Part shown: positions 1-64,000 of the stretch, one piece after another
How the letters are laid out: every line of letters begins with the position of its first letter
Position numbering within the stretch: position 1 is the stretch's first letter
Source of the DNA: Desulfomonile tiedjei DSM 6799
GTDB lineage: Bacteria > Desulfobacterota > Desulfomonilia > Desulfomonilales > Desulfomonilaceae
DNA length: 64,000 nucleotides
Assembly (NCBI RefSeq): GCF_000266945.1
Contig: NC_018025.1
Span: forward strand, 4,778,001 to 4,842,000
Direction: 5' to 3'
The notes under the pieces: model-generated
What the model saw: only the letters and a program-made list of their open reading frames with translations
Databases searched by the model: none
What the model was told of the DNA's origin: nothing
Made by a program: the position numbers and the translations under genes

Positions 1-483
1 GTTTTCAACACCTCTTGCCTGTGCTGCTTTGAGTGTTGCGGCAACCGTCGGAATAGTCGTCTCGAAGCCTACCCCCAGAAAAACGGCCGGTCTCGGCAAC
101 TGCGACAATGCAACTTCGATAGAATCCAGAGGTGAATATATAACTCTAACGGAGCCGCCTTCGGAGCGCCACGAAGCGAGCGATCCGGTTGAACCGGGGA
201 CTCGCACGAGATCGCCGAAAGTCACCACAGTTGCGTCGTATTTTTTAGCCAGAAGTATCGCGTGATCTATGAAGTGCTTCTCCGTGACGCACACCGGGCA
301 ACCCGGCCCTGAAACCAGGCTGATGTTATCGGGAAAGAGACTCTTGAGGCCGGCGGCATGGATCGCCATGGTATGTGTACCGCATACTTCCATGAATCGC
401 ATGCGTTTCGCGTATTTTCCTGCCAGGTTCTTGATCTCTCGAACAAGCGCCTGTGCTGCTTGTTGTTCCTGGTTCGGAATCAC
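1..483 (-). CDS. hypD: Hydrogenase maturation protein HypD (3' part beyond window)
   Basis: HypD is the iron-sulfur scaffold on which, with HypC, the Fe(CN)2CO group of [NiFe] hydrogenases is assembled in the cytoplasm. About 161 codons are visible and the gene continues past base 1. Translation of the minus strand shows the family motifs in order: FMEVCGTHTMAIH, SGPGCPVCVTE with the CPVC cysteines, TFGDLVRVPGS, and GVGFETTIPTVAA. The likely start is a GTG at 481-483 that overlaps the hypC stop codon by four bases (GTGA), with GGAGGA just upstream, so translation is coupled to hypC. The family is usually about 360 residues, so a little under half is present. Identification is firm; the exact start is less so because the SD-to-GTG spacing is short. 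Confidence 0.93.
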   Translation of the reverse strand, partial: MIPNQEQQAAQALVREIKNLAGKYAKRMRFMEVCGTHTMAIHAAGLKSLFPDNISLVSGPGCPVCVTEKHFIDHAILLAKKYDATVVTFGDLVRVPGSTGSLASWRSEGGSVRVIYSPLDSIEVALSQLPRPAVFLGVGFETTIPTVAATLKAAQARGVEN

Positions 484-719
484 GCATCCTCCATATTTGC
501 AGTGGCAGCGGCCAGCTCTCGGAAAAGATCCAGGCGTATCGCCGCTTCCTGCTCGTCCAGCACTTCAATGCCGAAACCTGCATGTACGATCAAATAATCG
601 CCAATTTGGGCGTGAGGAAGCATGGCAAGGCTCACGTCAATCTTCACGCCTCCGGAATCGACCTTGCCGATTCCTTCTCCGGTGAGTTCTACCAGTTTCA
701 TGGGAACAGCCAAACACAT
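480..719 (-). CDS. hypC: Hydrogenase assembly chaperone HypC
   Basis: Small chaperone (79 residues, normal for HypC/HybG) that carries the iron-cyanide-carbonyl unit with HypD and delivers it to the large subunit of a [NiFe] hydrogenase. The N-terminus MCLAVPMK contains the essential Cys2, and the core ISLAMLP-type segment is present as VSLAMLPHAQIGDYLIVHAGFGIEVL. A GAGGTAAC ribosome site lies just upstream of the ATG. It overlaps hypD by four bases. hypF lies upstream on the same strand but is separated by an IS110 element in the opposite orientation, so hypC-hypD may now depend on their own promoter. No hydrogenase structural genes are in this window. Confidence 0.95.
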   Translation of the reverse strand: MCLAVPMKLVELTGEGIGKVDSGGVKIDVSLAMLPHAQIGDYLIVHAGFGIEVLDEQEAAIRLDLFRELAAATANMEDA

Positions 720-817
720 CTTGTTACCTCAACGAGTATCCATTCAAAATGGTGTGATTGCCACAGTTATAGCATGCATAATCTCTGACCTTTTGAACAC
801 CCTACCTTTTATGAGAA

Positions 818-838
818 ACGGTAGGGGCCGGCGTCCCT
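818..838. repeat. Left fragment of a palindromic repeat split by the IS110 element
   Basis: The stretch GGTAGGGGCCGGCGTCCCT is the left arm of the dispersed palindrome found intact at 18441-18470 and 49865-49888. It stops at core dinucleotide CT (837-838), where the insertion sequence begins. The matching right arm starts at 2114. Bases 720-817 hold no other gene. Confidence 0.8.
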
Positions 839-937
839 TGTATGTTTCTGTCCATGAAGTACTGAATCTCTGGAACCGGTACCGAGCTGAGGGGAGGGGC
901 TGATACTGGATCAATGATACGAGGTACTTCAAAAAAT

Positions 938-1147
938 AGGACTCTTGGTTGCCAAGATATAAGAGTCCTGATAGAGGGGGGATGCACGTCTGTCAGACTC
1001 TCTGCAGGAGTCGGGCAGAGGCACCGGTAGATCGTTCGTCCCTTGGTCCTCTGAGACTGCCCGGCAGCTGGATCACCGGAGGCCTTCGTGTAAAAAGCCC
1101 GAACAGTCGCCTGGACTCGTTGAGAAGTCCGTATCCACAAGGGTGGG
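938..1147 (+). ncRNA. Candidate bridge RNA of IS110 element, copy 1
   Basis: Known biology: IS110 elements encode a structured guide RNA in the left end, with a target-binding loop followed by a donor-binding loop. Seen here: a 9-bp hairpin (938-946 with 961-969). Then CGTCCCT at 1037-1043, identical to the left target plus core (GG-CGTCCCT). Then CCGGCAG at 1061-1067, the reverse complement of the right target CTGCCGG. Then ACAGTCGC at 1103-1110, identical to the element's right end (2107-2114). Then ACAAG at 1137-1141, the reverse complement of CTTGT at the element's left end (837-841). This order and polarity fit the published IS621 arrangement. Ends are approximate and no fold was computed. 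Caveat: the target and the CCGGCAG segment are both GC-rich palindromic DNA. Confidence 0.72.
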
Positions 1148-2098
1148 ATGTTACACATGCATGAAGAAGTTTTTGTTGGCATAGATATCTCTAAAGATCA
1201 GTTGGATGCGCATGTGCTGCCAAAAGGCATGCACACCACCGTCAAGAATGACACTCAAGGCATCGACTCGCTGATTGAGATCCTCCACGCAGAGACCCCC
1301 ATGGTAATCGTGATGGAAGCCACCGGAGGCTACGAGATAACCGTTGCGGCCCAGTTAGGTCTCGCCGGCCTGCCGATCGCTGTCGTCAACCCTGGTCAGG
1401 TGCGGGACTTTGCTAAAGGCATCGGAAAACTCGCCAAGACAGACGCCATCGATGCTTATGTGCTGGCACGCTTTGCCCAAACGGTTAGGCCCATACCGAA
1501 GCCGCTGCCAACGGAGGACGAAAAGCAAATCAAGGAACTCGTAACACGTCGAAAGCAGCTTGTTGATTTGCGTGCATCAGAAAAGAATCGCCTCCATCGA
1601 GCCCGTTCCAATCGCGTGCAGCGCAGCATTCAAACGGTCATAGCAGCCCTAGATAAGGAAATCGAAGACATCGATAAAGATGTCGATGACCTTATCAGGA
1701 AATCGCCTCTGTGGCGTGAAACAGAGGAACTCCTCCGAACCTTCAAAGGCGTGGGCCCCATAACTGCCAGAGTGCTCATGGCAAAACTGCCCGAACTGGG
1801 ACATGTCAGCCGTCATGAAATCAGTCGCCTCGTCGGCCTGGCGCCTCTCAACAAAGACAGCGGAAAGAAGAAAGGCAAGCGCGAGATTTCGGGTGGACGG
1901 GCGGATGTACGCTCAACCCTGTATATGGCTGCAGTCGCGGCCATAACGTCCAATGTAGTCATCAAGCCTTTCTATCAACGCCTCATTGAGGCTGGAAAAC
2001 CTTTCAAGGTTGCCATCACGGCTTGTATGCGTAAGATGATCGTCATCCTAAACGCAATGCTCAAGAAAAAACAGCCTTTCCAGGTAGTTTTTCCTTGA
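1148..2098 (+). CDS. IS110-family transposase (bridge-RNA-guided recombinase), copy 1
   Basis: Recombinase of 316 residues. The N-terminal RuvC-like DEDD domain shows GIDISKDQ (D13), VIVMEATGGYE (E57) and KTDAIDAYVLARFA (D99, D102). A coiled linker follows (about 125-190), then the C-terminal Transposase_20 domain with FKGVGPITARVL and the motif DSGKKKGKREISGGRADVR, whose S238 is the likely catalytic serine. The start is ATG 1148 or ATG 1157; GGGTGGG precedes. The gene is the only one in the element and directly follows the putative guide RNA. The protein is identical to the copy at 62679-63629, and no lesion is visible, so it should be active. Confidence 0.96.
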   Translation: MLHMHEEVFVGIDISKDQLDAHVLPKGMHTTVKNDTQGIDSLIEILHAETPMVIVMEATGGYEITVAAQLGLAGLPIAVVNPGQVRDFAKGIGKLAKTDAIDAYVLARFAQTVRPIPKPLPTEDEKQIKELVTRRKQLVDLRASEKNRLHRARSNRVQRSIQTVIAALDKEIEDIDKDVDDLIRKSPLWRETEELLRTFKGVGPITARVLMAKLPELGHVSRHEISRLVGLAPLNKDSGKKKGKREISGGRADVRSTLYMAAVAAITSNVVIKPFYQRLIEAGKPFKVAITACMRKMIVILNAMLKKKQPFQVVFP

Positions 2099-2113
2099 CA
2101 AGAAACACAGTCG

Positions 2114-2179
2114 CTGCCGGGCCGAACTGGTCGATTTGTTCTGAGAAATGTGCCGGCACGGAGGCACGGCACCCACCAG
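2114..2179. repeat. Right fragment of the palindromic repeat split by the IS
   Basis: Directly after the IS comes CTGCCGGGCC, then a spacer, then the second hairpin of the dispersed repeat, TGTGCCGGCACGGAGGCACGGCACCCACCA. The same bipartite arrangement occurs at 18441-18530, 49862-49948 and 62590-62663. The stretch 2180-2303 continues with related repeat sequence (AAAAATTCTGACATT) and contains no gene. Confidence 0.8.
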
Positions 2180-2303
2180 TTTTCGAGAAGCGCTTTTCGC
2201 AATCGGACAAAAATTCTGACATTCCTATATACGGATTGTGCAATTGCTTGTCTTTCGCTTACGCAGGCGCCGACAGGATGCAAAGAACCGCCATTACCCG
2301 TTT

Positions 2304-4631
2304 CTAAGCCAATCTCGAAAGCGCTGACAAGGCCTGCCCTGCTGCAATTCCTCCATCGTTGGGCGGTATGGAACTATGCAGGAGCGCGTGCAGATTCGTC
2401 TCACGCAGCAGTTCCACGGTGCGCTCCGTAAGTAGCTTATTCTGAAAACATCCGCCGGTGAGCCCCACCGTTTCCAGCCCGGTCCGCTGTGAAAACTCCA
2501 GGAGAGCACGGGTGATCAGCCGAGCCATACTGTTATGGAAGCGAGCCGCAATACGGCTCTGTGCCGTTCCGGAGAGCATATCCCGTGCAGCTTCCATAAT
2601 CAAGGCTGCGCTGTCTGCGATGAGGGGGTCGTCTCCAAGAAAACGAATGGGATATTCGCCGGTTTCGTGAGGATCAGCCAGCGCTTCCAGCCACATTGCC
2701 GCTTGTCCTTCGAAGGTTACGTGCCTATGAAATCCCGCAACAGCGGCAGCAGCGTCGAAGAGACGCCCCGCTGACGAGGTGTAAGGCGAATTCAACCTTT
2801 TCCGTACTGCTTCCAACCAGAGTGGCGCCTTGTTGATATGCGATCCCAGAAGCGGGCCGAATTCAGACCGCAATTCCCCATCTTGAGCAAGTAAACCTGC
2901 TAGTATGCGGATGGGTTCCCGAATTGCAGCTTCCCCACCCGGAAGCGGAAACAGGCTCAGATGCCCTGCTCTGCTAAAATTTCTCCGGTCCGCGATGAGA
3001 AATTCCCCGCCCCAGATGGTTCCATCCGTGCCGTAACCTGTCCCGTCAAAGACAGCAAAAATAGCAGGGCCGGATAATCCATGCTGAAACAACAGGCTGA
3101 CAGCATGCGCATGATGATGGAAGACTTCATCCACAACAAGTTCCGTTTCGGAAGCCAGGGTGCTGCTGAAATACTCGGGATGCGGGTCCACTGCGACTAT
3201 TCCGGGCTCAGCCTCAAGGTATTCTGTAAGAACTCGAACTGACTGGAGAAAATAATCCTGTCCCACAGGAGAAGCCAAATCGCCCACATGGGGACCCGGT
3301 ACGAGCCGGTCGCCTTTAATCACCGCAGCGGCATTTTTGAGATCTCCACCCGCCGCCAGAATCACGGGAGCCAAGGAGTCATCCTTTTCATTCAAGCCTG
3401 ACCCGATCCGTGGCACCCTGAATTCGCCGGGAACCAGACCTCTGGATCTTCTGAACACAGTCGGATTGCCTGCTATAACGCGAAGTATAGAATCATCGGT
3501 TCTGAGCACGATTTCCCTGTCGTGGAACAAAAATGCATCCACCAGATCGTGCAATCGATCGAGCGCTTCCTCATTGTCCCGGGCTATGGGCTCTTCGGAA
3601 CGATTACCGGAGGTCATCACCAGGACTTCAGGTCTGCGGTCCGGAGGAATATCCGGAGGACGAAACAGCAAATGATGAATCGGTGAATACGGAAGCATTA
3701 CTCCCAGCGTGCCCACAAATGGAGCAACATTTTCGGCGGTCTGTTCCGCGCCCTTCTGCATCAGCACAATCGGCGCCACTGGAGAAGTCAGCAGGTCCCT
3801 TTCGGATTCGGTTACTATGCAGTATCGTTCCACCGTCGCTATGTCAGGCATCATAACAGCAAAGGGTTTCTCCGCACGTCCTTTTCTCTGCCTGAGAAGA
3901 TCCACCGCCTCCGGATTCAGTGCATCGCAGGCCAGATGAAATCCTCCTATTCCTTTGATCCCGAGGACCTTTCCTCGCATGAGGAGTTCTACTGCCCGTG
4001 AAATCGGGTCTCCGGAAATCGGTTCGCCACCGGAATCGGTAAGCCAAAGCTTTGGCCCGCAATCCGGACAGCAATTGGTCTGGGAATGGAATCTGCGGTC
4101 TTCCGGTGTGGAGTATTCTGCTGCACACTGAGGACACATGGTAAAATCCGCCATGCTCGTACGTTCCCGATCGTACGGAAACGAGCGCACCACAGTAAAT
4201 CTCGGACCGCAGAGTGTGCAGGTAGTGAAAGGATACAAGAATCTGCGGTTTTCAGGATCGAACAGCTCTGACACGCATTCACCACAGGTAGCTGTATCGG
4301 GCGGAATAGGAGTAACCGTGCGTTCGCCTTGGATGCTCGCTTCTATGCGGAAATCCGACTCGCCTTTGGGAGGAACATCCTGAACCGTCGTGGCGTCGAT
4401 GCGACCGGGCAATGGAATGGCTTGGGTGAGTTCTTTGAGAAATCGATCGCACTGTGATTCAGGGCCTTCGATTTCAATCTGTACCCCCTGGGTGGTGTTC
4501 ACAACCCATCCCGCCAGGCGCAGCCGCAGAGCAACACGATAGACCGTCGGCCTGCAACCTATTCCCTGGAGAATACCTGTAAGAACTATGTGTTTTCGAA
4601 CCGTTCGAGGCATGGATTGATGGGACTTCAC
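2304..4631 (-). CDS. hypF: Carbamoyltransferase HypF (hydrogenase maturation)
   Basis: HypF makes a carbamoyl adenylate from carbamoyl phosphate and ATP and transfers the carbamoyl group to HypE, the source of the cyanide ligands of [NiFe] hydrogenase. The 775 residues carry the full order: an N-terminal acylphosphatase domain (LQGIGCRPTVYRVA near residue 20), two zinc-finger pairs (CGEC...CTLCG and CPQC...CCPDCG, about 115-190), a YrdC-like domain (KGIGGFHLACDA, MTSGNRSEEPIA), and a Kae1-like C-terminal domain (VFHHHAHAVSLL, FDGTGYGTDGTIWGGEF, GLTGGCFQNKLL). The start is a GTG at 4631 preceded by AAAGG. The acylphosphatase loop has Cys where Phe is usual (VQGVGFRP). Downstream partners hypC and hypD are separated by the IS. 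Confidence 0.96.
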   Translation of the reverse strand: MKSHQSMPRTVRKHIVLTGILQGIGCRPTVYRVALRLRLAGWVVNTTQGVQIEIEGPESQCDRFLKELTQAIPLPGRIDATTVQDVPPKGESDFRIEASIQGERTVTPIPPDTATCGECVSELFDPENRRFLYPFTTCTLCGPRFTVVRSFPYDRERTSMADFTMCPQCAAEYSTPEDRRFHSQTNCCPDCGPKLWLTDSGGEPISGDPISRAVELLMRGKVLGIKGIGGFHLACDALNPEAVDLLRQRKGRAEKPFAVMMPDIATVERYCIVTESERDLLTSPVAPIVLMQKGAEQTAENVAPFVGTLGVMLPYSPIHHLLFRPPDIPPDRRPEVLVMTSGNRSEEPIARDNEEALDRLHDLVDAFLFHDREIVLRTDDSILRVIAGNPTVFRRSRGLVPGEFRVPRIGSGLNEKDDSLAPVILAAGGDLKNAAAVIKGDRLVPGPHVGDLASPVGQDYFLQSVRVLTEYLEAEPGIVAVDPHPEYFSSTLASETELVVDEVFHHHAHAVSLLFQHGLSGPAIFAVFDGTGYGTDGTIWGGEFLIADRRNFSRAGHLSLFPLPGGEAAIREPIRILAGLLAQDGELRSEFGPLLGSHINKAPLWLEAVRKRLNSPYTSSAGRLFDAAAAVAGFHRHVTFEGQAAMWLEALADPHETGEYPIRFLGDDPLIADSAALIMEAARDMLSGTAQSRIAARFHNSMARLITRALLEFSQRTGLETVGLTGGCFQNKLLTERTVELLRETNLHALLHSSIPPNDGGIAAGQALSALSRLA

Positions 4632-5073
4632 CTAACGCGCCTTTCGCTTTTCGCCTATAAAACTATCAATTTTCAGGGAAAAACGGAAGGGGGGAAGGCG
4701 TATCGGATTTTCTTAGAATTGTGAAAAGCACAGCGATCCCTGAGCTCGCAGGATAATCTCCAGACTCAAGCACCTCATTTCAGGCGATTGCTTCTTCGCT
4801 CGTAATGACAGGCATTCAGACGTTCTGGCATCGACGATGCGGTTCGCTTTGCTCACCGGCATCCTGCGTACTCAGACAAAATACCTCTCATACTATTTCG
4901 CAATTATGCATATAAGATGGCGCAGGCTGAGGTGTTCTAAGCGGAGTGATTAGACGGCTTTGCGTCGTCCGGAGCGAAGGATACCTCCAGCCTGCCAGAT
5001 TACAAAAAGAAAAGCGAATCGGTATCAAACCACCACCCGAGACTGAGCCTTACATCCAAATGCAAAAAAACGG
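4632..5073. other. Intergenic region between divergent hypF and trp operon
   Basis: I find no gene here. It must hold the hypF promoter on the minus strand. The stretch 4783-4810 (GATTGCTTCTTCGCTCGTAATGACA) is a copy of a dispersed motif that also occurs at 20770-20800 and 20944-20980. The remainder has no obvious motif. Confidence 0.6.
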
Positions 5074-5102
5074 TTGACAAAATTTCCGTTGTTCTTTACC
5101 CT
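5074..5102 (+). promoter_or_regulatory. Promoter of the trp operon
   Basis: TTGACA at 5074-5079 and TACCCT at 5097-5102 are separated by 17 bases, a good sigma-70-type match in the -35 box and a fair one in the -10 box. Transcription would begin near 5109, just ahead of the leader peptide. I did not identify an operator. Confidence 0.7.
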
Positions 5103-5124
5103 GAACAATCACAGGTGGAACTCC

Positions 5125-5199
5125 ATGATACCCTTATGCAACCTCAACAATTGGTGGTGGTGCTGGATAAAACGAACACGGGAGGTCTGCCTGTTTTGA
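5125..5199 (+). CDS. trpL: trp operon leader peptide
   Basis: A 24-codon reading frame too short for ordinary gene calling. Its middle reads NNWWWCWIK, with Trp at positions 10, 11, 12 and 14. AGGTGG at 5113-5118 provides a ribosome site at good spacing, and the frame ends TGA at 5197-5199. Four Trp codons in five, placed between the trp promoter and a terminator hairpin upstream of trpE, is the signature of a ribosome-mediated transcription attenuator: stalling at the Trp codons when Trp-tRNA is scarce should favour the antiterminator. The peptide itself has no expected function. Confidence 0.9.
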   Translation: MIPLCNLNNWWWCWIKRTREVCLF

Positions 5200-5277
5200 T
5201 GACGGACGTATAAAACACTGTAAATAACAGAACCGAATTCAAGAAAAGGCCATGGGCAGACAGCCCATGGCTTTTTT
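5185..5277 (+). terminator. trp attenuator: antiterminator and intrinsic terminator
   Basis: The terminator is a perfect 9-bp stem (5249-5257 with 5263-5271, GCCATGGGC/GCCCATGGC), a 5-base loop and a T6 run at 5272-5277. The competing antiterminator pairs GTCTGCC (5185-5191) with GGCAGAC (5255-5261), seven Watson-Crick pairs plus two wobble pairs. It lies just downstream of the Trp codons, so a ribosome stalled at 5152-5166 would leave it free. Upstream in-frame ATGs of trpE at 5252 and 5267 lie inside or at the edge of this hairpin and are not credible starts. Confidence 0.85.
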
Positions 5278-5323
5278 GCGTTCTGCACCGGAACAAATGC
5301 GAATCGCTATGAAAGGCCTGGAA

Positions 5324-6814
5324 ATGATCACACCCGATTTCACCGAATTTGAGAGACTCAGCGTCGCCGGCAATCTCATCCCCATGTGCACCGAGATACC
5401 CGGGGATTTGAATACTCCGGTTTCCGCGTTCATGAAGATCGATGATGGGAAAAGCTCTTTTCTCCTGGAAAGCGTCGAAGGTGGCGAACGCTGGGCACGA
5501 TATTCCTGTCTTGGCGCACAGCCGAGAACGATCGTCAGAGCTAAACAAGGTCGGATCGAAATTACCAGGGACAACGGTACAACGGAACAGGCGGTTTCAG
5601 ACGATCCCACAAGAATCGTCAGAAAGCTGCTGGATGAATTCAAGCCGGTCCGAGTGCCAGGAGTGCCCGAGTTTTTCGGCGGAGCAATCGGATTCCTGGG
5701 CTATGACATGGTGCGTCACTTTGAACGTATTCCCCGTCTCTCCCGTCCGGATCTCGGATTTTACGATGCATGTTTCATGCTTACCCGAGACATGGTCCTC
5801 TTCGATAATCTCGAACACAAGATCATGCTGATGACTGCGGTAAACCCCGAAGAACATGCTTCACTCCCGGCAGCTTACGAGCATGGACTCCAGAGGCTCC
5901 AGGATCTCAAGGATAAGCTCGACGGCCCCATTCCCATGCGCCCCGCTCAGGAAGGCTGCACCAACGGCAACGATTTTCAATCCACTATTTCCAAGGAGGA
6001 TTTCGAAAAGATGGTCCTTGTGGCCAAAGAGCACATAGTGGCCGGGGACATCATTCAGGTGGTCCTGTCTCAAAGATTCCAGGGACATATCGATTACGAT
6101 CCTGTGGACGTGTACAGAGGGCTCCGCATCGTCAACCCCTCGCCGTACATGTTCTTCCTCCGTTTTGGCGACGAAGTCCTGGCGGGTTCGTCACCAGAGG
6201 TCATGGTTCGGCTGCGTGATGGAAATGCAGTGGTACGACCCATTGCCGGGACTCGGCCCAGAGGTGAATCACCGGAGCACGACGCCGAATTGGAAAGGGA
6301 GCTTCTGAACGATGAGAAGGAATTGGCCGAACACGTGATGCTGGTCGACCTCGCTAGAAACGACCTCGGACGCATAGCCCGTCCGGGGACGGTCCGAGTG
6401 GATGAGTTCAAGATCGTCGAACGCTATTCGCATGTGATGCACATGGTCTCGAACGTTCGAGCAGCCGTTGCTGACGGTTACGACGCCTTTGACGTGCTCC
6501 GGGCAACATTTCCCGCAGGAACACTCTCCGGCGCTCCCAAGATTAGGGCCATGGAGATTATCGAATACCTGGAACCGGAACATCGGGGCCCGTACGGAGG
6601 GTGCGCCGGGTACTTCTCCTATTCCGGGGCCATGGACATGGGCATCACGATTCGGACCGTCACGATGAAAGGTTCCACTGCATACTTCCAGTCCGGGGCT
6701 GGAATTGTCGCCGATTCGGTCCCGGAGCTGGAATACCTCGAAACGCTCAAAAAAGCCGAAGCAATGAAAAAAGCACTGAAAATGGCTTCAAACCTGAATG
6801 GGAGGCTCAAATGA
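5324..6814 (+). CDS. trpE: Anthranilate synthase component I (TrpE)
   Basis: Converts chorismate to anthranilate using ammonia supplied by TrpG; first step of tryptophan synthesis, cytoplasmic. I chose ATG 5324 (496 residues) because the resulting N-terminus [12 protein letters not shown] matches the family; the open frame extends back to 5252 but that runs into the attenuator. [15 protein letters not shown] (about residue 42-56) carries the LLES motif of the Trp feedback site. The chorismate-binding domain shows [41 protein letters not shown]-type sequence, [18 protein letters not shown] and [14 protein letters not shown]. It overlaps trpG by four bases (ATGA). Confidence 0.97.
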
Positions 6815-7470
6815 TTCTGGTTATAGATAATTACGATTCCTTCACTTTTAATCTTGTTCAGTATTTCCAGGAACTTGGAAAGGAAGTCCAGGTGCTGCGC
6901 AATGATAAGGTCAGCCTGAAGCAAATTGTGGAATCCGACCCTGAGGCAGTGGTGATCTCTCCCGGCCCGGGCGGACCGGAAGAGGCGGGGATTTCGCTTG
7001 ATGTGATCAAGGGTCTTGGTGACCGCATTCCGATACTCGGGGTTTGTCTCGGACACCAGGCTATAGCCGCTGCTTTCGGCGGCAAAGTGGTGAGAGCTTC
7101 ACGGCTTATGCACGGGAAAACCTCCCCCGTATTTACCAAAGGCACAGGGTTGTTCTTCGGGATGGAAATCCCTTTTGACGCGTGCCGTTACCACAGCCTC
7201 ATTGTGGATGAGGAGAGCCTGCCATCCTGCCTTGAAATCACCGCATGTACCGACAGGGACGAGATCATGGGAATCAGGCACACAGAGTTTCCCATTGAGG
7301 GAGTGCAGTTTCACCCGGAGTCCATTCTTACTCCGGACGGCAAACGGATACTTTCTAACTTCTTAGAAATGACTCGGGATTTTCACGAGAAGAAGGCCAA
7401 CGGGAATTCGGGCAAACACATATTCGGAACACCTGAAATGGAGAGGGAACATGCTCAAAGAAGCAATTAA
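6811..7470 (+). CDS. trpG: Anthranilate synthase glutamine amidotransferase (TrpG)
   Basis: Class I glutamine amidotransferase subunit (219 residues) that hydrolyses glutamine and channels ammonia to TrpE. ATG 6811 is preceded by GGAGG at 6801-6805; the longer open frame starting at 6601 is only overlap with trpE. Visible motifs are the N-terminus [29 protein letters not shown], the catalytic cysteine in [10 protein letters not shown], and the His/Glu pair in GVQFHPESI. The last 20 bases overlap the start of trpD. I see no sign that it doubles as PabA. Confidence 0.96.
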
Positions 7471-8467
7471 GAAAGCCACTGCAAAGGAAAATCTTACTCG
7501 GCAGGAATCCGAGGAGGCTATGGAAGAAATCATGGCCGGCCAGGCTACCGGCGCTCAGATCGGAGCTTTTCTGACCGCGTTGAAGATGAAAGGAGAGACC
7601 GTGGATGAAATCACCGGGGCTGCCACGGTAATGCGTCGGAAAGCTCGCCCGGTCGAACTGGATCTCATGGAGGCTCCGCTTATCGACACCTGCGGAACCG
7701 GAGGCGACGGGACCGGCACATTCAACATTTCAACCACGGTCGCTTTCATTCTTGCCGGAGCAGGAGTTCGGGTGGCAAAACACGGAAACAGATCGGTTTC
7801 CAGTTCCTGCGGAAGCGCTGATGTGCTCGGAGAATTGGGAGCTAACCTCGACCATACTCCGGAAGAAGTGAGCCGATGTATTCGAGATACCGGATTCGGT
7901 TTTCTGTTTGCTCCGATGTTTCATGTGGCCATGAAGCACGCTGCCGGTCCACGACGGGAAATGGGTATTCGTACTCTGTTCAACGTGCTCGGACCGCTCA
8001 CGAATCCCGCGGGCGCGTCCTGCCAGTTGGTGGGTGTCTACGATCCGGCCCTCACGGAACCCATTGCCTACGCGCTTCAGGGACTTGGCATCGAATCGGC
8101 AATCGTTGCGCACGGGATGGACGGGCTGGACGAAATCTCGTTGTCCTCGGTGACCAAGATTTCTCGTCTTCACAAGGAGACTGTGACCACCACCTATTTC
8201 GATCCTGCTGAACTGGGGATGGAGAAGTGCCCTCTTGAGGCAGTGAAAGGCGGAAATGCAAAAGAAAACGCCGTACACCTTCTGAACGTATTGGAAGGAA
8301 AACCGGGTCCCCGGAGAGATATAGCTCTCATAAACGCAGCCGCTGCATGCATTGTTGCCGATAAAGCAGGGGATATGGCCGAAGGGCTTGAAGTGGCTAG
8401 GAAAGCAGTGGATTCAGGGGCAGCTCGCCGGAAACTGGACGAATTCCTTGCCTTCGGGAGTGCGTGA
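7451..8467 (+). CDS. trpD: Anthranilate phosphoribosyltransferase (TrpD)
   Basis: Transfers phosphoribose from PRPP to anthranilate, the second step of the pathway. Its 338 residues are normal for the family. It shows the glycine-rich PRPP motif [17 protein letters not shown] (about 76-92), [21 protein letters not shown], and [37 protein letters not shown]. The start overlaps the end of trpG by 20 bases, with GAGAGGG as ribosome site. The stop overlaps the trpC start by one base. Confidence 0.97.
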
Positions 8468-9246
8468 TGTCCGGATTTTTGCAGAAAATTGTCAAAATCA
8501 AAGCCGAACGACTCGCGCTTCAAATCGCTCATGCAAATGCAGGAGCATTGGAGGCGCAAGCCAGGCTGGCATCTCCGCCGAAGGCATTTCTCGATGCTTT
8601 TAGAGGACCGGGAATACATATCATTGCTGAGATCAAAAGAGCATCGCCATCGAAAGGTTTGCTGAATGCTGACTTGGAACCCGCTAGCCTTGCTCGAACC
8701 TATGCATCAGGTGGGGCTTGTGCGATTTCGGTCCTTACAGAGGAAGACCATTTTCGCGGGAGTCTTTCAGACCTTAAGGAAGTTCGCAGAGCGGTCCCGC
8801 TGCCGATCCTCCGAAAGGATTTCATCCTGGAACCTTTCCAAATTTTTGAAGCTCGGCTTGCCGGAGCAGATTCTATTCTCCTTATTGCCGCCGTCCTGGA
8901 TGAAGGGACTTTGAAATCACTCATTGAGTTGAGCCGAAGCATGGCCATGGAACCGTTAGTGGAAATCCATGACAAATACGAACTCAGTATGGCACTTAAC
9001 GTCGGCGCCGGGTTGATCGGTATCAACAACCGCGATCTGAGGACGTTCGGGACCGATCTGAATGTTACCGTGAAACTCGCGGGCCTCATTCCAAGCGACA
9101 GAACAATCATATCGGAGAGTGGCATTCGCACTCACCAGGATATCTCACGTTTGCGGGACGCCGGGGTGCACGGTTTTCTTATAGGCGAAACGCTCGTGAA
9201 ATCCCCTGATCCGGAAGCCGCGCTTCAGGAGCTGTTACATGCTTGA
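8467..9246 (+). CDS. trpC: Indole-3-glycerol phosphate synthase (TrpC)
   Basis: A (beta/alpha)8-barrel enzyme of 259 residues that closes the indole ring from CdRP. Family motifs: IIAEIKRASPSKG near residue 54, SVLTEEDHFRGSLSDL, LPILRKDFILEPFQI with the catalytic Lys, LIGINNRDLRTFGTDL, and SESGIRT near the end. ATG 8467 overlaps the trpD stop (TGATG); an alternative GTG lies three bases upstream. It is a separate gene here, not fused to TrpF as in enterobacteria. It overlaps trpF by eight bases. Confidence 0.96.
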   Translation: MSGFLQKIVKIKAERLALQIAHANAGALEAQARLASPPKAFLDAFRGPGIHIIAEIKRASPSKGLLNADLEPASLARTYASGGACAISVLTEEDHFRGSLSDLKEVRRAVPLPILRKDFILEPFQIFEARLAGADSILLIAAVLDEGTLKSLIELSRSMAMEPLVEIHDKYELSMALNVGAGLIGINNRDLRTFGTDLNVTVKLAGLIPSDRTIISESGIRTHQDISRLRDAGVHGFLIGETLVKSPDPEAALQELLHA

Positions 9247-9889
9247 TACGCATGTCCGTGTGAAAATCTGCGGGATTACCCGTATTGAAGATGCGATTGC
9301 AGCGGTGAGATCCGGTGCTGATGCGTTGGGCTTCGTCTTTTATGCAGGGAGCCCGCGGTTCATTCATCCGGAAGATGCCCGCGATATCATCCGTCGGATG
9401 CCTCCGTTTGTTACGACGGTGGGCGTATTCGTCAATGAAGAACGAAACAGAATTGAAGCAATGAGCCGTACGTCCGGCATACACTCGATCCAATTGCATG
9501 GTTCAGAGCACCCCGAGGATTGCAGCGGTTTCGACAGGCCAGTCTTCAAGGCTCTGCGCGTGAGCGGACTGGAAAGTCTGGCTTCGATCCAACTCTATGA
9601 GACGGCTGGAATACTCCTGGACTCGGCAGTGCCCGGAACATGGGGTGGAACTGGAACCGTTCCGGACTGGAAATGTATTGGAGACTTTCTCGACAAAGAC
9701 ATTTCGGGAATACGAAAACGGTTGATTCTTGCCGGAGGATTGACTGCAGAGAACGTCAAAATGGCCGTCAAAATCGTTCGACCGTGGGCAGTCGATGTTT
9801 CCTCCGGAGTGGAATTCGAGCCGGGAATCAAGAATCACGAAAAAATGAAGGAGTTCACATATGCGGTGCACTGCGCAACCTGCGCTTGA
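9239..9889 (+). CDS. trpF: Phosphoribosylanthranilate isomerase (TrpF)
   Basis: Amadori isomerisation of phosphoribosylanthranilate to CdRP; 216 residues, a small TIM barrel. The N-terminal [12 protein letters not shown] contains the catalytic Cys; GVFVNEERN and [10 protein letters not shown] follow; [19 protein letters not shown] holds the catalytic Asp; [10 protein letters not shown] and [16 protein letters not shown] form the phosphate-binding end. The start overlaps trpC by eight bases and the 3' end overlaps trpB by 29 bases, indicating tight translational coupling. Confidence 0.96.
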
Positions 9890-11075
9890 TACAGTTCCCG
9901 ACATAAAGGGATATTATGGACAATTCGGAGGGCGCTTTGTCCCCGAGATTCTCATTACTCCACTTCTCGAGCTGGAAGAAGTCTTTCTCGACATAGTTCA
10001 TTCGCCTGATTTCTCACAAAGACTGATTCGATTACTGGAGACCTATGCGGGCAGGGAAACGCCTTTATTCCAGGCCTCACGTTTGGCCGCGAAGTGGGGA
10101 AAAGCAAAACTCTACTTGAAACGCGAAGATCTCCTGCATACCGGGGCTCATAAAATCAACAATACGCTCGGTCAGGCGCTTCTCGCACGGCACATGGGGA
10201 AGCGCAACGTGATAGCTGAAACCGGCGCAGGCCAGCATGGTGTCGCAACTGCCGCTGCTGCTGCTCTCCTTGGACTGGAATGTAAGGTGTTCATGGGGGA
10301 GGAGGATATTCGCAGGCAGGCGCCGAATGTTTTCCGTATGAAGCTCATGGGCGCTGAGGTGATTCCGGTCGCCTCAGGAACGGCAACACTCAAGGATGCC
10401 ATGAATGAAGCAATGCGGCACTGGGCCACGTATATCAGAGATACGTTTTACGTCATCGGGTCCGTAGCCGGGCCGCATCCATATCCGCTCATGGTGAGAC
10501 ATTTTCAATCCGTTATAGGCCAGGAAACCCGGCGGCAAATACTCAGGGCTGAAGGCAGGCTGCCCGACAAAATCGTTGCATGCGTCGGTGGAGGAAGCAA
10601 CGCGGCGGGAATGTTCCATGCATTCCTGGAGGATGAGAGCGTAAAACTGATCGGAGTGGAAGCTGGCGGTCTGGGAATAGAATCCGGCAAACACGGAGCT
10701 ACAATCTGCGCGGGCGAGCCAGGGGTGTTTCACGGTTCGCGATCTTACGTGCTCCAGGACGAAAACGGTCAGATCAAGGAAGCTCATTCCATTTCGGCAG
10801 GGCTGGACTATCCGGGCGTGGGGCCGGAGCACTCGTTCCTCGCATCCAAGGGACGAGTCAAATACGTTCCTATCAATGATGACGAAGCCCTGGAAGCATT
10901 CAGTGAGCTCTGCAAGACAGAAGGGATCATTCCCGCGCTGGAATCGTCCCATGCTTTGGCCCAGGCAAAGAAAGAAATGGCGCTGATGCAAAGTGGCGAG
11001 ATCTGTGTCGTGAATTTATCCGGCAGGGGTGACAAGGACATGCCCATAATCGAAAAAGTGCTGGCAGGTGACTGA
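9861..11075 (+). CDS. trpB: Tryptophan synthase beta chain (TrpB)
   Basis: PLP enzyme that condenses indole with serine. The 404 residues show [15 protein letters not shown] at the N-terminus, the PLP lysine in [35 protein letters not shown], the phosphate-binding [15 protein letters not shown], and [13 protein letters not shown], all typical of the TrpB1 class that pairs with TrpA. The C-terminal [12 protein letters not shown] is also conserved. The start lies inside the end of trpF. The first dozen residues vary in the family, so the exact start is less certain. Confidence 0.97.
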
Positions 11076-11076
11076 A

Positions 11077-11856
11077 ATGAAAAGAATTGCAGAAACGTTC
11101 GAAAATCTCCGCAATCAGGATAAGACCGCATTCATCCCGTTTTCCGTTGCAGGCTTTCCGGATGTGAATGCGTCGCTGGAAATATTCCTGAAATTGGCCG
11201 AAGCGGGCAATGTCGTGGAGTTCGGATTTCCCTTCTCAGACCCGACAGCAGATGGACCTGTGATCCAGCAGGCCGCACACACCGCAATCCAAAACGGGAT
11301 GAATATGGATGCGGCTTTTGAAATGATCCGAAAGATCCGAACTAGAACGGACACCCCGATTATCTTCTTCAGCTATTTCAATCCCATACACAAGTACGGT
11401 CCTGCACGGTTTGCAGCAACTGCAGCAGAGTGCGGCGTTGACGGTGTCCTCGTGGTGGACCTTCCTATGGAAGAATCTCATTTCCTCAAGCCTCAAACCG
11501 ATGCCGCAGGAATTGCCTGGATCAACCTGGCCACACCGACGACTCCGGAAGCTCGCATTCAAGATATGAACCATAACGGTTCGGGGTTTCTGTATTACGT
11601 CTCCAGGACCGGAGTGACCGGTGCAAATGGCGGGCTTCCCACAGATCTTGCACAGCAATGCAGCAAACTCCGCGTATTGTCTGAACTCCCCGTGGCAGTC
11701 GGGTTCGGCATAGCAACTCCTGAAGATGCAGCAAACCTGCGGGGACACGCGGACGGCGTAGTCGTCGGAAGCGCTATCGTTTCCCACGTTGCAACCAAGG
11801 GAATCGGCACAGAATTGGATTCGTGGCTGAAAACGATGACGGATAGTTTAGCGTGA
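11077..11856 (+). CDS. trpA: Tryptophan synthase alpha chain (TrpA)
   Basis: Cleaves indole-3-glycerol phosphate and passes indole to TrpB. ATG 11077 (259 residues) has AGGTG seven bases upstream; a GTG at 11068 in the same frame is the alternative. Motifs: FIPFSVAGFPD, VVEFGFPFSDPTADGPVIQ with the catalytic Glu and Asp, FFSYFNPIHKYG, GVLVVDLPMEES, and VSRTGVTGA. It is the last gene of the trp operon; the stop of trpB lies one base before it. Beyond it come repeats and the convergent nth gene. Confidence 0.96.
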   Translation: MKRIAETFENLRNQDKTAFIPFSVAGFPDVNASLEIFLKLAEAGNVVEFGFPFSDPTADGPVIQQAAHTAIQNGMNMDAAFEMIRKIRTRTDTPIIFFSYFNPIHKYGPARFAATAAECGVDGVLVVDLPMEESHFLKPQTDAAGIAWINLATPTTPEARIQDMNHNGSGFLYYVSRTGVTGANGGLPTDLAQQCSKLRVLSELPVAVGFGIATPEDAANLRGHADGVVVGSAIVSHVATKGIGTELDSWLKTMTDSLA

Positions 11857-12300
11857 AGATAAAGAATGAAGAATTGGGGAGGAACTTCGTGTAATCCCGC
11901 TTCAGCGGGACTCCCCAACCCCCATCTCAAGAACTTTCAGCTTTCTCCGGACTTGACTATTCATCGCTCGAGGGGAGAGGAAATTCCGAGCCCCAAAGGG
12001 GCGATCCAATCGTAGTCCCGCGGGACGCGGGATGCAACCCGTGGAGCAGCACGTCCGTAATTCCTCGTGGACGACCCTGAAGGGGTCTCTGCAAAAAACA
12101 TCCATGATTCCAAAATCTTATTGGGCAACCCCTTCAGGGTCCGTACGATCCAAGGTTTTGTCTTACCGTGGGTTTGCACCCACGGCTACCTTAGGGCTAC
12201 CCTTTCACGGCATGGATAAAACGCACCATGCAACTGCAAAGTTATCAATAATTCTCCTCTAAGAGAAATCCTCCCCCCTCTCTCAAAAAGGGGGCAGATA
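11857..12300. repeat. Dispersed GC-rich palindromic repeats (family 2)
   Basis: No gene here. It holds several short palindromes: AGTCCCGCGGGACGCGGGATGC and CCCCTTCAGGGTCCG, and GTGGGTTTGCACCCACGGCTAC. The last two recur in the same order at 14460-14530, and CCACGGGTGCAACCCGTGG-type stems recur at 14358-14378, so this is one repeated family. The stretch 12263-12300 (CCCCCTCTCTCAAAAAGGGGG) resembles the one at 36370-36400. Confidence 0.7.
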
Positions 12301-12325
12301 CCAATGTGCTTTCAAAGCGGTAATA

Positions 12326-12487
12326 TCTGGGAACCTTTTTTTGTAAAAAGATTCCCGAACCCTCCAAAAAACTTTTAGCACTCGCCCAAGCCCATAGTTT
12401 TTCGACAGAAAAACCATGGGCTTGGGCGAATATTAAAAGTTCTTGGGAAGGGTCTGGGAAACACTTCTTACAAGAAGGGTTTCCCAG
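12326..12487. repeat. Three-hairpin nested repeat (family 3), copy 1
   Basis: Three stems in order: 12328-12355 (GGGAACCTTTTT paired with AAAAAGATTCCC), a central stem 12383-12428 (CGCCCAAGCCCAT and a GTTTTTC section paired with GAAAAAC and ATGGGCTTGGGCG), and 12453-12487 (CTGGGAAAC...GTTTCCCAG). AACTTTTA and TAAAAGTT (12371-12378 and 12433-12440) pair outside the central stem. The same architecture in the reverse order is found at 19776-19935 with a different central stem sequence. It lies between convergent trpA and nth and could also end their transcripts. Confidence 0.8.
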
Positions 12488-12522
12488 GTTTTTATCTCTT
12501 TGAATGCAAATCTCCTCAAAAA

Positions 12523-13191
12523 TCATCTGTGTTGGGTGACGCCGATTTGATTGCAGCACACCAGAACCGGACATTTGGAGCAGAAAGGAGAGATGGGGCG
12601 GCAGATATTCTGGCCCCAGGTCACGAGCAGGTCATTGTACTCGATCCAGTATTCTGCAGGCAGCTTGGCTCTAAGCGCCATTTCTGTCTGTTCGGGTGTC
12701 TTGGTGCTCACGTACCCGAGTCGATTGCTCACCCGGTGCACATGAGTGTCCACGCAGATTCCCTGTTGACCGAACCCCAAAGTGATCACCAGGTTGGCAG
12801 TTTTCCTGCCCACCCCTTTGATGGTAAGCAATTCGTCCAGGTCGTCAGGAACTTTACCGCCATACTTTTGCAGCAAATCCCGGGCGAGCTGCCTGAGATT
12901 CCTGGCCTTGGTTCTATAGAAACCCACGGGGAAGATGAGCTTCTCGATCTCTTCTTCCGGCAGATCGGCAAGCGCTTCAGGAGTGCTCGCCACAGCTAGG
13001 AGTCTCCGTGAAGCAACTCTGGTAACATCGTCTTTTGTACGGAGAGAAAGGACTGTACTCACGAGAACGTCGAATGGATCGCGCCTCTTCCGTGATATCT
13101 CGGTAACGATTGGTACGGCAAGGGACTCTACAGAGCGTCTCAAAATATCTACTACTCTGTGGATGTCGCAATTGTCTCTCAACCCGTTCAA
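12523..13191 (-). CDS. nth: Endonuclease III (DNA glycosylase/AP lyase)
   Basis: Base-excision repair enzyme that removes oxidised pyrimidines and nicks the abasic site. Its 222 residues contain the helix-hairpin-helix LLTIKGVGRKTANLV with the catalytic Lys, the catalytic Asp in CVDTHVHRVSNR, and a C-terminal [4Fe-4S] loop CRPISPFCSKCPVLVC. The start is probably TTG 13191, overlapping the trpS stop, with AGGAA seven bases upstream. It forms an operon with trpS, which lies directly upstream. The last residues run close to the repeat region. Confidence 0.94.
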   Translation of the reverse strand: MNGLRDNCDIHRVVDILRRSVESLAVPIVTEISRKRRDPFDVLVSTVLSLRTKDDVTRVASRRLLAVASTPEALADLPEEEIEKLIFPVGFYRTKARNLRQLARDLLQKYGGKVPDDLDELLTIKGVGRKTANLVITLGFGQQGICVDTHVHRVSNRLGYVSTKTPEQTEMALRAKLPAEYWIEYNDLLVTWGQNICRPISPFCSKCPVLVCCNQIGVTQHR

Positions 13192-14153
13192 TAGCGTGTT
13201 CCTACGCGTTGTCGCACGAGTTCCAGGGTTTTCTCACCGATGTTTCTGGCCTTTTCGGCTCCCATAGCCAGTACTTTCCGGATATAGGTCTCATCTGCAA
13301 GCAGTTCCGCTCGTTTTTCTCTGGAATCCTTGAAATAGTCCCACAAGATTCCTACCAGCTCTTTTTTCAAGGTCCCGTACGCGGCCCCACCCTCGATATA
13401 GAGACGGTGCACCTCTTCCACCCTGGAGCGTGGAGCGAAATGTCGATAAATCTGAAACAGATTGCAGGTTTCGGGATTCTTCGGCTGATCCACCGGAGTA
13501 GAATCCGTCGTGATACTCATTACTTTTTTCCGAAGCTCTTTTTCGTCCAGGAAAATCTCGATGGTATTGCCATAGGATTTGGACATTTTCTGTCCGTCCA
13601 CCCCTGGAATCGTTGCAATATCGTCGCTGATTTCGCCTTCCGGAATTACGAATGTATCGCCGTACGTGTAGTTGAACTTCAGAGCGATATCCCGGGTAAC
13701 CTCTATGTGCTGCTTTTGATCCTTTCCCACAGGGACGAGATTCGACTGATAGAGTAGTATGTCTGCAGCCATGAGAACCGGATATGCAAACAGTCCATGA
13801 TTGGGGCTGATTCCCTTGGCGATCTTATCCTTGTAAGAATGACATCGCTCAAGCAATCCCATGGGGGTTATACAGGTGAGTATCCAGGCGAGTTCGGTCA
13901 CCTCCGGTACATCGGATTGCACCCAAAAAACGCAGCGATTCGGATCGAGCCCAAGAGCGAGAAAATCCGCGGCCGCCTCCAGGGTACCACGGGCAAGCTT
14001 GTCCGGTTCCGCCACACTGGTCAGGGCGTGGAAGTTCACGATAAACACGAACAGCTCCGCTCTGTCCATGTACGACAGCATGGGTTTCATCATGCCCAGA
14101 TAATTTCCCAGGTGCAGGGACCCGCTGGGCTGAATGCCTGATAAGACTCTCAA
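13188..14153 (-). CDS. trpS: Tryptophanyl-tRNA synthetase
   Basis: Class I synthetase charging tRNA-Trp; 321 residues from the start chosen here. The HIGH-type motif is GSLHLGNYLG and the KMSKS motif is GQKMSKSYGNT. The open frame extends to a GTG at 14198, but TTG 14153 has AAGGAG six bases upstream and gives the typical N-terminus (M)RVLSGIQPSG, so I take TTG as the start. It is followed by nth with a four-base overlap. Its position opposite the trp operon is convergent, with trpA and nth facing each other across the repeats. Confidence 0.95.
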   Translation of the reverse strand: MRVLSGIQPSGSLHLGNYLGMMKPMLSYMDRAELFVFIVNFHALTSVAEPDKLARGTLEAAADFLALGLDPNRCVFWVQSDVPEVTELAWILTCITPMGLLERCHSYKDKIAKGISPNHGLFAYPVLMAADILLYQSNLVPVGKDQKQHIEVTRDIALKFNYTYGDTFVIPEGEISDDIATIPGVDGQKMSKSYGNTIEIFLDEKELRKKVMSITTDSTPVDQPKNPETCNLFQIYRHFAPRSRVEEVHRLYIEGGAAYGTLKKELVGILWDYFKDSREKRAELLADETYIRKVLAMGAEKARNIGEKTLELVRQRVGTRY

Positions 14154-14198
14154 GGGAGACTCCTTTTCGATGCATTGTGATTGCTGGATATGGAGCAC

Positions 14199-14687
14199 GC
14201 AACACTACAACAGGCACGAGTTCCAACAGTGTAAGATGCACCAGTTGACGTTCACGGTCAATGGTCTTGCACCCGATGCCCGGTTTTTGAGGGCGACCAT
14301 TCAGTTATGAGGGGGCACTAAGCATTCTGCGCTCTGGAAGGGCGGCCCAATAGTAGCCACGGGTGCAACCCGTGGACAGCGGCACGCCCATAAGCATGGT
14401 CCAACGACCCCTAGAAGGGGTCGACCAACAAGACAATAACGCTCAAATGTCGTTGGTGGACCCCTTCAGGGTCTTGAAGACAAGGGACTTGCCACACTGC
14501 TTCCGTGGGTTTTGCACCCACGGCTACTGTTGGGCAGCCCCTATGGGGCTGTAGAAAGCTCTTCCACGCGCAACTGAATAAATGCCTTTTGAGGAACAAG
14601 CACGTAAAGATTCAATGAGAAAACTATTCTCCCTGGAGGAGTCATAGGTTATTATGCCACGGGCGTCAGCATTCTTCCGAGGCAATC
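14199..14687. repeat. Repeat-rich spacer upstream of livM (family 2)
   Basis: No credible gene. The part from 14336 to 14555 is a second copy of the family at 11990-12215: GGGCGGCCCAATAGTAGCC, GGGTGCAACCCGTGGA, CCCCTTCAGGGTC, GTGGGTTTTGCACCCACGGCTAC and GCAGCCCCTATGGGGCTG occur in the same order. A truncated third copy (GGGCTGCCCAATAGTAGCC) begins at 31895. The promoter of livM should lie near the end of this region. Confidence 0.65.
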
Positions 14688-15749
14688 TTGAACTCCATGA
14701 TATCGCGCGATCGCATACTCACGTTTCTCGCTCTTGGCCTGTTCTTTGTATTTCTCTACATTGCAGATAACCATTTCGATGAATACTCGATTCGCATACT
14801 CATAAATATCGCTATCTTCATCATCGTAGCAGTCAGTTACAATCTCATAAATGGAATTACGGGACAATTTTCGCTCCAGCCGAACGCGTTCCTGGCCGTC
14901 GGCGCGTACACCAGCGCTCTCCTTACACTTACGCCCGAAGAAAAGCTGAGGAGCTTCATCCTCGAACCCCTTATCTGGCCGCTTTCAGAGATAAGCACCT
15001 CGTTTCCCGTTTCCCTCCTTATCGCGGGACTTGTCACCGCATTGGTCGCGTTTCTTCTTGCAGTGCCGGTTTTCCGGGTACGCGGAGATTATCTCGCGAT
15101 AGTAACCCTCGGATTTGGTGAAGTGCTCCAGGTAATTGCGAATAATCTTGTTCCCGTGACAAACGGACCTCTCGGGTTGAAAGGTCTCACGCCGTACACA
15201 AATCTCTGGTGGAGCTGGGGACTGTGCATCTTCACGATTCTTTGCACCGTGCGGCTCGTGAATTCTTCGTACGGCCGGGCAATGAAGGCATTGCGGGAAG
15301 ATGAAACCGCAGCTCAGGCCATGGGGATAAATGCGTTCTGGACCAAGACGCTGGCATTCGTTTTCAGCGCGTTTTTCGAGGGTATTGCAGGGGGACTCCT
15401 GGCGCATCTTATCACTACCATTTCGCCTTCTCTGTTCACTTTTATGCTCACGTTCCATCTCTTGATCATGATCGTAATCGGGGGGCTGGGCAGCACTACG
15501 GGAGCCGTGATTGGCGCCGCGCTTATTACCTGGGGCGGTGAGGTCCTGAGATTCGTGGAAGAGCCCATGACCATATTCGGTCACTACTATGAAGGGGTGC
15601 CCGGCATGCGCATGGTGATCTTTTCCATCCTGCTGATTTTCGTAATGTTGTTTGCGAGAAGCGGCATCATGGGACACCGCGAGTTTTCCTGGCAGTGGCT
15701 GATAGATAATCTGAAAAGGCTTGCAGGAACGATCCGGGGCAAGGCATGA
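14688..15749 (+). CDS. livM: Branched-chain amino acid ABC transporter permease (LivM-type)
   Basis: Inner-membrane permease of 353 residues with about nine or ten hydrophobic segments. Family signatures: NLINGITGQFSLQPNAFLAVGAYTSA-like sequence near residue 53, FRVRGDYLAIVTLGFGEVLQVI, and the cytoplasmic EAA-like stretch FSAFFEGIAGGLLAHL. TTG 14688 is preferred as start because GAGG sits five bases upstream; an ATG nine bases later has no ribosome site. It overlaps livG by four bases. The usual partner permease livH and a periplasmic binding protein are absent; upstream lies only repeat DNA. Substrate (Leu/Ile/Val, urea, aromatic acids or other) cannot be told. Confidence 0.9.
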   Translation: MNSMISRDRILTFLALGLFFVFLYIADNHFDEYSIRILINIAIFIIVAVSYNLINGITGQFSLQPNAFLAVGAYTSALLTLTPEEKLRSFILEPLIWPLSEISTSFPVSLLIAGLVTALVAFLLAVPVFRVRGDYLAIVTLGFGEVLQVIANNLVPVTNGPLGLKGLTPYTNLWWSWGLCIFTILCTVRLVNSSYGRAMKALREDETAAQAMGINAFWTKTLAFVFSAFFEGIAGGLLAHLITTISPSLFTFMLTFHLLIMIVIGGLGSTTGAVIGAALITWGGEVLRFVEEPMTIFGHYYEGVPGMRMVIFSILLIFVMLFARSGIMGHREFSWQWLIDNLKRLAGTIRGKA

Positions 15750-16513
15750 CAGATAGGCTTTTCAGCATAGATGGATTGACCGTCGTGTTCGGTGGACTGT
15801 CAGCATTGCACCAGTTGAATATCGAGATCGGTCAGGGCGAGATTATCGGACTTATCGGGCCGAACGGAGCAGGAAAGACCACCGCATTCAATGCCATCAC
15901 AGGGCTCGTGAGACCGACTTCCGGGAGAGTGACACTTCGAAATACCGACATAACAGGATGGGCTCCGGCCCGGGTAGCCAGATTCGGAATAGCCCGCACG
16001 TTCCAGAACATCAGGCTGTATGAGGACATGCCTGTACGAGAAAATGTGATGGTCGCTGCACATGCATCCATACGGTACAATTTTCTTGAAGCGGTTTCCG
16101 GGCTCGGTCGATTTCGTAGTGATGAACGACGAGTATACGATCAGGCCGACAACCTGCTGGAACTCATGGGACTGACAGAATTCGCGAACGAAAAGGCTCG
16201 GGCGCTTCCCTATGGCAGCCAGAGAAAATTGGAAGTCGCCCGAGCACTTGCACTGAAACCCGTGCTTCTCCTCCTGGATGAACCGGTCGCAGGAATGAAC
16301 CCGAGAGAAACCATCGAATTCAGTCAACTCCTCAGGAAGATCAGGGATGACCTGCATCTGACAATAGTGCTGATCGAGCACGACATGGGATTCGTGATGG
16401 ATATTTGTACAAAGATTCGCGTCATTGATCACGGCGTCCCCATTGCCTGGGGGACTCCGAAAGAGATCCAGAACGATCCCAAAGTGATCGCCGCTTATCT
16501 CGGCGAAGGGTAG
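15746..16513 (+). CDS. livG: Branched-chain amino acid ABC transporter ATPase (LivG-type)
   Basis: ABC ATPase of 255 residues. Walker A GPNGAGKTT near residue 37, the LivG-typical FGIARTFQNIRLYEDMPVRENV, signature region LPYGSQRKLEVARALA, and Walker B LLLLDEPVAGMNPRE followed by IVLIEHDMGFVM. The C-terminal PKVIAAYLGEG is typical of LivG. The ATG overlaps the livM stop by four bases. It should power transport together with LivF and LivM at the inner face of the membrane. Confidence 0.94.
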   Translation: MTDRLFSIDGLTVVFGGLSALHQLNIEIGQGEIIGLIGPNGAGKTTAFNAITGLVRPTSGRVTLRNTDITGWAPARVARFGIARTFQNIRLYEDMPVRENVMVAAHASIRYNFLEAVSGLGRFRSDERRVYDQADNLLELMGLTEFANEKARALPYGSQRKLEVARALALKPVLLLLDEPVAGMNPRETIEFSQLLRKIRDDLHLTIVLIEHDMGFVMDICTKIRVIDHGVPIAWGTPKEIQNDPKVIAAYLGEG

Positions 16514-16524
16514 GCCTATAATTC

Positions 16525-17253
16525 ATGTTGGATATTCGAGACCTGCACGTTCATTACGATGGAATTCACGCACTCAAAGGAGTGTCCCTTCATGTGGAGG
16601 AAAAGCGAATCGTAACGCTCCTTGGGGCAAACGGAGCAGGCAAGAGCACAACAGTGAGGGCAATTTCGGGCATCGTTCCCGCCAGTTCCGGTGAAATACT
16701 TTTTCAGGGCATGCCGGTAAACAAGAAACCTGCCCATCTGATCCAACGGCAAGGACTTGTTCACGTTCCGGAAGGCCGCAAGGTCTTTGCCAACCTGACT
16801 GTACGCGAGAACCTCATGATGGGCGCGTACAACAACAGGGACAAAGCCGAAGTCAACCAGGTCATGGACATGGTTTTGACCAAATTTCCGATACTCAAAG
16901 AAAGAACCGCACAACTGGGGGGGACTCTCTCCGGTGGAGAGCAGCAGAAGCTGACAGTAGGCAGAGCCATGATGTCGAAACCGCGTCTGCTCATTATGGA
17001 TGAGCCGTCACTGGGCCTGGCTCCTATGGTGGTTGCAGAAGTGTTTCGGATAATCGAGGAGATCAGGAGTGAGGGTGTCACGGTTTTCCTTATCGAACAA
17101 AACGCGAACGCAGCCCTCAAGATTGCCGATTATGCCTATCTTCTGGAGACCGGGCGCATCGTGTTGGAAGGCACCGGAGAAAAGCTCCTGAACAATCCTA
17201 AAATCAAACAAGCCTACCTTGGTGAGAGTCTCGAGACTGCTTTTCAAGATTGA
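16525..17253 (+). CDS. livF: Branched-chain amino acid ABC transporter ATPase (LivF-type)
   Basis: Second ABC ATPase of the transporter, 242 residues. Walker A GANGAGKSTT near residue 35, signature LSGGEQQKLTVGRAMM, Walker B LLIMDEPSLGLAP, and the LivF-type end IKQAYLGES. It follows livG after an 11-base gap. As in other Liv systems LivG and LivF are expected to form a heterodimer. It is the last gene of the cluster; a palindrome at 17371-17396 may end the transcript. Confidence 0.94.
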   Translation: MLDIRDLHVHYDGIHALKGVSLHVEEKRIVTLLGANGAGKSTTVRAISGIVPASSGEILFQGMPVNKKPAHLIQRQGLVHVPEGRKVFANLTVRENLMMGAYNNRDKAEVNQVMDMVLTKFPILKERTAQLGGTLSGGEQQKLTVGRAMMSKPRLLIMDEPSLGLAPMVVAEVFRIIEEIRSEGVTVFLIEQNANAALKIADYAYLLETGRIVLEGTGEKLLNNPKIKQAYLGESLETAFQD

Positions 17254-17725
17254 TAAAGCAAAACTTCAAGAAATATTGAGAAGTCACTTGACTCCACGCG
17301 CGGGTAATGGTAGGGAAGGGCCCGGCCTCAACCTCGGGGGAGGGAGGGGCCCTTGACCGGCAAACCGGGGGTGAGGATTGAGCAATCCTCGCCACCGGTT
17401 TCATTTTGCACGGCCTACAGAGACTCTCCAGATCGATTCACCCGCAGCCGTAAACAGAATCGTCCGAACCCGCAGACAACAAGGCCCTTTACACAAGAGA
17501 ATTCATGCCTTATATAGATGCTTCATATTGTTAATCGGGGGATCCGTTTTCGATCACATAAAGCGATTGTTTCTCGCATCGTATGCAGCCGGATGAGACC
17601 GCCAGGAGGTGTTTTACTCCGCATTCATAGAATGCCGGACTGCAACCATCGAATTTCGGATTTACCTATAACCCCGTCAGAAATTGTCGGGCCCCAGCCG
17701 GGTGATGATTTCAAAGAGAGATATT
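17254..17725. other. Intergenic region between livF and lepB
   Basis: No convincing gene. It contains a palindrome at 17371-17396, GGTGAGGATTGAGC followed by AATCCTCGCCACC, with T-rich sequence after it (possible terminator for livF), and a G/C-rich stretch 17310-17350. The lepB promoter should be within the last 150 bases but I cannot point to it. Confidence 0.45.
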
Positions 17726-18370
17726 ATGAGGGCAAAACCCGAAAAAGCGATCGTCACGCAAGAAAAACCGACTCGAACGATATTCCAGGAGTACGCAGAA
17801 GCCTTTGTTGTAGCAGTGATCCTGGCCATCATTATTCGAGCAGTGCTTGTCCAGGCGTTCAAGATTCCGTCAAGCTCAATGGAACCAACTCTTCTCGTGG
17901 GCGACCACATACTCGTGAACAAATTTATCTATGGACTCCGCATTCCTTTCACCGATGAACGGTGGCCCAGGTTCAAGGACCCCAAGCGCGGCGATGTAAT
18001 CGTATTCATCTATCCTGAGGACAGGACCAAGGATTTCATCAAACGAGTGGTGGCAGTCGGCGGAGAAACAATCGAGATTCAAAATAAGAAGGTTTTGATC
18101 AACGGAAAAGAGCCACCGGAACACTACGGGCATTTCTTCAGCAATGTAATGCTTCCCGGAGACATGAACCCCAGAGACAACATGCCCCCCGTCAAGGTCC
18201 CGGAAGGTACGGTATTCGTTATGGGTGACAACAGAGATTTCAGTCATGACAGCCGCTTCTGGGGGTTCGTACCCATCGAGGATATAAAGGGCGAGGCTTT
18301 CATTATTTATTACTCAGGAAAAGATTTCGAACAGGTGCGATGGAACCGGTTCCTCAAGATTATTCGGTAA
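17726..18370 (+). CDS. lepB: Signal peptidase I
   Basis: Membrane serine protease that removes signal peptides from exported proteins. I start it at ATG 17726 (214 residues) because AAAGAGAG lies five bases upstream; the open frame reaches back to 17684. One N-terminal membrane segment (AFVVAVILAIIIRAVLV) is followed by the catalytic serine box PSSSMEPTLLVGDHILVNKF, the catalytic lysine box DFIKRVVAVGGETIEI, and the conserved GDNRDFSHDSRFWGFVP. It is the short one-membrane-segment type. It stands alone, with repeats on both sides. Confidence 0.95.
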   Translation: MRAKPEKAIVTQEKPTRTIFQEYAEAFVVAVILAIIIRAVLVQAFKIPSSSMEPTLLVGDHILVNKFIYGLRIPFTDERWPRFKDPKRGDVIVFIYPEDRTKDFIKRVVAVGGETIEIQNKKVLINGKEPPEHYGHFFSNVMLPGDMNPRDNMPPVKVPEGTVFVMGDNRDFSHDSRFWGFVPIEDIKGEAFIIYYSGKDFEQVRWNRFLKIIR

Positions 18371-18396
18371 GGCCGTCCCATGTGCCTATAGTCAGT

Positions 18397-18566
18397 GCCA
18401 AAAATTCTGTCGTTTATCACTCGTGCGAATTACAGGATATTGGTAGGGACCCAGCGTCCCTGCCGGTCCATTCTGTTGATATCATTGATCATATTGAAGA
18501 TGTGCCGACACGGAGGCACGGCACCCACTAGTATTCCTAAATCTTCAATCGGTCACTAATTTTGGC
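18397..18566. repeat. Intact bipartite palindromic repeat (family 1), about 170 bp
   Basis: Begins GCCAAAAATTCTGTC and ends GGTCACTAATTTTGGC, an imperfect terminal inverted repeat. Inside are a first hairpin (GGTAGGGACCCAGCGTCCCTGCCGGTCC), an A/T-rich spacer with GATATCATTGATCATATTGAA, and a second hairpin (TGTGCCGACACGGAGGCACGGCAC). The same layout is seen at 49820-49980 and, split by the IS, at both IS copies. It carries AGCGTCCCTGCCGG (18453-18466), one base different from the IS110 target. Confidence 0.8.
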
Positions 18567-18921
18567 TGCAAAATCAAGGTAGGAAGTAGAAAGCGAAGCA
18601 CCTCATTGCTTTGAGAAAAGTTTCCCGCTGGACACGGCACTGCTCTGGTCACTCGGAAGAAGATTCCCTCCAATCCCCATGGGCGTTAACTCAAGCTTAT
18701 TTTTGTCTTTTGTTCCAGAGGAACATCTGAAAATAGACCGGTGATTCATCGCCGGTTACCTAGGCAATTACAAGGATTTTTGAGTCCTGGAGGGATGGCT
18801 GGTTCACTGGTTCATAGGAATCCCGGCAATAAATTACCGGTCTATTTCTTTTCATCCCGCGGGGATGAAGAGATTAGGACAAAGTTAGCGCATATACCTT
18901 TAATTCCTGTTGTCTCGGCAC
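18567..18921. other. Intergenic region downstream of napH
   Basis: No gene seen. GACCGGTGATTCATCGCCGGTTACC at 18737-18761 is a palindrome, and AATAAATTACCGGTCTATTTC at 18829-18849 mirrors AAATAGACCGG at 18731-18741, so the piece 18730-18850 may fold as one long hairpin. This could end the napH transcript, which arrives from the right. Confidence 0.4.
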
Positions 18922-19752
18922 TTATTTGCTGCCGAATCCCCCGAAATGTAACCTCGATTGAGGGCATGCGTCCAGGCACTGTGCGCAATTGGTGCACAGG
19001 AGATTGCCGCCTTCTTTGAACGGAGCCAATCCCATGGGACAAACTGCTGAACAGTGGTTTTCCGTGCAGCACGGCGACCTTACGGCTTTCACTTTGTTGA
19101 TGACAGTCATGGTGAATGGAGCACGGAACAGAGAGAGAAACGATCCCGTCGGGCAAAACAACCTGCACCAGAAGCGGGGCAAAACGGCAGTTTCCATCAC
19201 GAGCAAAGCAGCTATGAATAAGAATTCGGGGGATAGGCTGCGCTCTTTGACGAAAATCATAGCTTCCGTGCTGAATATTCCCGGAGCATGCACGTAGTTC
19301 AAAACGGGAATGGAAATCGCCCCTGCCAGGGCTGTGCCAAAAAGCAAGAAACTCAATCTAACAGCGTTCGCCTTAAATGAGCTTTTCACCGGGAGCGCTT
19401 TTTCGAGAGGGCGGCGCAATACTCGTTCACCAAAGAATCTCCTGACTTCTGCAGCACCGTCCGCAAGCAAATGATAAGGGCACATCCAGCCACACCAGAC
19501 TCTCCCGAAAACGAGTGCGAATAATACCGGAAACAGTGCAGCGCCGAGCAAAAGCACCGTCAACCTGCCTGAAGCGAAAACGGCCTGCAGAATCACCACA
19601 GGATCGGTAACGCTAAGCCCCCCGATATTTACCGCATAAAGTGTCCCGGTAACCGCATATATTTCAAACAGGTTCAGCACCGGAACCAGAAACACAAACA
19701 CCAGCACACTAAATTGGACTACTCGCCTGTGAGATCTGTACATCATACCCAT
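18922..19752 (-). CDS. napH: NapH-type membrane iron-sulfur protein
   Basis: Polyferredoxin-like inner-membrane protein thought to pass electrons from quinol to NapG or NapA. About 276 residues from ATG 19752, which has GGAA at suitable spacing; the open frame continues upstream to 19821 but that part is repeat DNA (family 3). Four membrane segments (for example VVQFSVLVFVFLVPVLNLF, LTVLLLGAALFPVLFALVF) are followed by cytoplasmic-type cysteine motifs WCGWMCP and WCRLFCP. Two [4Fe-4S] motifs close the protein: CTENHCSAVCP, which is unusual in spacing, and CTNCAQCLDACP. It is last in the nap cluster, separated from napG by about 200 bases of repeat. Confidence 0.88.
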   Translation of the reverse strand: MGMMYRSHRRVVQFSVLVFVFLVPVLNLFEIYAVTGTLYAVNIGGLSVTDPVVILQAVFASGRLTVLLLGAALFPVLFALVFGRVWCGWMCPYHLLADGAAEVRRFFGERVLRRPLEKALPVKSSFKANAVRLSFLLFGTALAGAISIPVLNYVHAPGIFSTEAMIFVKERSLSPEFLFIAALLVMETAVLPRFWCRLFCPTGSFLSLFRAPFTMTVINKVKAVRSPCCTENHCSAVCPMGLAPFKEGGNLLCTNCAQCLDACPQSRLHFGGFGSK

Positions 19753-19956
19753 GGGGTTTCCAAAGCGATAAGATCGGGGAAACCCTTCTTGAAAGAAGTG
19801 TTTCCCCAAGCCCCTTCTCAAGAACTTCTAATATTCGTCTAGCTTGGTATTTTCCGTAGGAAAAACACCAAGCTAGACCAGTATTAAAAGTTTTTGGAGG
19901 GGATTGGGAACCTTTTTACAAAAAGGTTCCCCAATGTTATTGCCTTTGAATCCGTG
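19753..19956. repeat. Three-hairpin nested repeat (family 3), copy 2
   Basis: Hairpins at 19776-19807 (GGGGAAACCCTTCTT...GTGTTTCCCC), 19838-19877 (TCTAGCTTGGT...ACCAAGCTAGA) and 19904-19935 (TTGGGAACCTTTTTACA...GGTTCCCCAA), with AGAACTTCTAATA and TATTAAAAGTTTTT pairing around the middle one. This is the copy-1 architecture in reverse. The outer hairpins are nearly the same sequence as copy 1, but the middle stem is different and still fully paired. It lies between napG and napH. Confidence 0.8.
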
Positions 19957-20733
19957 TCAATCCCAGCCTTCGATTTTTTTTGGAGTCTCGTATGGGAAAT
20001 CGAATTTCGGGAGTTCTTTTGTCCCGTCGATCCGGGACTTTTGTTCCAGGAGCTGTTCTCCTTTCAAAACGCCTGCGGATCCCTGTGCAGGTACTTGAGC
20101 GGATTCATAGTGACCTTTGGCTTTACGAAAGTAGAATCCCGCTTCGTCAACCCTTCCCATACCCGTCGGAACGATGTTGACGGCACGTCGGGGGCGGGTA
20201 GGACAGCGCTCCACACATATTCCGCACCCTACGCATGCATCCAGTATTTCCGGACAGAGATTCTTTCTCAGTACGATAGCTTTGTCCTGAAGCGGACACA
20301 CATTATAGCAGGTATTGCAGAGCGCCCCGATTTTCCGCCCGGATTCGTCCGGCAGCACGTCGTGATCCAGAAAAAGATGGCTGTAACAGATGGAGGAATC
20401 GATAACTGCACGCCCCATAGTGACTTTTTCCGGAGCCACCAGTTCATTATCAAGCGCACCTGTCGGACAGAGCCTGGAACAGGCCATACACAGGTAACAC
20501 GCTTTCTGCTCGGGAAATACGTACGGAGTTCCCATGGTGACTCCGAGACCGGCCCTCTTGATCGATCCGTACGGGCACACTTCCAGGCATCTGTTGCACC
20601 GGATGCATAGCGCCATGAAATGCTTTTCGTCGACTGCTCCGGGCGGCCTCATTCGATTGTGCAGGAACGTGCCGGTAAACGGATTTTGGCCTTTTGAGAA
20701 AATGTTTTGGAGCAGTTCTTTCAGTCCGGACAA
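19957..20733 (-). CDS. napG: NapG-like four-cluster ferredoxin without Tat signal
   Basis: Ferredoxin-like protein with four [4Fe-4S] motifs: CIRCNRCLEVCP, CYLCMACSRLCP, CNTCYNVCP with its partner Cys in LCPEILDACV, and CVGCGICVERCP. Position and motif pattern match NapG, the periplasmic ferredoxin partner of NapH. The open frame starts at ATG 20775, but its first codons lie in a dispersed repeat (20770-20800) and have no ribosome site. TTG 20733 follows AGGGAG by eight bases and gives MSGLKELLQNIF (258 residues). With either start I see no twin-arginine signal or membrane segment, which is unusual; the protein would then be cytoplasmic, like NapF. The C-terminal 60 residues lack motifs. Confidence 0.82.
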   Translation of the reverse strand: MSGLKELLQNIFSKGQNPFTGTFLHNRMRPPGAVDEKHFMALCIRCNRCLEVCPYGSIKRAGLGVTMGTPYVFPEQKACYLCMACSRLCPTGALDNELVAPEKVTMGRAVIDSSICYSHLFLDHDVLPDESGRKIGALCNTCYNVCPLQDKAIVLRKNLCPEILDACVGCGICVERCPTRPRRAVNIVPTGMGRVDEAGFYFRKAKGHYESAQVPAQGSAGVLKGEQLLEQKSRIDGTKELPKFDFPYETPKKIEGWD

Positions 20734-20769
20734 TGAGCATTCTCCCTGCGGGGGCCAAGTCTGCAAAAT

Positions 20770-20980
20770 TGTCATTGCGAGTGAACCGAAGCAATCTCCC
20801 TGGGCTGCAGTTGCACGTCATACCAATTCGTTTTTATGAACCTAATTTGGCCGGCACGGAGGCCGGCCGCCACCAGCTTTTGGTAGGGTCCGGCGTCTCT
20901 GCCGGACCTATTGGTTCTATGGTTTTTTTAGCGAAACGGTATCAGAAGATTGCTTCATCGATTCGCTCCTCGCAATGACA
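20770..20980. repeat. Cluster of dispersed repeats between napD and napG
   Basis: Contains two copies of the motif GATTGCTTC-(about 8)-CTCGCAATGACA facing opposite ways (20770-20800 and 20944-20980), and between them a family-1 palindrome at 20848-20915 with GGCCGGCACGGAGGCCGGCC and GGTCCGGCGTCTCTGCCGGACC. The latter contains GGCGTCTCTGCCGG (20892-20905), one base off the IS110 target. No gene. Confidence 0.75.
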
Positions 20981-21006
20981 CTTTCTCAAGTCAACTGGAC
21001 AAAGTG

Positions 21007-21046
21007 CAATTGGGGAACTCTCTTGATGAAGAAGGTTCCCCAATTG
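21007..21046 (-). terminator. Strong hairpin downstream of napD
   Basis: CAATTGGGGAAC...GTTCCCCAATTG is a 12-base stem with a partly paired inner section (CTCTT...AAGAAG) and little loop. It resembles the outer hairpin of the family-3 repeat. It lies 18 bases after the napD stop, so it could end or attenuate the long nap transcript before napG-napH. There is no clean T-run on the minus strand. Confidence 0.5.
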
Positions 21047-21064
21047 CCGTGAACAGGAGAATAA

Positions 21065-21328
21065 TCAGCTTCCTGATACTATCTTCTCCACCTCATCCTC
21101 GAAATTGATATACATGTGTGTAATATCGAGGATTTCAACGATCTGTGATTTCAAGCGGTCGCAGAGATCTTCGAGTTCGCCCTGGCTTTCAGCTTCCAGA
21201 TTCACCACGAGCTCCGTTCTTAAATCCGAAACCGCCTGAACCGTGACTTGGGGGAATTCCTCCAGTTGTTTCAAGACGCTCTCATATGAGCCGGGCTCGA
21301 TGAAAAGAGCGCTTCCTGTAATCACCAT
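21065..21328 (-). CDS. napD: NapD, chaperone for periplasmic nitrate reductase
   Basis: Small cytoplasmic protein (87 residues) that binds the twin-arginine signal of NapA and holds it until the cofactor is inserted. The sequence begins MVITGSALFIEPGSYESVLKQLEEFPQ-like with the alternating beta-alpha-beta pattern of NapD (ferredoxin fold), and includes DLRTELVVNLEAES. It follows napA after 13 bases. The call rests on size, fold pattern and position. Confidence 0.85.
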   Translation of the reverse strand: MVITGSALFIEPGSYESVLKQLEEFPQVTVQAVSDLRTELVVNLEAESQGELEDLCDRLKSQIVEILDITHMYINFEDEVEKIVSGS

Positions 21329-21341
21329 ATTGTGCCGCCTG

Positions 21342-23735
21342 TCATGCTCTTGAGGGAAACGGCGTATCCACGCTGGAGATCACGGTCATGTCGGCTACGT
21401 CTTTCGGATCTCCGAACCGTTCGATCCTTACCGCACAGATCTTGAATTCCGGTTGTTTCGATCCGTCGTCGAACGCATCTATGGTGACCCGATTGATCAT
21501 TCTGTCCCAATCCTGATCGAACCAGGGTACGAACAGAATTCCAGGCAAGGAACTCTTCACTACCCTCGCAGGCAAGATGTTGAATCCTCGCCTGCTGATC
21601 ATTTTGACCAGGTCTCCGTTGTTGATTCCATATTGTTTTGCATCCGACGGATGTATTTCCACGTATGCATTGGGCTGCGACCGGGCTATTTCAGGCACAC
21701 GCATCGTCATGGTCCCGCTGTGCCACTGTTCTATGACACGACCCGTGGTGAGAAAGAATGGATACTCCTTGTCAGGCGGTTCTTCAGGCCCTTTGTACGG
21801 TCTCAGGAATACGTTCGCTCTTCCTTCGTGTTTCTGGTCCGCATAAAAATAGATGAGCGCTTGTGGAGGGACTTTGACGATTTCAGGCATGTCCATGATG
21901 GGATCTTTGCCGCGAACGTAGCGCCTCGCTGTTCCGGGGCTCTTCTCATCAGGACACGGCCATTGCAGGCCTTCTTCCATCTTCAGGAGCCGGTCGTACG
22001 TGATGCCGTACAGGGAATGCTCCGTCATCTTCACACACTCGCGGTAATCGTCCCAGGCCATCTTGTAGTTCGCTGCAGGATCGTCCCCGTTCCAGGGAAT
22101 CAGTTTTTCCAGGCCCATGCGTTTGGCCAGTTGAGCTGCAATCCACAGGTCGGGTTTTGCCTCTCCCGGTGGATCGGTACATTTCGAGGTGAGTTGGCTT
22201 CTTCGCTCCGAACAACCGTACACTCCGCCTTTTTCATAGATGAAGGCCGCGGGCAGAATCACATCAGCCAACTGAGTGGTTCTCGTGGGAAATATGTCCG
22301 CGACGACGAGAAAAGACTCCTTCATGCCCTTGTGATACTTGTGGCAGTTTGGTAACGACTGAGCCGGATTCGTGGTGGTGATGAACATACCTTTGAGAGG
22401 CTTGGAAGCGTCGTTTTCGGCTCCGAGCTTTGCGAACATTTCCATGGTGTGGAAGCCGGGTTTCGGATCGATTTTTCCTGCGGGAATCTTCCATGCTTTC
22501 TCCACTTGCTCTCGAACCGCTGGATTAGCCACCGGTCTCGTGCCGGGGAGAAGATGGCTGAGCGAACCGGTTTCGCGAACTCCTCCGCACGCGTTAGGTT
22601 GACCGGTGAGTGAAAAGGAATCCGCTCCTTCCTTGCAGATGTTTCCCGTAATGAGGTGTAGGTTATGGACCAGATTATTCGCCCAAACACCTCTTGTGCG
22701 CTGATTGAGCCCCATGGTCCACAGACTCATGGTCGGGCCCTGGGTCGCGAACAGCCGGGCGGCTTCCACAATGTTTGCAGCAGGGCAGCGGGTGAGCTTT
22801 TCCACTGCTTCAGGGGTAAATTGTTCGAGAAATTGTGTGTAAGCGGCGAAATCCACCACCTGCGTGCCTGTGGTAAATCTGCACAAGTTCTCGATGTACC
22901 ACTTGTCCACCCAGTTGTTCTTCACGATTTCCCGAGCCATGCAATGGAACACCGCGAGATCGGTGCCCGGGTCTGCAGGGAGCCAGATGTCTGCGATTCG
23001 TGCAGTGGAAGTAAGCCTCGGTTCGCACACAATCACTTTGATGTTGTCAGGATTGGAGAGTTTCTGTCTCGTTACTCGTCTGAAGATGATCGGATGACAC
23101 TCAGAGAGATTCGATCCCACGAGAAAGAATGTCCTGGCCTTCTCGATATCCGCGTATGAACCTGCCGGTTCGTCGGTGCCGAAAGTAGTAACATATCCGC
23201 CCACAGCGGAAGCCATGCATAATCGAGGATTCCCGTCCACCATATTGGAGCCGAATCCACCTTTCCAGAGCTTGTTGAAGGTGTAGCTCTCCTCTGTCAT
23301 GCACTGGCCGGAACCGTAATACGCAACAGCATCTTTGCCGTGCTTTTGCTGCAGTTCCATGAACTTCTTCGCGACAAGATTCAGCGCTTCATCCCAGGAG
23401 ACTCGTTTGAACTTGTCGTCCGCTCCGCGAACCAGCGGATATTTGAGGCGGTCGGGATGGTACATGCTCATGTACCCTTTGAATCCCTTCACGCAAAGAA
23501 ATCCGAAGTTTGTTGCCGCTTGAGGGTTACCTCGGATAGCGGCTACTCTGCCGTTCTTCACCCCCACGTACACGCCGCATCCGGTACCGCAAAATCTGCA
23601 TGTGCCTTTGATCCATTTGTCCACATCCACAACATCCTCGGACGCGTGTGACGTTCCTGCAAACGGAATATTCAAAGCCGCTGCCGCGAAACCGGCGGCC
23701 GTCATTTTGATCATTTCCCTACGAGTCACGCTCAT
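21342..23735 (-). CDS. napA: Periplasmic nitrate reductase catalytic subunit NapA
   Basis: Molybdenum bis-MGD enzyme that reduces nitrate to nitrite in the periplasm. ATG 23735 follows GGAGGAAACC, giving 797 residues; the frame upstream is not used. The N-terminus TRREMIKMTAAGF is a twin-arginine signal ending near SHA. The [4Fe-4S] motif is CRFCGTGCGVYVGVKNGR...CVKGF. DGNPRLCMASAVGGYVTTFG contains the Mo-ligand cysteine, typical of NapA rather than formate dehydrogenase, which has selenocysteine or Cys in another context. QPNACGGVRETGSLSHLLPG is also typical. By memory it resembles the monomeric Desulfovibrio desulfuricans NapA, which works without NapB; no napB is present here. Confidence 0.95.
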   Translation of the reverse strand: MSVTRREMIKMTAAGFAAAALNIPFAGTSHASEDVVDVDKWIKGTCRFCGTGCGVYVGVKNGRVAAIRGNPQAATNFGFLCVKGFKGYMSMYHPDRLKYPLVRGADDKFKRVSWDEALNLVAKKFMELQQKHGKDAVAYYGSGQCMTEESYTFNKLWKGGFGSNMVDGNPRLCMASAVGGYVTTFGTDEPAGSYADIEKARTFFLVGSNLSECHPIIFRRVTRQKLSNPDNIKVIVCEPRLTSTARIADIWLPADPGTDLAVFHCMAREIVKNNWVDKWYIENLCRFTTGTQVVDFAAYTQFLEQFTPEAVEKLTRCPAANIVEAARLFATQGPTMSLWTMGLNQRTRGVWANNLVHNLHLITGNICKEGADSFSLTGQPNACGGVRETGSLSHLLPGTRPVANPAVREQVEKAWKIPAGKIDPKPGFHTMEMFAKLGAENDASKPLKGMFITTTNPAQSLPNCHKYHKGMKESFLVVADIFPTRTTQLADVILPAAFIYEKGGVYGCSERRSQLTSKCTDPPGEAKPDLWIAAQLAKRMGLEKLIPWNGDDPAANYKMAWDDYRECVKMTEHSLYGITYDRLLKMEEGLQWPCPDEKSPGTARRYVRGKDPIMDMPEIVKVPPQALIYFYADQKHEGRANVFLRPYKGPEEPPDKEYPFFLTTGRVIEQWHSGTMTMRVPEIARSQPNAYVEIHPSDAKQYGINNGDLVKMISRRGFNILPARVVKSSLPGILFVPWFDQDWDRMINRVTIDAFDDGSKQPEFKICAVRIERFGDPKDVADMTVISSVDTPFPSRA

Positions 23736-23766
23736 GGTTTCCTCCACAAAACCGAATAGCGGCCTT

Positions 23767-24339
23767 TTAGAATCCCGGCACTTTGAACCTGTCTTCCCGT
23801 CCGGGCGAGAATTTTTCATACGTCTGTATCTTGTGCACCGTGAACCAGTGGCTCTTGTGACAGTATGAACAATTGGTGACCAGCGCCTGAGCGGGCATGT
23901 TATGTACCTGCGCGGAATGACATCCGATGCACACTGCCTTGTCAGGTCTGGCGCGATAATTGTTCACGTCCCCGTGACAGATGCCGCATTTCACGTTATT
24001 GATCCCGTGTTTGGACCCAAGCCACTGTTTGTAGTTCTCAGGGGTTTCTTTCTGGTGGCAATCCATACAGTTCTGTTTTCCGAACTGAACCCTGTGACAA
24101 TCAGGCCGTTCGCCCGGCAGAAGAGGAGGTGCCACGAACTCTCTCCATTTGGGGTCCAGCACACTCGATGTTGCGGGCTTGGGACAGTCGGGGCAATCTT
24201 TCTCCTGGCCGCCTACCGGAAGCACCCAGACCGCAAACATAATGGCTGCAAGACAAACGGCTTTTTCCAGCCTGCGAATTCCCGCAGAGGAAACCGGACC
24301 GGGAAAGAGGGACAGTAGTACATCCGAGGGCCTTTTCAT
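23767..24339 (-). CDS. napM: NapM-like tetrahaem cytochrome c
   Basis: Exported cytochrome of 190 residues with one N-terminal hydrophobic segment (ACLAAIMFAVWVLPVGG is approximate: KAVCLAAIMFAVWVLPV) and four CXXCH haem sites: CMDCH, CGICH, CIGCH and CSYCH, plus a CPDCP that is not a haem site. The position directly upstream of napA and the four haems match NapM of the Desulfovibrio nap operon, where it is the presumed electron donor to NapA in place of NapB. It ends 31 bases before napA. A gap of 111 bases separates it from the HEAT-repeat gene, so napM could also have its own promoter. Confidence 0.85.
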   Translation of the reverse strand: MKRPSDVLLSLFPGPVSSAGIRRLEKAVCLAAIMFAVWVLPVGGQEKDCPDCPKPATSSVLDPKWREFVAPPLLPGERPDCHRVQFGKQNCMDCHQKETPENYKQWLGSKHGINNVKCGICHGDVNNYRARPDKAVCIGCHSAQVHNMPAQALVTNCSYCHKSHWFTVHKIQTYEKFSPGREDRFKVPGF

Positions 24340-24450
24340 CTTCTACTCCTGTTGTTTATCCAAATGCACGAGCACTTTTTCCCGAGAAACTTGATTCTGC
24401 GACCTGGTTGTGAAGCTTCGGGGTTCCAACGGTCGCCCACGATATCTCCT

Positions 24451-25284
24451 TTATTTCTTACTCCTGAGCGCCTCCACCAGAACCGGCACAGCAGGGGAAC
24501 CGATGGCGGCAAGGATGTTTCCGGCAGCCCTCGAAGACCTGTCGTCTCCTTTGAGCACCACCTGGACGAGCTGTTCGACTGCATTCGGCCCGATCTCCTT
24601 GAGCGCGGCAGCAGCACGCTCTGCAGCCGGTTTTTCTCCCTTCTTGAGCACCTCGATCAGGGGATCTACCGCATAGAATCCCATGCGTCCCAGCGTCTCA
24701 CTTGCAGCTTGTCCCGTTTTCGAATCGCCGGATTGAATCGCCTTGATGAGATGTTCCACCGCAGGTTGTTCGACTTTCACAAGGGCCAGAATTGCACTGT
24801 CCCGAACACGCTTGTTGTCGTCACCAAGACAAAGGATGAGATTGGGGACTGCCGGAGCGCTCTGTTTACCGATGCCGAAAAGAGCCAGCGCAGCAGCCTC
24901 TCTCGTCATGTAATCCTTGTCTTTCAATGCATCCGTAAGCGCAGGAACAGCGGGGGCCGCATCGGGCCCGATCTCTGCGAGTGCCTCCATGACATTGAGA
25001 CGGACGATCTCGTTCGGGTGCTTGAGGGCCTTTACCAGCAACGGAACAGCCTCTTTGGCTTTAGTGCCGTTTCGTTTGATCAGCTTTGTGGCATTCAGGA
25101 CTACAGTGGGATCCGGACTTTCCAAATCTTTCACGATCTTGTCCAAATCCTCATTGGGCGCTGCTGCAAAAGTCGGGAGCGAGGCGAATGCTATGAAGAC
25201 AATGAACAGCGCCGTCGCACACTTCACCAATGCAGTGATCCGTAATTCAGTTAATTTCAGCATCTTCACACCACTCGGATTCAT
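24451..25284 (-). CDS. Exported HEAT-repeat protein of the nap cluster
   Basis: 277 residues with a signal peptide (CATALFIVFIAFASLPTFAAA) and then about six HEAT-like helical repeats of about 37 residues: VVLNATKLIKRNG, IVRLNVMEALAEIGPDAAPAVPALTDALKD, TREAAALALFGIGKQSAPAVPNLI, KRVRDSAILALVKV, KTGQAASETLGRMG, AAERAAAALKEIGPNAVEQLV. Such repeats bind proteins; no catalytic motif is seen. The ATG overlaps the stop of the NrfD-like gene (ATGA), so it is part of the operon. I infer a scaffold or assembly role for the periplasmic cytochromes or NapA; nothing in the sequence proves it. Confidence 0.85.
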   Translation of the reverse strand: MNPSGVKMLKLTELRITALVKCATALFIVFIAFASLPTFAAAPNEDLDKIVKDLESPDPTVVLNATKLIKRNGTKAKEAVPLLVKALKHPNEIVRLNVMEALAEIGPDAAPAVPALTDALKDKDYMTREAAALALFGIGKQSAPAVPNLILCLGDDNKRVRDSAILALVKVEQPAVEHLIKAIQSGDSKTGQAASETLGRMGFYAVDPLIEVLKKGEKPAAERAAAALKEIGPNAVEQLVQVVLKGDDRSSRAAGNILAAIGSPAVPVLVEALRSKK

Positions 25285-26528
25285 GCAGGAACATGATGAT
25301 GTCCCAATCGTGCTGTCTCCGCGTTCCTGGCAGACGTGAATTCACCTGTTTCAATGGGGATAATGATCTTCAGAATGGTCGTGAGAATCAGGAGACCTAT
25401 TGCCCAAATTCCCATTGCCACCAGAAGTTCCAGTGTTGTCGGAACGTATTCCCAGACCTCGCCAAGCGGAGCCGGGATGAATCCGGGAATGATCAGTCCC
25501 ATTCCTTTCTCTATCCATATGCCGATTATGATCAGGACGCACCCGACATTCAGGGTGACGAAGTTCTTTCGTGTGGTTGGAATGAGGAAAATGAGAAATG
25601 CGATGACGTTGAATATCAGGGCCGTCCATATCCACGGGACCAAAACGCCTTTCCCGTGCAACCCGGCATAGAGATAGAGAAGCGGCGAAAGATGATGCGT
25701 ATTCGAATAGAGTTCCTTGTAAAATTCAGCCAGCAAGAGGAAGAGGTTGACGGCCATTGCAATGGAAATCATCTCTGCGATCTTGAACAGAGCTTCGTCT
25801 TTCACATGAAACCTCGTGTAATGCCTGACAATCTGATAGAGAATGATCACCAGTGCCGGACCGGAACAAAAAGCTGACGCAAGAAAACGGGGGGCGAGAA
25901 TGGAAGCGTTCCAGAAGGGTCTGGCTGCAAGGCCGTTATAGATGAATGCGGTGACCGTATGAATGCTCACGGCCCAGGGGATCGACAGCAAGATAAAAGG
26001 CCAGATGAACCGCATATTTACCGGGCGATTGTTGTACGCTTTCCACAGGATGTATCCGGGTATAAAAAGATTCAGGAACATGTACCCGTTCAGGACGACG
26101 ATGTCCCACCCAAGCAGCGACTTCGGAAGATTCAGGATTCCCAGGCCCGGCAGGAGATGCCAGATCCGATCCGGTCGGCCCAGGTCCGCGGTGACAAACA
26201 TCATACACATGGCAAGAGCACTGACAGCAAGCGCTTCTCCCACAATGACGATGTCCCGGATGGGGCCGAAATCGTACAGATAGGCGGGAATGATCAGGAG
26301 AACCGCCGCAGCGGCCACTCCAACGAGAAAGGTAAAATTGCCGATATAGAATCCCCACGAGACGTAACTCGTCATTCCCGTAATGATAAGGCCCTTTTCC
26401 AATTGCACCGTGTAAGCTGCTATCCCGATCCCCGCAAGAATCGTAAGGCCCAGCATCCAAATGTAGTACAACGGCGGGCCTGTGAAGAGCCGCTTTATTG
26501 CCGATACGATGAATCCGGATCTCGCCAT
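25281..26528 (-). CDS. NrfD/DsrP-family quinol-interacting membrane protein
   Basis: Polytopic inner-membrane protein of 415 residues with about ten hydrophobic helices, of the NrfD/PsrC/DsrP family that exchanges electrons between menaquinol and a partner ferredoxin. Features seen: GPPLYYIWMLGLTILAGIGI at the start, YVSWGFYIGNFTFLVGVAAAAVLL, MMFVTADLGRPDRIWHLLPG, and PWAVSIHTVTAFIYNGLAARPFWN. The last stretch and the length favour the ten-helix DsrP type over eight-helix NrfD. It sits 11 bases after the four-cluster ferredoxin, as in NrfCD, TtrBC and DsrOP pairs. I infer that it feeds electrons from the quinone pool into the cytochromes and NapA in place of NapC. Confidence 0.87.
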   Translation of the reverse strand: MARSGFIVSAIKRLFTGPPLYYIWMLGLTILAGIGIAAYTVQLEKGLIITGMTSYVSWGFYIGNFTFLVGVAAAAVLLIIPAYLYDFGPIRDIVIVGEALAVSALAMCMMFVTADLGRPDRIWHLLPGLGILNLPKSLLGWDIVVLNGYMFLNLFIPGYILWKAYNNRPVNMRFIWPFILLSIPWAVSIHTVTAFIYNGLAARPFWNASILAPRFLASAFCSGPALVIILYQIVRHYTRFHVKDEALFKIAEMISIAMAVNLFLLLAEFYKELYSNTHHLSPLLYLYAGLHGKGVLVPWIWTALIFNVIAFLIFLIPTTRKNFVTLNVGCVLIIIGIWIEKGMGLIIPGFIPAPLGEVWEYVPTTLELLVAMGIWAIGLLILTTILKIIIPIETGEFTSARNAETARLGHHHVPA

Positions 26529-26539
26529 TGGTCCCTCAT

Positions 26540-27487
26540 TTAGGAAAAGAAGTAGTAGAATTTGGGTTGTGTATTGAGATCCTCTTTCAGACGGAACACT
26601 CTTTTGGTCTGGATGATCCTGCTGATCTCGGAATCAGGATCGAGAAGATTGCCGAATTTTCGAGCACCCACCGGGCAGGCTTCGACACATTTGGGATACT
26701 GCCCCAGGCGTACGCGTTGAATGCAAAAGGTGCATTTTTCCACGACATTACGCATTCTCGGTCGGTTCCCGAGGTAATGGGTCTTCGTATTGACTTGTTC
26801 GGCAGGAATTACCGGATCGGCAAAATTGAACCACCTGCCCATGTAAGGACACGCTGCCATGCAGTACCGGCATCCGATGCACCAGTTGTAATCGACGACA
26901 ACAATGCCGTCGGGTTCTGTCCAAGTGGCTTGTACAGGGCAGACCTTGGTGCACGGGGCATTTGCGCAGTGCTGACATTGCACTGGCATGTAGTAATAAC
27001 CGGCCTCCGGCACTTCTTCGGGGTCGTAATAGATGGTGGATTCCTCGAGGTCCATGTTGCCGTCTTTGAACCTGAGAACCCGTATGTAATGCATTTGAGG
27101 ATTTCGAGTGTGATTGTTCTCGTCGACGCACGCGTACACGCATCGCCTGCAGCCGATACACCGTTGGATGTCCAACGCGTATCCGAACAAAGTTCCATCT
27201 ATGGGCGCTTCGGTTCCCACAACGAAATCCTTGCCATATTTGTTTTTGTACTCGGCCTTGAGGCGCTCGACTGTTTCTTGAATCTCTTTTTCGGTCATCC
27301 TCTTAAAATGGTTTTGAACAAATTCCTGCCACGAACATGAACTTACCGAAAGTAATCCCAGGATAGTAGCTGCGCCTTTAAGAAACGTGCGTCTATCGGG
27401 CTTCACGTCGTCACGGCTGTGTGAACCGAGTGATGCGGGTTTATCGACTTCTGCGACTGATTCAAGAGTTTGCTTCGGGTCGGGCAT
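26540..27487 (-). CDS. Periplasmic four-cluster ferredoxin subunit (NrfC/DsrO-like)
   Basis: 315 residues. An N-terminal twin-arginine signal DRRTFLKGAATILGLLSVSSC directs it to the periplasm, and the Cys at its end could be lipidated. Four [4Fe-4S] motifs follow: CIGCRRCVYAC, CQHCANAPCTKVCP, CIGCRYCMAACP and CTFCIQR...CVEACP. This is the NrfC/TtrB/DsrO arrangement. It is the partner of the adjoining NrfD/DsrP-type membrane protein, passing electrons between the quinol site and cytochromes. Intergenic gaps are only 11-14 bases on each side, so it is co-transcribed with its neighbours. Confidence 0.9.
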   Translation of the reverse strand: MPDPKQTLESVAEVDKPASLGSHSRDDVKPDRRTFLKGAATILGLLSVSSCSWQEFVQNHFKRMTEKEIQETVERLKAEYKNKYGKDFVVGTEAPIDGTLFGYALDIQRCIGCRRCVYACVDENNHTRNPQMHYIRVLRFKDGNMDLEESTIYYDPEEVPEAGYYYMPVQCQHCANAPCTKVCPVQATWTEPDGIVVVDYNWCIGCRYCMAACPYMGRWFNFADPVIPAEQVNTKTHYLGNRPRMRNVVEKCTFCIQRVRLGQYPKCVEACPVGARKFGNLLDPDSEISRIIQTKRVFRLKEDLNTQPKFYYFFS

Positions 27488-27500
27488 GGCTCTAAAACCT

Positions 27501-28097
27501 TCAGTGCTTGACCTGGATCTTCGGCGTCCAGGGTTTTGCGGGTGCAGGCATTGGCTCCAGAGGCTTGAACTTCGGTTGGTGCGGATTGTGACAGTTCACA
27601 CAGAGAAAATACTGCTTCTCTCCATTCCAGTTGCCGGTCCGCTTCCCGTGAATACCGTTTCGCCAGTCCCTGTATTTTGTCCCGTGGCATTTGCCGCAGA
27701 GTAAATATGATTGCTCGAATTCGATCGGTTTTCCATCGCTCAGCGGCAGGAGCACGTTCCGGTTATCCGGATGATGGCAATCCAGGCACCAGACGCGAAC
27801 CCCGCCATGAGCCAGACGGATGTTCCTGTGGACCAGCAGATCCTCCCGCCGGTTGAAGTTCACGGGAAAATCCTTTTCAGGTCCGTGACACGCCCTGCAA
27901 GGGGTAATGGTCTTGGGCAAAGGGGTGACCGGAACGGGGAACTCCTGGCCGGATTCAACTGCGGCAGTGTCTTCCGATTTTGCCTCATCGTCGAGCGTTA
28001 CCTGGGCCGGAATCACTCCGGGCACCAGGCACGCCACGGCTAAGGCTGAAGCCGCGACCAGGAGCACTGTTTTGAGTTTTGCGATAATTCCCTTCAT
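27501..28097 (-). CDS. Exported tetrahaem cytochrome c
   Basis: 198 residues, signal peptide (LLVAASALAVACLVPGVIPAQ), four CXXCH sites: CRACH, CLDCH (followed by another His), CGKCH and CVNCH. The C-terminal tail is Pro-rich (EPMPAPAKPWTPK). It resembles no named cytochrome that I can recall with confidence. Between the octahaem enzyme and the ferredoxin/quinol module it is the obvious electron shuttle. It follows the octahaem gene after 31 bases. Confidence 0.85.
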   Translation of the reverse strand: MKGIIAKLKTVLLVAASALAVACLVPGVIPAQVTLDDEAKSEDTAAVESGQEFPVPVTPLPKTITPCRACHGPEKDFPVNFNRREDLLVHRNIRLAHGGVRVWCLDCHHPDNRNVLLPLSDGKPIEFEQSYLLCGKCHGTKYRDWRNGIHGKRTGNWNGEKQYFLCVNCHNPHQPKFKPLEPMPAPAKPWTPKIQVKH

Positions 28098-28128
28098 GGA
28101 TTCGCTCTCTCCTGGTTGAGACCGGTTC

Positions 28129-29490
28129 TTACTTGGCCTCTTTTCCGCCGTACCGTTGCTGATAGAATTGCTCGAGTTTGTTGAGCTCGTCTTTACTCAT
28201 TCCTTCCTTGTACCATTTGTGTTGAGGATCGGAAAATACGAACTCATTCAGGATCGGAGCCGCTTGATCCTTGCCGCCCATGATTCTTTCCACTTCAGGG
28301 ATGAAATAGATGTAGAAGTGCTTGGCGACCTCATACATTCCGTGCCACCATGCGTAATCCGGGCCCATCATGGAAGCCCCGTGTCGTGCTCTTCGGCCTT
28401 CGTGGTGCCACAATTCATAGTAGGTCCAATCCAACTTGTCATCCATGTCGGCTTTTGTGAGCTTACCCATGTCCATGAGTTTCTGACGAATCTTGGTGGC
28501 AGGGATGGCAAACTTATTGTTGTAGAGCTCTACCAGGTCGTCGTATTGCGAATAGAATCCTTCGGTCGTGAAGTCCGAATGACACTGGCGGCAGACGTCT
28601 TTCATTTTCTCTCGGCGATCTTTCCAATGGGTGAGCTTCTTGGAAACAGCAGGTCTCAAAGTCCAGGAGATCCGTTCCCCTACATCATGGGTTTTTCCTT
28701 GATTGGGTGTTGCGCTGATATGGCAGGTGGCGCACGTTGCGGAATCCTGGTAATCCACACCCACAACCCATTCGTTATTGCCCATATTCATCTTGTCTCT
28801 GTGGGCCTGATACAGAATCCCATGTTTGGATTCGTTGTACACTTCGATCTGCGGATGGTCGGGGCCGAGATGACATTTGCCGCATGAATCGGGCCGCCTG
28901 GCCTGCTCTTTGGAAAAGGAATGTCTCGTATGGCATGCCGAGCAGCTACCCTTGCTTCCGTCGGGATTTATCCTGCCGATACCCGTATTGGGCCACGTGG
29001 AAGGATCGAGCTTGCCGTCTTTCAAGAGCTTGACATTAGATCCGTGACACTGACGACACCCCGTGGCAACTGCAGCCGGTCCACCCACTACGGTTCCGAG
29101 GTAATTATCGAGAGAGTTCAGGATGTCCGCGCCTTTTGCGTGGTGAGAACCCTGCTGTTGATCGAACTGATCTTTATGGCAGCGGGAGCAGTCCTTGGGG
29201 CTCACGATGGTCGCAATCCAGAATCCCCTGTGGTCATGTCCATCAGGATCTCCGGGGGTTTTATCGGTCTTTTTTTCCGCTCTGTGGCAGTCGTAGCAAT
29301 TCACTCCCGCCTGCCCCATTTTGCCCGAGCGCCACAGTTTGTGGAGGCCCGGTGACTTGAGTTCATGGCATTTGATACAGACCTGTCCTTCCGGCGATCC
29401 ATACAACTTCGGATCTACCTTGACCGCTGCGTAGGTCTGCCAGGAAGAGAGAAGAACCGACAATGCGACCAGTATGAGAACCTTTCTCAT
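28129..29490 (-). CDS. Octahaem cytochrome c of the hydroxylamine oxidoreductase (HAO) family
   Basis: 453 residues from ATG 29490, which has GGAG seven bases upstream (a nearby ATG at 29505 is less likely). Signal peptide ILVALSVLLSSWQTYAA; eight CXXCH motifs (CIKCH, CYDCH, CSRCH, CRQCH, CSACH, CGKCH, CATCH, CRQCH). HAO-family stretches: CGKCHLGPDHPQIEVYNESKHG, CATCHISATPNQGKTHDVGERISWTLRP and YELWHHEGRRARHGASMMGPDYAWWHG (each broken here by known spacing in the family). HAO proteins either oxidise hydroxylamine or, in the epsilonproteobacterial form, reduce nitrite to hydroxylamine. Whether the cross-linking Tyr of the oxidative form is present needs an alignment; GPDYAWWHG is the place to look. 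Next to nap genes I infer nitrite reduction. Confidence 0.86.
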   Translation of the reverse strand: MRKVLILVALSVLLSSWQTYAAVKVDPKLYGSPEGQVCIKCHELKSPGLHKLWRSGKMGQAGVNCYDCHRAEKKTDKTPGDPDGHDHRGFWIATIVSPKDCSRCHKDQFDQQQGSHHAKGADILNSLDNYLGTVVGGPAAVATGCRQCHGSNVKLLKDGKLDPSTWPNTGIGRINPDGSKGSCSACHTRHSFSKEQARRPDSCGKCHLGPDHPQIEVYNESKHGILYQAHRDKMNMGNNEWVVGVDYQDSATCATCHISATPNQGKTHDVGERISWTLRPAVSKKLTHWKDRREKMKDVCRQCHSDFTTEGFYSQYDDLVELYNNKFAIPATKIRQKLMDMGKLTKADMDDKLDWTYYELWHHEGRRARHGASMMGPDYAWWHGMYEVAKHFYIYFIPEVERIMGGKDQAAPILNEFVFSDPQHKWYKEGMSKDELNKLEQFYQQRYGGKEAK

Positions 29491-29634
29491 GTTTCCACTC
29501 CCCATATCAGTGAAATTACTCCTGAAAACATCGTTTTAAGCCGAATTCCGGTCGGATTAGTGATCCGAATGCCCGCAGTTTTCTAGCACCGCTCGGGTAA
29601 TTTTTCCGCTTAATCCAATTATGACATGCTCTCC

Positions 29635-29671
29635 TGTAAGAGCGGTGTAAAATGCTGTAAAGATCCTGTAA
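29635..29671 (-). promoter_or_regulatory. Four phased TGTAA repeats upstream of the HAO/nap operon
   Basis: TGTAA occurs at 29635-29639, 29646-29650, 29656-29660 and 29667-29671, start-to-start spacings of 11, 10 and 11 bases, that is one per helical turn. On the transcribed (minus) strand they read TTACA. They lie about 145-180 bases upstream of the octahaem start codon. This looks like an array of sites for a regulator that binds one face of the DNA. I could not identify a convincing -35/-10 or sigma-54 promoter in between. Confidence 0.45.
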
Positions 29672-30180
29672 AGTTGCTTCGGCCTTACGCGCTCGTCCGA
29701 GAGCCACCTGCAAATTCCAGCCTTCTAGAGTATAATTTACAATTGCCGATTCGCTTTTCTTTGCTTCTGGGAGGCTGGAGGCATCCTTTGCTGCGGACGA
29801 CGTAAGGCCGTCTAAGCACACAGCCGGGACACCCCAGCCTTTGCTATGTCATGTGCATAACTGCGAAATGGTACAATACCAATGTGCTTCATAAAGAGAA
29901 TATTGAAAAATCTGTTATTTGCCGGGACCGGATTTGCTCCCGCCGGTGGCGGGATTACTTCTTTGAACGCACATTCCCATGAAAGTCCCGAGCTACACAG
30001 CAAGGGTTTGAGGTTTTCTTATGTTCATGGTTGATCTCCATTCGAGAAAGCCGGCAAGTTTAAGAAGATTCCCATGCGTGGTCTCCGAAAGGAGCCGACA
30101 GTTTGTTGTGCCAGCCGGCGATTGGTCATGTTGGTATTCGAGCTCACGGCTTCAGTTTGCGTTTCGACTTTGATGCGCTT
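29672..30180. other. Region between the HAO/nap operon and the second IS110 transposase
   Basis: No convincing gene. A GC palindrome CTCCCGCCGGTGGCGGGA lies at 29938-29955. The last 150-180 bases may be the 3' non-coding end of the IS; in IS1111-type members of the family the guide RNA lies there. I could not locate the element's boundary. Confidence 0.4.
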
Positions 30181-31476
30181 CTAAGTGAATATAGGTGCTT
30201 GGGCTGTTGCTGCCGGTTGATCCAGGGGTACGAGTTCGTACCCAATGAGAGACGCTTGCCAGGTAAGGTATTTTATCTTGGCCTCTCGGTTTCTTTCGAG
30301 CAGGTAAGTCTCTCCGAGATCTTTGAAATGTACTCCGTATTTGAGTACATGGTAAATGGTTTTAAGGATTTTGTGGGCTACTGCGATTATGGCCTTTTTG
30401 GCCCCCAAGCGCGCTTTCAGGGCGTAATATTTGGCCCGGTAGTAGGATCCTCGTGCCTTGATTGCCGGCCAGGCTACTTCAACCATGATGGTTTTTAGGT
30501 GGTTCTTTTTGACAGGGCTCTTGCCACTGAATCGCTTGCCACCGCTTTGGTTGTTTCCGGGAGAGAGGCCACACCAGGAAGCGAGGGCATGGGCGGTGGG
30601 GAACTCAGTCAGGGTTGGGCCTATCTCGGCCAATATGGCATGGGAGGAAACCGCGCCTACACCGGGAATCTCTTCGAGCCGCCGGATCGCTTCCTGAGCG
30701 TCTCTCATTACTTCCTTGATACGGGATTCAAGGATAGAGATTTGGGTCTCTAGGTTTTCGATCGTGTTGAGCAAAAGAGACAACAGGAACCGGTGATGGG
30801 CCTCGAAGAAGCCTTGGACAGAGCGATGGAGCTCCGCTGCCTTGTCTTGCAGCGATCCTCTCAGACAATTTTCAACCTCGGAAATCGTAGGGGAATTGTT
30901 GCCTGAGATTAAGAGTTTCATGAGGTTGCGGCCCGTTGCGCCGAACAGGTCGGATACCACGGAATCGATTTTAATGTTTGACTGTTGAAAGAGCTTGTGA
31001 ACGCGGCGTTGGAAATCCCCGAGGTCTTCTTTGTAGTTTCTTCTCATTCGGGTCAAATCACGCCACTGTCTTTGATGTTTCGGAGGAATAAAGGCGGCCT
31101 TGAGCAGGCCGTGACGCAAGAGTCCGGCTAGCCATCTGCTGTCGCTGATGTCGGTCTTATGGCCTGGAACATTTCTCATGTGTCGGGCATTCACCAAGAT
31201 AACCTTGACGGAATCTTCAAGGACGTTATGAACAGGAGTCCAATATGGTCCTGTACTCTCCATCGCAATTACAGGACACTCTCGTTCCAGGAGCCATTCC
31301 TTGAGTTTGATAAGGTCATCTGTGAATGTTTGGAACTCACGCATTTCGGATTGCTCTGTACCGGAACTGTCTGAATACAACAGACACGCTGACACGGAAT
31401 TTTTGTGGACGTCCAATCCGCACGATATCTCGTGCACGACTGATATGGTAGTGTTATTCTGGTTTCTTGAGGGCAT
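30181..31476 (-). CDS. IS110-family transposase, second type
   Basis: 431 residues from ATG 31476, chosen because AGGAGG lies seven bases upstream (the frame opens at 31506). The N-terminal DEDD domain shows SCGLDVHKNSV, VIAMESTGPYW and KTDISDSRWLAGLLRHG. The C-terminal Transposase_20 domain shows IPGVGAVSSHAILAEIG and SPGNNQSGGKRFSGKS, with the likely catalytic Ser in NNQSGG. It is only distantly related to the other IS110 element in the window (316 residues). I cannot define the ends of the IS, as no second copy is in the window. No frameshift is visible. Confidence 0.93.
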   Translation of the reverse strand: MPSRNQNNTTISVVHEISCGLDVHKNSVSACLLYSDSSGTEQSEMREFQTFTDDLIKLKEWLLERECPVIAMESTGPYWTPVHNVLEDSVKVILVNARHMRNVPGHKTDISDSRWLAGLLRHGLLKAAFIPPKHQRQWRDLTRMRRNYKEDLGDFQRRVHKLFQQSNIKIDSVVSDLFGATGRNLMKLLISGNNSPTISEVENCLRGSLQDKAAELHRSVQGFFEAHHRFLLSLLLNTIENLETQISILESRIKEVMRDAQEAIRRLEEIPGVGAVSSHAILAEIGPTLTEFPTAHALASWCGLSPGNNQSGGKRFSGKSPVKKNHLKTIMVEVAWPAIKARGSYYRAKYYALKARLGAKKAIIAVAHKILKTIYHVLKYGVHFKDLGETYLLERNREAKIKYLTWQASLIGYELVPLDQPAATAQAPIFT

Positions 31477-31616
31477 GACACGCCTCCTAGTGTTGTTTGA
31501 TTTCATCTCATACTAGGCAGGTAGCCATGCTCTCATCTCAGTTCAAGGGACTTTCATCCTTCGTTGTGGCGCTCTTCGCCATGGGAGTTGGTACAAAACA
31601 CTGCCGGAGGGCTCAC

Positions 31617-31760
31617 ATGGATGTTGCCGCATCCGCAGCGGTATTGGTTCTCATAGTTACAAGCCTGGTGATTGTAATTGCCATTCTCATTGGAACCCTC
31701 GCTTTTCAGCTCGTACAATTGAGCAATATGGCGAGGCTTCAAAAGAACAAAAAGGAATAA
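31617..31760 (+). CDS. Small single-span membrane protein, 47 residues
   Basis: ATG 31617 is preceded by GGAGG with six bases of spacing, a better start than the longer frame from 31497. The product has a single strongly hydrophobic segment (residues 6-33, LVLIVTSLVIVIAILIGTLAF) and a basic tail ending LQKNKKE. I do not recognise it. It could be a toxin-like or regulatory membrane peptide, or a remnant; function unknown. Confidence 0.5.
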   Translation: MDVAASAAVLVLIVTSLVIVIAILIGTLAFQLVQLSNMARLQKNKKE

Positions 31761-31923
31761 ATTCAAACTAACCAACGCTCTAGTTGTTCAGAATTACTAA
31801 TGAGAATAACAGGTGTTAGAAACCAAATCCAGAAGAAAGATCAGTGTGCGTAATCGTTCTGTTACAAACGGGCACTAGAGATTCTGCGCTTGGAAGGGCT
31901 GCCCAATAGTAGCCACGGGTGTC
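31761..31923. other. Short gene-free spacer
   Basis: Ends with GGGCTGCCCAATAGTAGCCACGG (31895-31917), the beginning of a family-2 repeat as at 14342, here cut short by the element that starts at 31924. Confidence 0.5.
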
Positions 31924-32312
31924 AGAGACTGTCTCAAAACTGTGCTGACACTCAGAATCGTGCCACGCTGACCACCCGGGGCTGAAGCCCCGGGCTATTT
32001 TCTGCCGCCCCTTCGCGGCTCAGGAAGCTGACGTCCCAGAGGGACGCAGGATAATAGCCTGGTAATTCATTGCCGGGAAGAAAGAAGTCGTGCCACGATT
32101 TAGGATAAATTTCGACTTTTGAGACATTCTCGTCAACCCGTGGATAGCTGAGGATGCGATGACCAACGGGAATCGCATCTGTCGAGGTCTTTCGCGACCG
32201 ATACGGTTCGTTTCGCTCACCACATGCTACGTGAGCTACAATCCCGCCGGGAAGATGATGGGAAATTCGTGGCACAATCTGGGATAACTTTCAACTTTTT
32301 GAGACAGTTTCT
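31924..32312. repeat. Composite inverted-repeat element of about 390 bp
   Basis: The left end GAGACTGTCTCAAAA...CAGAATCGTGCCACG is mirrored at the right end by CGTGGCACAATCTGGG...TTTTTGAGACAGTTTC. A third copy of the same motif (CGTGCCACGATTTAGG...CTTTTGAGAC) lies inside at 32091-32130. Between them are strong GC hairpins: CCCGGGGCTGAAGCCCCGGG (31976-31995), GCCGCCCCTTCGCGGC and GACGTCCCAGAGGGACG. It has no coding frame, so it looks like a small non-autonomous element, inserted into a family-2 repeat on the left. Confidence 0.6.
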
Positions 32313-32375
32313 TCCTGCCGGTCCATTCTACCGATATCAGGTGACGAATCCCTCCGTTTTCTTGGGATCGATCCG

Positions 32376-32729
32376 TCAAAGGCCTCGTCGTTGTAGAGTC
32401 CGCATACGATTCAAATTAGTGTTCATGTCCCTGATAGAGTTGTCGAGACCGCGCATATTACTCTGGAAACGTCGTTCGTAGGTTTCTATGCGTCTCTGAG
32501 TCGGACCGGTCGCGGAAAAACCGGAATAGAGCGGTGCTTTCTTCCCGGCGATGAAGTCGGGATTATCAATGAGAGACGCAGTCTCGGATTTGGCTGATTG
32601 GCTGGTTTCTCCCACGATCGTTTTTTCGGCACGATAATCGGCAACTGCCGGGGACACTTGCATCTCACCCATGACAATATGTGGAAACGCAAGAGAGAGC
32701 ACAATTAGGAGCATAATTATACGAAACAT
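32376..32729 (-). CDS. Small exported protein, unknown
   Basis: 117 residues, signal peptide MFRIIMLLIVLSLAFPHIVMG, then a polar stretch and an Arg/Asn-rich C-terminal helix (RRIETYERRFQSNMRGLDNSIRDMN, an amphipathic or coiled-coil type pattern, quoted here only in part). GAGGG lies at good distance before the ATG. I do not recognise the family. It is followed on the same strand by nothing close; the gene to its right (32836-33699) reads the same way. Confidence 0.6.
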   Translation of the reverse strand: MFRIIMLLIVLSLAFPHIVMGEMQVSPAVADYRAEKTIVGETSQSAKSETASLIDNPDFIAGKKAPLYSGFSATGPTQRRIETYERRFQSNMRGLDNSIRDMNTNLNRMRTLQRRGL

Positions 32730-32835
32730 ATCGGCCCTCTTTCATCGGGATGACCGGATAAAACTCACTCTTGAATATAAGACAAGGACCTGGCTCTATC
32801 AACATCATGCAAGCGTTTGGACAGCCGTTTTCCTG

Positions 32836-33699
32836 TCAATCGTGAGGTAGAAAGTCCACCCGCAGCGCAGTATTGTTGATAAATCTACGAAGGGAAAATC
32901 CGGTTTCCACCTCTTCCAAAGTTACTGACAGCCCCACTGCTTCAAGTTCCTGATGAATGAGCCGAGGAGCGTGCCTGAAGTTCATGCGCTGAATCACCTG
33001 ATGTATCGTTGCAACCGATGCGTTCCCGGGAGGTGGGACTACCATTTCGCGATTCGTGTCTATGCACTTGAAGCTGAGAACCACATCGTAATGACCTAAT
33101 CGTGTGGATATGCGTACTCTCTTGTCAGAACCTTCCTTTTTAGCGTCAGGGACCGCATAACGCCTGAAAAGACTCTCCGTCAAGTTCTGTTGACACAGAT
33201 ACAATGCGGAACTCAGATCGTACACGTCCAAGGGGCGGTTCTCGAGACTTTCAATACGGCTTGTTCCCCGTTTTGGCTTCGCGAGCTTTGGAATAGACTC
33301 ATTGCGATTGACGATCAGATCCACAATGATATTGCCCATGGAACAGGAAAGGCAGATAGGATTTTCGCCTCCATCCAGTCCTTGCTGCCGTATTTTCCGC
33401 AGAATCAGATCGTGATGGTGCGATGCAGTGATACGCTGGATCACCTGCTGCATAAAGAAAGGATTCGTGTTGAACTTCTCAGAAAGAATTATCCGCTGCA
33501 TCTTTTGGATGTGCAGTTCGAGGAAGTAATTCTCTGCCTGGTAATACATGCTCACTGCTTCGCTGGAATTATCTTCGGGCTGGTACTTGCGCCAGATTTC
33601 CTTCCAGTTGTACTCTTTCATCAATCCGAGAACCAAAATGAGATCATATCCGTCGATATTTCTTTCTTCGCTGATACAAATCGGGCAGGGTAAATTCAT
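32836..33699 (-). CDS. Hypothetical protein with N-terminal CPIC zinc-type motif
   Basis: 287 residues, AAGGA before the ATG. The N-terminus MNLPCPICISEERN has a CXXC pair and ENPICLSCSMGN a second one (about residue 115), which could bind one metal ion or may each be independent. No signal peptide or membrane segment. The middle contains many Gln/His/Ile residues and no catalytic motif that I know. Not recognised. It is separated from 32376-32729 by about 100 bases on the same strand. Confidence 0.6.
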   Translation of the reverse strand: MNLPCPICISEERNIDGYDLILVLGLMKEYNWKEIWRKYQPEDNSSEAVSMYYQAENYFLELHIQKMQRIILSEKFNTNPFFMQQVIQRITASHHHDLILRKIRQQGLDGGENPICLSCSMGNIIVDLIVNRNESIPKLAKPKRGTSRIESLENRPLDVYDLSSALYLCQQNLTESLFRRYAVPDAKKEGSDKRVRISTRLGHYDVVLSFKCIDTNREMVVPPPGNASVATIHQVIQRMNFRHAPRLIHQELEAVGLSVTLEEVETGFSLRRFINNTALRVDFLPHD

Positions 33700-33959
33700 C
33701 GCGGTCGTTTCCTTTGCGCCATAAAAAATTACAAATCACGCGGCAGGGCCGTTTTCGTTCCCAGGACGAAAAAATCCGGATACTTTCTAAAGCGCAAATT
33801 ATAGGGGTTTCTTGGGTGCGCTCCAAATACTCTGGATCTTTCGGAAAGAATAATACTGATAAACTTGGACAGGAATGTCAATGACTCGTGACCCCGAAGG
33901 GTTCGTAGGAGTAGACGAGACGAGACGCCTCCGCAAAAAAGGTTCGATCGATATTCGTT

Positions 33960-34487
33960 CTAACTTCTGCACTGTATGTCAGCCGTGATTTCCTCCATCG
34001 AAGCTTCCCATGTCCGATAATTGTTCGGCCCTTTTTGGCGGCTGAACGCTATAGCTTCAGCGAGACTGTTCAACAGGTGATTCATAGCCCGTACAGAGAC
34101 CGTGACTGAATCCCGGGATGCCATTTCTCGAAGCGCTTCATGGATAGGCCTCCCGCAATCAGAGCAACAGGATTCGAAGGAACCGGGCAGCGCGTGCGAA
34201 TCCGGTGGGATCGCCTCTCTCGCAGCTTCAGGTTGGCTGCTCTTCACAAAGGAAACTATGATCACAGGATTCGTTTCAGCATCGGGAAGCGGTGAGGAAT
34301 TCCAACCCTGAATTGTCCGCGCACGTTCCAGGAACGATTCTAATTCCTCCGCGGAAAGAACGAGACTATCTTTCCCGAAACCGCCGTATCGATTCCAGAG
34401 CAGTGCTCCCCCATTATTCCACCAGGAATCCATGCTTTCATTCCATGCAGGATCGGTTTCCCGGACAATCTTCAGTTCGTAATCCAT
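33960..34487 (-). CDS. Hypothetical protein
   Basis: 175 residues from ATG 34487, which follows AAAGGA; the frame opens five codons earlier. The N-terminus MDYELKIVRETDPAWNESM is followed by LWNRYGGFGKDSLVLSAEELESFLERARTIQGW, and CCSDCGRPIHEAL has a CXXC pair. No signal peptide or membrane segment. I do not recognise the family; a role cannot be given. Confidence 0.55.
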   Translation of the reverse strand: MDYELKIVRETDPAWNESMDSWWNNGGALLWNRYGGFGKDSLVLSAEELESFLERARTIQGWNSSPLPDAETNPVIIVSFVKSSQPEAAREAIPPDSHALPGSFESCCSDCGRPIHEALREMASRDSVTVSVRAMNHLLNSLAEAIAFSRQKGPNNYRTWEASMEEITADIQCRS

Positions 34488-34502
34488 CTGTTTTCCTTTC
34501 AT

Positions 34503-34870
34503 GATTGTGGAGCTCTAACAAGTTAACCATGCTTTTCTCGAAAGTAGATGCGTTGTTTCTGTCCATACTACTGTGGTACGGAACCGTGAGTCCATGAGCG
34601 ATGTGGAATTGAGCGACGCGGAGTATAGGGATAGGGAGGCAAAAAGGCTCCTAATTTCCTCACATGGACACTATGAAAACGGCGATGGATGCCGCGTCGG
34701 ATCACGCTGCTATTTGGGTGGACCTGGGTATCTGACCTTCGGCCGCTAAACGGAAAATCCGATTACTGTCCTGCTTCCGTTTGACAAACGTCAAGATCGT
34801 GCACGGAATAGCTTTCTCCAGATCATGTCGCAGGGTTCAAGCGGATATTCAAAATACAAGAAAAAATGAC
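34503..34870. other. Gene-free region
   Basis: I see no supported gene, RNA or strong palindrome in this stretch, apart from the promoter-like sequence that begins at 34871. Confidence 0.4.
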
Positions 34871-34900
34871 TTGACATATATTAATATATCTCTATATACT
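34871..34900 (+). promoter_or_regulatory. Strong promoter-like sequence 500 bp upstream of hsp20
   Basis: TTGACA at 34871-34876, then TATATA at 34893-34898 (spacing 16) or TATACT at 34895-34900 (spacing 18), in a very A/T-rich setting. It points to the right, toward a region with no convincing gene before the hsp20 start at 35405. Confidence 0.55.
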
Positions 34901-34910
34901 GGTTTTTACA

Positions 34911-35200
34911 TTAGACACCTCCTATTTCGAGTATTCCCTTGACAGGACGCCGTATCTTCTTACCTTCCGGCACCCTGCTGAGAAATGCGGCGTCCTATTT
35001 CTTGTCCTCCACCCCTATGGGCCGGTTCGCCGACCTCCGGTCCACCCAAGTTCTTCCCCTGTCCAAGGCAGGCCTCCCGGTGCGGCGTTCCATGATGCGC
35101 CGTACCGTTAATTTTCACTCAGAAAATCTAACCGGCTTTGCTGAGAGGTGTTATACGGAAACATCTGCAAAAACCCTCAAGTATACATGTGTGTAAAGCA
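34911..35200 (+). other. Possible non-coding transcript downstream of a strong promoter
   Basis: A 9-bp stem AGGACGCCG (34944-34952) with CGGCGTCCT (34988-34996) encloses 35 bases, and other short GC palindromes follow (GGCCGGTTCGCCGACC at 35020). An 85-codon frame crosses it but has a composition I find unlike a protein and no good ribosome site. I cannot match it to SRP RNA, tmRNA or RNase P RNA. It is either a leader of the hsp20 transcript, a small RNA or a remnant. Confidence 0.3.
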
Positions 35201-35300
35201 CGCAAGAGAGGCACCAAACGAACTCGACGGCACATGGGAGGGGCTTGACAAGCATAGGCCGATGCATAACTGAACCCTAAATTGGTTGCATGGAAACGGT

Positions 35301-35320
35301 TGATTCGTCGACGAATTAAG
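35301..35320 (+). promoter_or_regulatory. Palindromic operator-like site before hsp20
   Basis: ATTCGTCGACGAAT (35303-35316) is a perfect 14-bp palindrome about 90 bases before the hsp20 start. It could be the operator of a heat-shock or envelope-stress repressor. It is unlike the CIRCE element. Confidence 0.4.
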
Positions 35321-35404
35321 CTGAGCGTTTGGATTTAAAGAACAAAAATGAATGCGATTCTGACATGAGAGAACAAGAATAATGCAACAAGGGAGGAAAC
35401 AGCC

Positions 35405-35869
35405 ATGGTCCGATGGAGAATAGGACGAGATCCTCTTTGGCAGGAGTTCGATCGCCTGCAAAAAGGCATGAACGAGCTTTTCCATGCCATGAGCGGGGGC
35501 ACGCCACGATCCTTTTTCGATCCGCTTTGGCGAGAAGCCCGCATATTTCCGCTCCTCAACGTGAAGGAGATGGATGACAGCTATGTGGTCACTGCAGAAA
35601 TTCCCGGCATGAAGACGGAAGATCTTGATATCAAAGTTATAGGAGATACTCTGACCCTTAAAGGTGAACGGAAGCCGATAGAAATCGGAGAAGGGGCGAG
35701 CTATCACAGGCGCGAACGGGCTACCGGCACTTTCCAGAGAAGCCTCACTCTCCCCGGCAGGGTGGAACCCGAGGGAGTAAAAGCGAACTATAAGAACGGC
35801 ATTCTGACAGTGACCCTGCAAAAAGAAGCGAAAGCCCAACCGAAGCAAATTTCGATTACTGCGGAATAA
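35405..35869 (+). CDS. Hsp20 small heat-shock protein, first copy
   Basis: 154 residues. ATP-independent chaperone that binds unfolding proteins. The alpha-crystallin domain runs from about residue 46 (FPLLNVKEMDDSYVVTAEIPGMKTEDLDIKV) through LTLKGERK and YHRRERATGTFQRSLTLPG to ANYKNGILTVTLQKE. A short N-terminal helix region (WQEFDRLQKGMNELFHAM) precedes. GGGAGG precedes the ATG. It is followed by a second, shorter hsp20 gene after 22 bases; a pair of unlike Hsp20 proteins suggests hetero-oligomers. Confidence 0.95.
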   Translation: MVRWRIGRDPLWQEFDRLQKGMNELFHAMSGGTPRSFFDPLWREARIFPLLNVKEMDDSYVVTAEIPGMKTEDLDIKVIGDTLTLKGERKPIEIGEGASYHRRERATGTFQRSLTLPGRVEPEGVKANYKNGILTVTLQKEAKAQPKQISITAE

Positions 35870-35891
35870 CCTGTACAGGAGGAACACTGAA

Positions 35892-36290
35892 ATGGCCGAT
35901 GAACTACCAGTCACCAACAAGTCGGAAGTTGCTCCTCAGGGCGAATTCACCCGGGAAGGGCGTTACTTTTCACCTGCAGTCGATATTTACGGATCCGACA
36001 ACGAGCTCATCCTTCTGGCGGATATGCCCGGAGTCTCACCCGACCAGGTGGAAATAGATCTTCGCGATGAAGTATTGACGATCCTGGGAAGGATATCTCA
36101 GGAAACGGAAGAAAGAGGCCAAGGCCTGATGACGGAATACCAGACCGGAAATTACTTCAGGAGCTTCCGGGTCACAGACATGATCGATCAATCAAAGATT
36201 ACTGCAAGCATGTCAGATGGTGTTCTGAAACTTGTCATGCCCAAAGCCGAAAAAGCGGTGCCAAGAAAAATTCCTATTACGTCGGAATAA
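35892..36290 (+). CDS. Hsp20 small heat-shock protein, second copy
   Basis: 132 residues. The alpha-crystallin domain is seen as FSPAVDIYGSDNELILLADMPGVSPDQVEIDL, LTILGRISQE, FRSFRVTDMIDQSKITASMSDGVLKLVMPKAE. It is clearly divergent from its neighbour, so the two are old paralogues, not a recent duplication. AGGAGG precedes the ATG. In many Desulfobacterota two Hsp20 genes lie in tandem like this. Confidence 0.94.
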   Translation: MADELPVTNKSEVAPQGEFTREGRYFSPAVDIYGSDNELILLADMPGVSPDQVEIDLRDEVLTILGRISQETEERGQGLMTEYQTGNYFRSFRVTDMIDQSKITASMSDGVLKLVMPKAEKAVPRKIPITSE

Positions 36291-36302
36291 TGGGCAAATA
36301 CA

Positions 36303-36330
36303 GGGAGGCGTTCAACTGAAAGCGCCTCCT
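36303..36330 (+). terminator. Hairpin after hsp20 pair
   Basis: GGAGGCG (36304-36310) pairs with CGCCTCC (36323-36329) 13 bases after the stop codon. There is no clear T-run. The rest of 36331-36595 is gene-free; it contains CCCCCTTTAGAAAAGGGGG (36379-36398), a short palindrome similar to that at 12268-12296, and must hold the def promoter. Confidence 0.45.
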
Positions 36331-36595
36331 GCACCTCACGATTGTTCCCTTAGCTCCGCCACTGAAAATCCCCCTGAATCCCCCTTTAGAAAAGGGGGAC
36401 ATTGATGGCTTCCTTTACACTCGGAGGTGCCCATTTAAGCAGCCGTGATCCCAAGTTAGCGCCTATGCCCTTTTGGTCTCTGTTGCATCCAATTTGTGGC
36501 AAAATGCCGATCTTTCGAATCCCAAGAAACGTGAGAATCTTGACAGTAATCAGGGAAAGTAGACATATTAGGTAAAAGTCTGTGAGGTGTATTTG

Positions 36596-37120
36596 ATGGC
36601 CGTGCGTACAATCATGGTCGTTCCTCATACCGCGTTGACCCGCAAAGCCGAATTGGTCACGAACATAGACGAGCGTGTCATATGCCTGGCCCAGGACATG
36701 GCCGAAACCATGTACAAGGCCCCGGGAATAGGACTGGCTGCGAATCAGCTCGGTGAATTACTTCGGCTCATTGTAGTCGATGTGATTTATCCGTACGAGG
36801 AATCCAAAAATAAGAAAAAGAACCCCATAATCATCTTGAATCCCGAAATCATCAAAAAGGAAGGGAAAACCGTAAACGAAGAGGGTTGCCTTTCTGTTCC
36901 TGAACTGGGAGTCGAGATTGAACGAGCTGAATTCATCCAAGTTCAGGGAGTTGATATTTCGGGTAAACCGCTGCGTTTCGATGCCGAAGGGCTATTCGCC
37001 CGTGCGCTTCAGCACGAAATAGACCATTTGAACGGAACAACCATTCTGGATCATGCTTCCCCTCTCAGAAGAGATCTCTACCGGCGCCGTTTGAAGAAAA
37101 AAGCCAGGAGAGATAAATGA
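36596..37120 (+). CDS. def: Peptide deformylase
   Basis: Iron/zinc hydrolase removing the formyl group from nascent proteins. 174 residues from ATG 36596 with GAGG upstream. Three motifs: GIGLAANQLG, EGCLSVPE with the Cys ligand, and QHEIDHLNG with the two His ligands and catalytic Glu. A basic tail (LYRRRLKKKARRDK) closes the protein. The stop overlaps the fmt start (ATGA), the usual def-fmt pair. Confidence 0.96.
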   Translation: MAVRTIMVVPHTALTRKAELVTNIDERVICLAQDMAETMYKAPGIGLAANQLGELLRLIVVDVIYPYEESKNKKKNPIIILNPEIIKKEGKTVNEEGCLSVPELGVEIERAEFIQVQGVDISGKPLRFDAEGLFARALQHEIDHLNGTTILDHASPLRRDLYRRRLKKKARRDK

Positions 37121-38040
37121 GCCTCAGGGTGGTCTTTATGGGATCCCCCGACTTTTCGGTTCCAGTCCTGCTTGCTCTCCATGAAAATTTTACCGTCGTC
37201 GGAGTCGTTACTCAGCGCGACAAGCCTCGGGGGAGAGGGCAGAAGATTTCATCAACACCGGTGAAAATTGCCGCAGATCGATTCGGCATCCCTGTTATGG
37301 AACCGGAACGTCTGAATCAGGATGTTGTCGACGCGATGGTCGAATGGAATCCCGATGTAATTGTCGTAGCAGCGTACGGGAAAATTTTGCCGTCGAAAAT
37401 TCTTGAGATGCCGCGTATGGGGTGTGTAAATCTCCATGCATCGCTTTTGCCTCTCTATCGTGGCGCATCGCCCATTTCAGCGGCCATTCTCGACGGAAAA
37501 AGTTTCACGGGTGTTTGCACTATGCTCATGGACAAGGGCATGGATACAGGTGACATCTTGCTGTGCCGGGAAATACCTATTGCCGAAAACGACACCACCG
37601 GTTCGCTTCATGACAAATTATTGGAACCTGGAGCCTCCCTGGTGGTCGATACTTTACGGCTCATGATTGCAGGAGAAATCACCCCTATTCCTCAGGATCA
37701 CGCAAAGGCGACCTACACGAAGTTGCTCACGAAAAAAGACGGCAAACTTGACTGGTCCAGAGATGCGGAATTCCTCTCCCGGCTGGTAAGGGCAATGAGC
37801 CCGTGGCCTGGAGCTTTCTTTGTATTCCAGGAAGAACAGGTGAAACTCAGCGACGCACAGCATCGTACCGGTAAAGCAGAACCGGGCGAGATTTATGATA
37901 TTGTTCCGGATGGAATCCTTGTCGGCACGGGTAAGGATCTCCTGTTGCTGAAAACGGTGCAGGCTCCGGGTCGAAAAGCGGTTTCAGCTTCGGATTTCGC
38001 TCGAGGAAAACACCTCAAAAGAGGAGATTTCATGCAGTAA
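37117..38040 (+). CDS. fmt: Methionyl-tRNA formyltransferase
   Basis: Formylates initiator Met-tRNA using 10-formyltetrahydrofolate. 307 residues. The N-terminal VVFMGSPDFSVPVL, folate/catalytic region NLHASLLPLYRGASPISAAIL with the conserved Asn and His, and MDKGMDTGDIL. The C-terminal domain includes KLDWSRDAEFLSRLVRAMSPWPGAFF. Overlaps def by four bases, so the two formyl-cycle enzymes are co-translated. Confidence 0.96.
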   Translation: MSLRVVFMGSPDFSVPVLLALHENFTVVGVVTQRDKPRGRGQKISSTPVKIAADRFGIPVMEPERLNQDVVDAMVEWNPDVIVVAAYGKILPSKILEMPRMGCVNLHASLLPLYRGASPISAAILDGKSFTGVCTMLMDKGMDTGDILLCREIPIAENDTTGSLHDKLLEPGASLVVDTLRLMIAGEITPIPQDHAKATYTKLLTKKDGKLDWSRDAEFLSRLVRAMSPWPGAFFVFQEEQVKLSDAQHRTGKAEPGEIYDIVPDGILVGTGKDLLLLKTVQAPGRKAVSASDFARGKHLKRGDFMQ

Positions 38041-38240
38041 GGTTGGCGTAGCGCGAATACAGTGACGTTCATTGCCGACTTCAATCAAGGTTGGAGCATT
38101 CGGACCGGCAGCGACCAGCGTTGCTGTTTATTAACAGTGGTCAAACGGCATCTTTGTGATGTTCTGATGTTCTTCACGCAGATTAGCGGCCCCTAAAGTG
38201 TCGGTCCGCACATGAACACTATTCAAGGAGAGACTAAACT
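38041..38240. other. Spacer before htpX
   Basis: No gene. AAGGAGAG (38225-38232) is the htpX ribosome site. I cannot assign a promoter with confidence. Confidence 0.4.
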
Positions 38241-39074
38241 ATGAACCAGCTTCGAACGATCGTATTATTGACCGCTCTGGCTGCGCTCCTGGTTGTTATC
38301 GGTGGAGTAATTGGAGGCAAGAACGGAGCCACCATCGCTCTGGTGATTGCCATTGTCATGAATTTTGGAAGTTACTGGTTCAGCGACAAGATCGTCCTGA
38401 GCATGTATCAGGCTCAGGAAGTGACTGAGGCTGAAGCTCCGGATCTTTATCACCTGGTTCAACAACTGGCTGACAGGGCAGGCCTGCCCATGCCAAGGGT
38501 GTACATTATACCTGACGATTCACCCAACGCCTTTGCAACCGGGCGAAATCCTTCCCACGCGGCCGTTGCCGTGACTGAAGGTATTCTCCGCCTGTTGTCC
38601 TGGGAAGAGCTGGCTGGAGTCATCGGTCATGAGCTGGGCCACGTGAAAAACCGGGACATCTTGATCCAAAGCGTCGCGGCAACTATCGGCGCGGCAGTGA
38701 CATATCTTGCTCAGTTTGGTTTCCTATTCGGCGGCCGTTCGGACGATGAAGAACGAGGTTCTATCATAGGCACCATTCTCATGATGATTCTGGCCCCATT
38801 GGCCGCGGCAATTATTCAGATGGCAATCTCGCGATCCCGTGAGTATATGGCGGACGACACAGGTGCTCAAATATGCGATCACCCGCTCTGGCTGGCAAGC
38901 GCTTTGGATAAGCTGAGGAGAGGCTCCGAAGCCATCCCGATGCATGCCAATCAGGCAACTGCTCACATGTTCATCGTGAGCCCTCTGTTCGGCGGCGGCC
39001 TGGCAAGTCTGTTTTCCACCCATCCGCCAATCGAAGAGAGAATCGCGCGGCTGCAGCACATGGCAGGCTATTAA
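38241..39074 (+). CDS. htpX: HtpX-type membrane zinc metalloprotease (M48)
   Basis: Inner-membrane protease for damaged membrane proteins, 277 residues. Two N-terminal membrane segments ([21 protein letters not shown] and [18 protein letters not shown]), the zinc site [14 protein letters not shown], then two more hydrophobic segments around residues 140-200, [13 protein letters not shown] with the third zinc ligand, and the conserved end [15 protein letters not shown]. Start codon ATG with a strong ribosome site. Followed after 66 bases by rsmB. Confidence 0.95.
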
Positions 39075-39140
39075 TCACTTCTAGAGTCGCCGGAGAATCT
39101 TCCTTCTCCGGCGAAAATCTCCCGGTATAAGAATCTTCGT

Positions 39141-40487
39141 GTGGCGTCTCTATTTACTCCATCGAGAAAAGTAGCTTTACAAGTACTCCAAGAAGTTCGC
39201 GAAGGCCGGTTCGCAGAAGACGCGCTCTCCGATGCGCTCGATCGCCAGAGCCTCTCGGCCAAAGACAGAAACCTCGCGACAGAGCTTGTGTACGGTGTGG
39301 TTCGCTGGCGCGATCGTCTGGACTCGATTATACGGCGATGCGTTATCAGACCGGGAACCAGGATGGATCCGGATGTTCGGGAAATCCTGAGGACTGCGCT
39401 GTACCAGATCTTCTTTCTTCAGAGAATTCCCGAGCATGCCGCAGTCGATCAGGCGGTAATGTATGCATCCCAACGCTCTAAGAAGCATGCGGGATTCGTT
39501 AACGCGGTGCTCAGGAGAGCTTTGCGAGACAGAGAAACAGCCGATCCTCCTCCGGAAAAAGATCCGAGACGACTGGCCGTTTACTATTCTCACCCGGAAT
39601 GGCTGGTCCGCCGATGGCTTCACCGTTTTGGTTACAGAAAAACCAAACACATTTTACAGCACAACAATTCCAAAGCTTCCCTTGAGCTGAGGCTCAATAC
39701 CCTCAAGGCGACGCCGGATACCGTTTCACAAATCACAGAAGAATCGGAGCTTCAGGCAATTCCCGGGTTTCCGAACGCTTTGCGCGTTATGCGTTCCTCG
39801 GGAAAAGTTGAAACAATCAAGGGATTTCTTGAAGGCTCGCTGGTAGTGCAAGCGCTCGCGTCACAGATGATTGCGCCCCTTTTGAAACCTCAGCCTGACA
39901 TGCGAATTCTCGATGCGTGCGCAGCTCCGGGAGGAAAGACATCGCACCTCGCTGCTCTCGTTCAGGACAATGCGCGAATAGTCGCGCTCGATATTTCACA
40001 ACAACGCCTGAATGAGACGGCTGCAAACCTCCAGCGGTTGGGTGTGCATTCAGTTGAGTTCGTCGTAGGCGACGCGGCCGATCCGCAGATGGTGAAAGAA
40101 CTGGGTACATTCGATAGAATCCTCGTGGATGCACCCTGCTCCAATTTAGGGGTGCTTCGGCACAATCCCGAAGCCAAGTATCGGGTGACTCCGGAAGCTC
40201 TCATGCAGTTTGCACGAATCCAGTCACGCATCCTCTCCAATATGGCAGGTCTCCTGAATCCCGGAGGAATGCTCGTATATTCCGTGTGCTCGCCCACTGA
40301 AGAGGAAACGGTGGGGGTTGTCGATGCCTTCCTCACCGCAAGTCCAGGATTTTCGCTGCTCCCGTTCATCCGGGAAGAAGTCCCGATGCCCGTTTTGGTG
40401 GACGCGCGCGGTTTTTTCGCAACGTTCCCTCCACCCCCCGAAATGCCTCTGGATGGTTTTTTTGCCGCTCGCGTAGCGAGAAAATAG
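39141..40487 (+). CDS. rsmB: 16S rRNA (cytosine-967-C5)-methyltransferase RsmB
   Basis: 448 residues. An N-terminal NusB-like RNA-binding domain (SRKVALQVLQEVREGRFAEDAL, LATELVYGVVRWRDRLD, RTALYQIFFLQRIPEHAAVDQAV) and a C-terminal SAM methyltransferase domain with DACAAPGGKTSHLAAL, LVDAPCSNLGVLRHNPEAK containing one catalytic Cys and VYSVCSPTEEE containing the other. The start is GTG 39141. The N-terminal domain separates it from other Sun-family methylases. Confidence 0.95.
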   Translation: MASLFTPSRKVALQVLQEVREGRFAEDALSDALDRQSLSAKDRNLATELVYGVVRWRDRLDSIIRRCVIRPGTRMDPDVREILRTALYQIFFLQRIPEHAAVDQAVMYASQRSKKHAGFVNAVLRRALRDRETADPPPEKDPRRLAVYYSHPEWLVRRWLHRFGYRKTKHILQHNNSKASLELRLNTLKATPDTVSQITEESELQAIPGFPNALRVMRSSGKVETIKGFLEGSLVVQALASQMIAPLLKPQPDMRILDACAAPGGKTSHLAALVQDNARIVALDISQQRLNETAANLQRLGVHSVEFVVGDAADPQMVKELGTFDRILVDAPCSNLGVLRHNPEAKYRVTPEALMQFARIQSRILSNMAGLLNPGGMLVYSVCSPTEEETVGVVDAFLTASPGFSLLPFIREEVPMPVLVDARGFFATFPPPPEMPLDGFFAARVARK

Positions 40488-40681
40488 CGTTTTTCTCCAG
40501 TAATGCGTCGATCAGAGGCGCGTATCGGTCTCTCTACAGAGCCGGACAGCGCGATTTCGGTAAAGATAAGAACGCGAGGCGGTTTCTTGCGTTGAGGTGT
40601 GGCGGATGTAAACTACCTCCAAAACCGAATTGCGAAAAAATTTCACACTTGATGTCTTGGATGATCGAAAGGTGCGAAAAA

Positions 40682-40798
40682 ATGAAACAACTCACAAAGG
40701 AAAAAATGAGCATATCTTTGGATGGGTCAAGCGAAATTGGGTACTTCCGGTGCTTGGCATGCTTGTTGCTCAATAAGATGGCGAACAACGACTCCTAA
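40682..40798 (+). CDS. Possible small protein, 38 residues
   Basis: ATG 40682 has AAGGTG seven bases upstream. The product MKQLTKEKMSISLDG... ends CLLLNKMANNDS and is followed after 12 bases by a clear intrinsic terminator. It may instead be a small RNA that happens to be open. The frame extends upstream to 40592 without a better start. Not recognised. Confidence 0.3.
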   Translation: MKQLTKEKMSISLDGSSEIGYFRCLACLLLNKMANNDS

Positions 40799-40808
40799 CC
40801 ATACCCTC

Positions 40809-41783
40809 TTAGCAATCCTCCTTTAGGATTGCTTTTTTTTTTGCCGAAACTATGACAATCCCGTAATTGCCCAGCAGTTTAGACGCCTTTGCAATCAGCA
40901 CAGCCAGCCCTATATCAGCCAGATCGATCACAATATCCGTAATAGGAATTGACGTGGCAACCTGTTTCATCCAGGGGCCGACGTTGCCTCTGAAACGTTG
41001 ATTGCGCAGCATGGCAACCGATTTGTTCTGCCTGTACGCACATGAGGAATTCCTGCGTGCTGACGGTATGAGCAACAGCCTTAACAGGCCGAACGGGTAC
41101 GATGTATAGATTTGATCCGTGTGGAAGATCCTGTCAATTTCCATTGAGCAGGTATCCAGATATCCTGCGATCGATTGAGGAGTAAATAGTGAAAGATGGC
41201 GCGGCACATCTTCCGCGCAACTGCTCCGCATTCCAAACGCCCCAATGTTCGGCACGAGAAAAACGAAACGTCCCTCCGGACTGATCAGCTCCGAGACCCT
41301 CCGGAAATACAGAGAAGGTTTGCGGACATGTTCAAGAAAAGCCCATGCAGTGATAGCCTGATAATGGGATTCCGGAAGTTCCATCGTCAGGAAGTCGCCT
41401 ATTCGTACTGAAATTTCGTGCGGAGTCTTCCAATCGATGAGATCCACGCCTTCGGCTCTCCACCCGGCGTCTCCTGCAAGCTTCACGAAATCTCCGCGGC
41501 CGCAACCGATATCGAGAAGCGTTCCGGATTGCTGTGGCAAGTAATCCAGGAGTCGTCTGAATCTCTCCACGTCCACATCTTTGTCTTTGTGATAATCGTC
41601 GGGGTACAGCGCGGGAATCGATTCCTCTGCAGGCATGGGGTTAACGAATGCCATTCCGCACGAGCATTGGACCAGGTTAAAATCCTGTCGCGTTACGGGA
41701 TCCGTTTTTGAGAAGAGTAATGTCTGATCTTCAGACCCGCACAGATCGCATTTCACGTATTCCGTTGATATTCTTGCCGCCAT
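40809..41783 (-). CDS. Class I SAM-dependent methyltransferase with N-terminal zinc motif
   Basis: 324 residues. An N-terminal CDLCGSEDQ...CSCGMAFVNP motif (four Cys, zinc-ribbon-like, as in sugar or lipid methyltransferases of the Methyltransf_13/23 type), then the SAM-binding domain: GTLLDIGCGRGDFVKLA, VDLIDW, and ITAWAFLEHVRKPSLYFRRVSELISPEGRFVFLVPN. The C-terminus has a hydrophobic stretch (ITDIVIDLADIGLAVLIAKASKLLGNYGIVIV) that may touch the membrane. Substrate unknown. The last codons (KKKAILKEDC) lie over the opposing terminator. Confidence 0.85.
   Translation of the reverse strand: MAARISTEYVKCDLCGSEDQTLLFSKTDPVTRQDFNLVQCSCGMAFVNPMPAEESIPALYPDDYHKDKDVDVERFRRLLDYLPQQSGTLLDIGCGRGDFVKLAGDAGWRAEGVDLIDWKTPHEISVRIGDFLTMELPESHYQAITAWAFLEHVRKPSLYFRRVSELISPEGRFVFLVPNIGAFGMRSSCAEDVPRHLSLFTPQSIAGYLDTCSMEIDRIFHTDQIYTSYPFGLLRLLLIPSARRNSSCAYRQNKSVAMLRNQRFRGNVGPWMKQVATSIPITDIVIDLADIGLAVLIAKASKLLGNYGIVIVSAKKKAILKEDC
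40811..40842 (+). terminator. Intrinsic terminator, plus-strand
   Basis: AGCAATCCT (40811-40819) and AGGATTGCT (40825-40833) form a perfect 9-bp stem with a 5-base loop, followed by ten T (40833-40842). It ends transcription coming from rsmB or the small frame. The last codons of the convergent methyltransferase gene lie in it. Confidence 0.88.
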
Positions 41784-42023
41784 ACGCAGCGTTTAGCACC
41801 TTTGAGGTCAAGAACGCAAGGCATTAGCTCCGTTACCTGTACTCAAAAAAAAGAGTTGAGACTTATTGCCTTTCTCACTGGCATTTTATAGGATTTTCTC
41901 ATAGCGAACCCGGTGACGGAAAGCGCCCCTTGAACGGGTGTGGAAATGTCCATGTCGCTGCTGAAGCTCGAATGTCTCGAACTGAAAAGACGTACGCAGG
42001 ACACAAGCGCGAGGAGATAACGC

Positions 42024-42200
42024 ATGGAACTTATGGAAGCTATGGTAAACGATACTCAGGAAGAGATCATTGAGATCACTTTTTCCGGAGATGAAGACGA
42101 ATGGCGGGAAATCGCCACTGTGCTGAAAGAGTCGGATTCGGATCTGGCCACCGAATTAGGTTTGAGAATTCGGGAAGCCTTGAGAAATGCCGGCCGATAA
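42024..42200 (+). CDS. Small acidic protein, 58 residues, unknown
   Basis: ATG 42024 with GAGGAG seven bases upstream, a strong site. The product is rich in Glu/Asp at the start (DTQEEIIEITFSGDEDEWREI) and ends with a basic amphipathic helix (ELGLRIREALRNAGR). No Cys. It lies between a methyltransferase and lipA, convergent with lipA, whose stop is nine bases away. Not recognised. Confidence 0.6.
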   Translation: MELMEAMVNDTQEEIIEITFSGDEDEWREIATVLKESDSDLATELGLRIREALRNAGR

Positions 42201-42209
42201 CCACGATGC

Positions 42210-43139
42210 TCAGTTTTCTCGATCATTTTCCGGCGCGACGTTGTCCCTGCTCGGCAAAGGCTGTGGAGAATCGTCTGTGGGGGGCGCCATCATCGAGCAC
42301 AGGCTCTCAGCCGCTTTGTACGAACTTCTTACCAAAGGTCCTGACACTACCTCTCTGATTCCTTCTCTCAGAGCCATTACTCCAAGTTCCGCAAATGCTT
42401 CCGGACGCAGATACTCCGCCACAGGGTGATGCTCCGGCGAAGGCCTCAGATATTGACCGATAGTCAAGATCGAGCATTGCACGCGTACGAGGTCCCGAAT
42501 CACCGATTCGATCTCGTCTCCGGTCTCTCCCATGCCTACCATGATCCCGGATTTGGCTACTGTTCCGCTGGCAGCGACCCGCTGCAACAACTCAAGGGAG
42601 CGCTCGTACGATGCGCCAATCCTCACCAGAGGGTATAAGCGGGGCACCGTCTCGACATTATGGTTGATCACGTCAGGACGGGCATCGATCACGGTTTCGA
42701 GCGCTTGTAGATCCCCCTGAAAATCGGGAATGAGCACTTCTACCGTAACAAGAGGGCGCGTTCGCTTTATGGCCCGGATAGTCTCGGAAAAGACGTGTGC
42801 TCCTCCGTCACCGAGGTCGTCCCGCGTCACGGATGTGATTACCGCGTGCCTCAGTCCCAGAGCAGCAACAGAAGCAGCGACGGATTCCGGTTCTTCGGCA
42901 TTCACTTCTGCAGGAATTCCGTGCCGGACCGCGCAAAACCGGCAGTCACGAGTGCAGCGATCTCCCAGGATGAGAAAAGTCGCAGTTCCTTGAGCTTCAC
43001 ACTCTCCGCGGTTTGGACATAACGCCTCCTTGCAGACGGTATGGAGGCCTTTGCCGTAGGTCTGCCTGTGTATGGAAGAGGTTGCGGATGCACGCGGAAA
43101 GGAACGTTTAATCCAAGGAGGTAAAGAAGAGCGGCTCAT
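42210..43139 (-). CDS. lipA: Lipoyl synthase
   Basis: Radical SAM enzyme inserting two sulfurs into octanoylated proteins to make lipoate. 309 residues. The auxiliary cluster motif CKEALCPNRGEC, the radical SAM motif CTRDCRFC, TSVTRDDLGDGGAHVF, NHNVETVPRLYP, GMGETGDEI and the C-terminal RSSYKAAE with the conserved Ser ligand are all present. The last 20 residues are variable. The octanoyl transferase lipB is not adjacent. Confidence 0.96.
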   Translation of the reverse strand: MSRSSLPPWIKRSFPRASATSSIHRQTYGKGLHTVCKEALCPNRGECEAQGTATFLILGDRCTRDCRFCAVRHGIPAEVNAEEPESVAASVAALGLRHAVITSVTRDDLGDGGAHVFSETIRAIKRTRPLVTVEVLIPDFQGDLQALETVIDARPDVINHNVETVPRLYPLVRIGASYERSLELLQRVAASGTVAKSGIMVGMGETGDEIESVIRDLVRVQCSILTIGQYLRPSPEHHPVAEYLRPEAFAELGVMALREGIREVVSGPLVRSSYKAAESLCSMMAPPTDDSPQPLPSRDNVAPENDREN

Positions 43140-43608
43140 TTCAATTCCCGATCCGTTTTCCGATCAAAATGGTCAAACAATAGCAATTGAAAAAATGAAG
43201 ACCGTCTCCGGTAAGGTATCAAGGGGGGGGAGTCATGATACAAATGGAAGACGGCCTTTCGAGACCTAAAATAGCTCTGGCCCCAGAAAAAGTCAACCCC
43301 CGCAATTAAAAAATCGCGAGGGTCGGCTTGATGACTCCCGGAACCTTCGATACCAACCGTGTTGAATAGAGAATAATCGATGAAGAGACAAAGTCAACCG
43401 ACAATAATTAGATATGTTTTAGGTATCCAAAATACCCAAAAGTGTGCAAATCCCGCATTCCTATTCATTCTCAGAATCTTATCCAACCCGATTGAGATTC
43501 ACTATTCCTTGGTGTAGTATTCCTCAATATGCTCAGTGAGCGCGCTGGAATGAATTCAACGCGCGTTATCAAATATCTGATGTAAATACCCCACTAAAAG
43601 AGGTGGAA
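43140..43608. other. Intergenic region with a long inverted repeat
   Basis: No gene. GGTATCAAGGGGGGGGAGTCAT (43215-43236, here given only as a position and pattern) is mirrored by ATGACTCCCGGAACCTTCGATACC at 43331-43354, arms of about 22-24 bases around 94 bases. Inside lies another imperfect stem, CCCCCGCAATT...ATCGCGAGGG (43298-43321). The icd/leuB-type gene to the right begins at 43609 with AGAGG five bases before. Confidence 0.55.
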
Positions 43609-44670
43609 ATGAGTGAGTCTTATTCTGTAGCAGTGATTCCCGGAGACGGAACGGGCCCTGAAGTTATCCGAGAGGGGAAAAAGGTGCTTCAGGCTGCAGG
43701 TTCCCTGTACGGCTTCGCCCTGAATTTTGTCGATTACGATTTGGGGGGAGACCGCTTTCTGAAGACCGGCGAAGTGCTTCCAGATTCGGTAGTGGAAGAG
43801 TTGCGTCAGGCGGACGTGATATATTTGGGCGCCATCGGACATCCTGACGTGCAACCGGGTATTCTGGAAAAGGGAATTCTTTTGAGGTTGAGATTTGAGC
43901 TGGATCAATATGTGAACCTTCGACCGGTAAAGCTCTATCCGGGTGTGGATACGCCGCTGAAGAATAAGGGACCGGAAGACATTGATTTTATCGTTCACAG
44001 AGAGAACACTGAAGGATTCTACGTCGGCTCCGGCGGTTTCTTCAAGAAAGGGACCCCCGATGAAATGGCGATCCAGGAATCGATTAACACTCGGAAAGGT
44101 ATCGAGCGTCTGCTCAGGTATTCGTTTGAGGTTGCTCGTCAGCGCCCCAGAAAAAAGCTGACATTATGCGGCAAGACGAACGTTCTCACCTATGCCTGGG
44201 ATTTGTGGAACAGAACCTTTCAGGAACTGGCCAAGGAATACCCCGATGTCTCGACGGATTATGCACACGTGGACGCAATCTGCATGTGGATGGTCAAGAA
44301 TCCCGAATGGTTCGATGTCATTGCCACTGACAATATGTTCGGGGACATCATCACCGATCTCGGTGCGATGATACAAGGAGGCATGGGCATAGCCGCGGGA
44401 GGAAACATAAACCCCGAAGGCGTCTCCATGTTTGAACCCATTGGTGGATCCGCACCGAAATACACCGGCAAGAATATAATCAACCCTCTTGCTTGCATCC
44501 TGGCAGGGGGTTTGTTGCTGGAAACACTGGGAAAGAAAGAAGCAGCCGATTCCGTTGAAAAGGCTGTAGTGAAAGTGCTCTCAAAAGATCTGAAGAGTCT
44601 CGATGCAGGACGCATGGGCTATTCCACTTCAGAAGTGGGAGATCGTGTGGCCGAGTACTTAAGCGCGTAA
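43609..44670 (+). CDS. Isocitrate/isopropylmalate dehydrogenase family protein
   Basis: Decarboxylating dehydrogenase of 353 residues (ATG 43609; a GTG lies six bases upstream). Family features: VIPGDGTGPEVI, the substrate arginines in LRLRFELDQYVNLRPVKL, DFIVHRENTEGFYVG, the catalytic Lys region GKTNVLTYAWDLWNRTF, VDAICMWMV, DNMFGDIITDLGAMIQGGMG with the metal Asp residues, and the nucleotide-binding FEPIGGSAPKYTGKNIINPLA. Whether it uses isopropylmalate (LeuB), isocitrate or tartrate cannot be decided. The GAIGHPDVQPG in place of the LeuB-type GGPKWD suggests it is not a standard LeuB. No leuC/leuD nearby. Confidence 0.85.
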   Translation: MSESYSVAVIPGDGTGPEVIREGKKVLQAAGSLYGFALNFVDYDLGGDRFLKTGEVLPDSVVEELRQADVIYLGAIGHPDVQPGILEKGILLRLRFELDQYVNLRPVKLYPGVDTPLKNKGPEDIDFIVHRENTEGFYVGSGGFFKKGTPDEMAIQESINTRKGIERLLRYSFEVARQRPRKKLTLCGKTNVLTYAWDLWNRTFQELAKEYPDVSTDYAHVDAICMWMVKNPEWFDVIATDNMFGDIITDLGAMIQGGMGIAAGGNINPEGVSMFEPIGGSAPKYTGKNIINPLACILAGGLLLETLGKKEAADSVEKAVVKVLSKDLKSLDAGRMGYSTSEVGDRVAEYLSA

Positions 44671-44792
44671 GTGCCGACAGGCTCCCACCGCCGGGACATC
44701 ATGCCGTGTCCCGAACCGGTGTGCAGGATACCCATAATGATATACTCTATCCATGAGAACCAGTTGATACTATTCATCGTGTTAAGAGCCAT

Positions 44793-46481
44793 ATGGATGA
44801 AGACCTGAGAGTGCTTCCCTTAGGGGGGCTCGGAGAAATCGGCCTGAATATGATGATTGTGTCCTACGGACGGGATGCATTCATTATCGATGCAGGTCTC
44901 ATGTTCCCGGATGAGTCTATGCCCGGAGTCGATATTGTAATTCCGGACATAGATGCTCTTCTGGAGAGAGACTACAATATTTTGGGCGTATTTCTTACCC
45001 ACGGGCACGAAGATCACATTGGCGCCCTACCCTACCTCCTCAAGAAGATAAACGTTCCGATTTACGGTACCAGCCTCACGATGGGATTTATCGAGTGTAA
45101 GCTTGAGGAATTCGACATCCTGGGCTCGACGGAGCGACGCATCATTTCTTCGGATCAACCTGTTCACCTGGGACCTTTTGTTATCGATGCCTTCCCTATG
45201 TGCCACTCTGTAGCCGACGGTGTGGGATTTGCGATTACTACGCCCATCGGCGTGATCGTCCATTCGGGTGATTTCAAGTTGGATCCCACCCCGGTTGACG
45301 GACGACTTTGCGATCTGGAAAAGCTGATAGCGTATTCCAAAACCGGAAACGTCTTGATGCTCTTTTCCGATAGCACGAATGTAGAAAAGAAAGGGAGCAC
45401 TCTTTCTGAAACCGCCATACGTCCGGCATTTGAGGAAATATTCAGGACTGCAAAAGGCAGGATTCTTGTTGCGACGTTCTCTTCTCACATTCACCGTATC
45501 CAGCAAGTCTTTCAGTTGGCAGAGGAATTCGGCCGAAAAGTGGTGATTGTCGGACGTTCCATGGCTTCGAACGTTCGGATCGCTTCGGAAAGAGGTTACT
45601 TACACGTTCCGCCGAAAATTCTCGTGGACGTAAAAGATCTTGATACTTTGAAGGATGAAGAGACAGTCGTAATCTCTACCGGTTCCCAGGGAGAACCCAT
45701 GTCCGCGCTCTCCCTCATGGCTTTTGACAAGCATAAATATTTGCGGGTCAAACCTGGAGACATCATGGTCTTATCTTCTCGGTTTATCCCTGGAAACGAG
45801 AAGGCTATCAACCATGTCATCAACGAGTTTTGCAGACGCGGCGCCCGTGTAATATACGACAAGATATCGCCTGTACACGTTTCCGGCCATGCCGCTGAAA
45901 AAGAACTGAGATATTTGATTCGGTTGCTGCGTCCCAAGGCATTCATTCCTATCCATGGAGAATTCCGACACCTTCGAAGACATGCGGAAATTGCCGTCGA
46001 AGAGGGGGTCCTTCCGGAAAGGGTTCTTGTTGCTCAGAATGGAGACGTTGTTTCCATCGCTCACGACGGAGTTAGTATCGCCGAACAGATAGAAGTGGGT
46101 CGGATCTTTGTTCACGGTAAAGGAGTGGGAGAGATCGGACACGATGTTCTCCGGGATCGTCGCGTCCTTGCCGAGGTGGGCCTTGTAATCGTGGTGCTGG
46201 TAATAGATGCTGAAACCGGAAAGAGAATCAGCGGCCCCGAACTGCATTCAAAAGGAGTGACGTTCGAGGAAGCCGAACCCGAACTGCTGGAAGGCGCACG
46301 GATTGCCGTGGAAGAGCAGCTTGCATTCATCGATCCCGTATCCGCTGCTCAATGGGAAGAAACGAGAGAAGAAATCCGTCTTGCAGTCAGAAGACATGTA
46401 AACAGGCTTTTGGGAAGGAAACCACTTGTACAGACTATAATAGTACAAGTTGGCGACAATGAGCGCGTTGTTGTTGAATAA
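44793..46481 (+). CDS. rnj: Ribonuclease J
   Basis: Metallo-beta-lactamase-fold nuclease (562 residues) with endo- and 5'-exonuclease activity in RNA decay. LPLGGLGEIGLNMMIV at the start, the zinc motif LTHGHEDHIGALPYLL, HSGDFKLDPTPVDG, SDSTNVEKKG, the beta-CASP region STGSQGEPMSALSLMA, and HVSGHAAEKEL and FIPIHGEFRHLRRHAEIA. A C-terminal domain of about 110 residues is present. The gene stands alone. Confidence 0.95.
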   Translation: MDEDLRVLPLGGLGEIGLNMMIVSYGRDAFIIDAGLMFPDESMPGVDIVIPDIDALLERDYNILGVFLTHGHEDHIGALPYLLKKINVPIYGTSLTMGFIECKLEEFDILGSTERRIISSDQPVHLGPFVIDAFPMCHSVADGVGFAITTPIGVIVHSGDFKLDPTPVDGRLCDLEKLIAYSKTGNVLMLFSDSTNVEKKGSTLSETAIRPAFEEIFRTAKGRILVATFSSHIHRIQQVFQLAEEFGRKVVIVGRSMASNVRIASERGYLHVPPKILVDVKDLDTLKDEETVVISTGSQGEPMSALSLMAFDKHKYLRVKPGDIMVLSSRFIPGNEKAINHVINEFCRRGARVIYDKISPVHVSGHAAEKELRYLIRLLRPKAFIPIHGEFRHLRRHAEIAVEEGVLPERVLVAQNGDVVSIAHDGVSIAEQIEVGRIFVHGKGVGEIGHDVLRDRRVLAEVGLVIVVLVIDAETGKRISGPELHSKGVTFEEAEPELLEGARIAVEEQLAFIDPVSAAQWEETREEIRLAVRRHVNRLLGRKPLVQTIIVQVGDNERVVVE

Positions 46482-46693
46482 GGTCCTCAATTTGGTGCTC
46501 TATGGAGTTCTTATAGTTCAATCGATGTTTCTCTATTGAATTTGCATGGAAGTCGAGAAATTTTGCTTGCAATTGTTTGTGAGTTGGATTACCTCATATT
46601 GCATGCATGGACTACGGACGAGCATGGCAAGAGCACTTGTCCATTTGATTTTAAAAAGGTTTTACACCGGGCCGCAGCGTGAGGGGATTTTTC
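46482..46693. other. Gene-free spacer
   Basis: Open for 78 codons in one frame (46546-46782) but with no ribosome site, and the frame runs through the promoter of the next gene, so I do not call it. Confidence 0.5.
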
Positions 46694-46723
46694 TTGACAA
46701 GAGGCTGAAAGGCGTGCTACGGT
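46694..46723 (+). promoter_or_regulatory. Promoter of the Cys/Lys-rich exported protein
   Basis: TTGACA at 46694-46699 and TACGGT at 46718-46723 with 18 bases between. It stands about 60 bases before the start codon at 46784; GGAGG is at 46772-46776. Confidence 0.55.
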
Positions 46724-46783
46724 GGCGAAAATTTTGGTCTAACAACTCTGTATTGGAGATGCTTCATTTAAGGAGGGTTTAGG

Positions 46784-47065
46784 ATGAAGAAGTCGTTGGT
46801 AATGCTGGTAGTTCTCATGACCTCATTGGCGCTGGCAGGATCCGTGTTCGCTATGGACTGGGGCTGCTATGAAATGCCCGTATGCAAACCGATCCCCTGC
46901 AAAGACAAAGTTCTGTGCAAAGGCAAAGCCAAAGGCATGGAAAAACTTTGTGGCCCCTGCGCCCCCGTTATCAAGTGGTCCGGTAGCTGGATGACCATTG
47001 AAAAATGCCCCGACTCCAAGCCTGCTGCAGCCAAGAAGGTTGCCAAGAAAGCCAAAAAGAAATAA
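46784..47065 (+). CDS. Small exported Cys- and Lys-rich protein
   Basis: 93 residues. A clear signal peptide MKKSLVMLVVLMTSLALAGSVFA, then seven cysteines in about 50 residues (WGCYEMPVCKPIPCKDKVLCKGKAKG, CGPCAPVIKW, EKCPD; listed in parts) and a tail PAAAKKVAKKAKKK like that of histone H1. A CGPC pair resembles the thioredoxin active site but no thioredoxin fold is evident. It has its own promoter and terminator, so it is a monocistronic, probably abundant periplasmic protein. A metal-binding or polyanion-binding role is a guess. Confidence 0.8.
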   Translation: MKKSLVMLVVLMTSLALAGSVFAMDWGCYEMPVCKPIPCKDKVLCKGKAKGMEKLCGPCAPVIKWSGSWMTIEKCPDSKPAAAKKVAKKAKKK

Positions 47066-47131
47066 TACGTGTTATAGGTGCTTTTCAAGCCCGCAACACC
47101 GTATAATACATTTCGATTTTAAGAGAAAAGG

Positions 47132-47161
47132 CCTCTTCAGGTAATGGAGAGGTTTTTTTTT
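47132..47161 (+). terminator. Intrinsic terminator after the Cys/Lys-rich gene
   Basis: CCTCTTCA (47132-47139) pairs with TGGAGAGG (47145-47152) with one G-T pair, followed by nine T (47153-47161). Confidence 0.85.
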
Positions 47162-47238
47162 GCTCGTTGGAGTATCTTCTCCCCACATTCGGGATCTCAT
47201 GCCCGCAGAAACATATCGAAAGAATAGAGAAGGCGTTC

Positions 47239-48378
47239 ATGACTGATTTCGACGATAACCTCAGGGTACCGCTCTTGGATCTCGAGCCTATACATCAACC
47301 CATCAGGGAACACCTCCGGCAAGCAGTTGTTTCCGTTTTGGAGTCAAACCGTTTCATCGGGGGTCCCGAGGTCGAGCGTTTTGAACGTGAAGCGGCTGCA
47401 TATTGCGGAGCTTCTTTTGCCGTGGGCGTCTCTTCCGGCACGGATGCGCTCATAGTATCGCTCATGGCGCTGGGCATAGGAAACGGGGATGAAGTAATAG
47501 TTCCGAGTTTCACGTTCTTCTCCACTGCGGGATCGGTTCGTCGGATCGGTGCGCAGCCGGTATTCTGTGATATAGAGCCCGGTACGTTTAATCTGGATGT
47601 CCGATCTGTGGAGCGCCTGATAACGAAACGCACCAAAGCTGTCATTCCCGTGCATCTCTTCGGGCAATGCGCCGACATGAACGCCATTGCCGGCATTTCT
47701 GAAAAATACGGCCTCAAAGTGGTTGAAGACGCTGCTCAAGCCATTGGGGCGGAATTCAACGGCCGCAAAGCGGGAACATTTGGCGATACAGGATGTTTTT
47801 CATTCTTTCCGTCCAAGAACCTGGGAAGCATTGGAGATGCCGGCATGGTTATCACCAATGATCCTGAGCTTGCAGACCGAATTCGCCTGCTTCGCGAGCA
47901 CGGAGCAAGTCGCAGGTATTACCATTCCATGGTCGGTGGAAACTTCCGTTTGGACGCGATTCAGGCGGCAGCACTGACCGTGAAGTTATCTTATCTGGAA
48001 CAGTGGCATCTGCAGCGCGTTGCGAATGCCGGTGCGTATTCCGCAGCGTTTGCCGATCTGCAGGAGCGAGACCTGCTTAGTATTCCGGTCCAAGCTCCTC
48101 AAAGAAAACATGTCTTTAATCAGTATGTGATTCGAGTGCGAGATCGAGACCGACTTCAGGAATACCTCGGTAATAAGGGAATCGGAACCGCTGTGTATTA
48201 TCCTATTCCTCTTCATTTGCAGGAGTGCTTTCAAAATCTGGGATGTGCTGAAGGCAGTCTGCCGGAAAGCGAAAAGGCTGCACATGAGGTTCTTGCGCTC
48301 CCTGTTTTTCCCGGACTGACAGATGCCCAGAGGTCTAAAGTCATAGCGGCTGTCCACGACTTTCTGCAGGTACGTTGA
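47239..48378 (+). CDS. DegT/DnrJ/EryC1/StrS-family PLP aminotransferase
   Basis: Sugar aminotransferase type, 379 residues from ATG 47239 (AAGG upstream; frame opens at 47167). VPLLDLEPIHQPIREHL at the start, FAVGVSSGTDALIVSLMALGIGNGDEVIVPSFTFFSTA, VVEDAAQAIGAE with the PLP Asp, the PLP lysine in CFSFFPSKNLGSIGDAGMV, and GGNFRLDAIQAAAL. Members act on UDP- or dTDP-ketosugars for surface polysaccharides. No other sugar genes are near except the methyltransferase at 40809-41783. Confidence 0.93.
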   Translation: MTDFDDNLRVPLLDLEPIHQPIREHLRQAVVSVLESNRFIGGPEVERFEREAAAYCGASFAVGVSSGTDALIVSLMALGIGNGDEVIVPSFTFFSTAGSVRRIGAQPVFCDIEPGTFNLDVRSVERLITKRTKAVIPVHLFGQCADMNAIAGISEKYGLKVVEDAAQAIGAEFNGRKAGTFGDTGCFSFFPSKNLGSIGDAGMVITNDPELADRIRLLREHGASRRYYHSMVGGNFRLDAIQAAALTVKLSYLEQWHLQRVANAGAYSAAFADLQERDLLSIPVQAPQRKHVFNQYVIRVRDRDRLQEYLGNKGIGTAVYYPIPLHLQECFQNLGCAEGSLPESEKAAHEVLALPVFPGLTDAQRSKVIAAVHDFLQVR

Positions 48379-48553
48379 CATCGCCGGGGCAAGCCTTATG
48401 AATCCCGTGACGAGAATACAGATCGTTCTGCCGATGATATGTATTCCTGAAACTGCATTTGGCGGTCGCGCAGCCCCGTCACAGCCGTTCCCCGCCAGGG
48501 TCGGTCGTTCGCATTCAACGAAATGGTATCTGACTTTTTCTAGCTGGTGAATC

Positions 48554-49279
48554 TTGAATCGTGAGATCAGAAATCGCTTCTCGTCATCCGTGATCGTCTC
48601 CGGGGAGGCAGTATCGATCAAATCGTTGTTGCGGGAGAAGGCGCGGCCGGGAGACGATTTTTCCGAGGCAGAACTTTCACAGGTCGACCTGTCGTCATTG
48701 AATCTGTCAGGGATGAAATTCATGCGATGCAATTTTTCCCGAGCAAACCTTACGAAGACGAATTTTGCCGACTCCGATCTTACGGGGAGCAACTTGACGA
48801 CTGCTGTTCTTGTTGCTGCCACGCTCACGGGAAGCGATCTCACGGAAACCAACCTTACCGGAGCCGACTTAACGGCCGCAGATCTGGTGAATTCCACGTT
48901 AATTAACGCAGACTTGTACTGGGCCCGTCTCACTCTTGCCACCCTGGACGGAGCAGATTTATCCCAGGCAAATCTCTCCAAGAGCGACCTCACTCTTGCC
49001 AGTTTGACCGGCGCCGACTTGTTCTGGGCCGATCTGGGAGGAGCAACCCTAGTCGGGACAAATTTGTCAAAGGCAGTGCTCACCGTGGCCAATTTGTCCA
49101 AGGCCGCCCTCATGATGGCTGATTTGTCGGGAGCAATACTAGCTGGAGCAGATCTCTCTGGAGCGGATCTGTCGGAAGCCAATCTGACCGGCGCGGATTT
49201 GAGTGAGGCCAACCTGCGTGGAAGCAATCTAGCCGGCGTAGACCTGGATGTCGTCGATCTGAGTAAGACTAGACGGTGA
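48554..49279 (+). CDS. Pentapeptide-repeat protein
   Basis: 241 residues, from about residue 36 to the end built of A(D/N)LXX pentapeptides (for example LTGADLTAADLVNSTLINAD), about 38 units, which would form a right-handed four-sided beta-helix. No signal peptide or membrane segment. Members can mimic DNA and block gyrase (Qnr, MfpA) but most have no known role. The start is uncertain: TTG 48554 with GGTGA just before it. It is followed after 22 bases by an unknown gene, so they may be co-transcribed. Confidence 0.82.
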   Translation: MNREIRNRFSSSVIVSGEAVSIKSLLREKARPGDDFSEAELSQVDLSSLNLSGMKFMRCNFSRANLTKTNFADSDLTGSNLTTAVLVAATLTGSDLTETNLTGADLTAADLVNSTLINADLYWARLTLATLDGADLSQANLSKSDLTLASLTGADLFWADLGGATLVGTNLSKAVLTVANLSKAALMMADLSGAILAGADLSGADLSEANLTGADLSEANLRGSNLAGVDLDVVDLSKTRR

Positions 49280-49301
49280 TTCTCGAGAAACGGAAATTTG
49301 C

Positions 49302-49742
49302 ATGAAGCACACCAAACGCTTTCGAAAAGTCCTCAAAGGTTTGGACGCAATGACGGTCTGGGTCCACGACATTGCGGAAGAAGTAGAAGAAAGTGGATTG
49401 CTGCGACAACACTTGCAGGATGCTCTTGTCATCAAGCTGCTCGATTCCGGTATAAGGGCTCTGGGAATAGGCAATGTGCCTGAACCTCCCGGAAACCCGT
49501 GGCTGAACGTGTACATTGCGATAACCGCGTCTGAGGATTTGTACCATTACCGGGTAACCATGCGTCTCGACGAAATTGTGAAGCCGGTGAGAAGTCACGA
49601 TATCAGGACAATAGGGACTACGTGGGAAGTTGGAGCGGGTGGTTTCGCAAATCAAACTACTCTGCCCAGGAAGCTGGAAAAGGAACTCGACGCGTTGGCG
49701 GATTATTTCGTATACGATTATCTTCTCGAAAATCCGCATTGA
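49302..49742 (+). CDS. Conserved-looking hypothetical protein
   Basis: 146 residues, CGGAAA before the ATG. Sequence starts MKHTKRFRKVLKGLDAMTVWVHDIAEEVEES (in part) and has mixed alpha/beta character: LNVYIAITASEDLYHYRVTMRLDEIV, then GTTWEVGAGGFANQTTLPRKLEKELDALADYFVYDYL. No signal peptide or membrane segment and no Cys. The C-terminal part (regular heptads, a DUF with a beta-hairpin) is not one I can name. Likely the second gene of an operon with the pentapeptide protein. Confidence 0.7.
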   Translation: MKHTKRFRKVLKGLDAMTVWVHDIAEEVEESGLLRQHLQDALVIKLLDSGIRALGIGNVPEPPGNPWLNVYIAITASEDLYHYRVTMRLDEIVKPVRSHDIRTIGTTWEVGAGGFANQTTLPRKLEKELDALADYFVYDYLLENPH

Positions 49743-49819
49743 ATCTGCCTCATCAACCACATGACCAAAAAAACGATCCAGGGGGGACACGTCGTGGCTG
49801 AAACATAGGCAGTGCAATT

Positions 49820-49980
49820 GCCAAAAATTCTGACATTTATGCGCTCGGACACAAGATATTAGTGGAGACTGGCGTCCCTGCCGGTCCATTATATCGATAT
49901 CATTGATCATATTGAAGATGTGCCGGCACAGAAGCGGGCACCCACCAACACTCCTATCCTCAATCGGACATTAATCTTGG
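49820..49980. repeat. Intact bipartite palindromic repeat (family 1)
   Basis: Begins GCCAAAAATTCTGAC and ends near TTAATCTTGG. It contains GGCGTCCCTGCCGG exactly at 49871-49884 (core CT 49878-49879), the uninterrupted form of the IS110 target, then GATATCATTGATCATATTGAAGATG and the second hairpin (TGTGCCGGCACAGAAGCGGGCAC). Confidence 0.82.
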
Positions 49981-50316
49981 TTAACTCCTATATGCACCCA
50001 CGGCCGAGAATGCCAGTAATTTACCCGTGCAGGCATGTGAATCCGTTTGCTTGATTCATTGTAATACGTGTTCAGATGCTATTCGGTTGTGTTGAATTCA
50101 GAATAGCGAACTTAATATAAATTGTGAGCTCTATTAAATAACGATTTAATTTTGCAAACTAAAGTGTATGATTCAGTTTATTATAGTTTACGAAACATGC
50201 TGTCCCGGTTATCCATCTTGACTTTTCTATGAAAATCAGGTATGTTAGCCACATCAATCTTATAACATTTGTTTTACTCTAGTTCTATTTTCTCATGGGA
50301 TGGGTGTGGCGTACAC
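49981..50316. other. A/T-rich region upstream of lon
   Basis: No gene. 50050-50270 is markedly A/T-rich compared with the rest of the window and should contain the lon promoter. I cannot choose between several weak -10 candidates. Confidence 0.4.
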
Positions 50317-52764
50317 ATGAACTCAGCCAAGTTGGTGGGAAATTTTCCTTCGATTGTGCCTATTCTTCCGTTGAGGGACATGGTCGTTTTTCCTAACGTA
50401 ATGGTCCCGCTTTTCCTGAAAGGATCCCGGGTAGTCAAACTCGCTGAATCCGTTGCAGGAGTGGACAATCTCGTCGGCCTTTTCTACCAAAAAACTCGCA
50501 GTCGTCTTGGATTGGCTTCGGAAGAGATTTCTCTGGTAGGTACACTTGCCCGGATTCAGCAAGTCGTTCGGCTTGATAACGGTGGTATCAAGGCCATTGC
50601 CGACGGCGTATGCCGGATCAGGCTCGTCCGACAGACTCAGTCCGAACCGTATCTCATGGGAGAGGTCACTCGACTCGAAGAAGTGTCCGAGCCGCAGGAA
50701 CTGCTGGATTCCTTTGTTCGAAGTGTGGCAGCGCTGTTCAAAGTCAGTCTCACATTAGGCAGGCCTGTCAGCGATCATTCCATGTCCATGGTGGAACGAG
50801 CGGACGATCCGGGTAAACTGGCCGATTTGATAGCTGTCTATCTTTCTCTGAAAGCAGAGATAAAACAGAATCTTCTGGAAATTGAGGATCCCATTGCACG
50901 GCTAAGAAAAGTCTTTTCGTACCTGCATGCGGATATTCAGAACCTGCAGCCTAAATTACAGGGCCTCGGTGAACCTGCTGCAAATTCGGGTCTCATGCGA
51001 AGACAGAGGGAAATGGGCTTGAGACATCAAATCCGATCCCTCCAGAAGGATCTTTCCGCTCCCGACGATCCTCATCTATCGGAAATCAAAGAATTCGAGG
51101 AAAAAGTCCGAAATTCCGGCATGCCTGACGAAGCCGTCGAAGTGGCAACCCGCGAACTCCAGCGGCTTGAGAGAATTCCTCCACATTCTCCGGAGTATAC
51201 TGTTTCCCGGACCTATTTGGAGGTGCTGACCTCTTTGCCGTGGAACGTGACCACGCAAGATAACCTGGACATCAATCGCGCTCAGGAAATTCTCGAAGAA
51301 GATCACTACAATCTTCACGACGTGAAAGACAGAATTCTCGAGTTTTTGGCTGTGCACAAACTCAGGGAACACAATAAAGGCCCTATCCTGTGCCTGGTCG
51401 GACCTCCCGGAGTTGGCAAGACATCACTCGGCAGATCGATTGCACGTGCTCTGGGCCGAAAGTTTATACGCATTTCTTTGGGAGGAATGCGTGACGAGGC
51501 CGAAATCAGAGGTCACAGACGTACCTATATCGGTGCCATGACCGGCCGGATCATCCAAGAACTCAGGCGAGCCGGAACGCGAAATCCTGTATTCATGCTC
51601 GATGAAGTGGACAAAATCGGACAGGATTTCCGAGGCGATCCTGCTTGTGCCTTGCTCGAAGTACTGGATCCGGAGCAGAACAACGCTTTTGGAGATCATT
51701 ACCTGGATATTCCCTTCGATCTTAGTAGTGTGATGTTTATTTGCACTGCAAACCAGTTGGACCCGATTCCGGCGCCTTTGCGAGACCGTATGGAGATAAT
51801 TCGTATATCCGGGTACACGGACGAAGAAAAGCAGGTCATAGCGGAAAAGTTTCTCGTTCGCAAAGCAAAAGAAGAAAACGGCATTAGCGACTATCCTTTT
51901 ACCATAACATCCGATGCCATCGGTTTTGTAATCAGGGGATTCACGCGAGAAGCCGGAGTCCGCAATCTGGAGCGCGAAATCGGATCGGTCTTCAGGAAGT
52001 TGGCTCGAGATGTGTCCATGGAACTCCCTCTCAGAGAAGAAGTCACTCCTCAGGTAGTAGAAGAGCTTCTCGGACCGCAACGCTTTTTCTTCGATCTCGC
52101 GGAAGAGACCGATCAAATTGGAATTGCCACAGGCCTTGCCTGGACAGAACATGGTGGAGACATCATTTTCATTGAAGTCACCGGGTTCAGAGGTCAAAAG
52201 AATCTCACCATGACCGGCTCTCTGGGCGAAGTCATGCAAGAGTCGGCCAGAGCAGCATTGAGCTATCTGAGAAATAATTGCAGTTTTTACGGATTAGACG
52301 ATCATCTGCTCGGAGAAACCGATCTCCACATTCACGTTCCGGCAGGTGCCATACCGAAAGACGGTCCATCGGCAGGAGTAACCATCGCTGTGGCGCTCTC
52401 ATCGTTTTTCACGGGCATTCCGATTCGCCGGGATGTTGCCATGACCGGGGAAGTAACCCTTAGAGGTAGAGTCCTGGCAGTGGGCGGTGTGAAAGAAAAG
52501 CTTCTCGCAGCGCGTCGTGCAGGCATTCGTGAAGTAATCCTCCCCAAGAGAAACGAGCCGCATTTACGAGACTTACCGGATTATGTCAAAGAGGGCATGA
52601 TTCTGCATTTCGTATCTGATGTAGGCCAGGCTGTAAGAATTGCGCTCAATACAGACTTACCCGGAATTTGCGACGCGTTTTCCCCCGATCAGCCGATTTT
52701 GCCATTATTCCCCAATCAGGCAGGTGGCTACAGTATCAGCGCAAGGACTTCCGGGACTCATTAG
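50317..52764 (+). CDS. lon: ATP-dependent protease Lon
   Basis: Serine-lysine protease of 815 residues from ATG 50317 (frame opens at 50269). The N-terminal LonN domain begins VPILPLRDMVVFPNVMVPL; the ATPase domain has Walker A GPPGVGKTSLGRSIA, the conserved GGMRDEAEIRGHRRTYIGAMTG and Walker B PVFMLDEVDKIG; the protease domain has KDGPSAGVTIAVALSS with the catalytic Ser and GVKEKLLAARRAGI with the Lys. Standard bacterial LonA type. Stand-alone. Confidence 0.97.
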   Translation: MNSAKLVGNFPSIVPILPLRDMVVFPNVMVPLFLKGSRVVKLAESVAGVDNLVGLFYQKTRSRLGLASEEISLVGTLARIQQVVRLDNGGIKAIADGVCRIRLVRQTQSEPYLMGEVTRLEEVSEPQELLDSFVRSVAALFKVSLTLGRPVSDHSMSMVERADDPGKLADLIAVYLSLKAEIKQNLLEIEDPIARLRKVFSYLHADIQNLQPKLQGLGEPAANSGLMRRQREMGLRHQIRSLQKDLSAPDDPHLSEIKEFEEKVRNSGMPDEAVEVATRELQRLERIPPHSPEYTVSRTYLEVLTSLPWNVTTQDNLDINRAQEILEEDHYNLHDVKDRILEFLAVHKLREHNKGPILCLVGPPGVGKTSLGRSIARALGRKFIRISLGGMRDEAEIRGHRRTYIGAMTGRIIQELRRAGTRNPVFMLDEVDKIGQDFRGDPACALLEVLDPEQNNAFGDHYLDIPFDLSSVMFICTANQLDPIPAPLRDRMEIIRISGYTDEEKQVIAEKFLVRKAKEENGISDYPFTITSDAIGFVIRGFTREAGVRNLEREIGSVFRKLARDVSMELPLREEVTPQVVEELLGPQRFFFDLAEETDQIGIATGLAWTEHGGDIIFIEVTGFRGQKNLTMTGSLGEVMQESARAALSYLRNNCSFYGLDDHLLGETDLHIHVPAGAIPKDGPSAGVTIAVALSSFFTGIPIRRDVAMTGEVTLRGRVLAVGGVKEKLLAARRAGIREVILPKRNEPHLRDLPDYVKEGMILHFVSDVGQAVRIALNTDLPGICDAFSPDQPILPLFPNQAGGYSISARTSGTH

Positions 52765-53149
52765 GCCCCGAAGCCCCGGCATCCAACAGCGAGCCATTGC
52801 CGTCAATCTCCGTGTGGCCAAACCTATTGTGCAGCGACAATTCTGTTGGTGGTGGCCGGCGTCCCTGCCGGCCATTCGCACTTCCCTGAGGATACCGCTA
52901 GGTCATCCCCCTGTGGCCTCCTGGTCTCGGCCAACTCCTCGCAATGAACCTTTAATGGGAATTGTTGGGCTGGCAGGGACGCCAGCCACTACCGAAGAGG
53001 AAAAACTCTCGTCCTGTGATGTTTCGCAATATTCGGCAGACCTATCGCACCGGAATGAACTGGAGATTCCCTGTTCTCACCCCAAAGAAGCCCATTAGAT
53101 TTCAGGACATTACAGAGAAATCCCCATCCTCATTCCCGTCCTTAAACAG
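52765..53149. repeat. Two inverted family-1 hairpins downstream of lon
   Basis: The 20-base palindrome at 52854-52873 contains GGCGTCCCTGCCGG (52858-52871); a second, in opposite orientation, at 52970-52983 reads CTGGCAGGGACGCC. Between them is the fragment CTCCTCGCAATGAAC, related to the motif at 20970. No gene in this stretch. Confidence 0.75.
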
Positions 53150-53935
53150 CTATTTCCGTCGGAGAGCAGCAAGCCTTTCCGAGAGACTCGCATCCGGACC
53201 CTTTGTTTCCTGCGTCACGGTTTTGAGTGCTGCTTCTATATTGGCATCTTTCACCTGTGTTTCGGGGCTCAGGAGTTTTGCTTTCATCTCCGCGGCAGCG
53301 GCTGATGCCCGTGCTTCTTCAGCCTGCTTGTTCATGGCATTGAGAGCAACACCGAGGCTGGATGTCTCTTTCTTCAGACCTGCCAATTGTTCGGCTCTTT
53401 CAGCCTTGGCGTTTGCACGTTGCTGCTCGATTTCTGCGCGCTTCATGTCACGTTTGGCCTTATCGAGCTGCGCCCGCGCGGTTCTCACTTTCTGCGCGGC
53501 TGTTTCCGCAAGGCTCTTGAGTTCCTCATAATATTCACGCGCCTCCTCAGCTTCCTGAGCTTCCCTGTCCACTTCGGGTTTCATCTCTTCCAGATCCTGG
53601 AGAAGCTTTTCAAGGCTGGTGCCAAGCTCCTTGGTCTTTCCTTCGTCGCCGGATCCCTGCGCCGCTCCAAGCTGGCCGTTCAGGACGTCGGCTGCAGCTA
53701 TATAGCGATCGTAGTTCTTCTGAATTGCTTCAGATTCGGCCTTTTCCCGATCGTACTGAGATTTGGCTTTTCCGGCCTCTATGGTAAGCCTGTCCAGTTC
53801 TTCGATCATTGTCTCGATCTCAGCCTGGGAAGCCGTTTCCGGGTCCCATGCCACTATTTTCTGGGTAATACTTTCAGTTGTCTGGTTGAGTTTGTTTCTG
53901 CCGAAATTCTTGAGAAATCCAAAAATTCCTCCCAT
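53150..53935 (-). CDS. PspA/IM30-family coiled-coil protein
   Basis: 261 residues, almost entirely alpha-helical with long charged coiled-coil segments (EIETMIEELDRLTIEAGKAKSQYDREKAESEAIQ and AQLDKAKRDMKRAEIEQQRANAKAERAEQLAG, quoted in part). The length, the N-terminal FGFLKNFGRNKLNQTTESI and the Ala-rich C-terminal helices resemble PspA/IM30 and the E. coli YjfJ branch, which support stressed membranes. AAGGAGG precedes the ATG. It follows the DUF2491-like gene after 23 bases; the same pair (yjfJ-yjfK) exists in enterobacteria. Confidence 0.8.
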   Translation of the reverse strand: MGGIFGFLKNFGRNKLNQTTESITQKIVAWDPETASQAEIETMIEELDRLTIEAGKAKSQYDREKAESEAIQKNYDRYIAAADVLNGQLGAAQGSGDEGKTKELGTSLEKLLQDLEEMKPEVDREAQEAEEAREYYEELKSLAETAAQKVRTARAQLDKAKRDMKRAEIEQQRANAKAERAEQLAGLKKETSSLGVALNAMNKQAEEARASAAAAEMKAKLLSPETQVKDANIEAALKTVTQETKGPDASLSERLAALRRK

Positions 53936-53958
53936 TCCTAAGCCTCCTTGATCCTTGG

Positions 53959-54684
53959 TCAGATTACTTTGATCGATGCCGGTTGGAGCTCGATTCCCAC
54001 CATGATCTGAACTGAAGCTCCATCTTTTTCACTCACTGCCGAGAGCAGCAAGTACTCGTCCAGGTTCTCGTTCACCTGGCGGCCGTAAAGCATGGAATCA
54101 TACTTGACTGTTTCGCTTTCTTCACCCCAGGGGGAAAGATATACCGTCTCCATGTATTCCATGGGCGGTATCCGCGTGATTTGATTACCTTGGTCGTCCT
54201 GTTCCACGACCGTTTTTCGGTCGCTGTCCCAAACTCGAAAATACCTGGTGCCGTCTTTGATATCGAATATTTCGTATCCGATATATCCATCACGCTCGCC
54301 CAGCCAGAATTCCCAATCATCCGGAATCACTTCATCATAGGGCATGAAGAGCTTACATTCTTCCACAGTGTTCGTTCTGTCCGTTACGATCTGCAGCACG
54401 TAAACCATTCCAGACGCATCCAGGTAAAACCTGTGAACAACCGAATCACCCACAGGGAAATGCCCGTACGAAATCACGACATTCGCGTCGCCGGGATGTT
54501 TAATCTTTAGTTGATCACCGCCCAGAATGAAGTCAACCTGGGGAATCTCAACTATTCCGCTCATGCGAATGCCCAGAGGCAAGTCCTTGTCCACGCGTTC
54601 CCGACCGCTTCTTTGAAAGGATTCCTTATATTGGTCGATCTTCTTTTGTCCCATCCTTCTCAGAAGGTTCCAGGTTTCTGCCAT
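53959..54684 (-). CDS. DUF2491-like protein (YjfK-type)
   Basis: 241 residues, beta-rich: LPLGIRMSGIVEIPQVDFILGG, DANVVISYGHFPVGDSVVHRFYL, ECKLFMPYDEVIPDDWEFWLGERDGYIGYEIFDIKDGTRYFRVW and a C-terminal EYLLLSAVSEKDGASVQIMVGIELQPASI (in part). I match it to the DUF2491/YjfK family by memory of that pattern and by its position next to a PspA-like gene. Function unknown. AAAGGAGG precedes the ATG. It is the middle gene of a three-gene operon. Confidence 0.72.
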   Translation of the reverse strand: MAETWNLLRRMGQKKIDQYKESFQRSGRERVDKDLPLGIRMSGIVEIPQVDFILGGDQLKIKHPGDANVVISYGHFPVGDSVVHRFYLDASGMVYVLQIVTDRTNTVEECKLFMPYDEVIPDDWEFWLGERDGYIGYEIFDIKDGTRYFRVWDSDRKTVVEQDDQGNQITRIPPMEYMETVYLSPWGEESETVKYDSMLYGRQVNENLDEYLLLSAVSEKDGASVQIMVGIELQPASIKVI

Positions 54685-54725
54685 ATATCCTCCTTTGTGG
54701 AGTGTTCTGAAAGCAAATCAGCCGA

Positions 54726-56654
54726 TCATTGAGTTCTATTCGCGAGCTTCTGAATGTCAGGTTTCACTGTCAAGATTGCTTTGGACAGTGCATCCATGGC
54801 TTCGGGACCGAACTTCCGAGCCCATTCGGTCCTCAACACGACAACCGCTTGGACGGCAAGAGTCCGAACATCACCACTGAAAAACCATCCTTTCTGAAGA
54901 CTCGGATAAATGTCGGACTGAATTTCCGCGAACCGATAAATTGAATTCCCGTGCTTATCCGCTCTTCTGGCAAAATGACGGTCATCCAGAGTGACCAGCC
55001 GGAGATTTCCCGATTTTTCCGCTACACTTTCCGCTTTCTTGAGAAAATCACTGTTCAGGCCTCCCACAAAGAGCATGAGCGCTTTGCTGTTCTTCTGCAC
55101 TTCGCTCAAGGCTGAATCATAATCCGAATACTGGAACGGTATCTTCTGGTATCGTTTATCCAAGTATCCGAGGGCTTCCCACGTCAGCGCGGTACCTGAC
55201 CCCTTCGGTCCCACGAGGACGACATTCTTGGACGGATCGATATCCTGCACGGATTTTATCCCGCTATCCCTGTTTGCTATGAGTTGCGCATACTCCAGGT
55301 ATAAGCTGCTCTGTTCAGAGATCAGGTCTTTTCCCTGTAATTTCTTGTCCATAATCGCCAAAACGTCGGATTGGACGATTGCCATGTCAGCCTTGCCTTC
55401 CGCAAGCATCCTCAAGTTGTCCAGAGATCCTTCCGTACGGATACTTTCCACTTGCAGCGTCTGCGCGGTCTCGGCGAGTTTCACGCCAAAACGGTCGTAC
55501 CAGCCTCCTTCTCGGCCGGTTGCAATCCTCAAGACAGGTTTTTCAGGTTTCTTTGTCGCAAGCACACTTCCAGCAAGAGCTACTTCCGGAGGCACTCCCG
55601 GCGGCAGGTAAGCAGGGTCTTTCGGGGTACCCTGCAATGCTTTTACCTGCTTGTCCATTTCATCCAGCTTGGATTTCAGCTCAGGGTTATCTTTGGCAAG
55701 GGTCCCGACTTCGTCTCTCCATTTTTGAAATCCGGGATCGTTCCAATGATTGTACGCTGTCGCAGCAACACTTTTATTGCCGATATGGTCCAACATCCAG
55801 TAAAGGAACATGCCGCTGAACAGGCCGAAAGCGGGTGAGCTTCCGAAAGCATAAGACGGTGGGGCCCAGTTTTGTTGTCTGTAAAAATTGTCCCTGTTCC
55901 CGTAATAAGTGCCGTAATCAAACCCAGAGTAGTTCTTTGCCTTTTGATACAGGGGATTTGATTCCACACCCTCCACTTTGTACGCGGGTTTTTGGAATTT
56001 GCTCTGTTCAGCCTTGTACCTTTCGAGCGATTCCTGAGCCTTCTTTTTTTCGAGCTGGTTCACGGTCTGCCGGTCAAACCGGGATCCACCGGTGAACTTG
56101 CCCTGTTCGGGAGATGGTGACGGTTTTGTGTAACCTCCCGAGGTGCTCGCCCCCGGCCGTGAGACCTCAGCCGGAGTTGGTTTCGAATATCCCCCGGAAC
56201 CGGAGCTAACCGATGGCGGTTGGCCTGACCCCAGGGAAGGTTTGGAATATCCCGAAGAGGACGGGGTCTGTGAACTTCCCGTGCCTGGATAGCTGAATTT
56301 CCCGGTTTCAGGACGAGGCGATACGGGAGCCCCTCCCCCCAGAGACGGTTTCGAGTATCCTGACGATGAAGAGCCGCTGCTTTGGGGAGGTTGCTGATAC
56401 GCACCGGGACGTTGTCCGAGAGAAGGTTTGCTGTACCCCGAAGAACCACGCTCCTGGCCGAAAAGACCTCCTCCACTTCGATTCCATGTTTTCTGAGTTG
56501 GCGAGGACCAGGGAGCGCTCCTGCCGAACCCGGACCCTCGCGAGCCCGAAAAGCCCCGGCTTGCCGCTAAACCTTGATCCGCGAAGTAAGCGAACTGCCC
56601 GACAAGGAATACAGCGCTTACTAAGAGTATTGAGAGAAATCGTAATCTTTTCAT
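54726..56654 (-). CDS. Exported TAXI-type binding protein fused to a Gly/Ser/Pro-rich repeat region
   Basis: 642 residues in three parts. (1) Signal peptide (FLSILLVSAVFLVGQFAYFADQGLA) and a low-complexity region, about 32-190, with five copies of G-Y-S/T-K-P-S/T (SSGYSKPSLG three times, SGGYSKP and SGGYTKP). (2) A charged helix, a Tyr-rich patch (YGTYYGNRDNFYRQQNWAPPSYAF), a hydrophobic segment (GLFSGMFLYWMLDHIG) and a coiled coil (about 200-345). (3) From about 375, a TAXI/NMT1-like periplasmic binding domain: LRIATGREGGWYDRFGVKLAETA, GKADMAIVQSDVLAIM, VVLVGPKGSGTALTWEALGY. No TRAP transporter genes are adjacent, so it probably senses rather than transports. It heads the operon with DUF2491 and PspA genes. 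Confidence 0.82.
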   Translation of the reverse strand: MKRLRFLSILLVSAVFLVGQFAYFADQGLAASRGFSGSRGSGFGRSAPWSSPTQKTWNRSGGGLFGQERGSSGYSKPSLGQRPGAYQQPPQSSGSSSSGYSKPSLGGGAPVSPRPETGKFSYPGTGSSQTPSSSGYSKPSLGSGQPPSVSSGSGGYSKPTPAEVSRPGASTSGGYTKPSPSPEQGKFTGGSRFDRQTVNQLEKKKAQESLERYKAEQSKFQKPAYKVEGVESNPLYQKAKNYSGFDYGTYYGNRDNFYRQQNWAPPSYAFGSSPAFGLFSGMFLYWMLDHIGNKSVAATAYNHWNDPGFQKWRDEVGTLAKDNPELKSKLDEMDKQVKALQGTPKDPAYLPPGVPPEVALAGSVLATKKPEKPVLRIATGREGGWYDRFGVKLAETAQTLQVESIRTEGSLDNLRMLAEGKADMAIVQSDVLAIMDKKLQGKDLISEQSSLYLEYAQLIANRDSGIKSVQDIDPSKNVVLVGPKGSGTALTWEALGYLDKRYQKIPFQYSDYDSALSEVQKNSKALMLFVGGLNSDFLKKAESVAEKSGNLRLVTLDDRHFARRADKHGNSIYRFAEIQSDIYPSLQKGWFFSGDVRTLAVQAVVVLRTEWARKFGPEAMDALSKAILTVKPDIQKLANRTQ

Positions 56655-56901
56655 GTAGAGTCAGTCCTCGTATAGGTACGACCACGCGAATTCGATACAG
56701 ATCTGCGGAATGAAAGACTGCTCAGGGAATCTCACGTTGATTCTCTTTTGAATCCGCGTAGCGATATGGCTGATGTTTCTCACGGGCTTGGCCGCGTGTC
56801 AAGAGAGGCAAATTGTTGGGGATGCTAAAGAGCAGACTGGTAGGACGCCTTGGAGTCTTTAACTCCAATTCCTCATCTGAATCTATTCTTGCAGTAATAC
56901 T
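56655..56901. other. Spacer between the response regulator and the TAXI-fusion gene
   Basis: No gene. It should contain the promoter of the TAXI-fusion operon, transcribed to the left, unless that operon is read through from the response regulator. No clear terminator is seen. Confidence 0.4.
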
Positions 56902-57420
56902 TCAATTCTTGATGATCGTAGATTCCTTCATTTCCAAGGTCTTTTCGAAATTTTCCCAGAATTCTTTTTCCGATTTTCTCCAGTTCGGGCCGAACCGGGT
57001 TCCAAAGAATTCACCGAGTCTTTTGAGTGTCTTGAGCCAGGCTGACTCATAACTGAGGGTTTGAACATCTTCGAGGAAGGGGACAATGTGCTCTATGTCA
57101 TCTTTGGGGATGTACGCTCGCGCTCCAAGTTCGATGGACTTTTTGAGAGCCTGAGGGCTCAGTGCATGTGCAGTAAGCATCACTACCGGGAATTTCTTGA
57201 GGACCGCGACTTCCAGGAGTTCAAAACCCCGAACACCCATGATGTCCAGAATGACCAAATCATAGGTGCAAGAAGTAAGCAACTGAATTCCGCCTTCGTA
57301 ACTCAGTGCCCTGTCCATCTTGACTCCAAACCTGTCGAGCTCTTCCTCCAAAACATCGAGGATGTCAGGTTCATCGTCAACTGCCAGGATTCTCTTGCCC
57401 GTTAAAACGCTCTCCCCCAT
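56902..57420 (-). CDS. Response regulator with receiver domain and short C-terminal helix
   Basis: 172 residues from ATG 57420 (AGGAGG upstream; frame opens at 57465). The receiver domain has ILAVDDEPDILDVLEEEL with the acidic pocket, the phospho-Asp in YDLVILDIMGVRGFELL, and VVMLTAHA and YIPKDD with the conserved Thr and Lys. The tail (about 125-172), rich in Lys, Glu, Trp and Phe, is not a known DNA-binding domain. No histidine kinase is adjacent. Upstream of the TAXI-fusion operon on the same strand, possibly related to it. Confidence 0.85.
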   Translation of the reverse strand: MGESVLTGKRILAVDDEPDILDVLEEELDRFGVKMDRALSYEGGIQLLTSCTYDLVILDIMGVRGFELLEVAVLKKFPVVMLTAHALSPQALKKSIELGARAYIPKDDIEHIVPFLEDVQTLSYESAWLKTLKRLGEFFGTRFGPNWRKSEKEFWENFEKTLEMKESTIIKN

Positions 57421-57569
57421 GTGCGCCTCCTGCTCGGCCGAGATGTGACTTACATACTTGTACACGCAAAAACATGCGTGTCAACCAGATTCAAGTAAAT
57501 GCCACAATAGACAAATATTCACTTATATGAACTGCTTTTAGAGAATCTTGGATGACGATGAAACCGAGT

Positions 57570-58133
57570 CTACAGAGGTTTCGCCAAAATCTGTTTTATC
57601 TTTACATCAAAAAATCGATCGGACGGATGCGCCACCAGCACAGCGACGGTATCCGCGCCCCGTCCTGTTCCCGCCATGGCTACTATGTCCGGTCCTTCAG
57701 GTATAAGTCCTGCATCGCAAGCCTCCACAGCGCACTCTACACATACTTTTATTCCCTGGCAGAAGAGACGCAGGCTTTGCGCTACAATATAGGCAGGATA
57801 GACCCCCTGGTGTTTCTTCATGAGGGCTGCTTCTATGCCGCGTGACAAAATGGTTCCAGTGAAAATTTTCACCCCGCGATTAGTTAATTCCTGTCGTACT
57901 TCCAGTGGACACTCGTCCTGGTTCGGGCCCGCGTACCCGATATTGTGAGTGACTGCGACAATGTTTACGTCTTTTCCCTGGAGATACTCGGAGACAGCCA
58001 GCGCAGTCTGGCCTCCCGTAGTCGCAACTACGACATGAGAAAAGCCTTCGTTGACGAGGTCCGAGACAATCTCCACACATCTGCGGGTATTTTCTTTGCC
58101 CGGTTTTTCAAAATATTCAACCTGTCGAATCAT
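57570..58133 (-). CDS. Stand-alone pyruvate-kinase C-terminal-like domain protein
   Basis: 187 residues from ATG 58133 (AGGAGG upstream; frame opens at 58244). The sequence matches the alpha/beta allosteric domain of pyruvate kinase: FEKPGKENTRRCVEIVSDLV, VVVATTGGQTALAVSEYL, VNIVAVTHNIGYAGPNQDECP, FTGTILSRGIEAAL, DIVAMAGTGRGADTVAVL. The catalytic barrel is missing. Such proteins are common in anaerobes but have no assigned role; a nucleotide- or sugar-phosphate-binding regulator is a guess. Its neighbours give no clue. Confidence 0.8.
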   Translation of the reverse strand: MIRQVEYFEKPGKENTRRCVEIVSDLVNEGFSHVVVATTGGQTALAVSEYLQGKDVNIVAVTHNIGYAGPNQDECPLEVRQELTNRGVKIFTGTILSRGIEAALMKKHQGVYPAYIVAQSLRLFCQGIKVCVECAVEACDAGLIPEGPDIVAMAGTGRGADTVAVLVAHPSDRFFDVKIKQILAKPL

Positions 58134-58678
58134 CGTATACCTCCTGTAATGGCTGCAAAATAGCATCGAATCAATCTGAAGTCGTATCTTCATCTCTGAA
58201 ATGCTCCATGAACGTATATAGCAAGTGCATAAAACAGTGTCCAATTGCGAAAAGTATTTCTCGTTAATTGGTAGGTGCCGTGCCTCCGTGCCGGCACATT
58301 TTTCAAATAAAAATCAACCGGTTCGGGGCCGGCAGGGACGCCGGCCCCCACCGTTCTTTTAAAGCACAATGTGTTCAAAAGTTCAGAAATTATGTCATCC
58401 GCTATAGTAAGCCAACCAAAAGTGCCGCCTCAAATGATTTGTTTCCTTTCGTTCGTACAAATCGGAGAAATATGGTAATCGCACAATCTTGAGTTAAAAC
58501 AACGCAAATTCGACTTCCGGTATGCTATTATTAGACTACTGTCGTGATTCTACGGCATCATGCGGGTAAGATCAGAGCCACACTAAGTAACGGGACACGG
58601 GTCGCCAAAATTTCGCAGGCAGGAAAGGAAAACCGGGGGACCTTTTTTGACGAAGATGTCCTTTCACACTTTTCCTGA
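58134..58678. repeat. Gene-free region with a family-1 palindrome
   Basis: 58262-58356 holds two hairpins, GGTAGGTGCCGTGCC...GCCGGCACA and GGGGCCGGCAGGGACGCCGGCCCC, the second containing the IS110 target in reverse (CCGGCAGGGACGCC, 58329-58342). The rest shows no gene; it must contain the promoter of the GNAT-deacetylase-synthetase operon. Confidence 0.75.
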
Positions 58679-59185
58679 ATGCAAACGGAATGGGAGATGA
58701 CACCCGGTACGCTTGCGCAGTATCTTGATAAATTGGGAGAACCGTTCGAGGCAGGGTCGTGCTCGGGTACGAATGTATCGGACATCATAGAAATGTACGA
58801 CGAGTTCACGCCCAAAGCGGTCACGCAAGGATTGCCCCCTGCCAACGCGAGTGCCCGCCACCGCTGGGTGGAAGCACTCTTTCAGACAGGCGACAATTTT
58901 GCTGCATGGAAACTGGGCAAAGTCGCCGGGCACAGCGTTTTGATCCCGGATCTTGAACGAAACGATGCCGAATACTTGATTTTCGTTCTCGGACAGTATC
59001 AGAACCGCGGAGTGGGGACTGTTCTGACGCGGATCGCTATCAATCGGGCCATAGCATTGGGAATTCACCAACTATGGCTTACTGTGGAAGCCTACAATTT
59101 TCGGGCTATACGCATGTACAAGAATGCCGGTTTTCAATTCTGTGATGAAGGCGACAGGGAACGAACCATGCTGAAAGAATTGTGA
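58679..59185 (+). CDS. GNAT-family N-acetyltransferase
   Basis: 168 residues (start ATG 58679 or 58697). The acetyl-CoA-binding motif is VLGQYQNRGVGTVLTRIAINRAIALGI (Q-x-x-G-x-G/A type), followed by LWLTVEAYNFRAIRMYKNAGFQ, the usual C-terminal GNAT segment. The N-terminal third is not a standard part of the fold. The stop is 7 bases before the deacetylase gene, and an acyl-CoA synthetase follows, so its substrate is probably that synthetase (compare AcuA). Confidence 0.88.
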   Translation: MQTEWEMTPGTLAQYLDKLGEPFEAGSCSGTNVSDIIEMYDEFTPKAVTQGLPPANASARHRWVEALFQTGDNFAAWKLGKVAGHSVLIPDLERNDAEYLIFVLGQYQNRGVGTVLTRIAINRAIALGIHQLWLTVEAYNFRAIRMYKNAGFQFCDEGDRERTMLKEL

Positions 59186-59192
59186 GGTTTTT

Positions 59193-60230
59193 TTGTTACC
59201 AATAGGGCTCATTAAAGACACTCGTTACATGGAACACAGACCCGGCCTCGTTCATCCGGAAAGTCCAAACCGGCTTCGGAGTCTCTACCGACTTGTCGAT
59301 AAAGAGTTCAAGGATGTAGTAACATTTGTCGAGCCTCAAAGCGCTACCCTGGAACAATTGGAATTGGTGCACACACCCCAATATATAAAGCAGATCATGA
59401 GCACTGCCGGAAAAGAGTTCACCAACCTCGCTCCGGATACTCCGGTGAGCGCCAACACCTACCTTGCTGCGTGGCTTGCAGTGGGCGGATGTCTGAAGGC
59501 TTTGGAGGCTCTCATGGAAGGCCGCTTCAGGGCGTGCTTCTGTCTGGTCCGACCGCCCGGACATCACGCGTTGACGGATCGCGCCGGAGGATTCTGCATT
59601 TTCAACAATCTCGGCGTAACCGCCAAGTATGCCATAGAGACGTACGGCCTCAAGCGAATCCTTATCGTCGACTGGGACATTCATCATGGTAATGCGCTCC
59701 AGGATCTTTTCTACGGAGAGAATAGGGTTCTCTACTTTTCATCTCATTACCGCGGGTGGTACCCTCATACCGGCGACTGGGACGAATTCGGTGAATCTGA
59801 AGGCTTAGGGTACAATGTAAATCTGCCGGTTCCGAAGGAAATGACCGATAACGACATTATTCATGTCTACCGTGAACTCGTGGGTAGAATTGTTCGCAGA
59901 TGGAAACCCGAGCTCATTCTGATTGCCGCGGGTTTCGATGCGCATGAAAAAGACCCGTTGGGACGAACCAGGCTGAGTGAAAATGCTTACGGATGGCTGA
60001 TGCAGATGATTCTGCAGTTCAGCGATGCAGCGAAGAGCGCTCCGATTCTCCTCTCCCTGGAAGGTGGATACGATCTGTGGGCTCTGGTGAGTTCTGTGAG
60101 GGAAGTGCTTCGTGTGTTGACTTTCGAGGGCCGAAGGAACAGAATTCCTACGGTCAAGACGAAAGCAGGATCCGAACTTGTGGCAAAGGCATTACACCTG
60201 CACGGAAAATTCGGAATATGGGCTTCCTGA
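59193..60230 (+). CDS. AcuC-like class I histone-deacetylase-family enzyme
   Basis: Zinc hydrolase of 345 residues that removes acetyl groups from lysines. TTG 59193 has GAGG five bases upstream. HPESPNRLRSLYRLV, LVRPPGHHALTDRAGGFCIFNN with the two His, ILIVDWDIHHGN with the zinc ligands, LILIAAGFDAHEKDPLG and SLEGGYDLWAL are all present. In Bacillus AcuC acts on acetyl-CoA synthetase; the same partners (GNAT, deacetylase, synthetase) are found here in one operon. Confidence 0.92.
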   Translation: MLPIGLIKDTRYMEHRPGLVHPESPNRLRSLYRLVDKEFKDVVTFVEPQSATLEQLELVHTPQYIKQIMSTAGKEFTNLAPDTPVSANTYLAAWLAVGGCLKALEALMEGRFRACFCLVRPPGHHALTDRAGGFCIFNNLGVTAKYAIETYGLKRILIVDWDIHHGNALQDLFYGENRVLYFSSHYRGWYPHTGDWDEFGESEGLGYNVNLPVPKEMTDNDIIHVYRELVGRIVRRWKPELILIAAGFDAHEKDPLGRTRLSENAYGWLMQMILQFSDAAKSAPILLSLEGGYDLWALVSSVREVLRVLTFEGRRNRIPTVKTKAGSELVAKALHLHGKFGIWAS

Positions 60231-60260
60231 CGCTTTGAGTTTCATGTAAACGAGACAGCA

Positions 60261-61979
60261 ATGATCAAGGCCCGAGTCAAACCTGAAAATTCCAATGCAA
60301 ATCTGAAATCGTACTATGACGCCTACAAGAGCTTTTCATGGGAACAGGTGAAGAAAGAGTTCACAACAGACCATGAAGGCTACGTCAACATTGCGTACGA
60401 AGCGGTCGATCGCTGGGCAGACAATCCTGCCACAGCAGACAATACGGCCCTGATTATCGAAAGGGCTGATGTTGTTGAGACGATCACGTTCAAAGATCTG
60501 AAAGAAAGATCGTGTCGGCTGACAAATCTGCTCCTGAAATTCGGGTTTAAGATCGGCGACCGTTTCTTCATATTCCTCCCTCCCTGCCCGGAAATCTACT
60601 ACGCAATGCTCGCATGCGCTCGAATAGGCGTTATCTTTTCCAATTTGTACACCACCCTCAACTTTGAAGAACTGCACTGGAGATTCAACAACGCGCAGCC
60701 GCGAGGTATCATCACCCATCCACATCTCGTGGAAAGACTTCCGTCGGAATCATCCGAGTATCTCAAATGCATACTGCTTACAGACGGACCTACCCCCGGC
60801 CTGTTCCCCTCCGAAGTGGAACTGGAATCCATGATGCAGTACATGTCTTCCGAGCATTCCGTAAAATGGGTTGCCGAGAATACTCCTCTCTATTTGCTTT
60901 ACACTTCGGGTTCCACAGGACCTCCGAAAGGGGTGGTCCACGCTCACCAGGACATGGCGGGACATCTGATTACTGCACGCTGGGTGTTGGACCTGAACGA
61001 GCGCTCTGTGTTATGGACTGACGGCGATCCTGCGTGGGTCACAGGTACGGTGTACGGAGCGTTTGCTCCCTGGTTGTGTGGAGCGGCTTCTGTTATTCAA
61101 GGTAATCCTTTTTCTGCCTCGAGTTGGTACAGGACCATCGAGAAATATAAGGTCAATGTATGGTACACCACTCCGCAGTCCATCAGGAGACTCATGGAAG
61201 CCGGCGCGGATTTACCCGGCAGGTACGATTTTTCCGATCTGAGGCATATTGCTACCGTAGGCGAGGCGCTATCACCTGAGCTGTTCTATTGGGTGAGGGA
61301 GAATCTGAAACACTCACCACACGACACATGGTGGATGACGGAAACCGGTATGATTTGCATCGCGAATTTTCCATCGCAGCAGATCAAGCCCGGTTCCATG
61401 GGTAAACCTGTTCCCGGGATTGAGGCTGCAGTTCTTGACCCGCAAGGCGAGCCTCTCTCGATTCTGACTCTCGGAGAGTTAGCGCTTAAAGTTCCCTGGC
61501 CTTCCATGATGCAAGCGGTGTGGAACGATGATGAACGGTTCGCGGCGTACTTTTCCGAAGAATGGTTCTTGACCGGTGACATGGTAATAAAGGACGAGGA
61601 TGGTTATTATTACCATGAAGGCCGAAATGACGATCTCATAAAAGCAGGTCAGACATTTGTCGGGCCGTACGAAGTGGAGCAGGTACTGTGCATGCATCCG
61701 GCAGTTGCAGAAGCAGGAGCAATCTCGAAACCGAATGATAAGGGCAGAGTGGAGGTGAAAGCCTTTGTGAAGATCGCAAAGGGCTATGCAGCCTCAGTAC
61801 GCCTGAATTACGAGATAAAAGCTTTTGTCAGAACAAACCTGCATTCCGAAATTCCCTTGGGAGAAATCGAGTTTCTGGACGAACTTCCCAGAACGCTTTC
61901 CGGTAAATTGCTGAGACGGGTGCTGAGAGCACGGGAACTCGGTTTGCCTTCCGGAGATCCGAAGAAACTGCGGGGCTGA
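60261..61979 (+). CDS. AMP-forming acyl/acetyl-CoA synthetase
   Basis: 572 residues of the acetyl-CoA-synthetase branch (shorter than the classical 650-residue Acs, similar to AcsA of Bacillus). The AMP-binding motif YLLYTSGSTGPPKGVVHAH, TDGDPAWVTGTVYG, WWMTETG, EEWFLTGDMVIKDEDGYYYHEGRNDDLIKAGQ, and at the end LPRTLSGKLLRRVLRA with the conserved Lys that is the acetylation target in the family. It follows the deacetylase after 30 bases. I infer control by reversible acetylation at that Lys. Substrate acetate or propionate is likely but not proved. Confidence 0.9.
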   Translation: MIKARVKPENSNANLKSYYDAYKSFSWEQVKKEFTTDHEGYVNIAYEAVDRWADNPATADNTALIIERADVVETITFKDLKERSCRLTNLLLKFGFKIGDRFFIFLPPCPEIYYAMLACARIGVIFSNLYTTLNFEELHWRFNNAQPRGIITHPHLVERLPSESSEYLKCILLTDGPTPGLFPSEVELESMMQYMSSEHSVKWVAENTPLYLLYTSGSTGPPKGVVHAHQDMAGHLITARWVLDLNERSVLWTDGDPAWVTGTVYGAFAPWLCGAASVIQGNPFSASSWYRTIEKYKVNVWYTTPQSIRRLMEAGADLPGRYDFSDLRHIATVGEALSPELFYWVRENLKHSPHDTWWMTETGMICIANFPSQQIKPGSMGKPVPGIEAAVLDPQGEPLSILTLGELALKVPWPSMMQAVWNDDERFAAYFSEEWFLTGDMVIKDEDGYYYHEGRNDDLIKAGQTFVGPYEVEQVLCMHPAVAEAGAISKPNDKGRVEVKAFVKIAKGYAASVRLNYEIKAFVRTNLHSEIPLGEIEFLDELPRTLSGKLLRRVLRARELGLPSGDPKKLRG

Positions 61980-62113
61980 TATCGCGGATATCTTCACGCA
62001 ATTACGGGTGTTAATCCATTTCACCGATGAACCCTTTTTTTGTTGGTTCGCATCAAAAATGGAGTATATAGTAAGTTCTTTTGACGTACGGAGCACGCTG
62101 AAAGGAGCACATA

Positions 62114-62335
62114 ATGAGAGAGGAAATTCAGGCAGCACTTGATTTGGTCAGACCGCAGCTTCAGGCTGACGGTGGAGACGCGGAAATAGTTGATGTCACC
62201 CCGGAAGGAATCGTGAAATTACGCCTTAAGGGTGCATGCGGCGGTTGCCCCATGAGCCAGATGACCCTCAAAATGGGTATCGAGAGAATCCTCAAAGAAC
62301 GCGTTCCCGCCGTGAAGAGTGTTGAAGCCGTCTAG
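62114..62335 (+). CDS. NifU C-terminal-domain (Nfu-type) iron-sulfur carrier
   Basis: 73 residues, just the Nfu domain: [21 protein letters not shown] and [19 protein letters not shown] with the CXXC that holds a [4Fe-4S] cluster between two monomers. AAAGGAG precedes the ATG. It transfers clusters to client proteins; the many FeS enzymes nearby (LipA, NapA, Nth) are possible clients. Monocistronic, with a good terminator at 62473-62508. Confidence 0.93.
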
Positions 62336-62472
62336 ATGAGCCTACGTTGAGCATTCCTGAATTCTCCATGAATTCTGCTCAATATAATTCGATTGCCTTT
62401 CTCAACCGGAATCCCGGACGAGACGGGTGCGACAAGTCTCGAAGTAACAAGAACCGAATCTCAGGCAGCAGG

Positions 62473-62508
62473 AATCGGGGTACCTTCCTGAACAGGTACC
62501 CCGATTTT
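62473..62508 (+). terminator. Intrinsic terminator after the Nfu gene
   Basis: AATCGGGGTACC (62473-62484) and GGTACCCCGATT (62495-62506) form a perfect 12-bp stem with a 10-base loop and end in TTTT. Confidence 0.85.
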
Positions 62509-62557
62509 ACTTTCGAACCTGTTCACACGGATTTGCGGTCAAGATGCTATAGCAGTT

Positions 62558-62663
62558 GCCAAAATTAGTGACCGATTGAAGATTAGGAATATTGGTGGGT
62601 GCCGTGCCTCCGTGCCGGCACATATTCAATATGATCGATGATATCGATAGAATGGACCGGCAG
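62558..62663. repeat. Fragment of family-1 repeat left of IS copy 2
   Basis: Starts GCCAAAATTAGTGACC, then the hairpin GGTGCCGTGCCTCCGTGCCGGCAC, the spacer with GATCGATGATATCGATAGAATGG and ACCGGCAG, ending at core AG (62662-62663; CT on the other strand). The rest of the palindrome continues at 63939, beyond the IS. Confidence 0.82.
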
Positions 62664-62678
62664 CGACTGTGTTTCTTG

Positions 62679-63629
62679 TCAAGGAAAAACTACCTGGAAA
62701 GGCTGTTTTTTCTTGAGCATTGCGTTTAGGATGACGATCATCTTACGCATACAAGCCGTGATGGCAACCTTGAAAGGTTTTCCAGCCTCAATGAGGCGTT
62801 GATAGAAAGGCTTGATGACTACATTGGACGTTATGGCCGCGACTGCAGCCATATACAGGGTTGAGCGTACATCCGCCCGTCCACCCGAAATCTCGCGCTT
62901 GCCTTTCTTCTTTCCGCTGTCTTTGTTGAGAGGCGCCAGGCCGACGAGGCGACTGATTTCATGACGGCTGACATGTCCCAGTTCGGGCAGTTTTGCCATG
63001 AGCACTCTGGCAGTTATGGGGCCCACGCCTTTGAAGGTTCGGAGGAGTTCCTCTGTTTCACGCCACAGAGGCGATTTCCTGATAAGGTCATCGACATCTT
63101 TATCGATGTCTTCGATTTCCTTATCTAGGGCTGCTATGACCGTTTGAATGCTGCGCTGCACGCGATTGGAACGGGCTCGATGGAGGCGATTCTTTTCTGA
63201 TGCACGCAAATCAACAAGCTGCTTTCGACGTGTTACGAGTTCCTTGATTTGCTTTTCGTCCTCCGTTGGCAGCGGCTTCGGTATGGGCCTAACCGTTTGG
63301 GCAAAGCGTGCCAGCACATAAGCATCGATGGCGTCTGTCTTGGCGAGTTTTCCGATGCCTTTAGCAAAGTCCCGCACCTGACCAGGGTTGACGACAGCGA
63401 TCGGCAGGCCGGCGAGACCTAACTGGGCCGCAACGGTTATCTCGTAGCCTCCGGTGGCTTCCATCACGATTACCATGGGGGTCTCTGCGTGGAGGATCTC
63501 AATCAGCGAGTCGATGCCTTGAGTGTCATTCTTGACGGTGGTGTGCATGCCTTTTGGCAGCACATGCGCATCCAACTGATCTTTAGAGATATCTATGCCA
63601 ACAAAAACTTCTTCATGCATGTGTAACAT
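62679..63629 (-). CDS. IS110-family transposase (bridge-RNA-guided recombinase), copy 2
   Basis: 316 residues, identical to the protein of copy 1, with D13, E57, D99, D102 and S238 present. The sequence has no lesion. See copy 1 for domains; I list it separately because it is an independent insertion. Confidence 0.96.
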   Translation of the reverse strand: MLHMHEEVFVGIDISKDQLDAHVLPKGMHTTVKNDTQGIDSLIEILHAETPMVIVMEATGGYEITVAAQLGLAGLPIAVVNPGQVRDFAKGIGKLAKTDAIDAYVLARFAQTVRPIPKPLPTEDEKQIKELVTRRKQLVDLRASEKNRLHRARSNRVQRSIQTVIAALDKEIEDIDKDVDDLIRKSPLWRETEELLRTFKGVGPITARVLMAKLPELGHVSRHEISRLVGLAPLNKDSGKKKGKREISGGRADVRSTLYMAAVAAITSNVVIKPFYQRLIEAGKPFKVAITACMRKMIVILNAMLKKKQPFQVVFP

Positions 63630-63839
63630 CCCACCCTTGTGGATACGGACTTCTCAACGAGTCCAGGCGACTGTTCGGGCTTTTTACACGAAGGCCTCCG
63701 GTGATCCAGCTGCCGGGCAGTCTCAGAGGACCAAGGGACGAACGATCTACCGGTGCCTCTGCCCGACTCCTGCAGAGAGTCTGACAGACGTGCATCCCCC
63801 CTCTATCAGGACTCTTATATCTTGGCAACCAAGAGTCCT
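63630..63839 (-). ncRNA. Candidate bridge RNA of IS110 element, copy 2
   Basis: Same sequence as 938-1147 in reverse orientation. The target guides CGTCCCT and CCGGCAG map to 63734-63740 and 63710-63716, the donor guides ACAGTCGC and ACAAG to 63667-63674 and 63636-63640. The local target of this copy reads GGCGTCC-CT-GCCGGTCC, so the right-hand guide matches seven bases here and nine at copy 1. Confidence 0.7.
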
Positions 63840-63938
63840 ATTTTTTGAAGTACCTCGTATCATTGATCCAGTATCAGCCCCTCCCCTCAGCTCGGTACCG
63901 GTTCCAGAGATTCAGTACTTCATGGACAGAAACATACA

Positions 63939-64000
63939 AGGGACGCCGGTCCCTACCAATATTTGGGTGCCACGGACCTGCCCTGTAGGTCCGTGTTACC
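63939..64000. repeat. Remainder of family-1 palindrome and a further hairpin at the window end
   Basis: 63939-63957 (AGGGACGCCGGTCCCTACC) is the other arm of the palindrome split by IS copy 2. Then ACGGACCT (63973-63980) and AGGTCCGT (63987-63994) form a separate 8-bp hairpin. No gene to the window end. Confidence 0.7.

Follow-up and report, generated by a model that had tools for sequence, protein, structure and literature searches.

We identified in Desulfomonile tiedjei DSM 6799 a cluster of ten genes that is moderately likely to form a two-step respiratory unit for nitrate ammonification, converting nitrate to nitrite and nitrite to ammonium. The cluster occupies positions 18922–29490 of the minus strand of the window, the 64,000-nucleotide stretch of contig NC_018025.1 that was analysed (4,778,001–4,842,000). 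The proposal draws on the parts of the cluster, their order and conservation, their sequence signatures, the repeats upstream and the kinase and regulator genes found beside the cluster in relatives. As support we counted the conservation of gene order, a NapA of the 2NAP type, residues Met379 and Trp387 of the octahaem cytochrome (OCC), the lack of any NrfA match over the cut-off, the repeated linkage of OCC to NapA and the reported ammonification of nitrate without NrfA by organisms carrying a sister 11-gene cluster (PMC5276818). In the proposed pathway, NapA would reduce nitrate to nitrite in the periplasm with electrons from NapM, and OCC would take the nitrite onward, mostly all the way to ammonium. 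Menaquinol electrons would enter at a DsrP-like membrane protein and be carried to OCC by an exported ferredoxin and then a tetrahaem cytochrome; this route from quinol through ferredoxin to cytochromes had been put forward in the first-pass annotation and is kept as the most economical reading. In its make-up, the unit would join napMADGH to a quinol-to-nitrite branch built like nrfABCD, where OCC takes the position of NrfA.

All ten genes were recovered as open frames on the minus strand, co-oriented and in the order first read, although they are merely adjacent and not "fused" as initially worded. The intergenic gaps from OCC to NapD range from −4 to 111 bp, and larger gaps precede napG (289 bp) and napH (204 bp); a single transcript over all ten genes is therefore only a possibility, which counts against the proposal. 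The most likely starts of NapA (23735) and NapH (19752) correct the earlier reading, and the OCC start at 29490 agrees with the start methionine of its relatives; residue numbers of OCC refer to a 458-aa frame starting at 29505. When the ten-gene order was sought in 17 other genomes, it was complete in nine, indicating that the arrangement is more than chance, and present only in parts in the remaining eight. Exceptionally, NapM was not seen in the 1.6 kb after the HEAT gene of one partial family locus (L208, genome G397). In another locus (L042, genome G077) OCC was present by tblastn, with no frame from the gene caller. The gene for the HEAT-repeat protein (24451–25284; PF13646, 105.8 bits) is the least conserved of the ten, with 34–62% identity in relatives.

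The proposed nitrite reductase, OCC (28129–29490), contains eight CxxCH motifs and matches PF13447 with 89.7 bits (cut-off 21.9). In the profile search its best solved relative was 4QO5 (E 3.5e-69), which we take to be the octahaem cytochrome of Ignicoccus hospitalis. A fold model with a pLDDT of 89.9, which replaced an earlier one (pLDDT 66.9), also gave 4QO5 as the best structural match, with a Z score of 31.3 over 383 residues, and matched HAO structure entries more weakly (Z 21.9–24.2); 4QO5 is thus the nearest solved structure by both sequence and fold. At the position of the cross-linking tyrosine OCC has Trp387, with Met379 eight residues earlier and no tyrosine; this column was located via the Met–Trp spacing rather than by alignment to HAO Tyr467, as a fragment search for Tyr467 matched only its own parent. 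The same Met/Trp pattern without tyrosine was found in 101 of 108 OCC homologues, and a Trp plus Met signature is reported for the reductive HAO-like type in the accessible text of PMC8940962. Counting against our proposal, 4QO5 has a phenylalanine aligned with Trp387. An oxidative HAO with the cross-linking tyrosine, set beforehand as part of a refuting observation, is rejected at the sequence level, since the tyrosine is missing. The original assignment as an HAO-like octahaem cytochrome therefore stands, with the added detail that OCC is, by its signature, an HAO-family protein of the type lacking the cross-linking tyrosine (reductive, eHao-like), and it may well act as a nitrite reductase. 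OCC did not match PF02335 (NrfA) at E 0.001. A search of the genome for octahaem tetrathionate reductase gave no match, and neither did its positive control, so that this negative carries no weight.

A different end product is less likely: OCC may stop at hydroxylamine (or nitric oxide), with a cytoplasmic hybrid-cluster protein finishing the reduction to ammonium, as in the reverse-HURM scheme proposed for Nautilia. Two Prismane-family proteins exceed the cut-off in the genome, one of them encoded next to a Crp/Fnr-like frame (named by eye), although one of the two matches may be something else because PF03063 also covers CO dehydrogenases. Moreover, hcp is missing from the cluster itself. 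Published data on Nautilia are described as consistent with free hydroxylamine (PMC3701875), and Hao plus Hcp are proposed for Deferribacter (PMC6896113), as far as the accessible parts of these papers go.

The Nap part of the cluster would supply the first step of the preferred nitrate-to-ammonium scheme. NapA (21342–23735) scored 764 bits to the 2JIM/2NAP group and 535 to the next group, in line with the Desulfovibrio-type assignment made at first reading (D. desulfuricans type). Its best solved relative was a periplasmic nitrate reductase (E 1.5e-228), and its Mo-binding region, NPRLCMASAVGG, is identical to that of the 2NAP group. The NapM-like tetrahaem cytochrome (23767–24339) has four CxxCH motifs and barely reaches PF14522 (24.9 against 24.8), its name resting on position and on 37–40% matches to its counterpart in loci of the 11-gene type. 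The NapD-type chaperone (21065–21328) matched PF03927 with 36.2 bits (cut-off 28). Downstream lie a NapG-like polyferredoxin in which no export signal is visible (19957–20775; 102.6 against the NCBIfam NapG cut-off of 269) and a NapH-like membrane ferredoxin (18922–19752; TIGR02163, 101.8 against 213; PF12801 matched). The N-termini of NapG-like relatives were judged by eye; L040 has an RR, and L210 an RK with a short hydrophobic stretch before it, and both cases are less clear. NapA is also under both NCBIfam NapA cut-offs (664 of 904 and 634.5 of 930.6). The earlier gene assignments were supported overall. That NapA and the NapG-like and NapH-like proteins stayed under their NCBIfam cut-offs counts against the proposal.

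The reported absence of napB was borne out by Pfam among the ten cluster proteins. That of napC held within the cluster, where no protein matched PF03264 (NapC/CycB type), but one NapC/NirT-family protein over the cut-off is encoded elsewhere in the genome, at 5,313,653. No NrfA-family protein exceeded the cut-off in the whole genome, in agreement with the first-pass annotation, and the E. coli control was detected.

The putative quinol module precedes the nap genes. The membrane protein (25281–26528) scored 427 bits against the DsrP model (cut-off 350) and 110 bits against PF03916; we propose that this DsrP-like member of the NrfD superfamily is the quinol-oxidising subunit. It is 46% identical to the other DsrP-type protein of the genome, which is the better DsrP match and is located outside the cluster, and an unrooted, long-branched tree placed the DsrP-like proteins in two groups beside that other DsrP. 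The 4Fe-4S ferredoxin (26540–27487), DsrO/NrfC-like, has Fer4 domains and an RRTF twin-arginine motif at residue 32 and scored 188 bits against the DsrO model, under the cut-off of 200. The second cytochrome (27501–28097), a proposed NrfB-like carrier, has four CxxCH motifs; of 18 family genomes, 16 encode a homologue. Compared with DsrMKJOP, the membrane protein passes the DsrP cut-off and the ferredoxin comes near that for DsrO, whereas none of the ten proteins matched DsrM, DsrK or DsrJ; in addition, DsrJ carries three haems and the cytochrome here four. Only tentatively do we extend the scheme to an energy-conserving chain under a single switch, in which the DsrOP-like module would feed both OCC and, via NapM, NapA. 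The unexported NapG-like protein would then act with NapH at the cytoplasmic face of the membrane, and the two-component system of the unit would have no other target.

A complete nitrite-making NapA system is ill-suited to pure protection, and a dedicated quinol module is present; we consider it quite improbable that the unit protects against nitrogen oxides rather than supporting growth, even though its hosts are sulfate reducers and the accessible text of PMC12285233 describes the NrfA of D. vulgaris as detoxifying, not respiring.

The contexts of OCC were compared in 108 of 129 candidates, which came from 120 loci (L037–L156), from eight further ones and from the window; two duplicates and 19 sequences missed by the simple gene caller or its threshold were dropped. 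A link between OCC and NapA was seen in 20 of these 108 rows, spread over several parts of the tree (13 changes), and seven of eight NapA proteins tested that adjoin OCC passed both NapA cut-offs, the eighth being cut by its contig. In the other 88 rows no NapA was seen on the stretch examined, partly owing to contig ends, as is often the case for the module label "none", which means unseen on that stretch. OCC therefore has other contexts too, which counts against the proposal. Five of the added loci (L168, L169 and L171–L173) were chosen for a long or split OCC match or for a small genome, and NapA played no part in the choice; L170, another added region, gave no OCC. Placing every OCC that has a DsrP-like module in one clade was rejected (p-AU 4e-75), on a quick tree of 48 chosen rows and with groups named after the larger tree had been inspected. 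That these OCCs fall into two separate lineages is a new finding and suggests that OCC and the module came together on more than one occasion. A clade uniting the OCC of this cluster with those of the 11-gene loci was disfavoured (p-AU 0.006). The recurrence of OCC–NapA linkage at several separate places of the tree, with different quinol modules, and the HAO type of OCC by sequence and fold make it very improbable that the four-gene part acts on sulfur compounds (tetrathionate, polysulfide or sulfite) and adjoins nap by chance or common control, despite the DsrP score of the membrane protein and the naming of the same alternative for the sister cluster in PMC5276818.

At first reading no described system of exactly this composition was known, yet a comparable one was published in 2017. 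According to the accessible text of PMC5276818, the thermophiles Thermosulfurimonas dismutans and Dissulfuribacter thermophilus carry 11 genes, namely a c cytochrome, a 4Fe-4S protein, NrfD, an HAO-homologous multihaem cytochrome, two unknowns and napMADGH, for which a role in nitrite reduction is proposed. The gene order there differs from ours and the function put forward agrees with it, so that an identical order with another function, named earlier as a possible refutation, was not encountered in that text. Four loci with this order were found in our analysis. Both kinds hold an HAO-like protein, a c cytochrome, a 4Fe-4S protein, an NrfD-superfamily protein and napMADGH in one block, and a Tll0287-type kinase and a regulator adjoin the 11-gene-order loci as they adjoin the present cluster in relatives. 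In contrast, OCC follows NrfD there and comes first here, NrfD is only 20–23% identical to the DsrP-like protein, and two other genes stand in the place of the HEAT gene, the longer of which in L168 and L172 encodes an Alginate_exp-type protein. OCC is 36–42% and NapA about 50% identical between the two. By its composition, the present cluster is a variant of the published kind, differing in quinol module and gene order.

Other systems share less. Deferribacter autotrophicus likewise has NapMADGH and an HAO-type octahaem cytochrome in one cluster, but its nine genes include hcp and a decahaem cytochrome, and the accessible text of PMC6896113 reports no NrfD/ferredoxin module. The eHao of the reverse-HURM pathway in Campylobacterota is, as proposed for OCC, an HAO-type protein working reductively (PMC3701875), and by the description in PMC8940962 it shares the Trp/Met signature; its partner is the membrane tetrahaem cytochrome CycB, in the passages available of PMC5276818. 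The present cluster encodes no such partner and, having no NapC/CycB-type cytochrome with its HAO-like protein, falls outside reverse-HURM. The first four genes correspond in kind and order to the four parts of E. coli nrfABCD, namely a catalytic multihaem protein, a small multihaem protein, a 4Fe-4S protein and a membrane protein, with the difference that the catalytic protein is NrfA there and here is of HAO type without a PF02335 match. Roles of NrfB, NrfC and NrfD are described in part in PMC12285233.

Nitrate-to-ammonium potential is usually scored by nrfA, a marker that this family-wide conserved unit would escape, and its membrane protein, annotated as DsrP, would be taken to indicate sulfate reduction. 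If the proposal is true, most members of the family, with a classical dehalogenating sulfate reducer among them, would be hidden nitrate ammonifiers, and HAO-type cytochromes would pair with interchangeable quinol modules. In the accessible text of PMC7773648, nitrate is listed as an acceptor for D. limimaris and D. tiedjei is given as "not tested"; counting against the proposal, the same text scores nitrate as negative in an enrichment where another Desulfomonile dominates. As D. tiedjei is in culture, direct testing is possible.

A repeated motif upstream of OCC and a kinase neighbourhood are new findings of this analysis. The predicted operator, four TTTACA direct repeats with starts at 0/11/21/32 (29635–29672, minus strand), was recognised in an upstream alignment and ends 145 bases before the OCC start. 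Its spacing of 11/10/11 was taken from the alignment of six loci, i.e. chosen after seeing them, and the later tests used a genome search and family loci obtained after the motif was chosen. With ≤3 mismatches allowed, the box matched the genome at a single place, against 0 for the backwards control. Upstream sequence was available for 14 family genomes, of which 13 retain the box; it was missing in G405 and in G077, which belongs to another family (best 15/24). This spacing gave one stray 19/24 match, in L175, and none in 2.2 Mb of letter-shuffled sequence. A spacing of 11/11/11 was rejected, giving nothing in the genome or window and two stray 19/24 matches in the loci scanned. In the 11-gene loci, the box was the best match of its locus only in L173 and the third in L172, and upstream of the cluster in L168 and L169 it was not in the top four matches. 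A sensor-kinase gene lies beside the box or cluster in 11 of 14 family genomes. An OmpR-class response regulator encoded at 413 kb, acting with a sensor kinase that has a Tll0287-like domain, would probably switch the unit on by binding the TTTACA repeats. From sequence alone, a possible −10 element, CATAAT (29618–29623, minus strand), was recognised 11 bases after the last repeat.

The ten co-oriented genes described by the first-pass annotation were confirmed by reading frames, family matches and haem motifs at 18922-29490 on the minus strand. Their order is an octahaem HAO-family cytochrome c (OCC, a proposed nitrite reductase; 28129-29490, minus strand), a tetrahaem cytochrome, a DsrO/NrfC-like ferredoxin with a twin-arginine motif, a DsrP-like membrane protein, a HEAT-repeat protein, a NapM-like protein, NapA, NapD, a NapG-like protein and a NapH-like protein. 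Between OCC and NapD the intergenic gaps range from -4 to 111 bp; those ahead of napG and napH are 289 and 204 bp. The napG–napH gap contains an inverted repeat (19819-19896; 35-base arms, 86% complementary). The assembly comprises 6,527,027 bases in two contigs, and the contig with the window has 6,500,104 bases.

A search for the ten-gene order in 17 other genomes (15 from the window's family, two from a different family in the phylum), as the annotation had proposed, recovered the complete order in nine. The remaining eight carry parts of the cluster with the order unchanged, and seven of these are consistent with a cut by contig ends; in one of the eight, G397, NapM is missing from the 1.6 kb after the HEAT-repeat gene. 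The tetrahaem gene is present in 16 of the 18 family genomes, including all eight with ≥90% completeness and ≤5% contamination. In L080, a Desulfomonile tiedjei MAG record, the OCC is 88% identical to that of the window, and the gene order is the same until the contig ends in NapA.

OCC matches PF13447, and a 20-sequence profile found 4QO5 as the best solved match (E 3.5e-69), followed by HAO of Nitrosomonas and anammox relatives. For the predicted fold, modelled from 75 sequences (pLDDT 89.9, pTM 0.84), 4QO5 was the closest solved structure (Z 31.3, rmsd 2.8 over 383 residues), HAO-type entries came next (Z 21.9 to 24.2), and NrfA and octahaem nitrite reductases third (Z 10.4 to 11.7). In the sequence alignment, D216 and H217 (458-aa frame starting at 29505) correspond to the active-site residues HAO 267-268; D216 is kept in all 108 OCC homologues and H217 in 105. 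In PMC8940962, the cross-linking Tyr is reported to be missing from reductive HAO-like proteins, many of which have Trp at its position with Met eight residues before. The equivalents in OCC are Met379 and Trp387, which occur together in 101/108 homologues; Lys replaces Met379 in four, the 387 column is a gap in three, and none of the 108 has Tyr there. The four Lys-379 OCCs (L120, L127, L134 and L143, Nitrospira-type records) adjoin Rieske and cytochrome b genes. A second octahaem protein of the HAO family is encoded in the genome (L157:9290-10846, ~4.972-4.974 Mb); it has a gap at the Trp387 column and lies near frames resembling rubrerythrin and bd oxidase.

The first reading of the cluster was largely sound, but the system is not new in kind: it is a variant of an 11-gene cluster described in Thermosulfurimonas dismutans and Dissulfuribacter thermophilus (PMC5276818), whose parts had been listed earlier in T. 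dismutans (PMC4911364). The quinol module of the Desulfomonile cluster is a different one; the cluster also has a box conserved upstream of it and is widely spread in its family. Its membrane protein scored over the DsrP cut-off (427 vs. 350), and the genome's better DsrP match, at 3,163,312, is 46% identical to it. The NrfD-family protein in four loci with the 11-gene order shows only 20-23% identity to the DsrP-like protein, indicating that this position in the scheme is taken by a different membrane protein. In other phyla, clusters with NrfD are reported in the vicinity of nap or nar genes (PMC10732223). Among the open-licence PMC papers listed, no title or abstract start described the Desulfomonile cluster.

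NapA was found on the examined stretch in 20/108 OCC rows, with a DsrP-like module in seven, NrfD-like in four, Rieske/cytochrome b in five, multihaem-cytochrome b in one and no recognised module in three. On the OCC tree this linkage requires 13 changes, some of the apparent absences being contig ends. OCCs with a DsrP-like module fall into two lineages, that of the window and another (L060, L062-L065, L140, L144). A single clade for these 6 + 7 rows was rejected (difference 215 log units, p-AU 4e-75). A NapC-type protein lies near OCC in three loci (L123, L136, L141), and that of L123, a Shewanella record, matches PF03264 with 181 bits. In L113, L122, L131, L142 and L171, OCC and NapA are paired with yet another quinol module, Rieske/cytochrome b genes lying directly 5' of them. 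Loci of the 11-gene order have two genes separating OCC from napM, both termed unknown in PMC5276818; in L168 (7676-9160) and L172 (7137-8411), one of them encodes an Alginate_exp-type protein, possibly an outer-membrane barrel.

In the proposed mechanism, the DsrP-like protein would oxidise menaquinol and pass electrons through the ferredoxin and the tetrahaem cytochrome to OCC, and perhaps from the same chain also to NapM and NapA. The best solved relatives of NapA are the periplasmic nitrate reductases 2JIM/2NAP (764 bits; next group 535). It falls under the NCBIfam NapA cut-offs, and automatic naming may therefore overlook it; in other loci, the NapA adjoining OCC exceeded both NapA cut-offs in 7/8 proteins tested, and the remaining one (L062) is truncated by its contig. 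Inspection by eye of N-termini extended to the preceding stop showed no clear export signal in the NapG-like proteins of the window and nine family genomes, two of them being less clear cases, suggesting that NapGH may not feed NapA by its usual route here. In contrast, the NapG-like protein of the 11-gene-order loci L168 and L169 has a twin-arginine-like lipoprotein signal at its N-terminus.

By analogy, ammonium would be the likeliest product of the OCC pathway. T. dismutans and D. thermophilus are both reported to ammonify nitrate by respiration with NrfA absent, and it was proposed that a four-gene locus of their cluster may act in nitrite reduction or, alternatively, on sulfur compounds (PMC5276818). 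Genome-wide, no NrfA over cut-off was found in D. tiedjei. The main rival is that OCC would yield hydroxylamine, with Hcp completing the reduction to ammonium; two Prismane-family proteins over cut-off are encoded in the genome, and napMADGH is described together with Hao and Hcp in Deferribacter (PMC6896113). Nitrate as acceptor is tabulated as yes for D. limimaris, not tested for D. tiedjei and no for the HP enrichment (PMC7773648). The genome's one NapC/NirT-family protein has five CxxCH motifs and comes directly after an eight-haem 414-aa protein (L159:228-2091, ~5.313 Mb).

The region upstream of OCC contains four TTTACA repeats (starts 0/11/21/32), which stop 145 bases short of the OCC start and 11 bases short of a CATAAT. 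The pattern has a single match in the window's whole genome at ≤3 mismatches and is present (at least 20/24 letters) in 13/14 family genomes with upstream sequence, including that of the window, G405 being the sole exception. A kinase gene lies divergently beside the repeats in 11 of the 14. Ten of these also have a regulator gene, and in L206, the eleventh, the contig stops within the kinase gene. A Tll0287-like domain is present in the L037 kinase, and the L039 regulator carries an OmpR-type DNA-binding domain. The position of the repeats and the general form of OmpR/PhoB boxes suggest that the regulator may bind them. The kinase orthologue in the window's genome is at 413 kb (60% identical, 731 bits, next best 127), and the adjoining regulator is 60% identical to that of L039. 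Upstream of the cluster, where relatives carry the pair, the window has a frame resembling an IS110-type transposase by eye (30181-31506, minus strand). An Acido-Lenti-1 RNA (Rfam RF01687, 49 bits vs. a gathering score of 37) lies at 31975-32020 on the plus strand.
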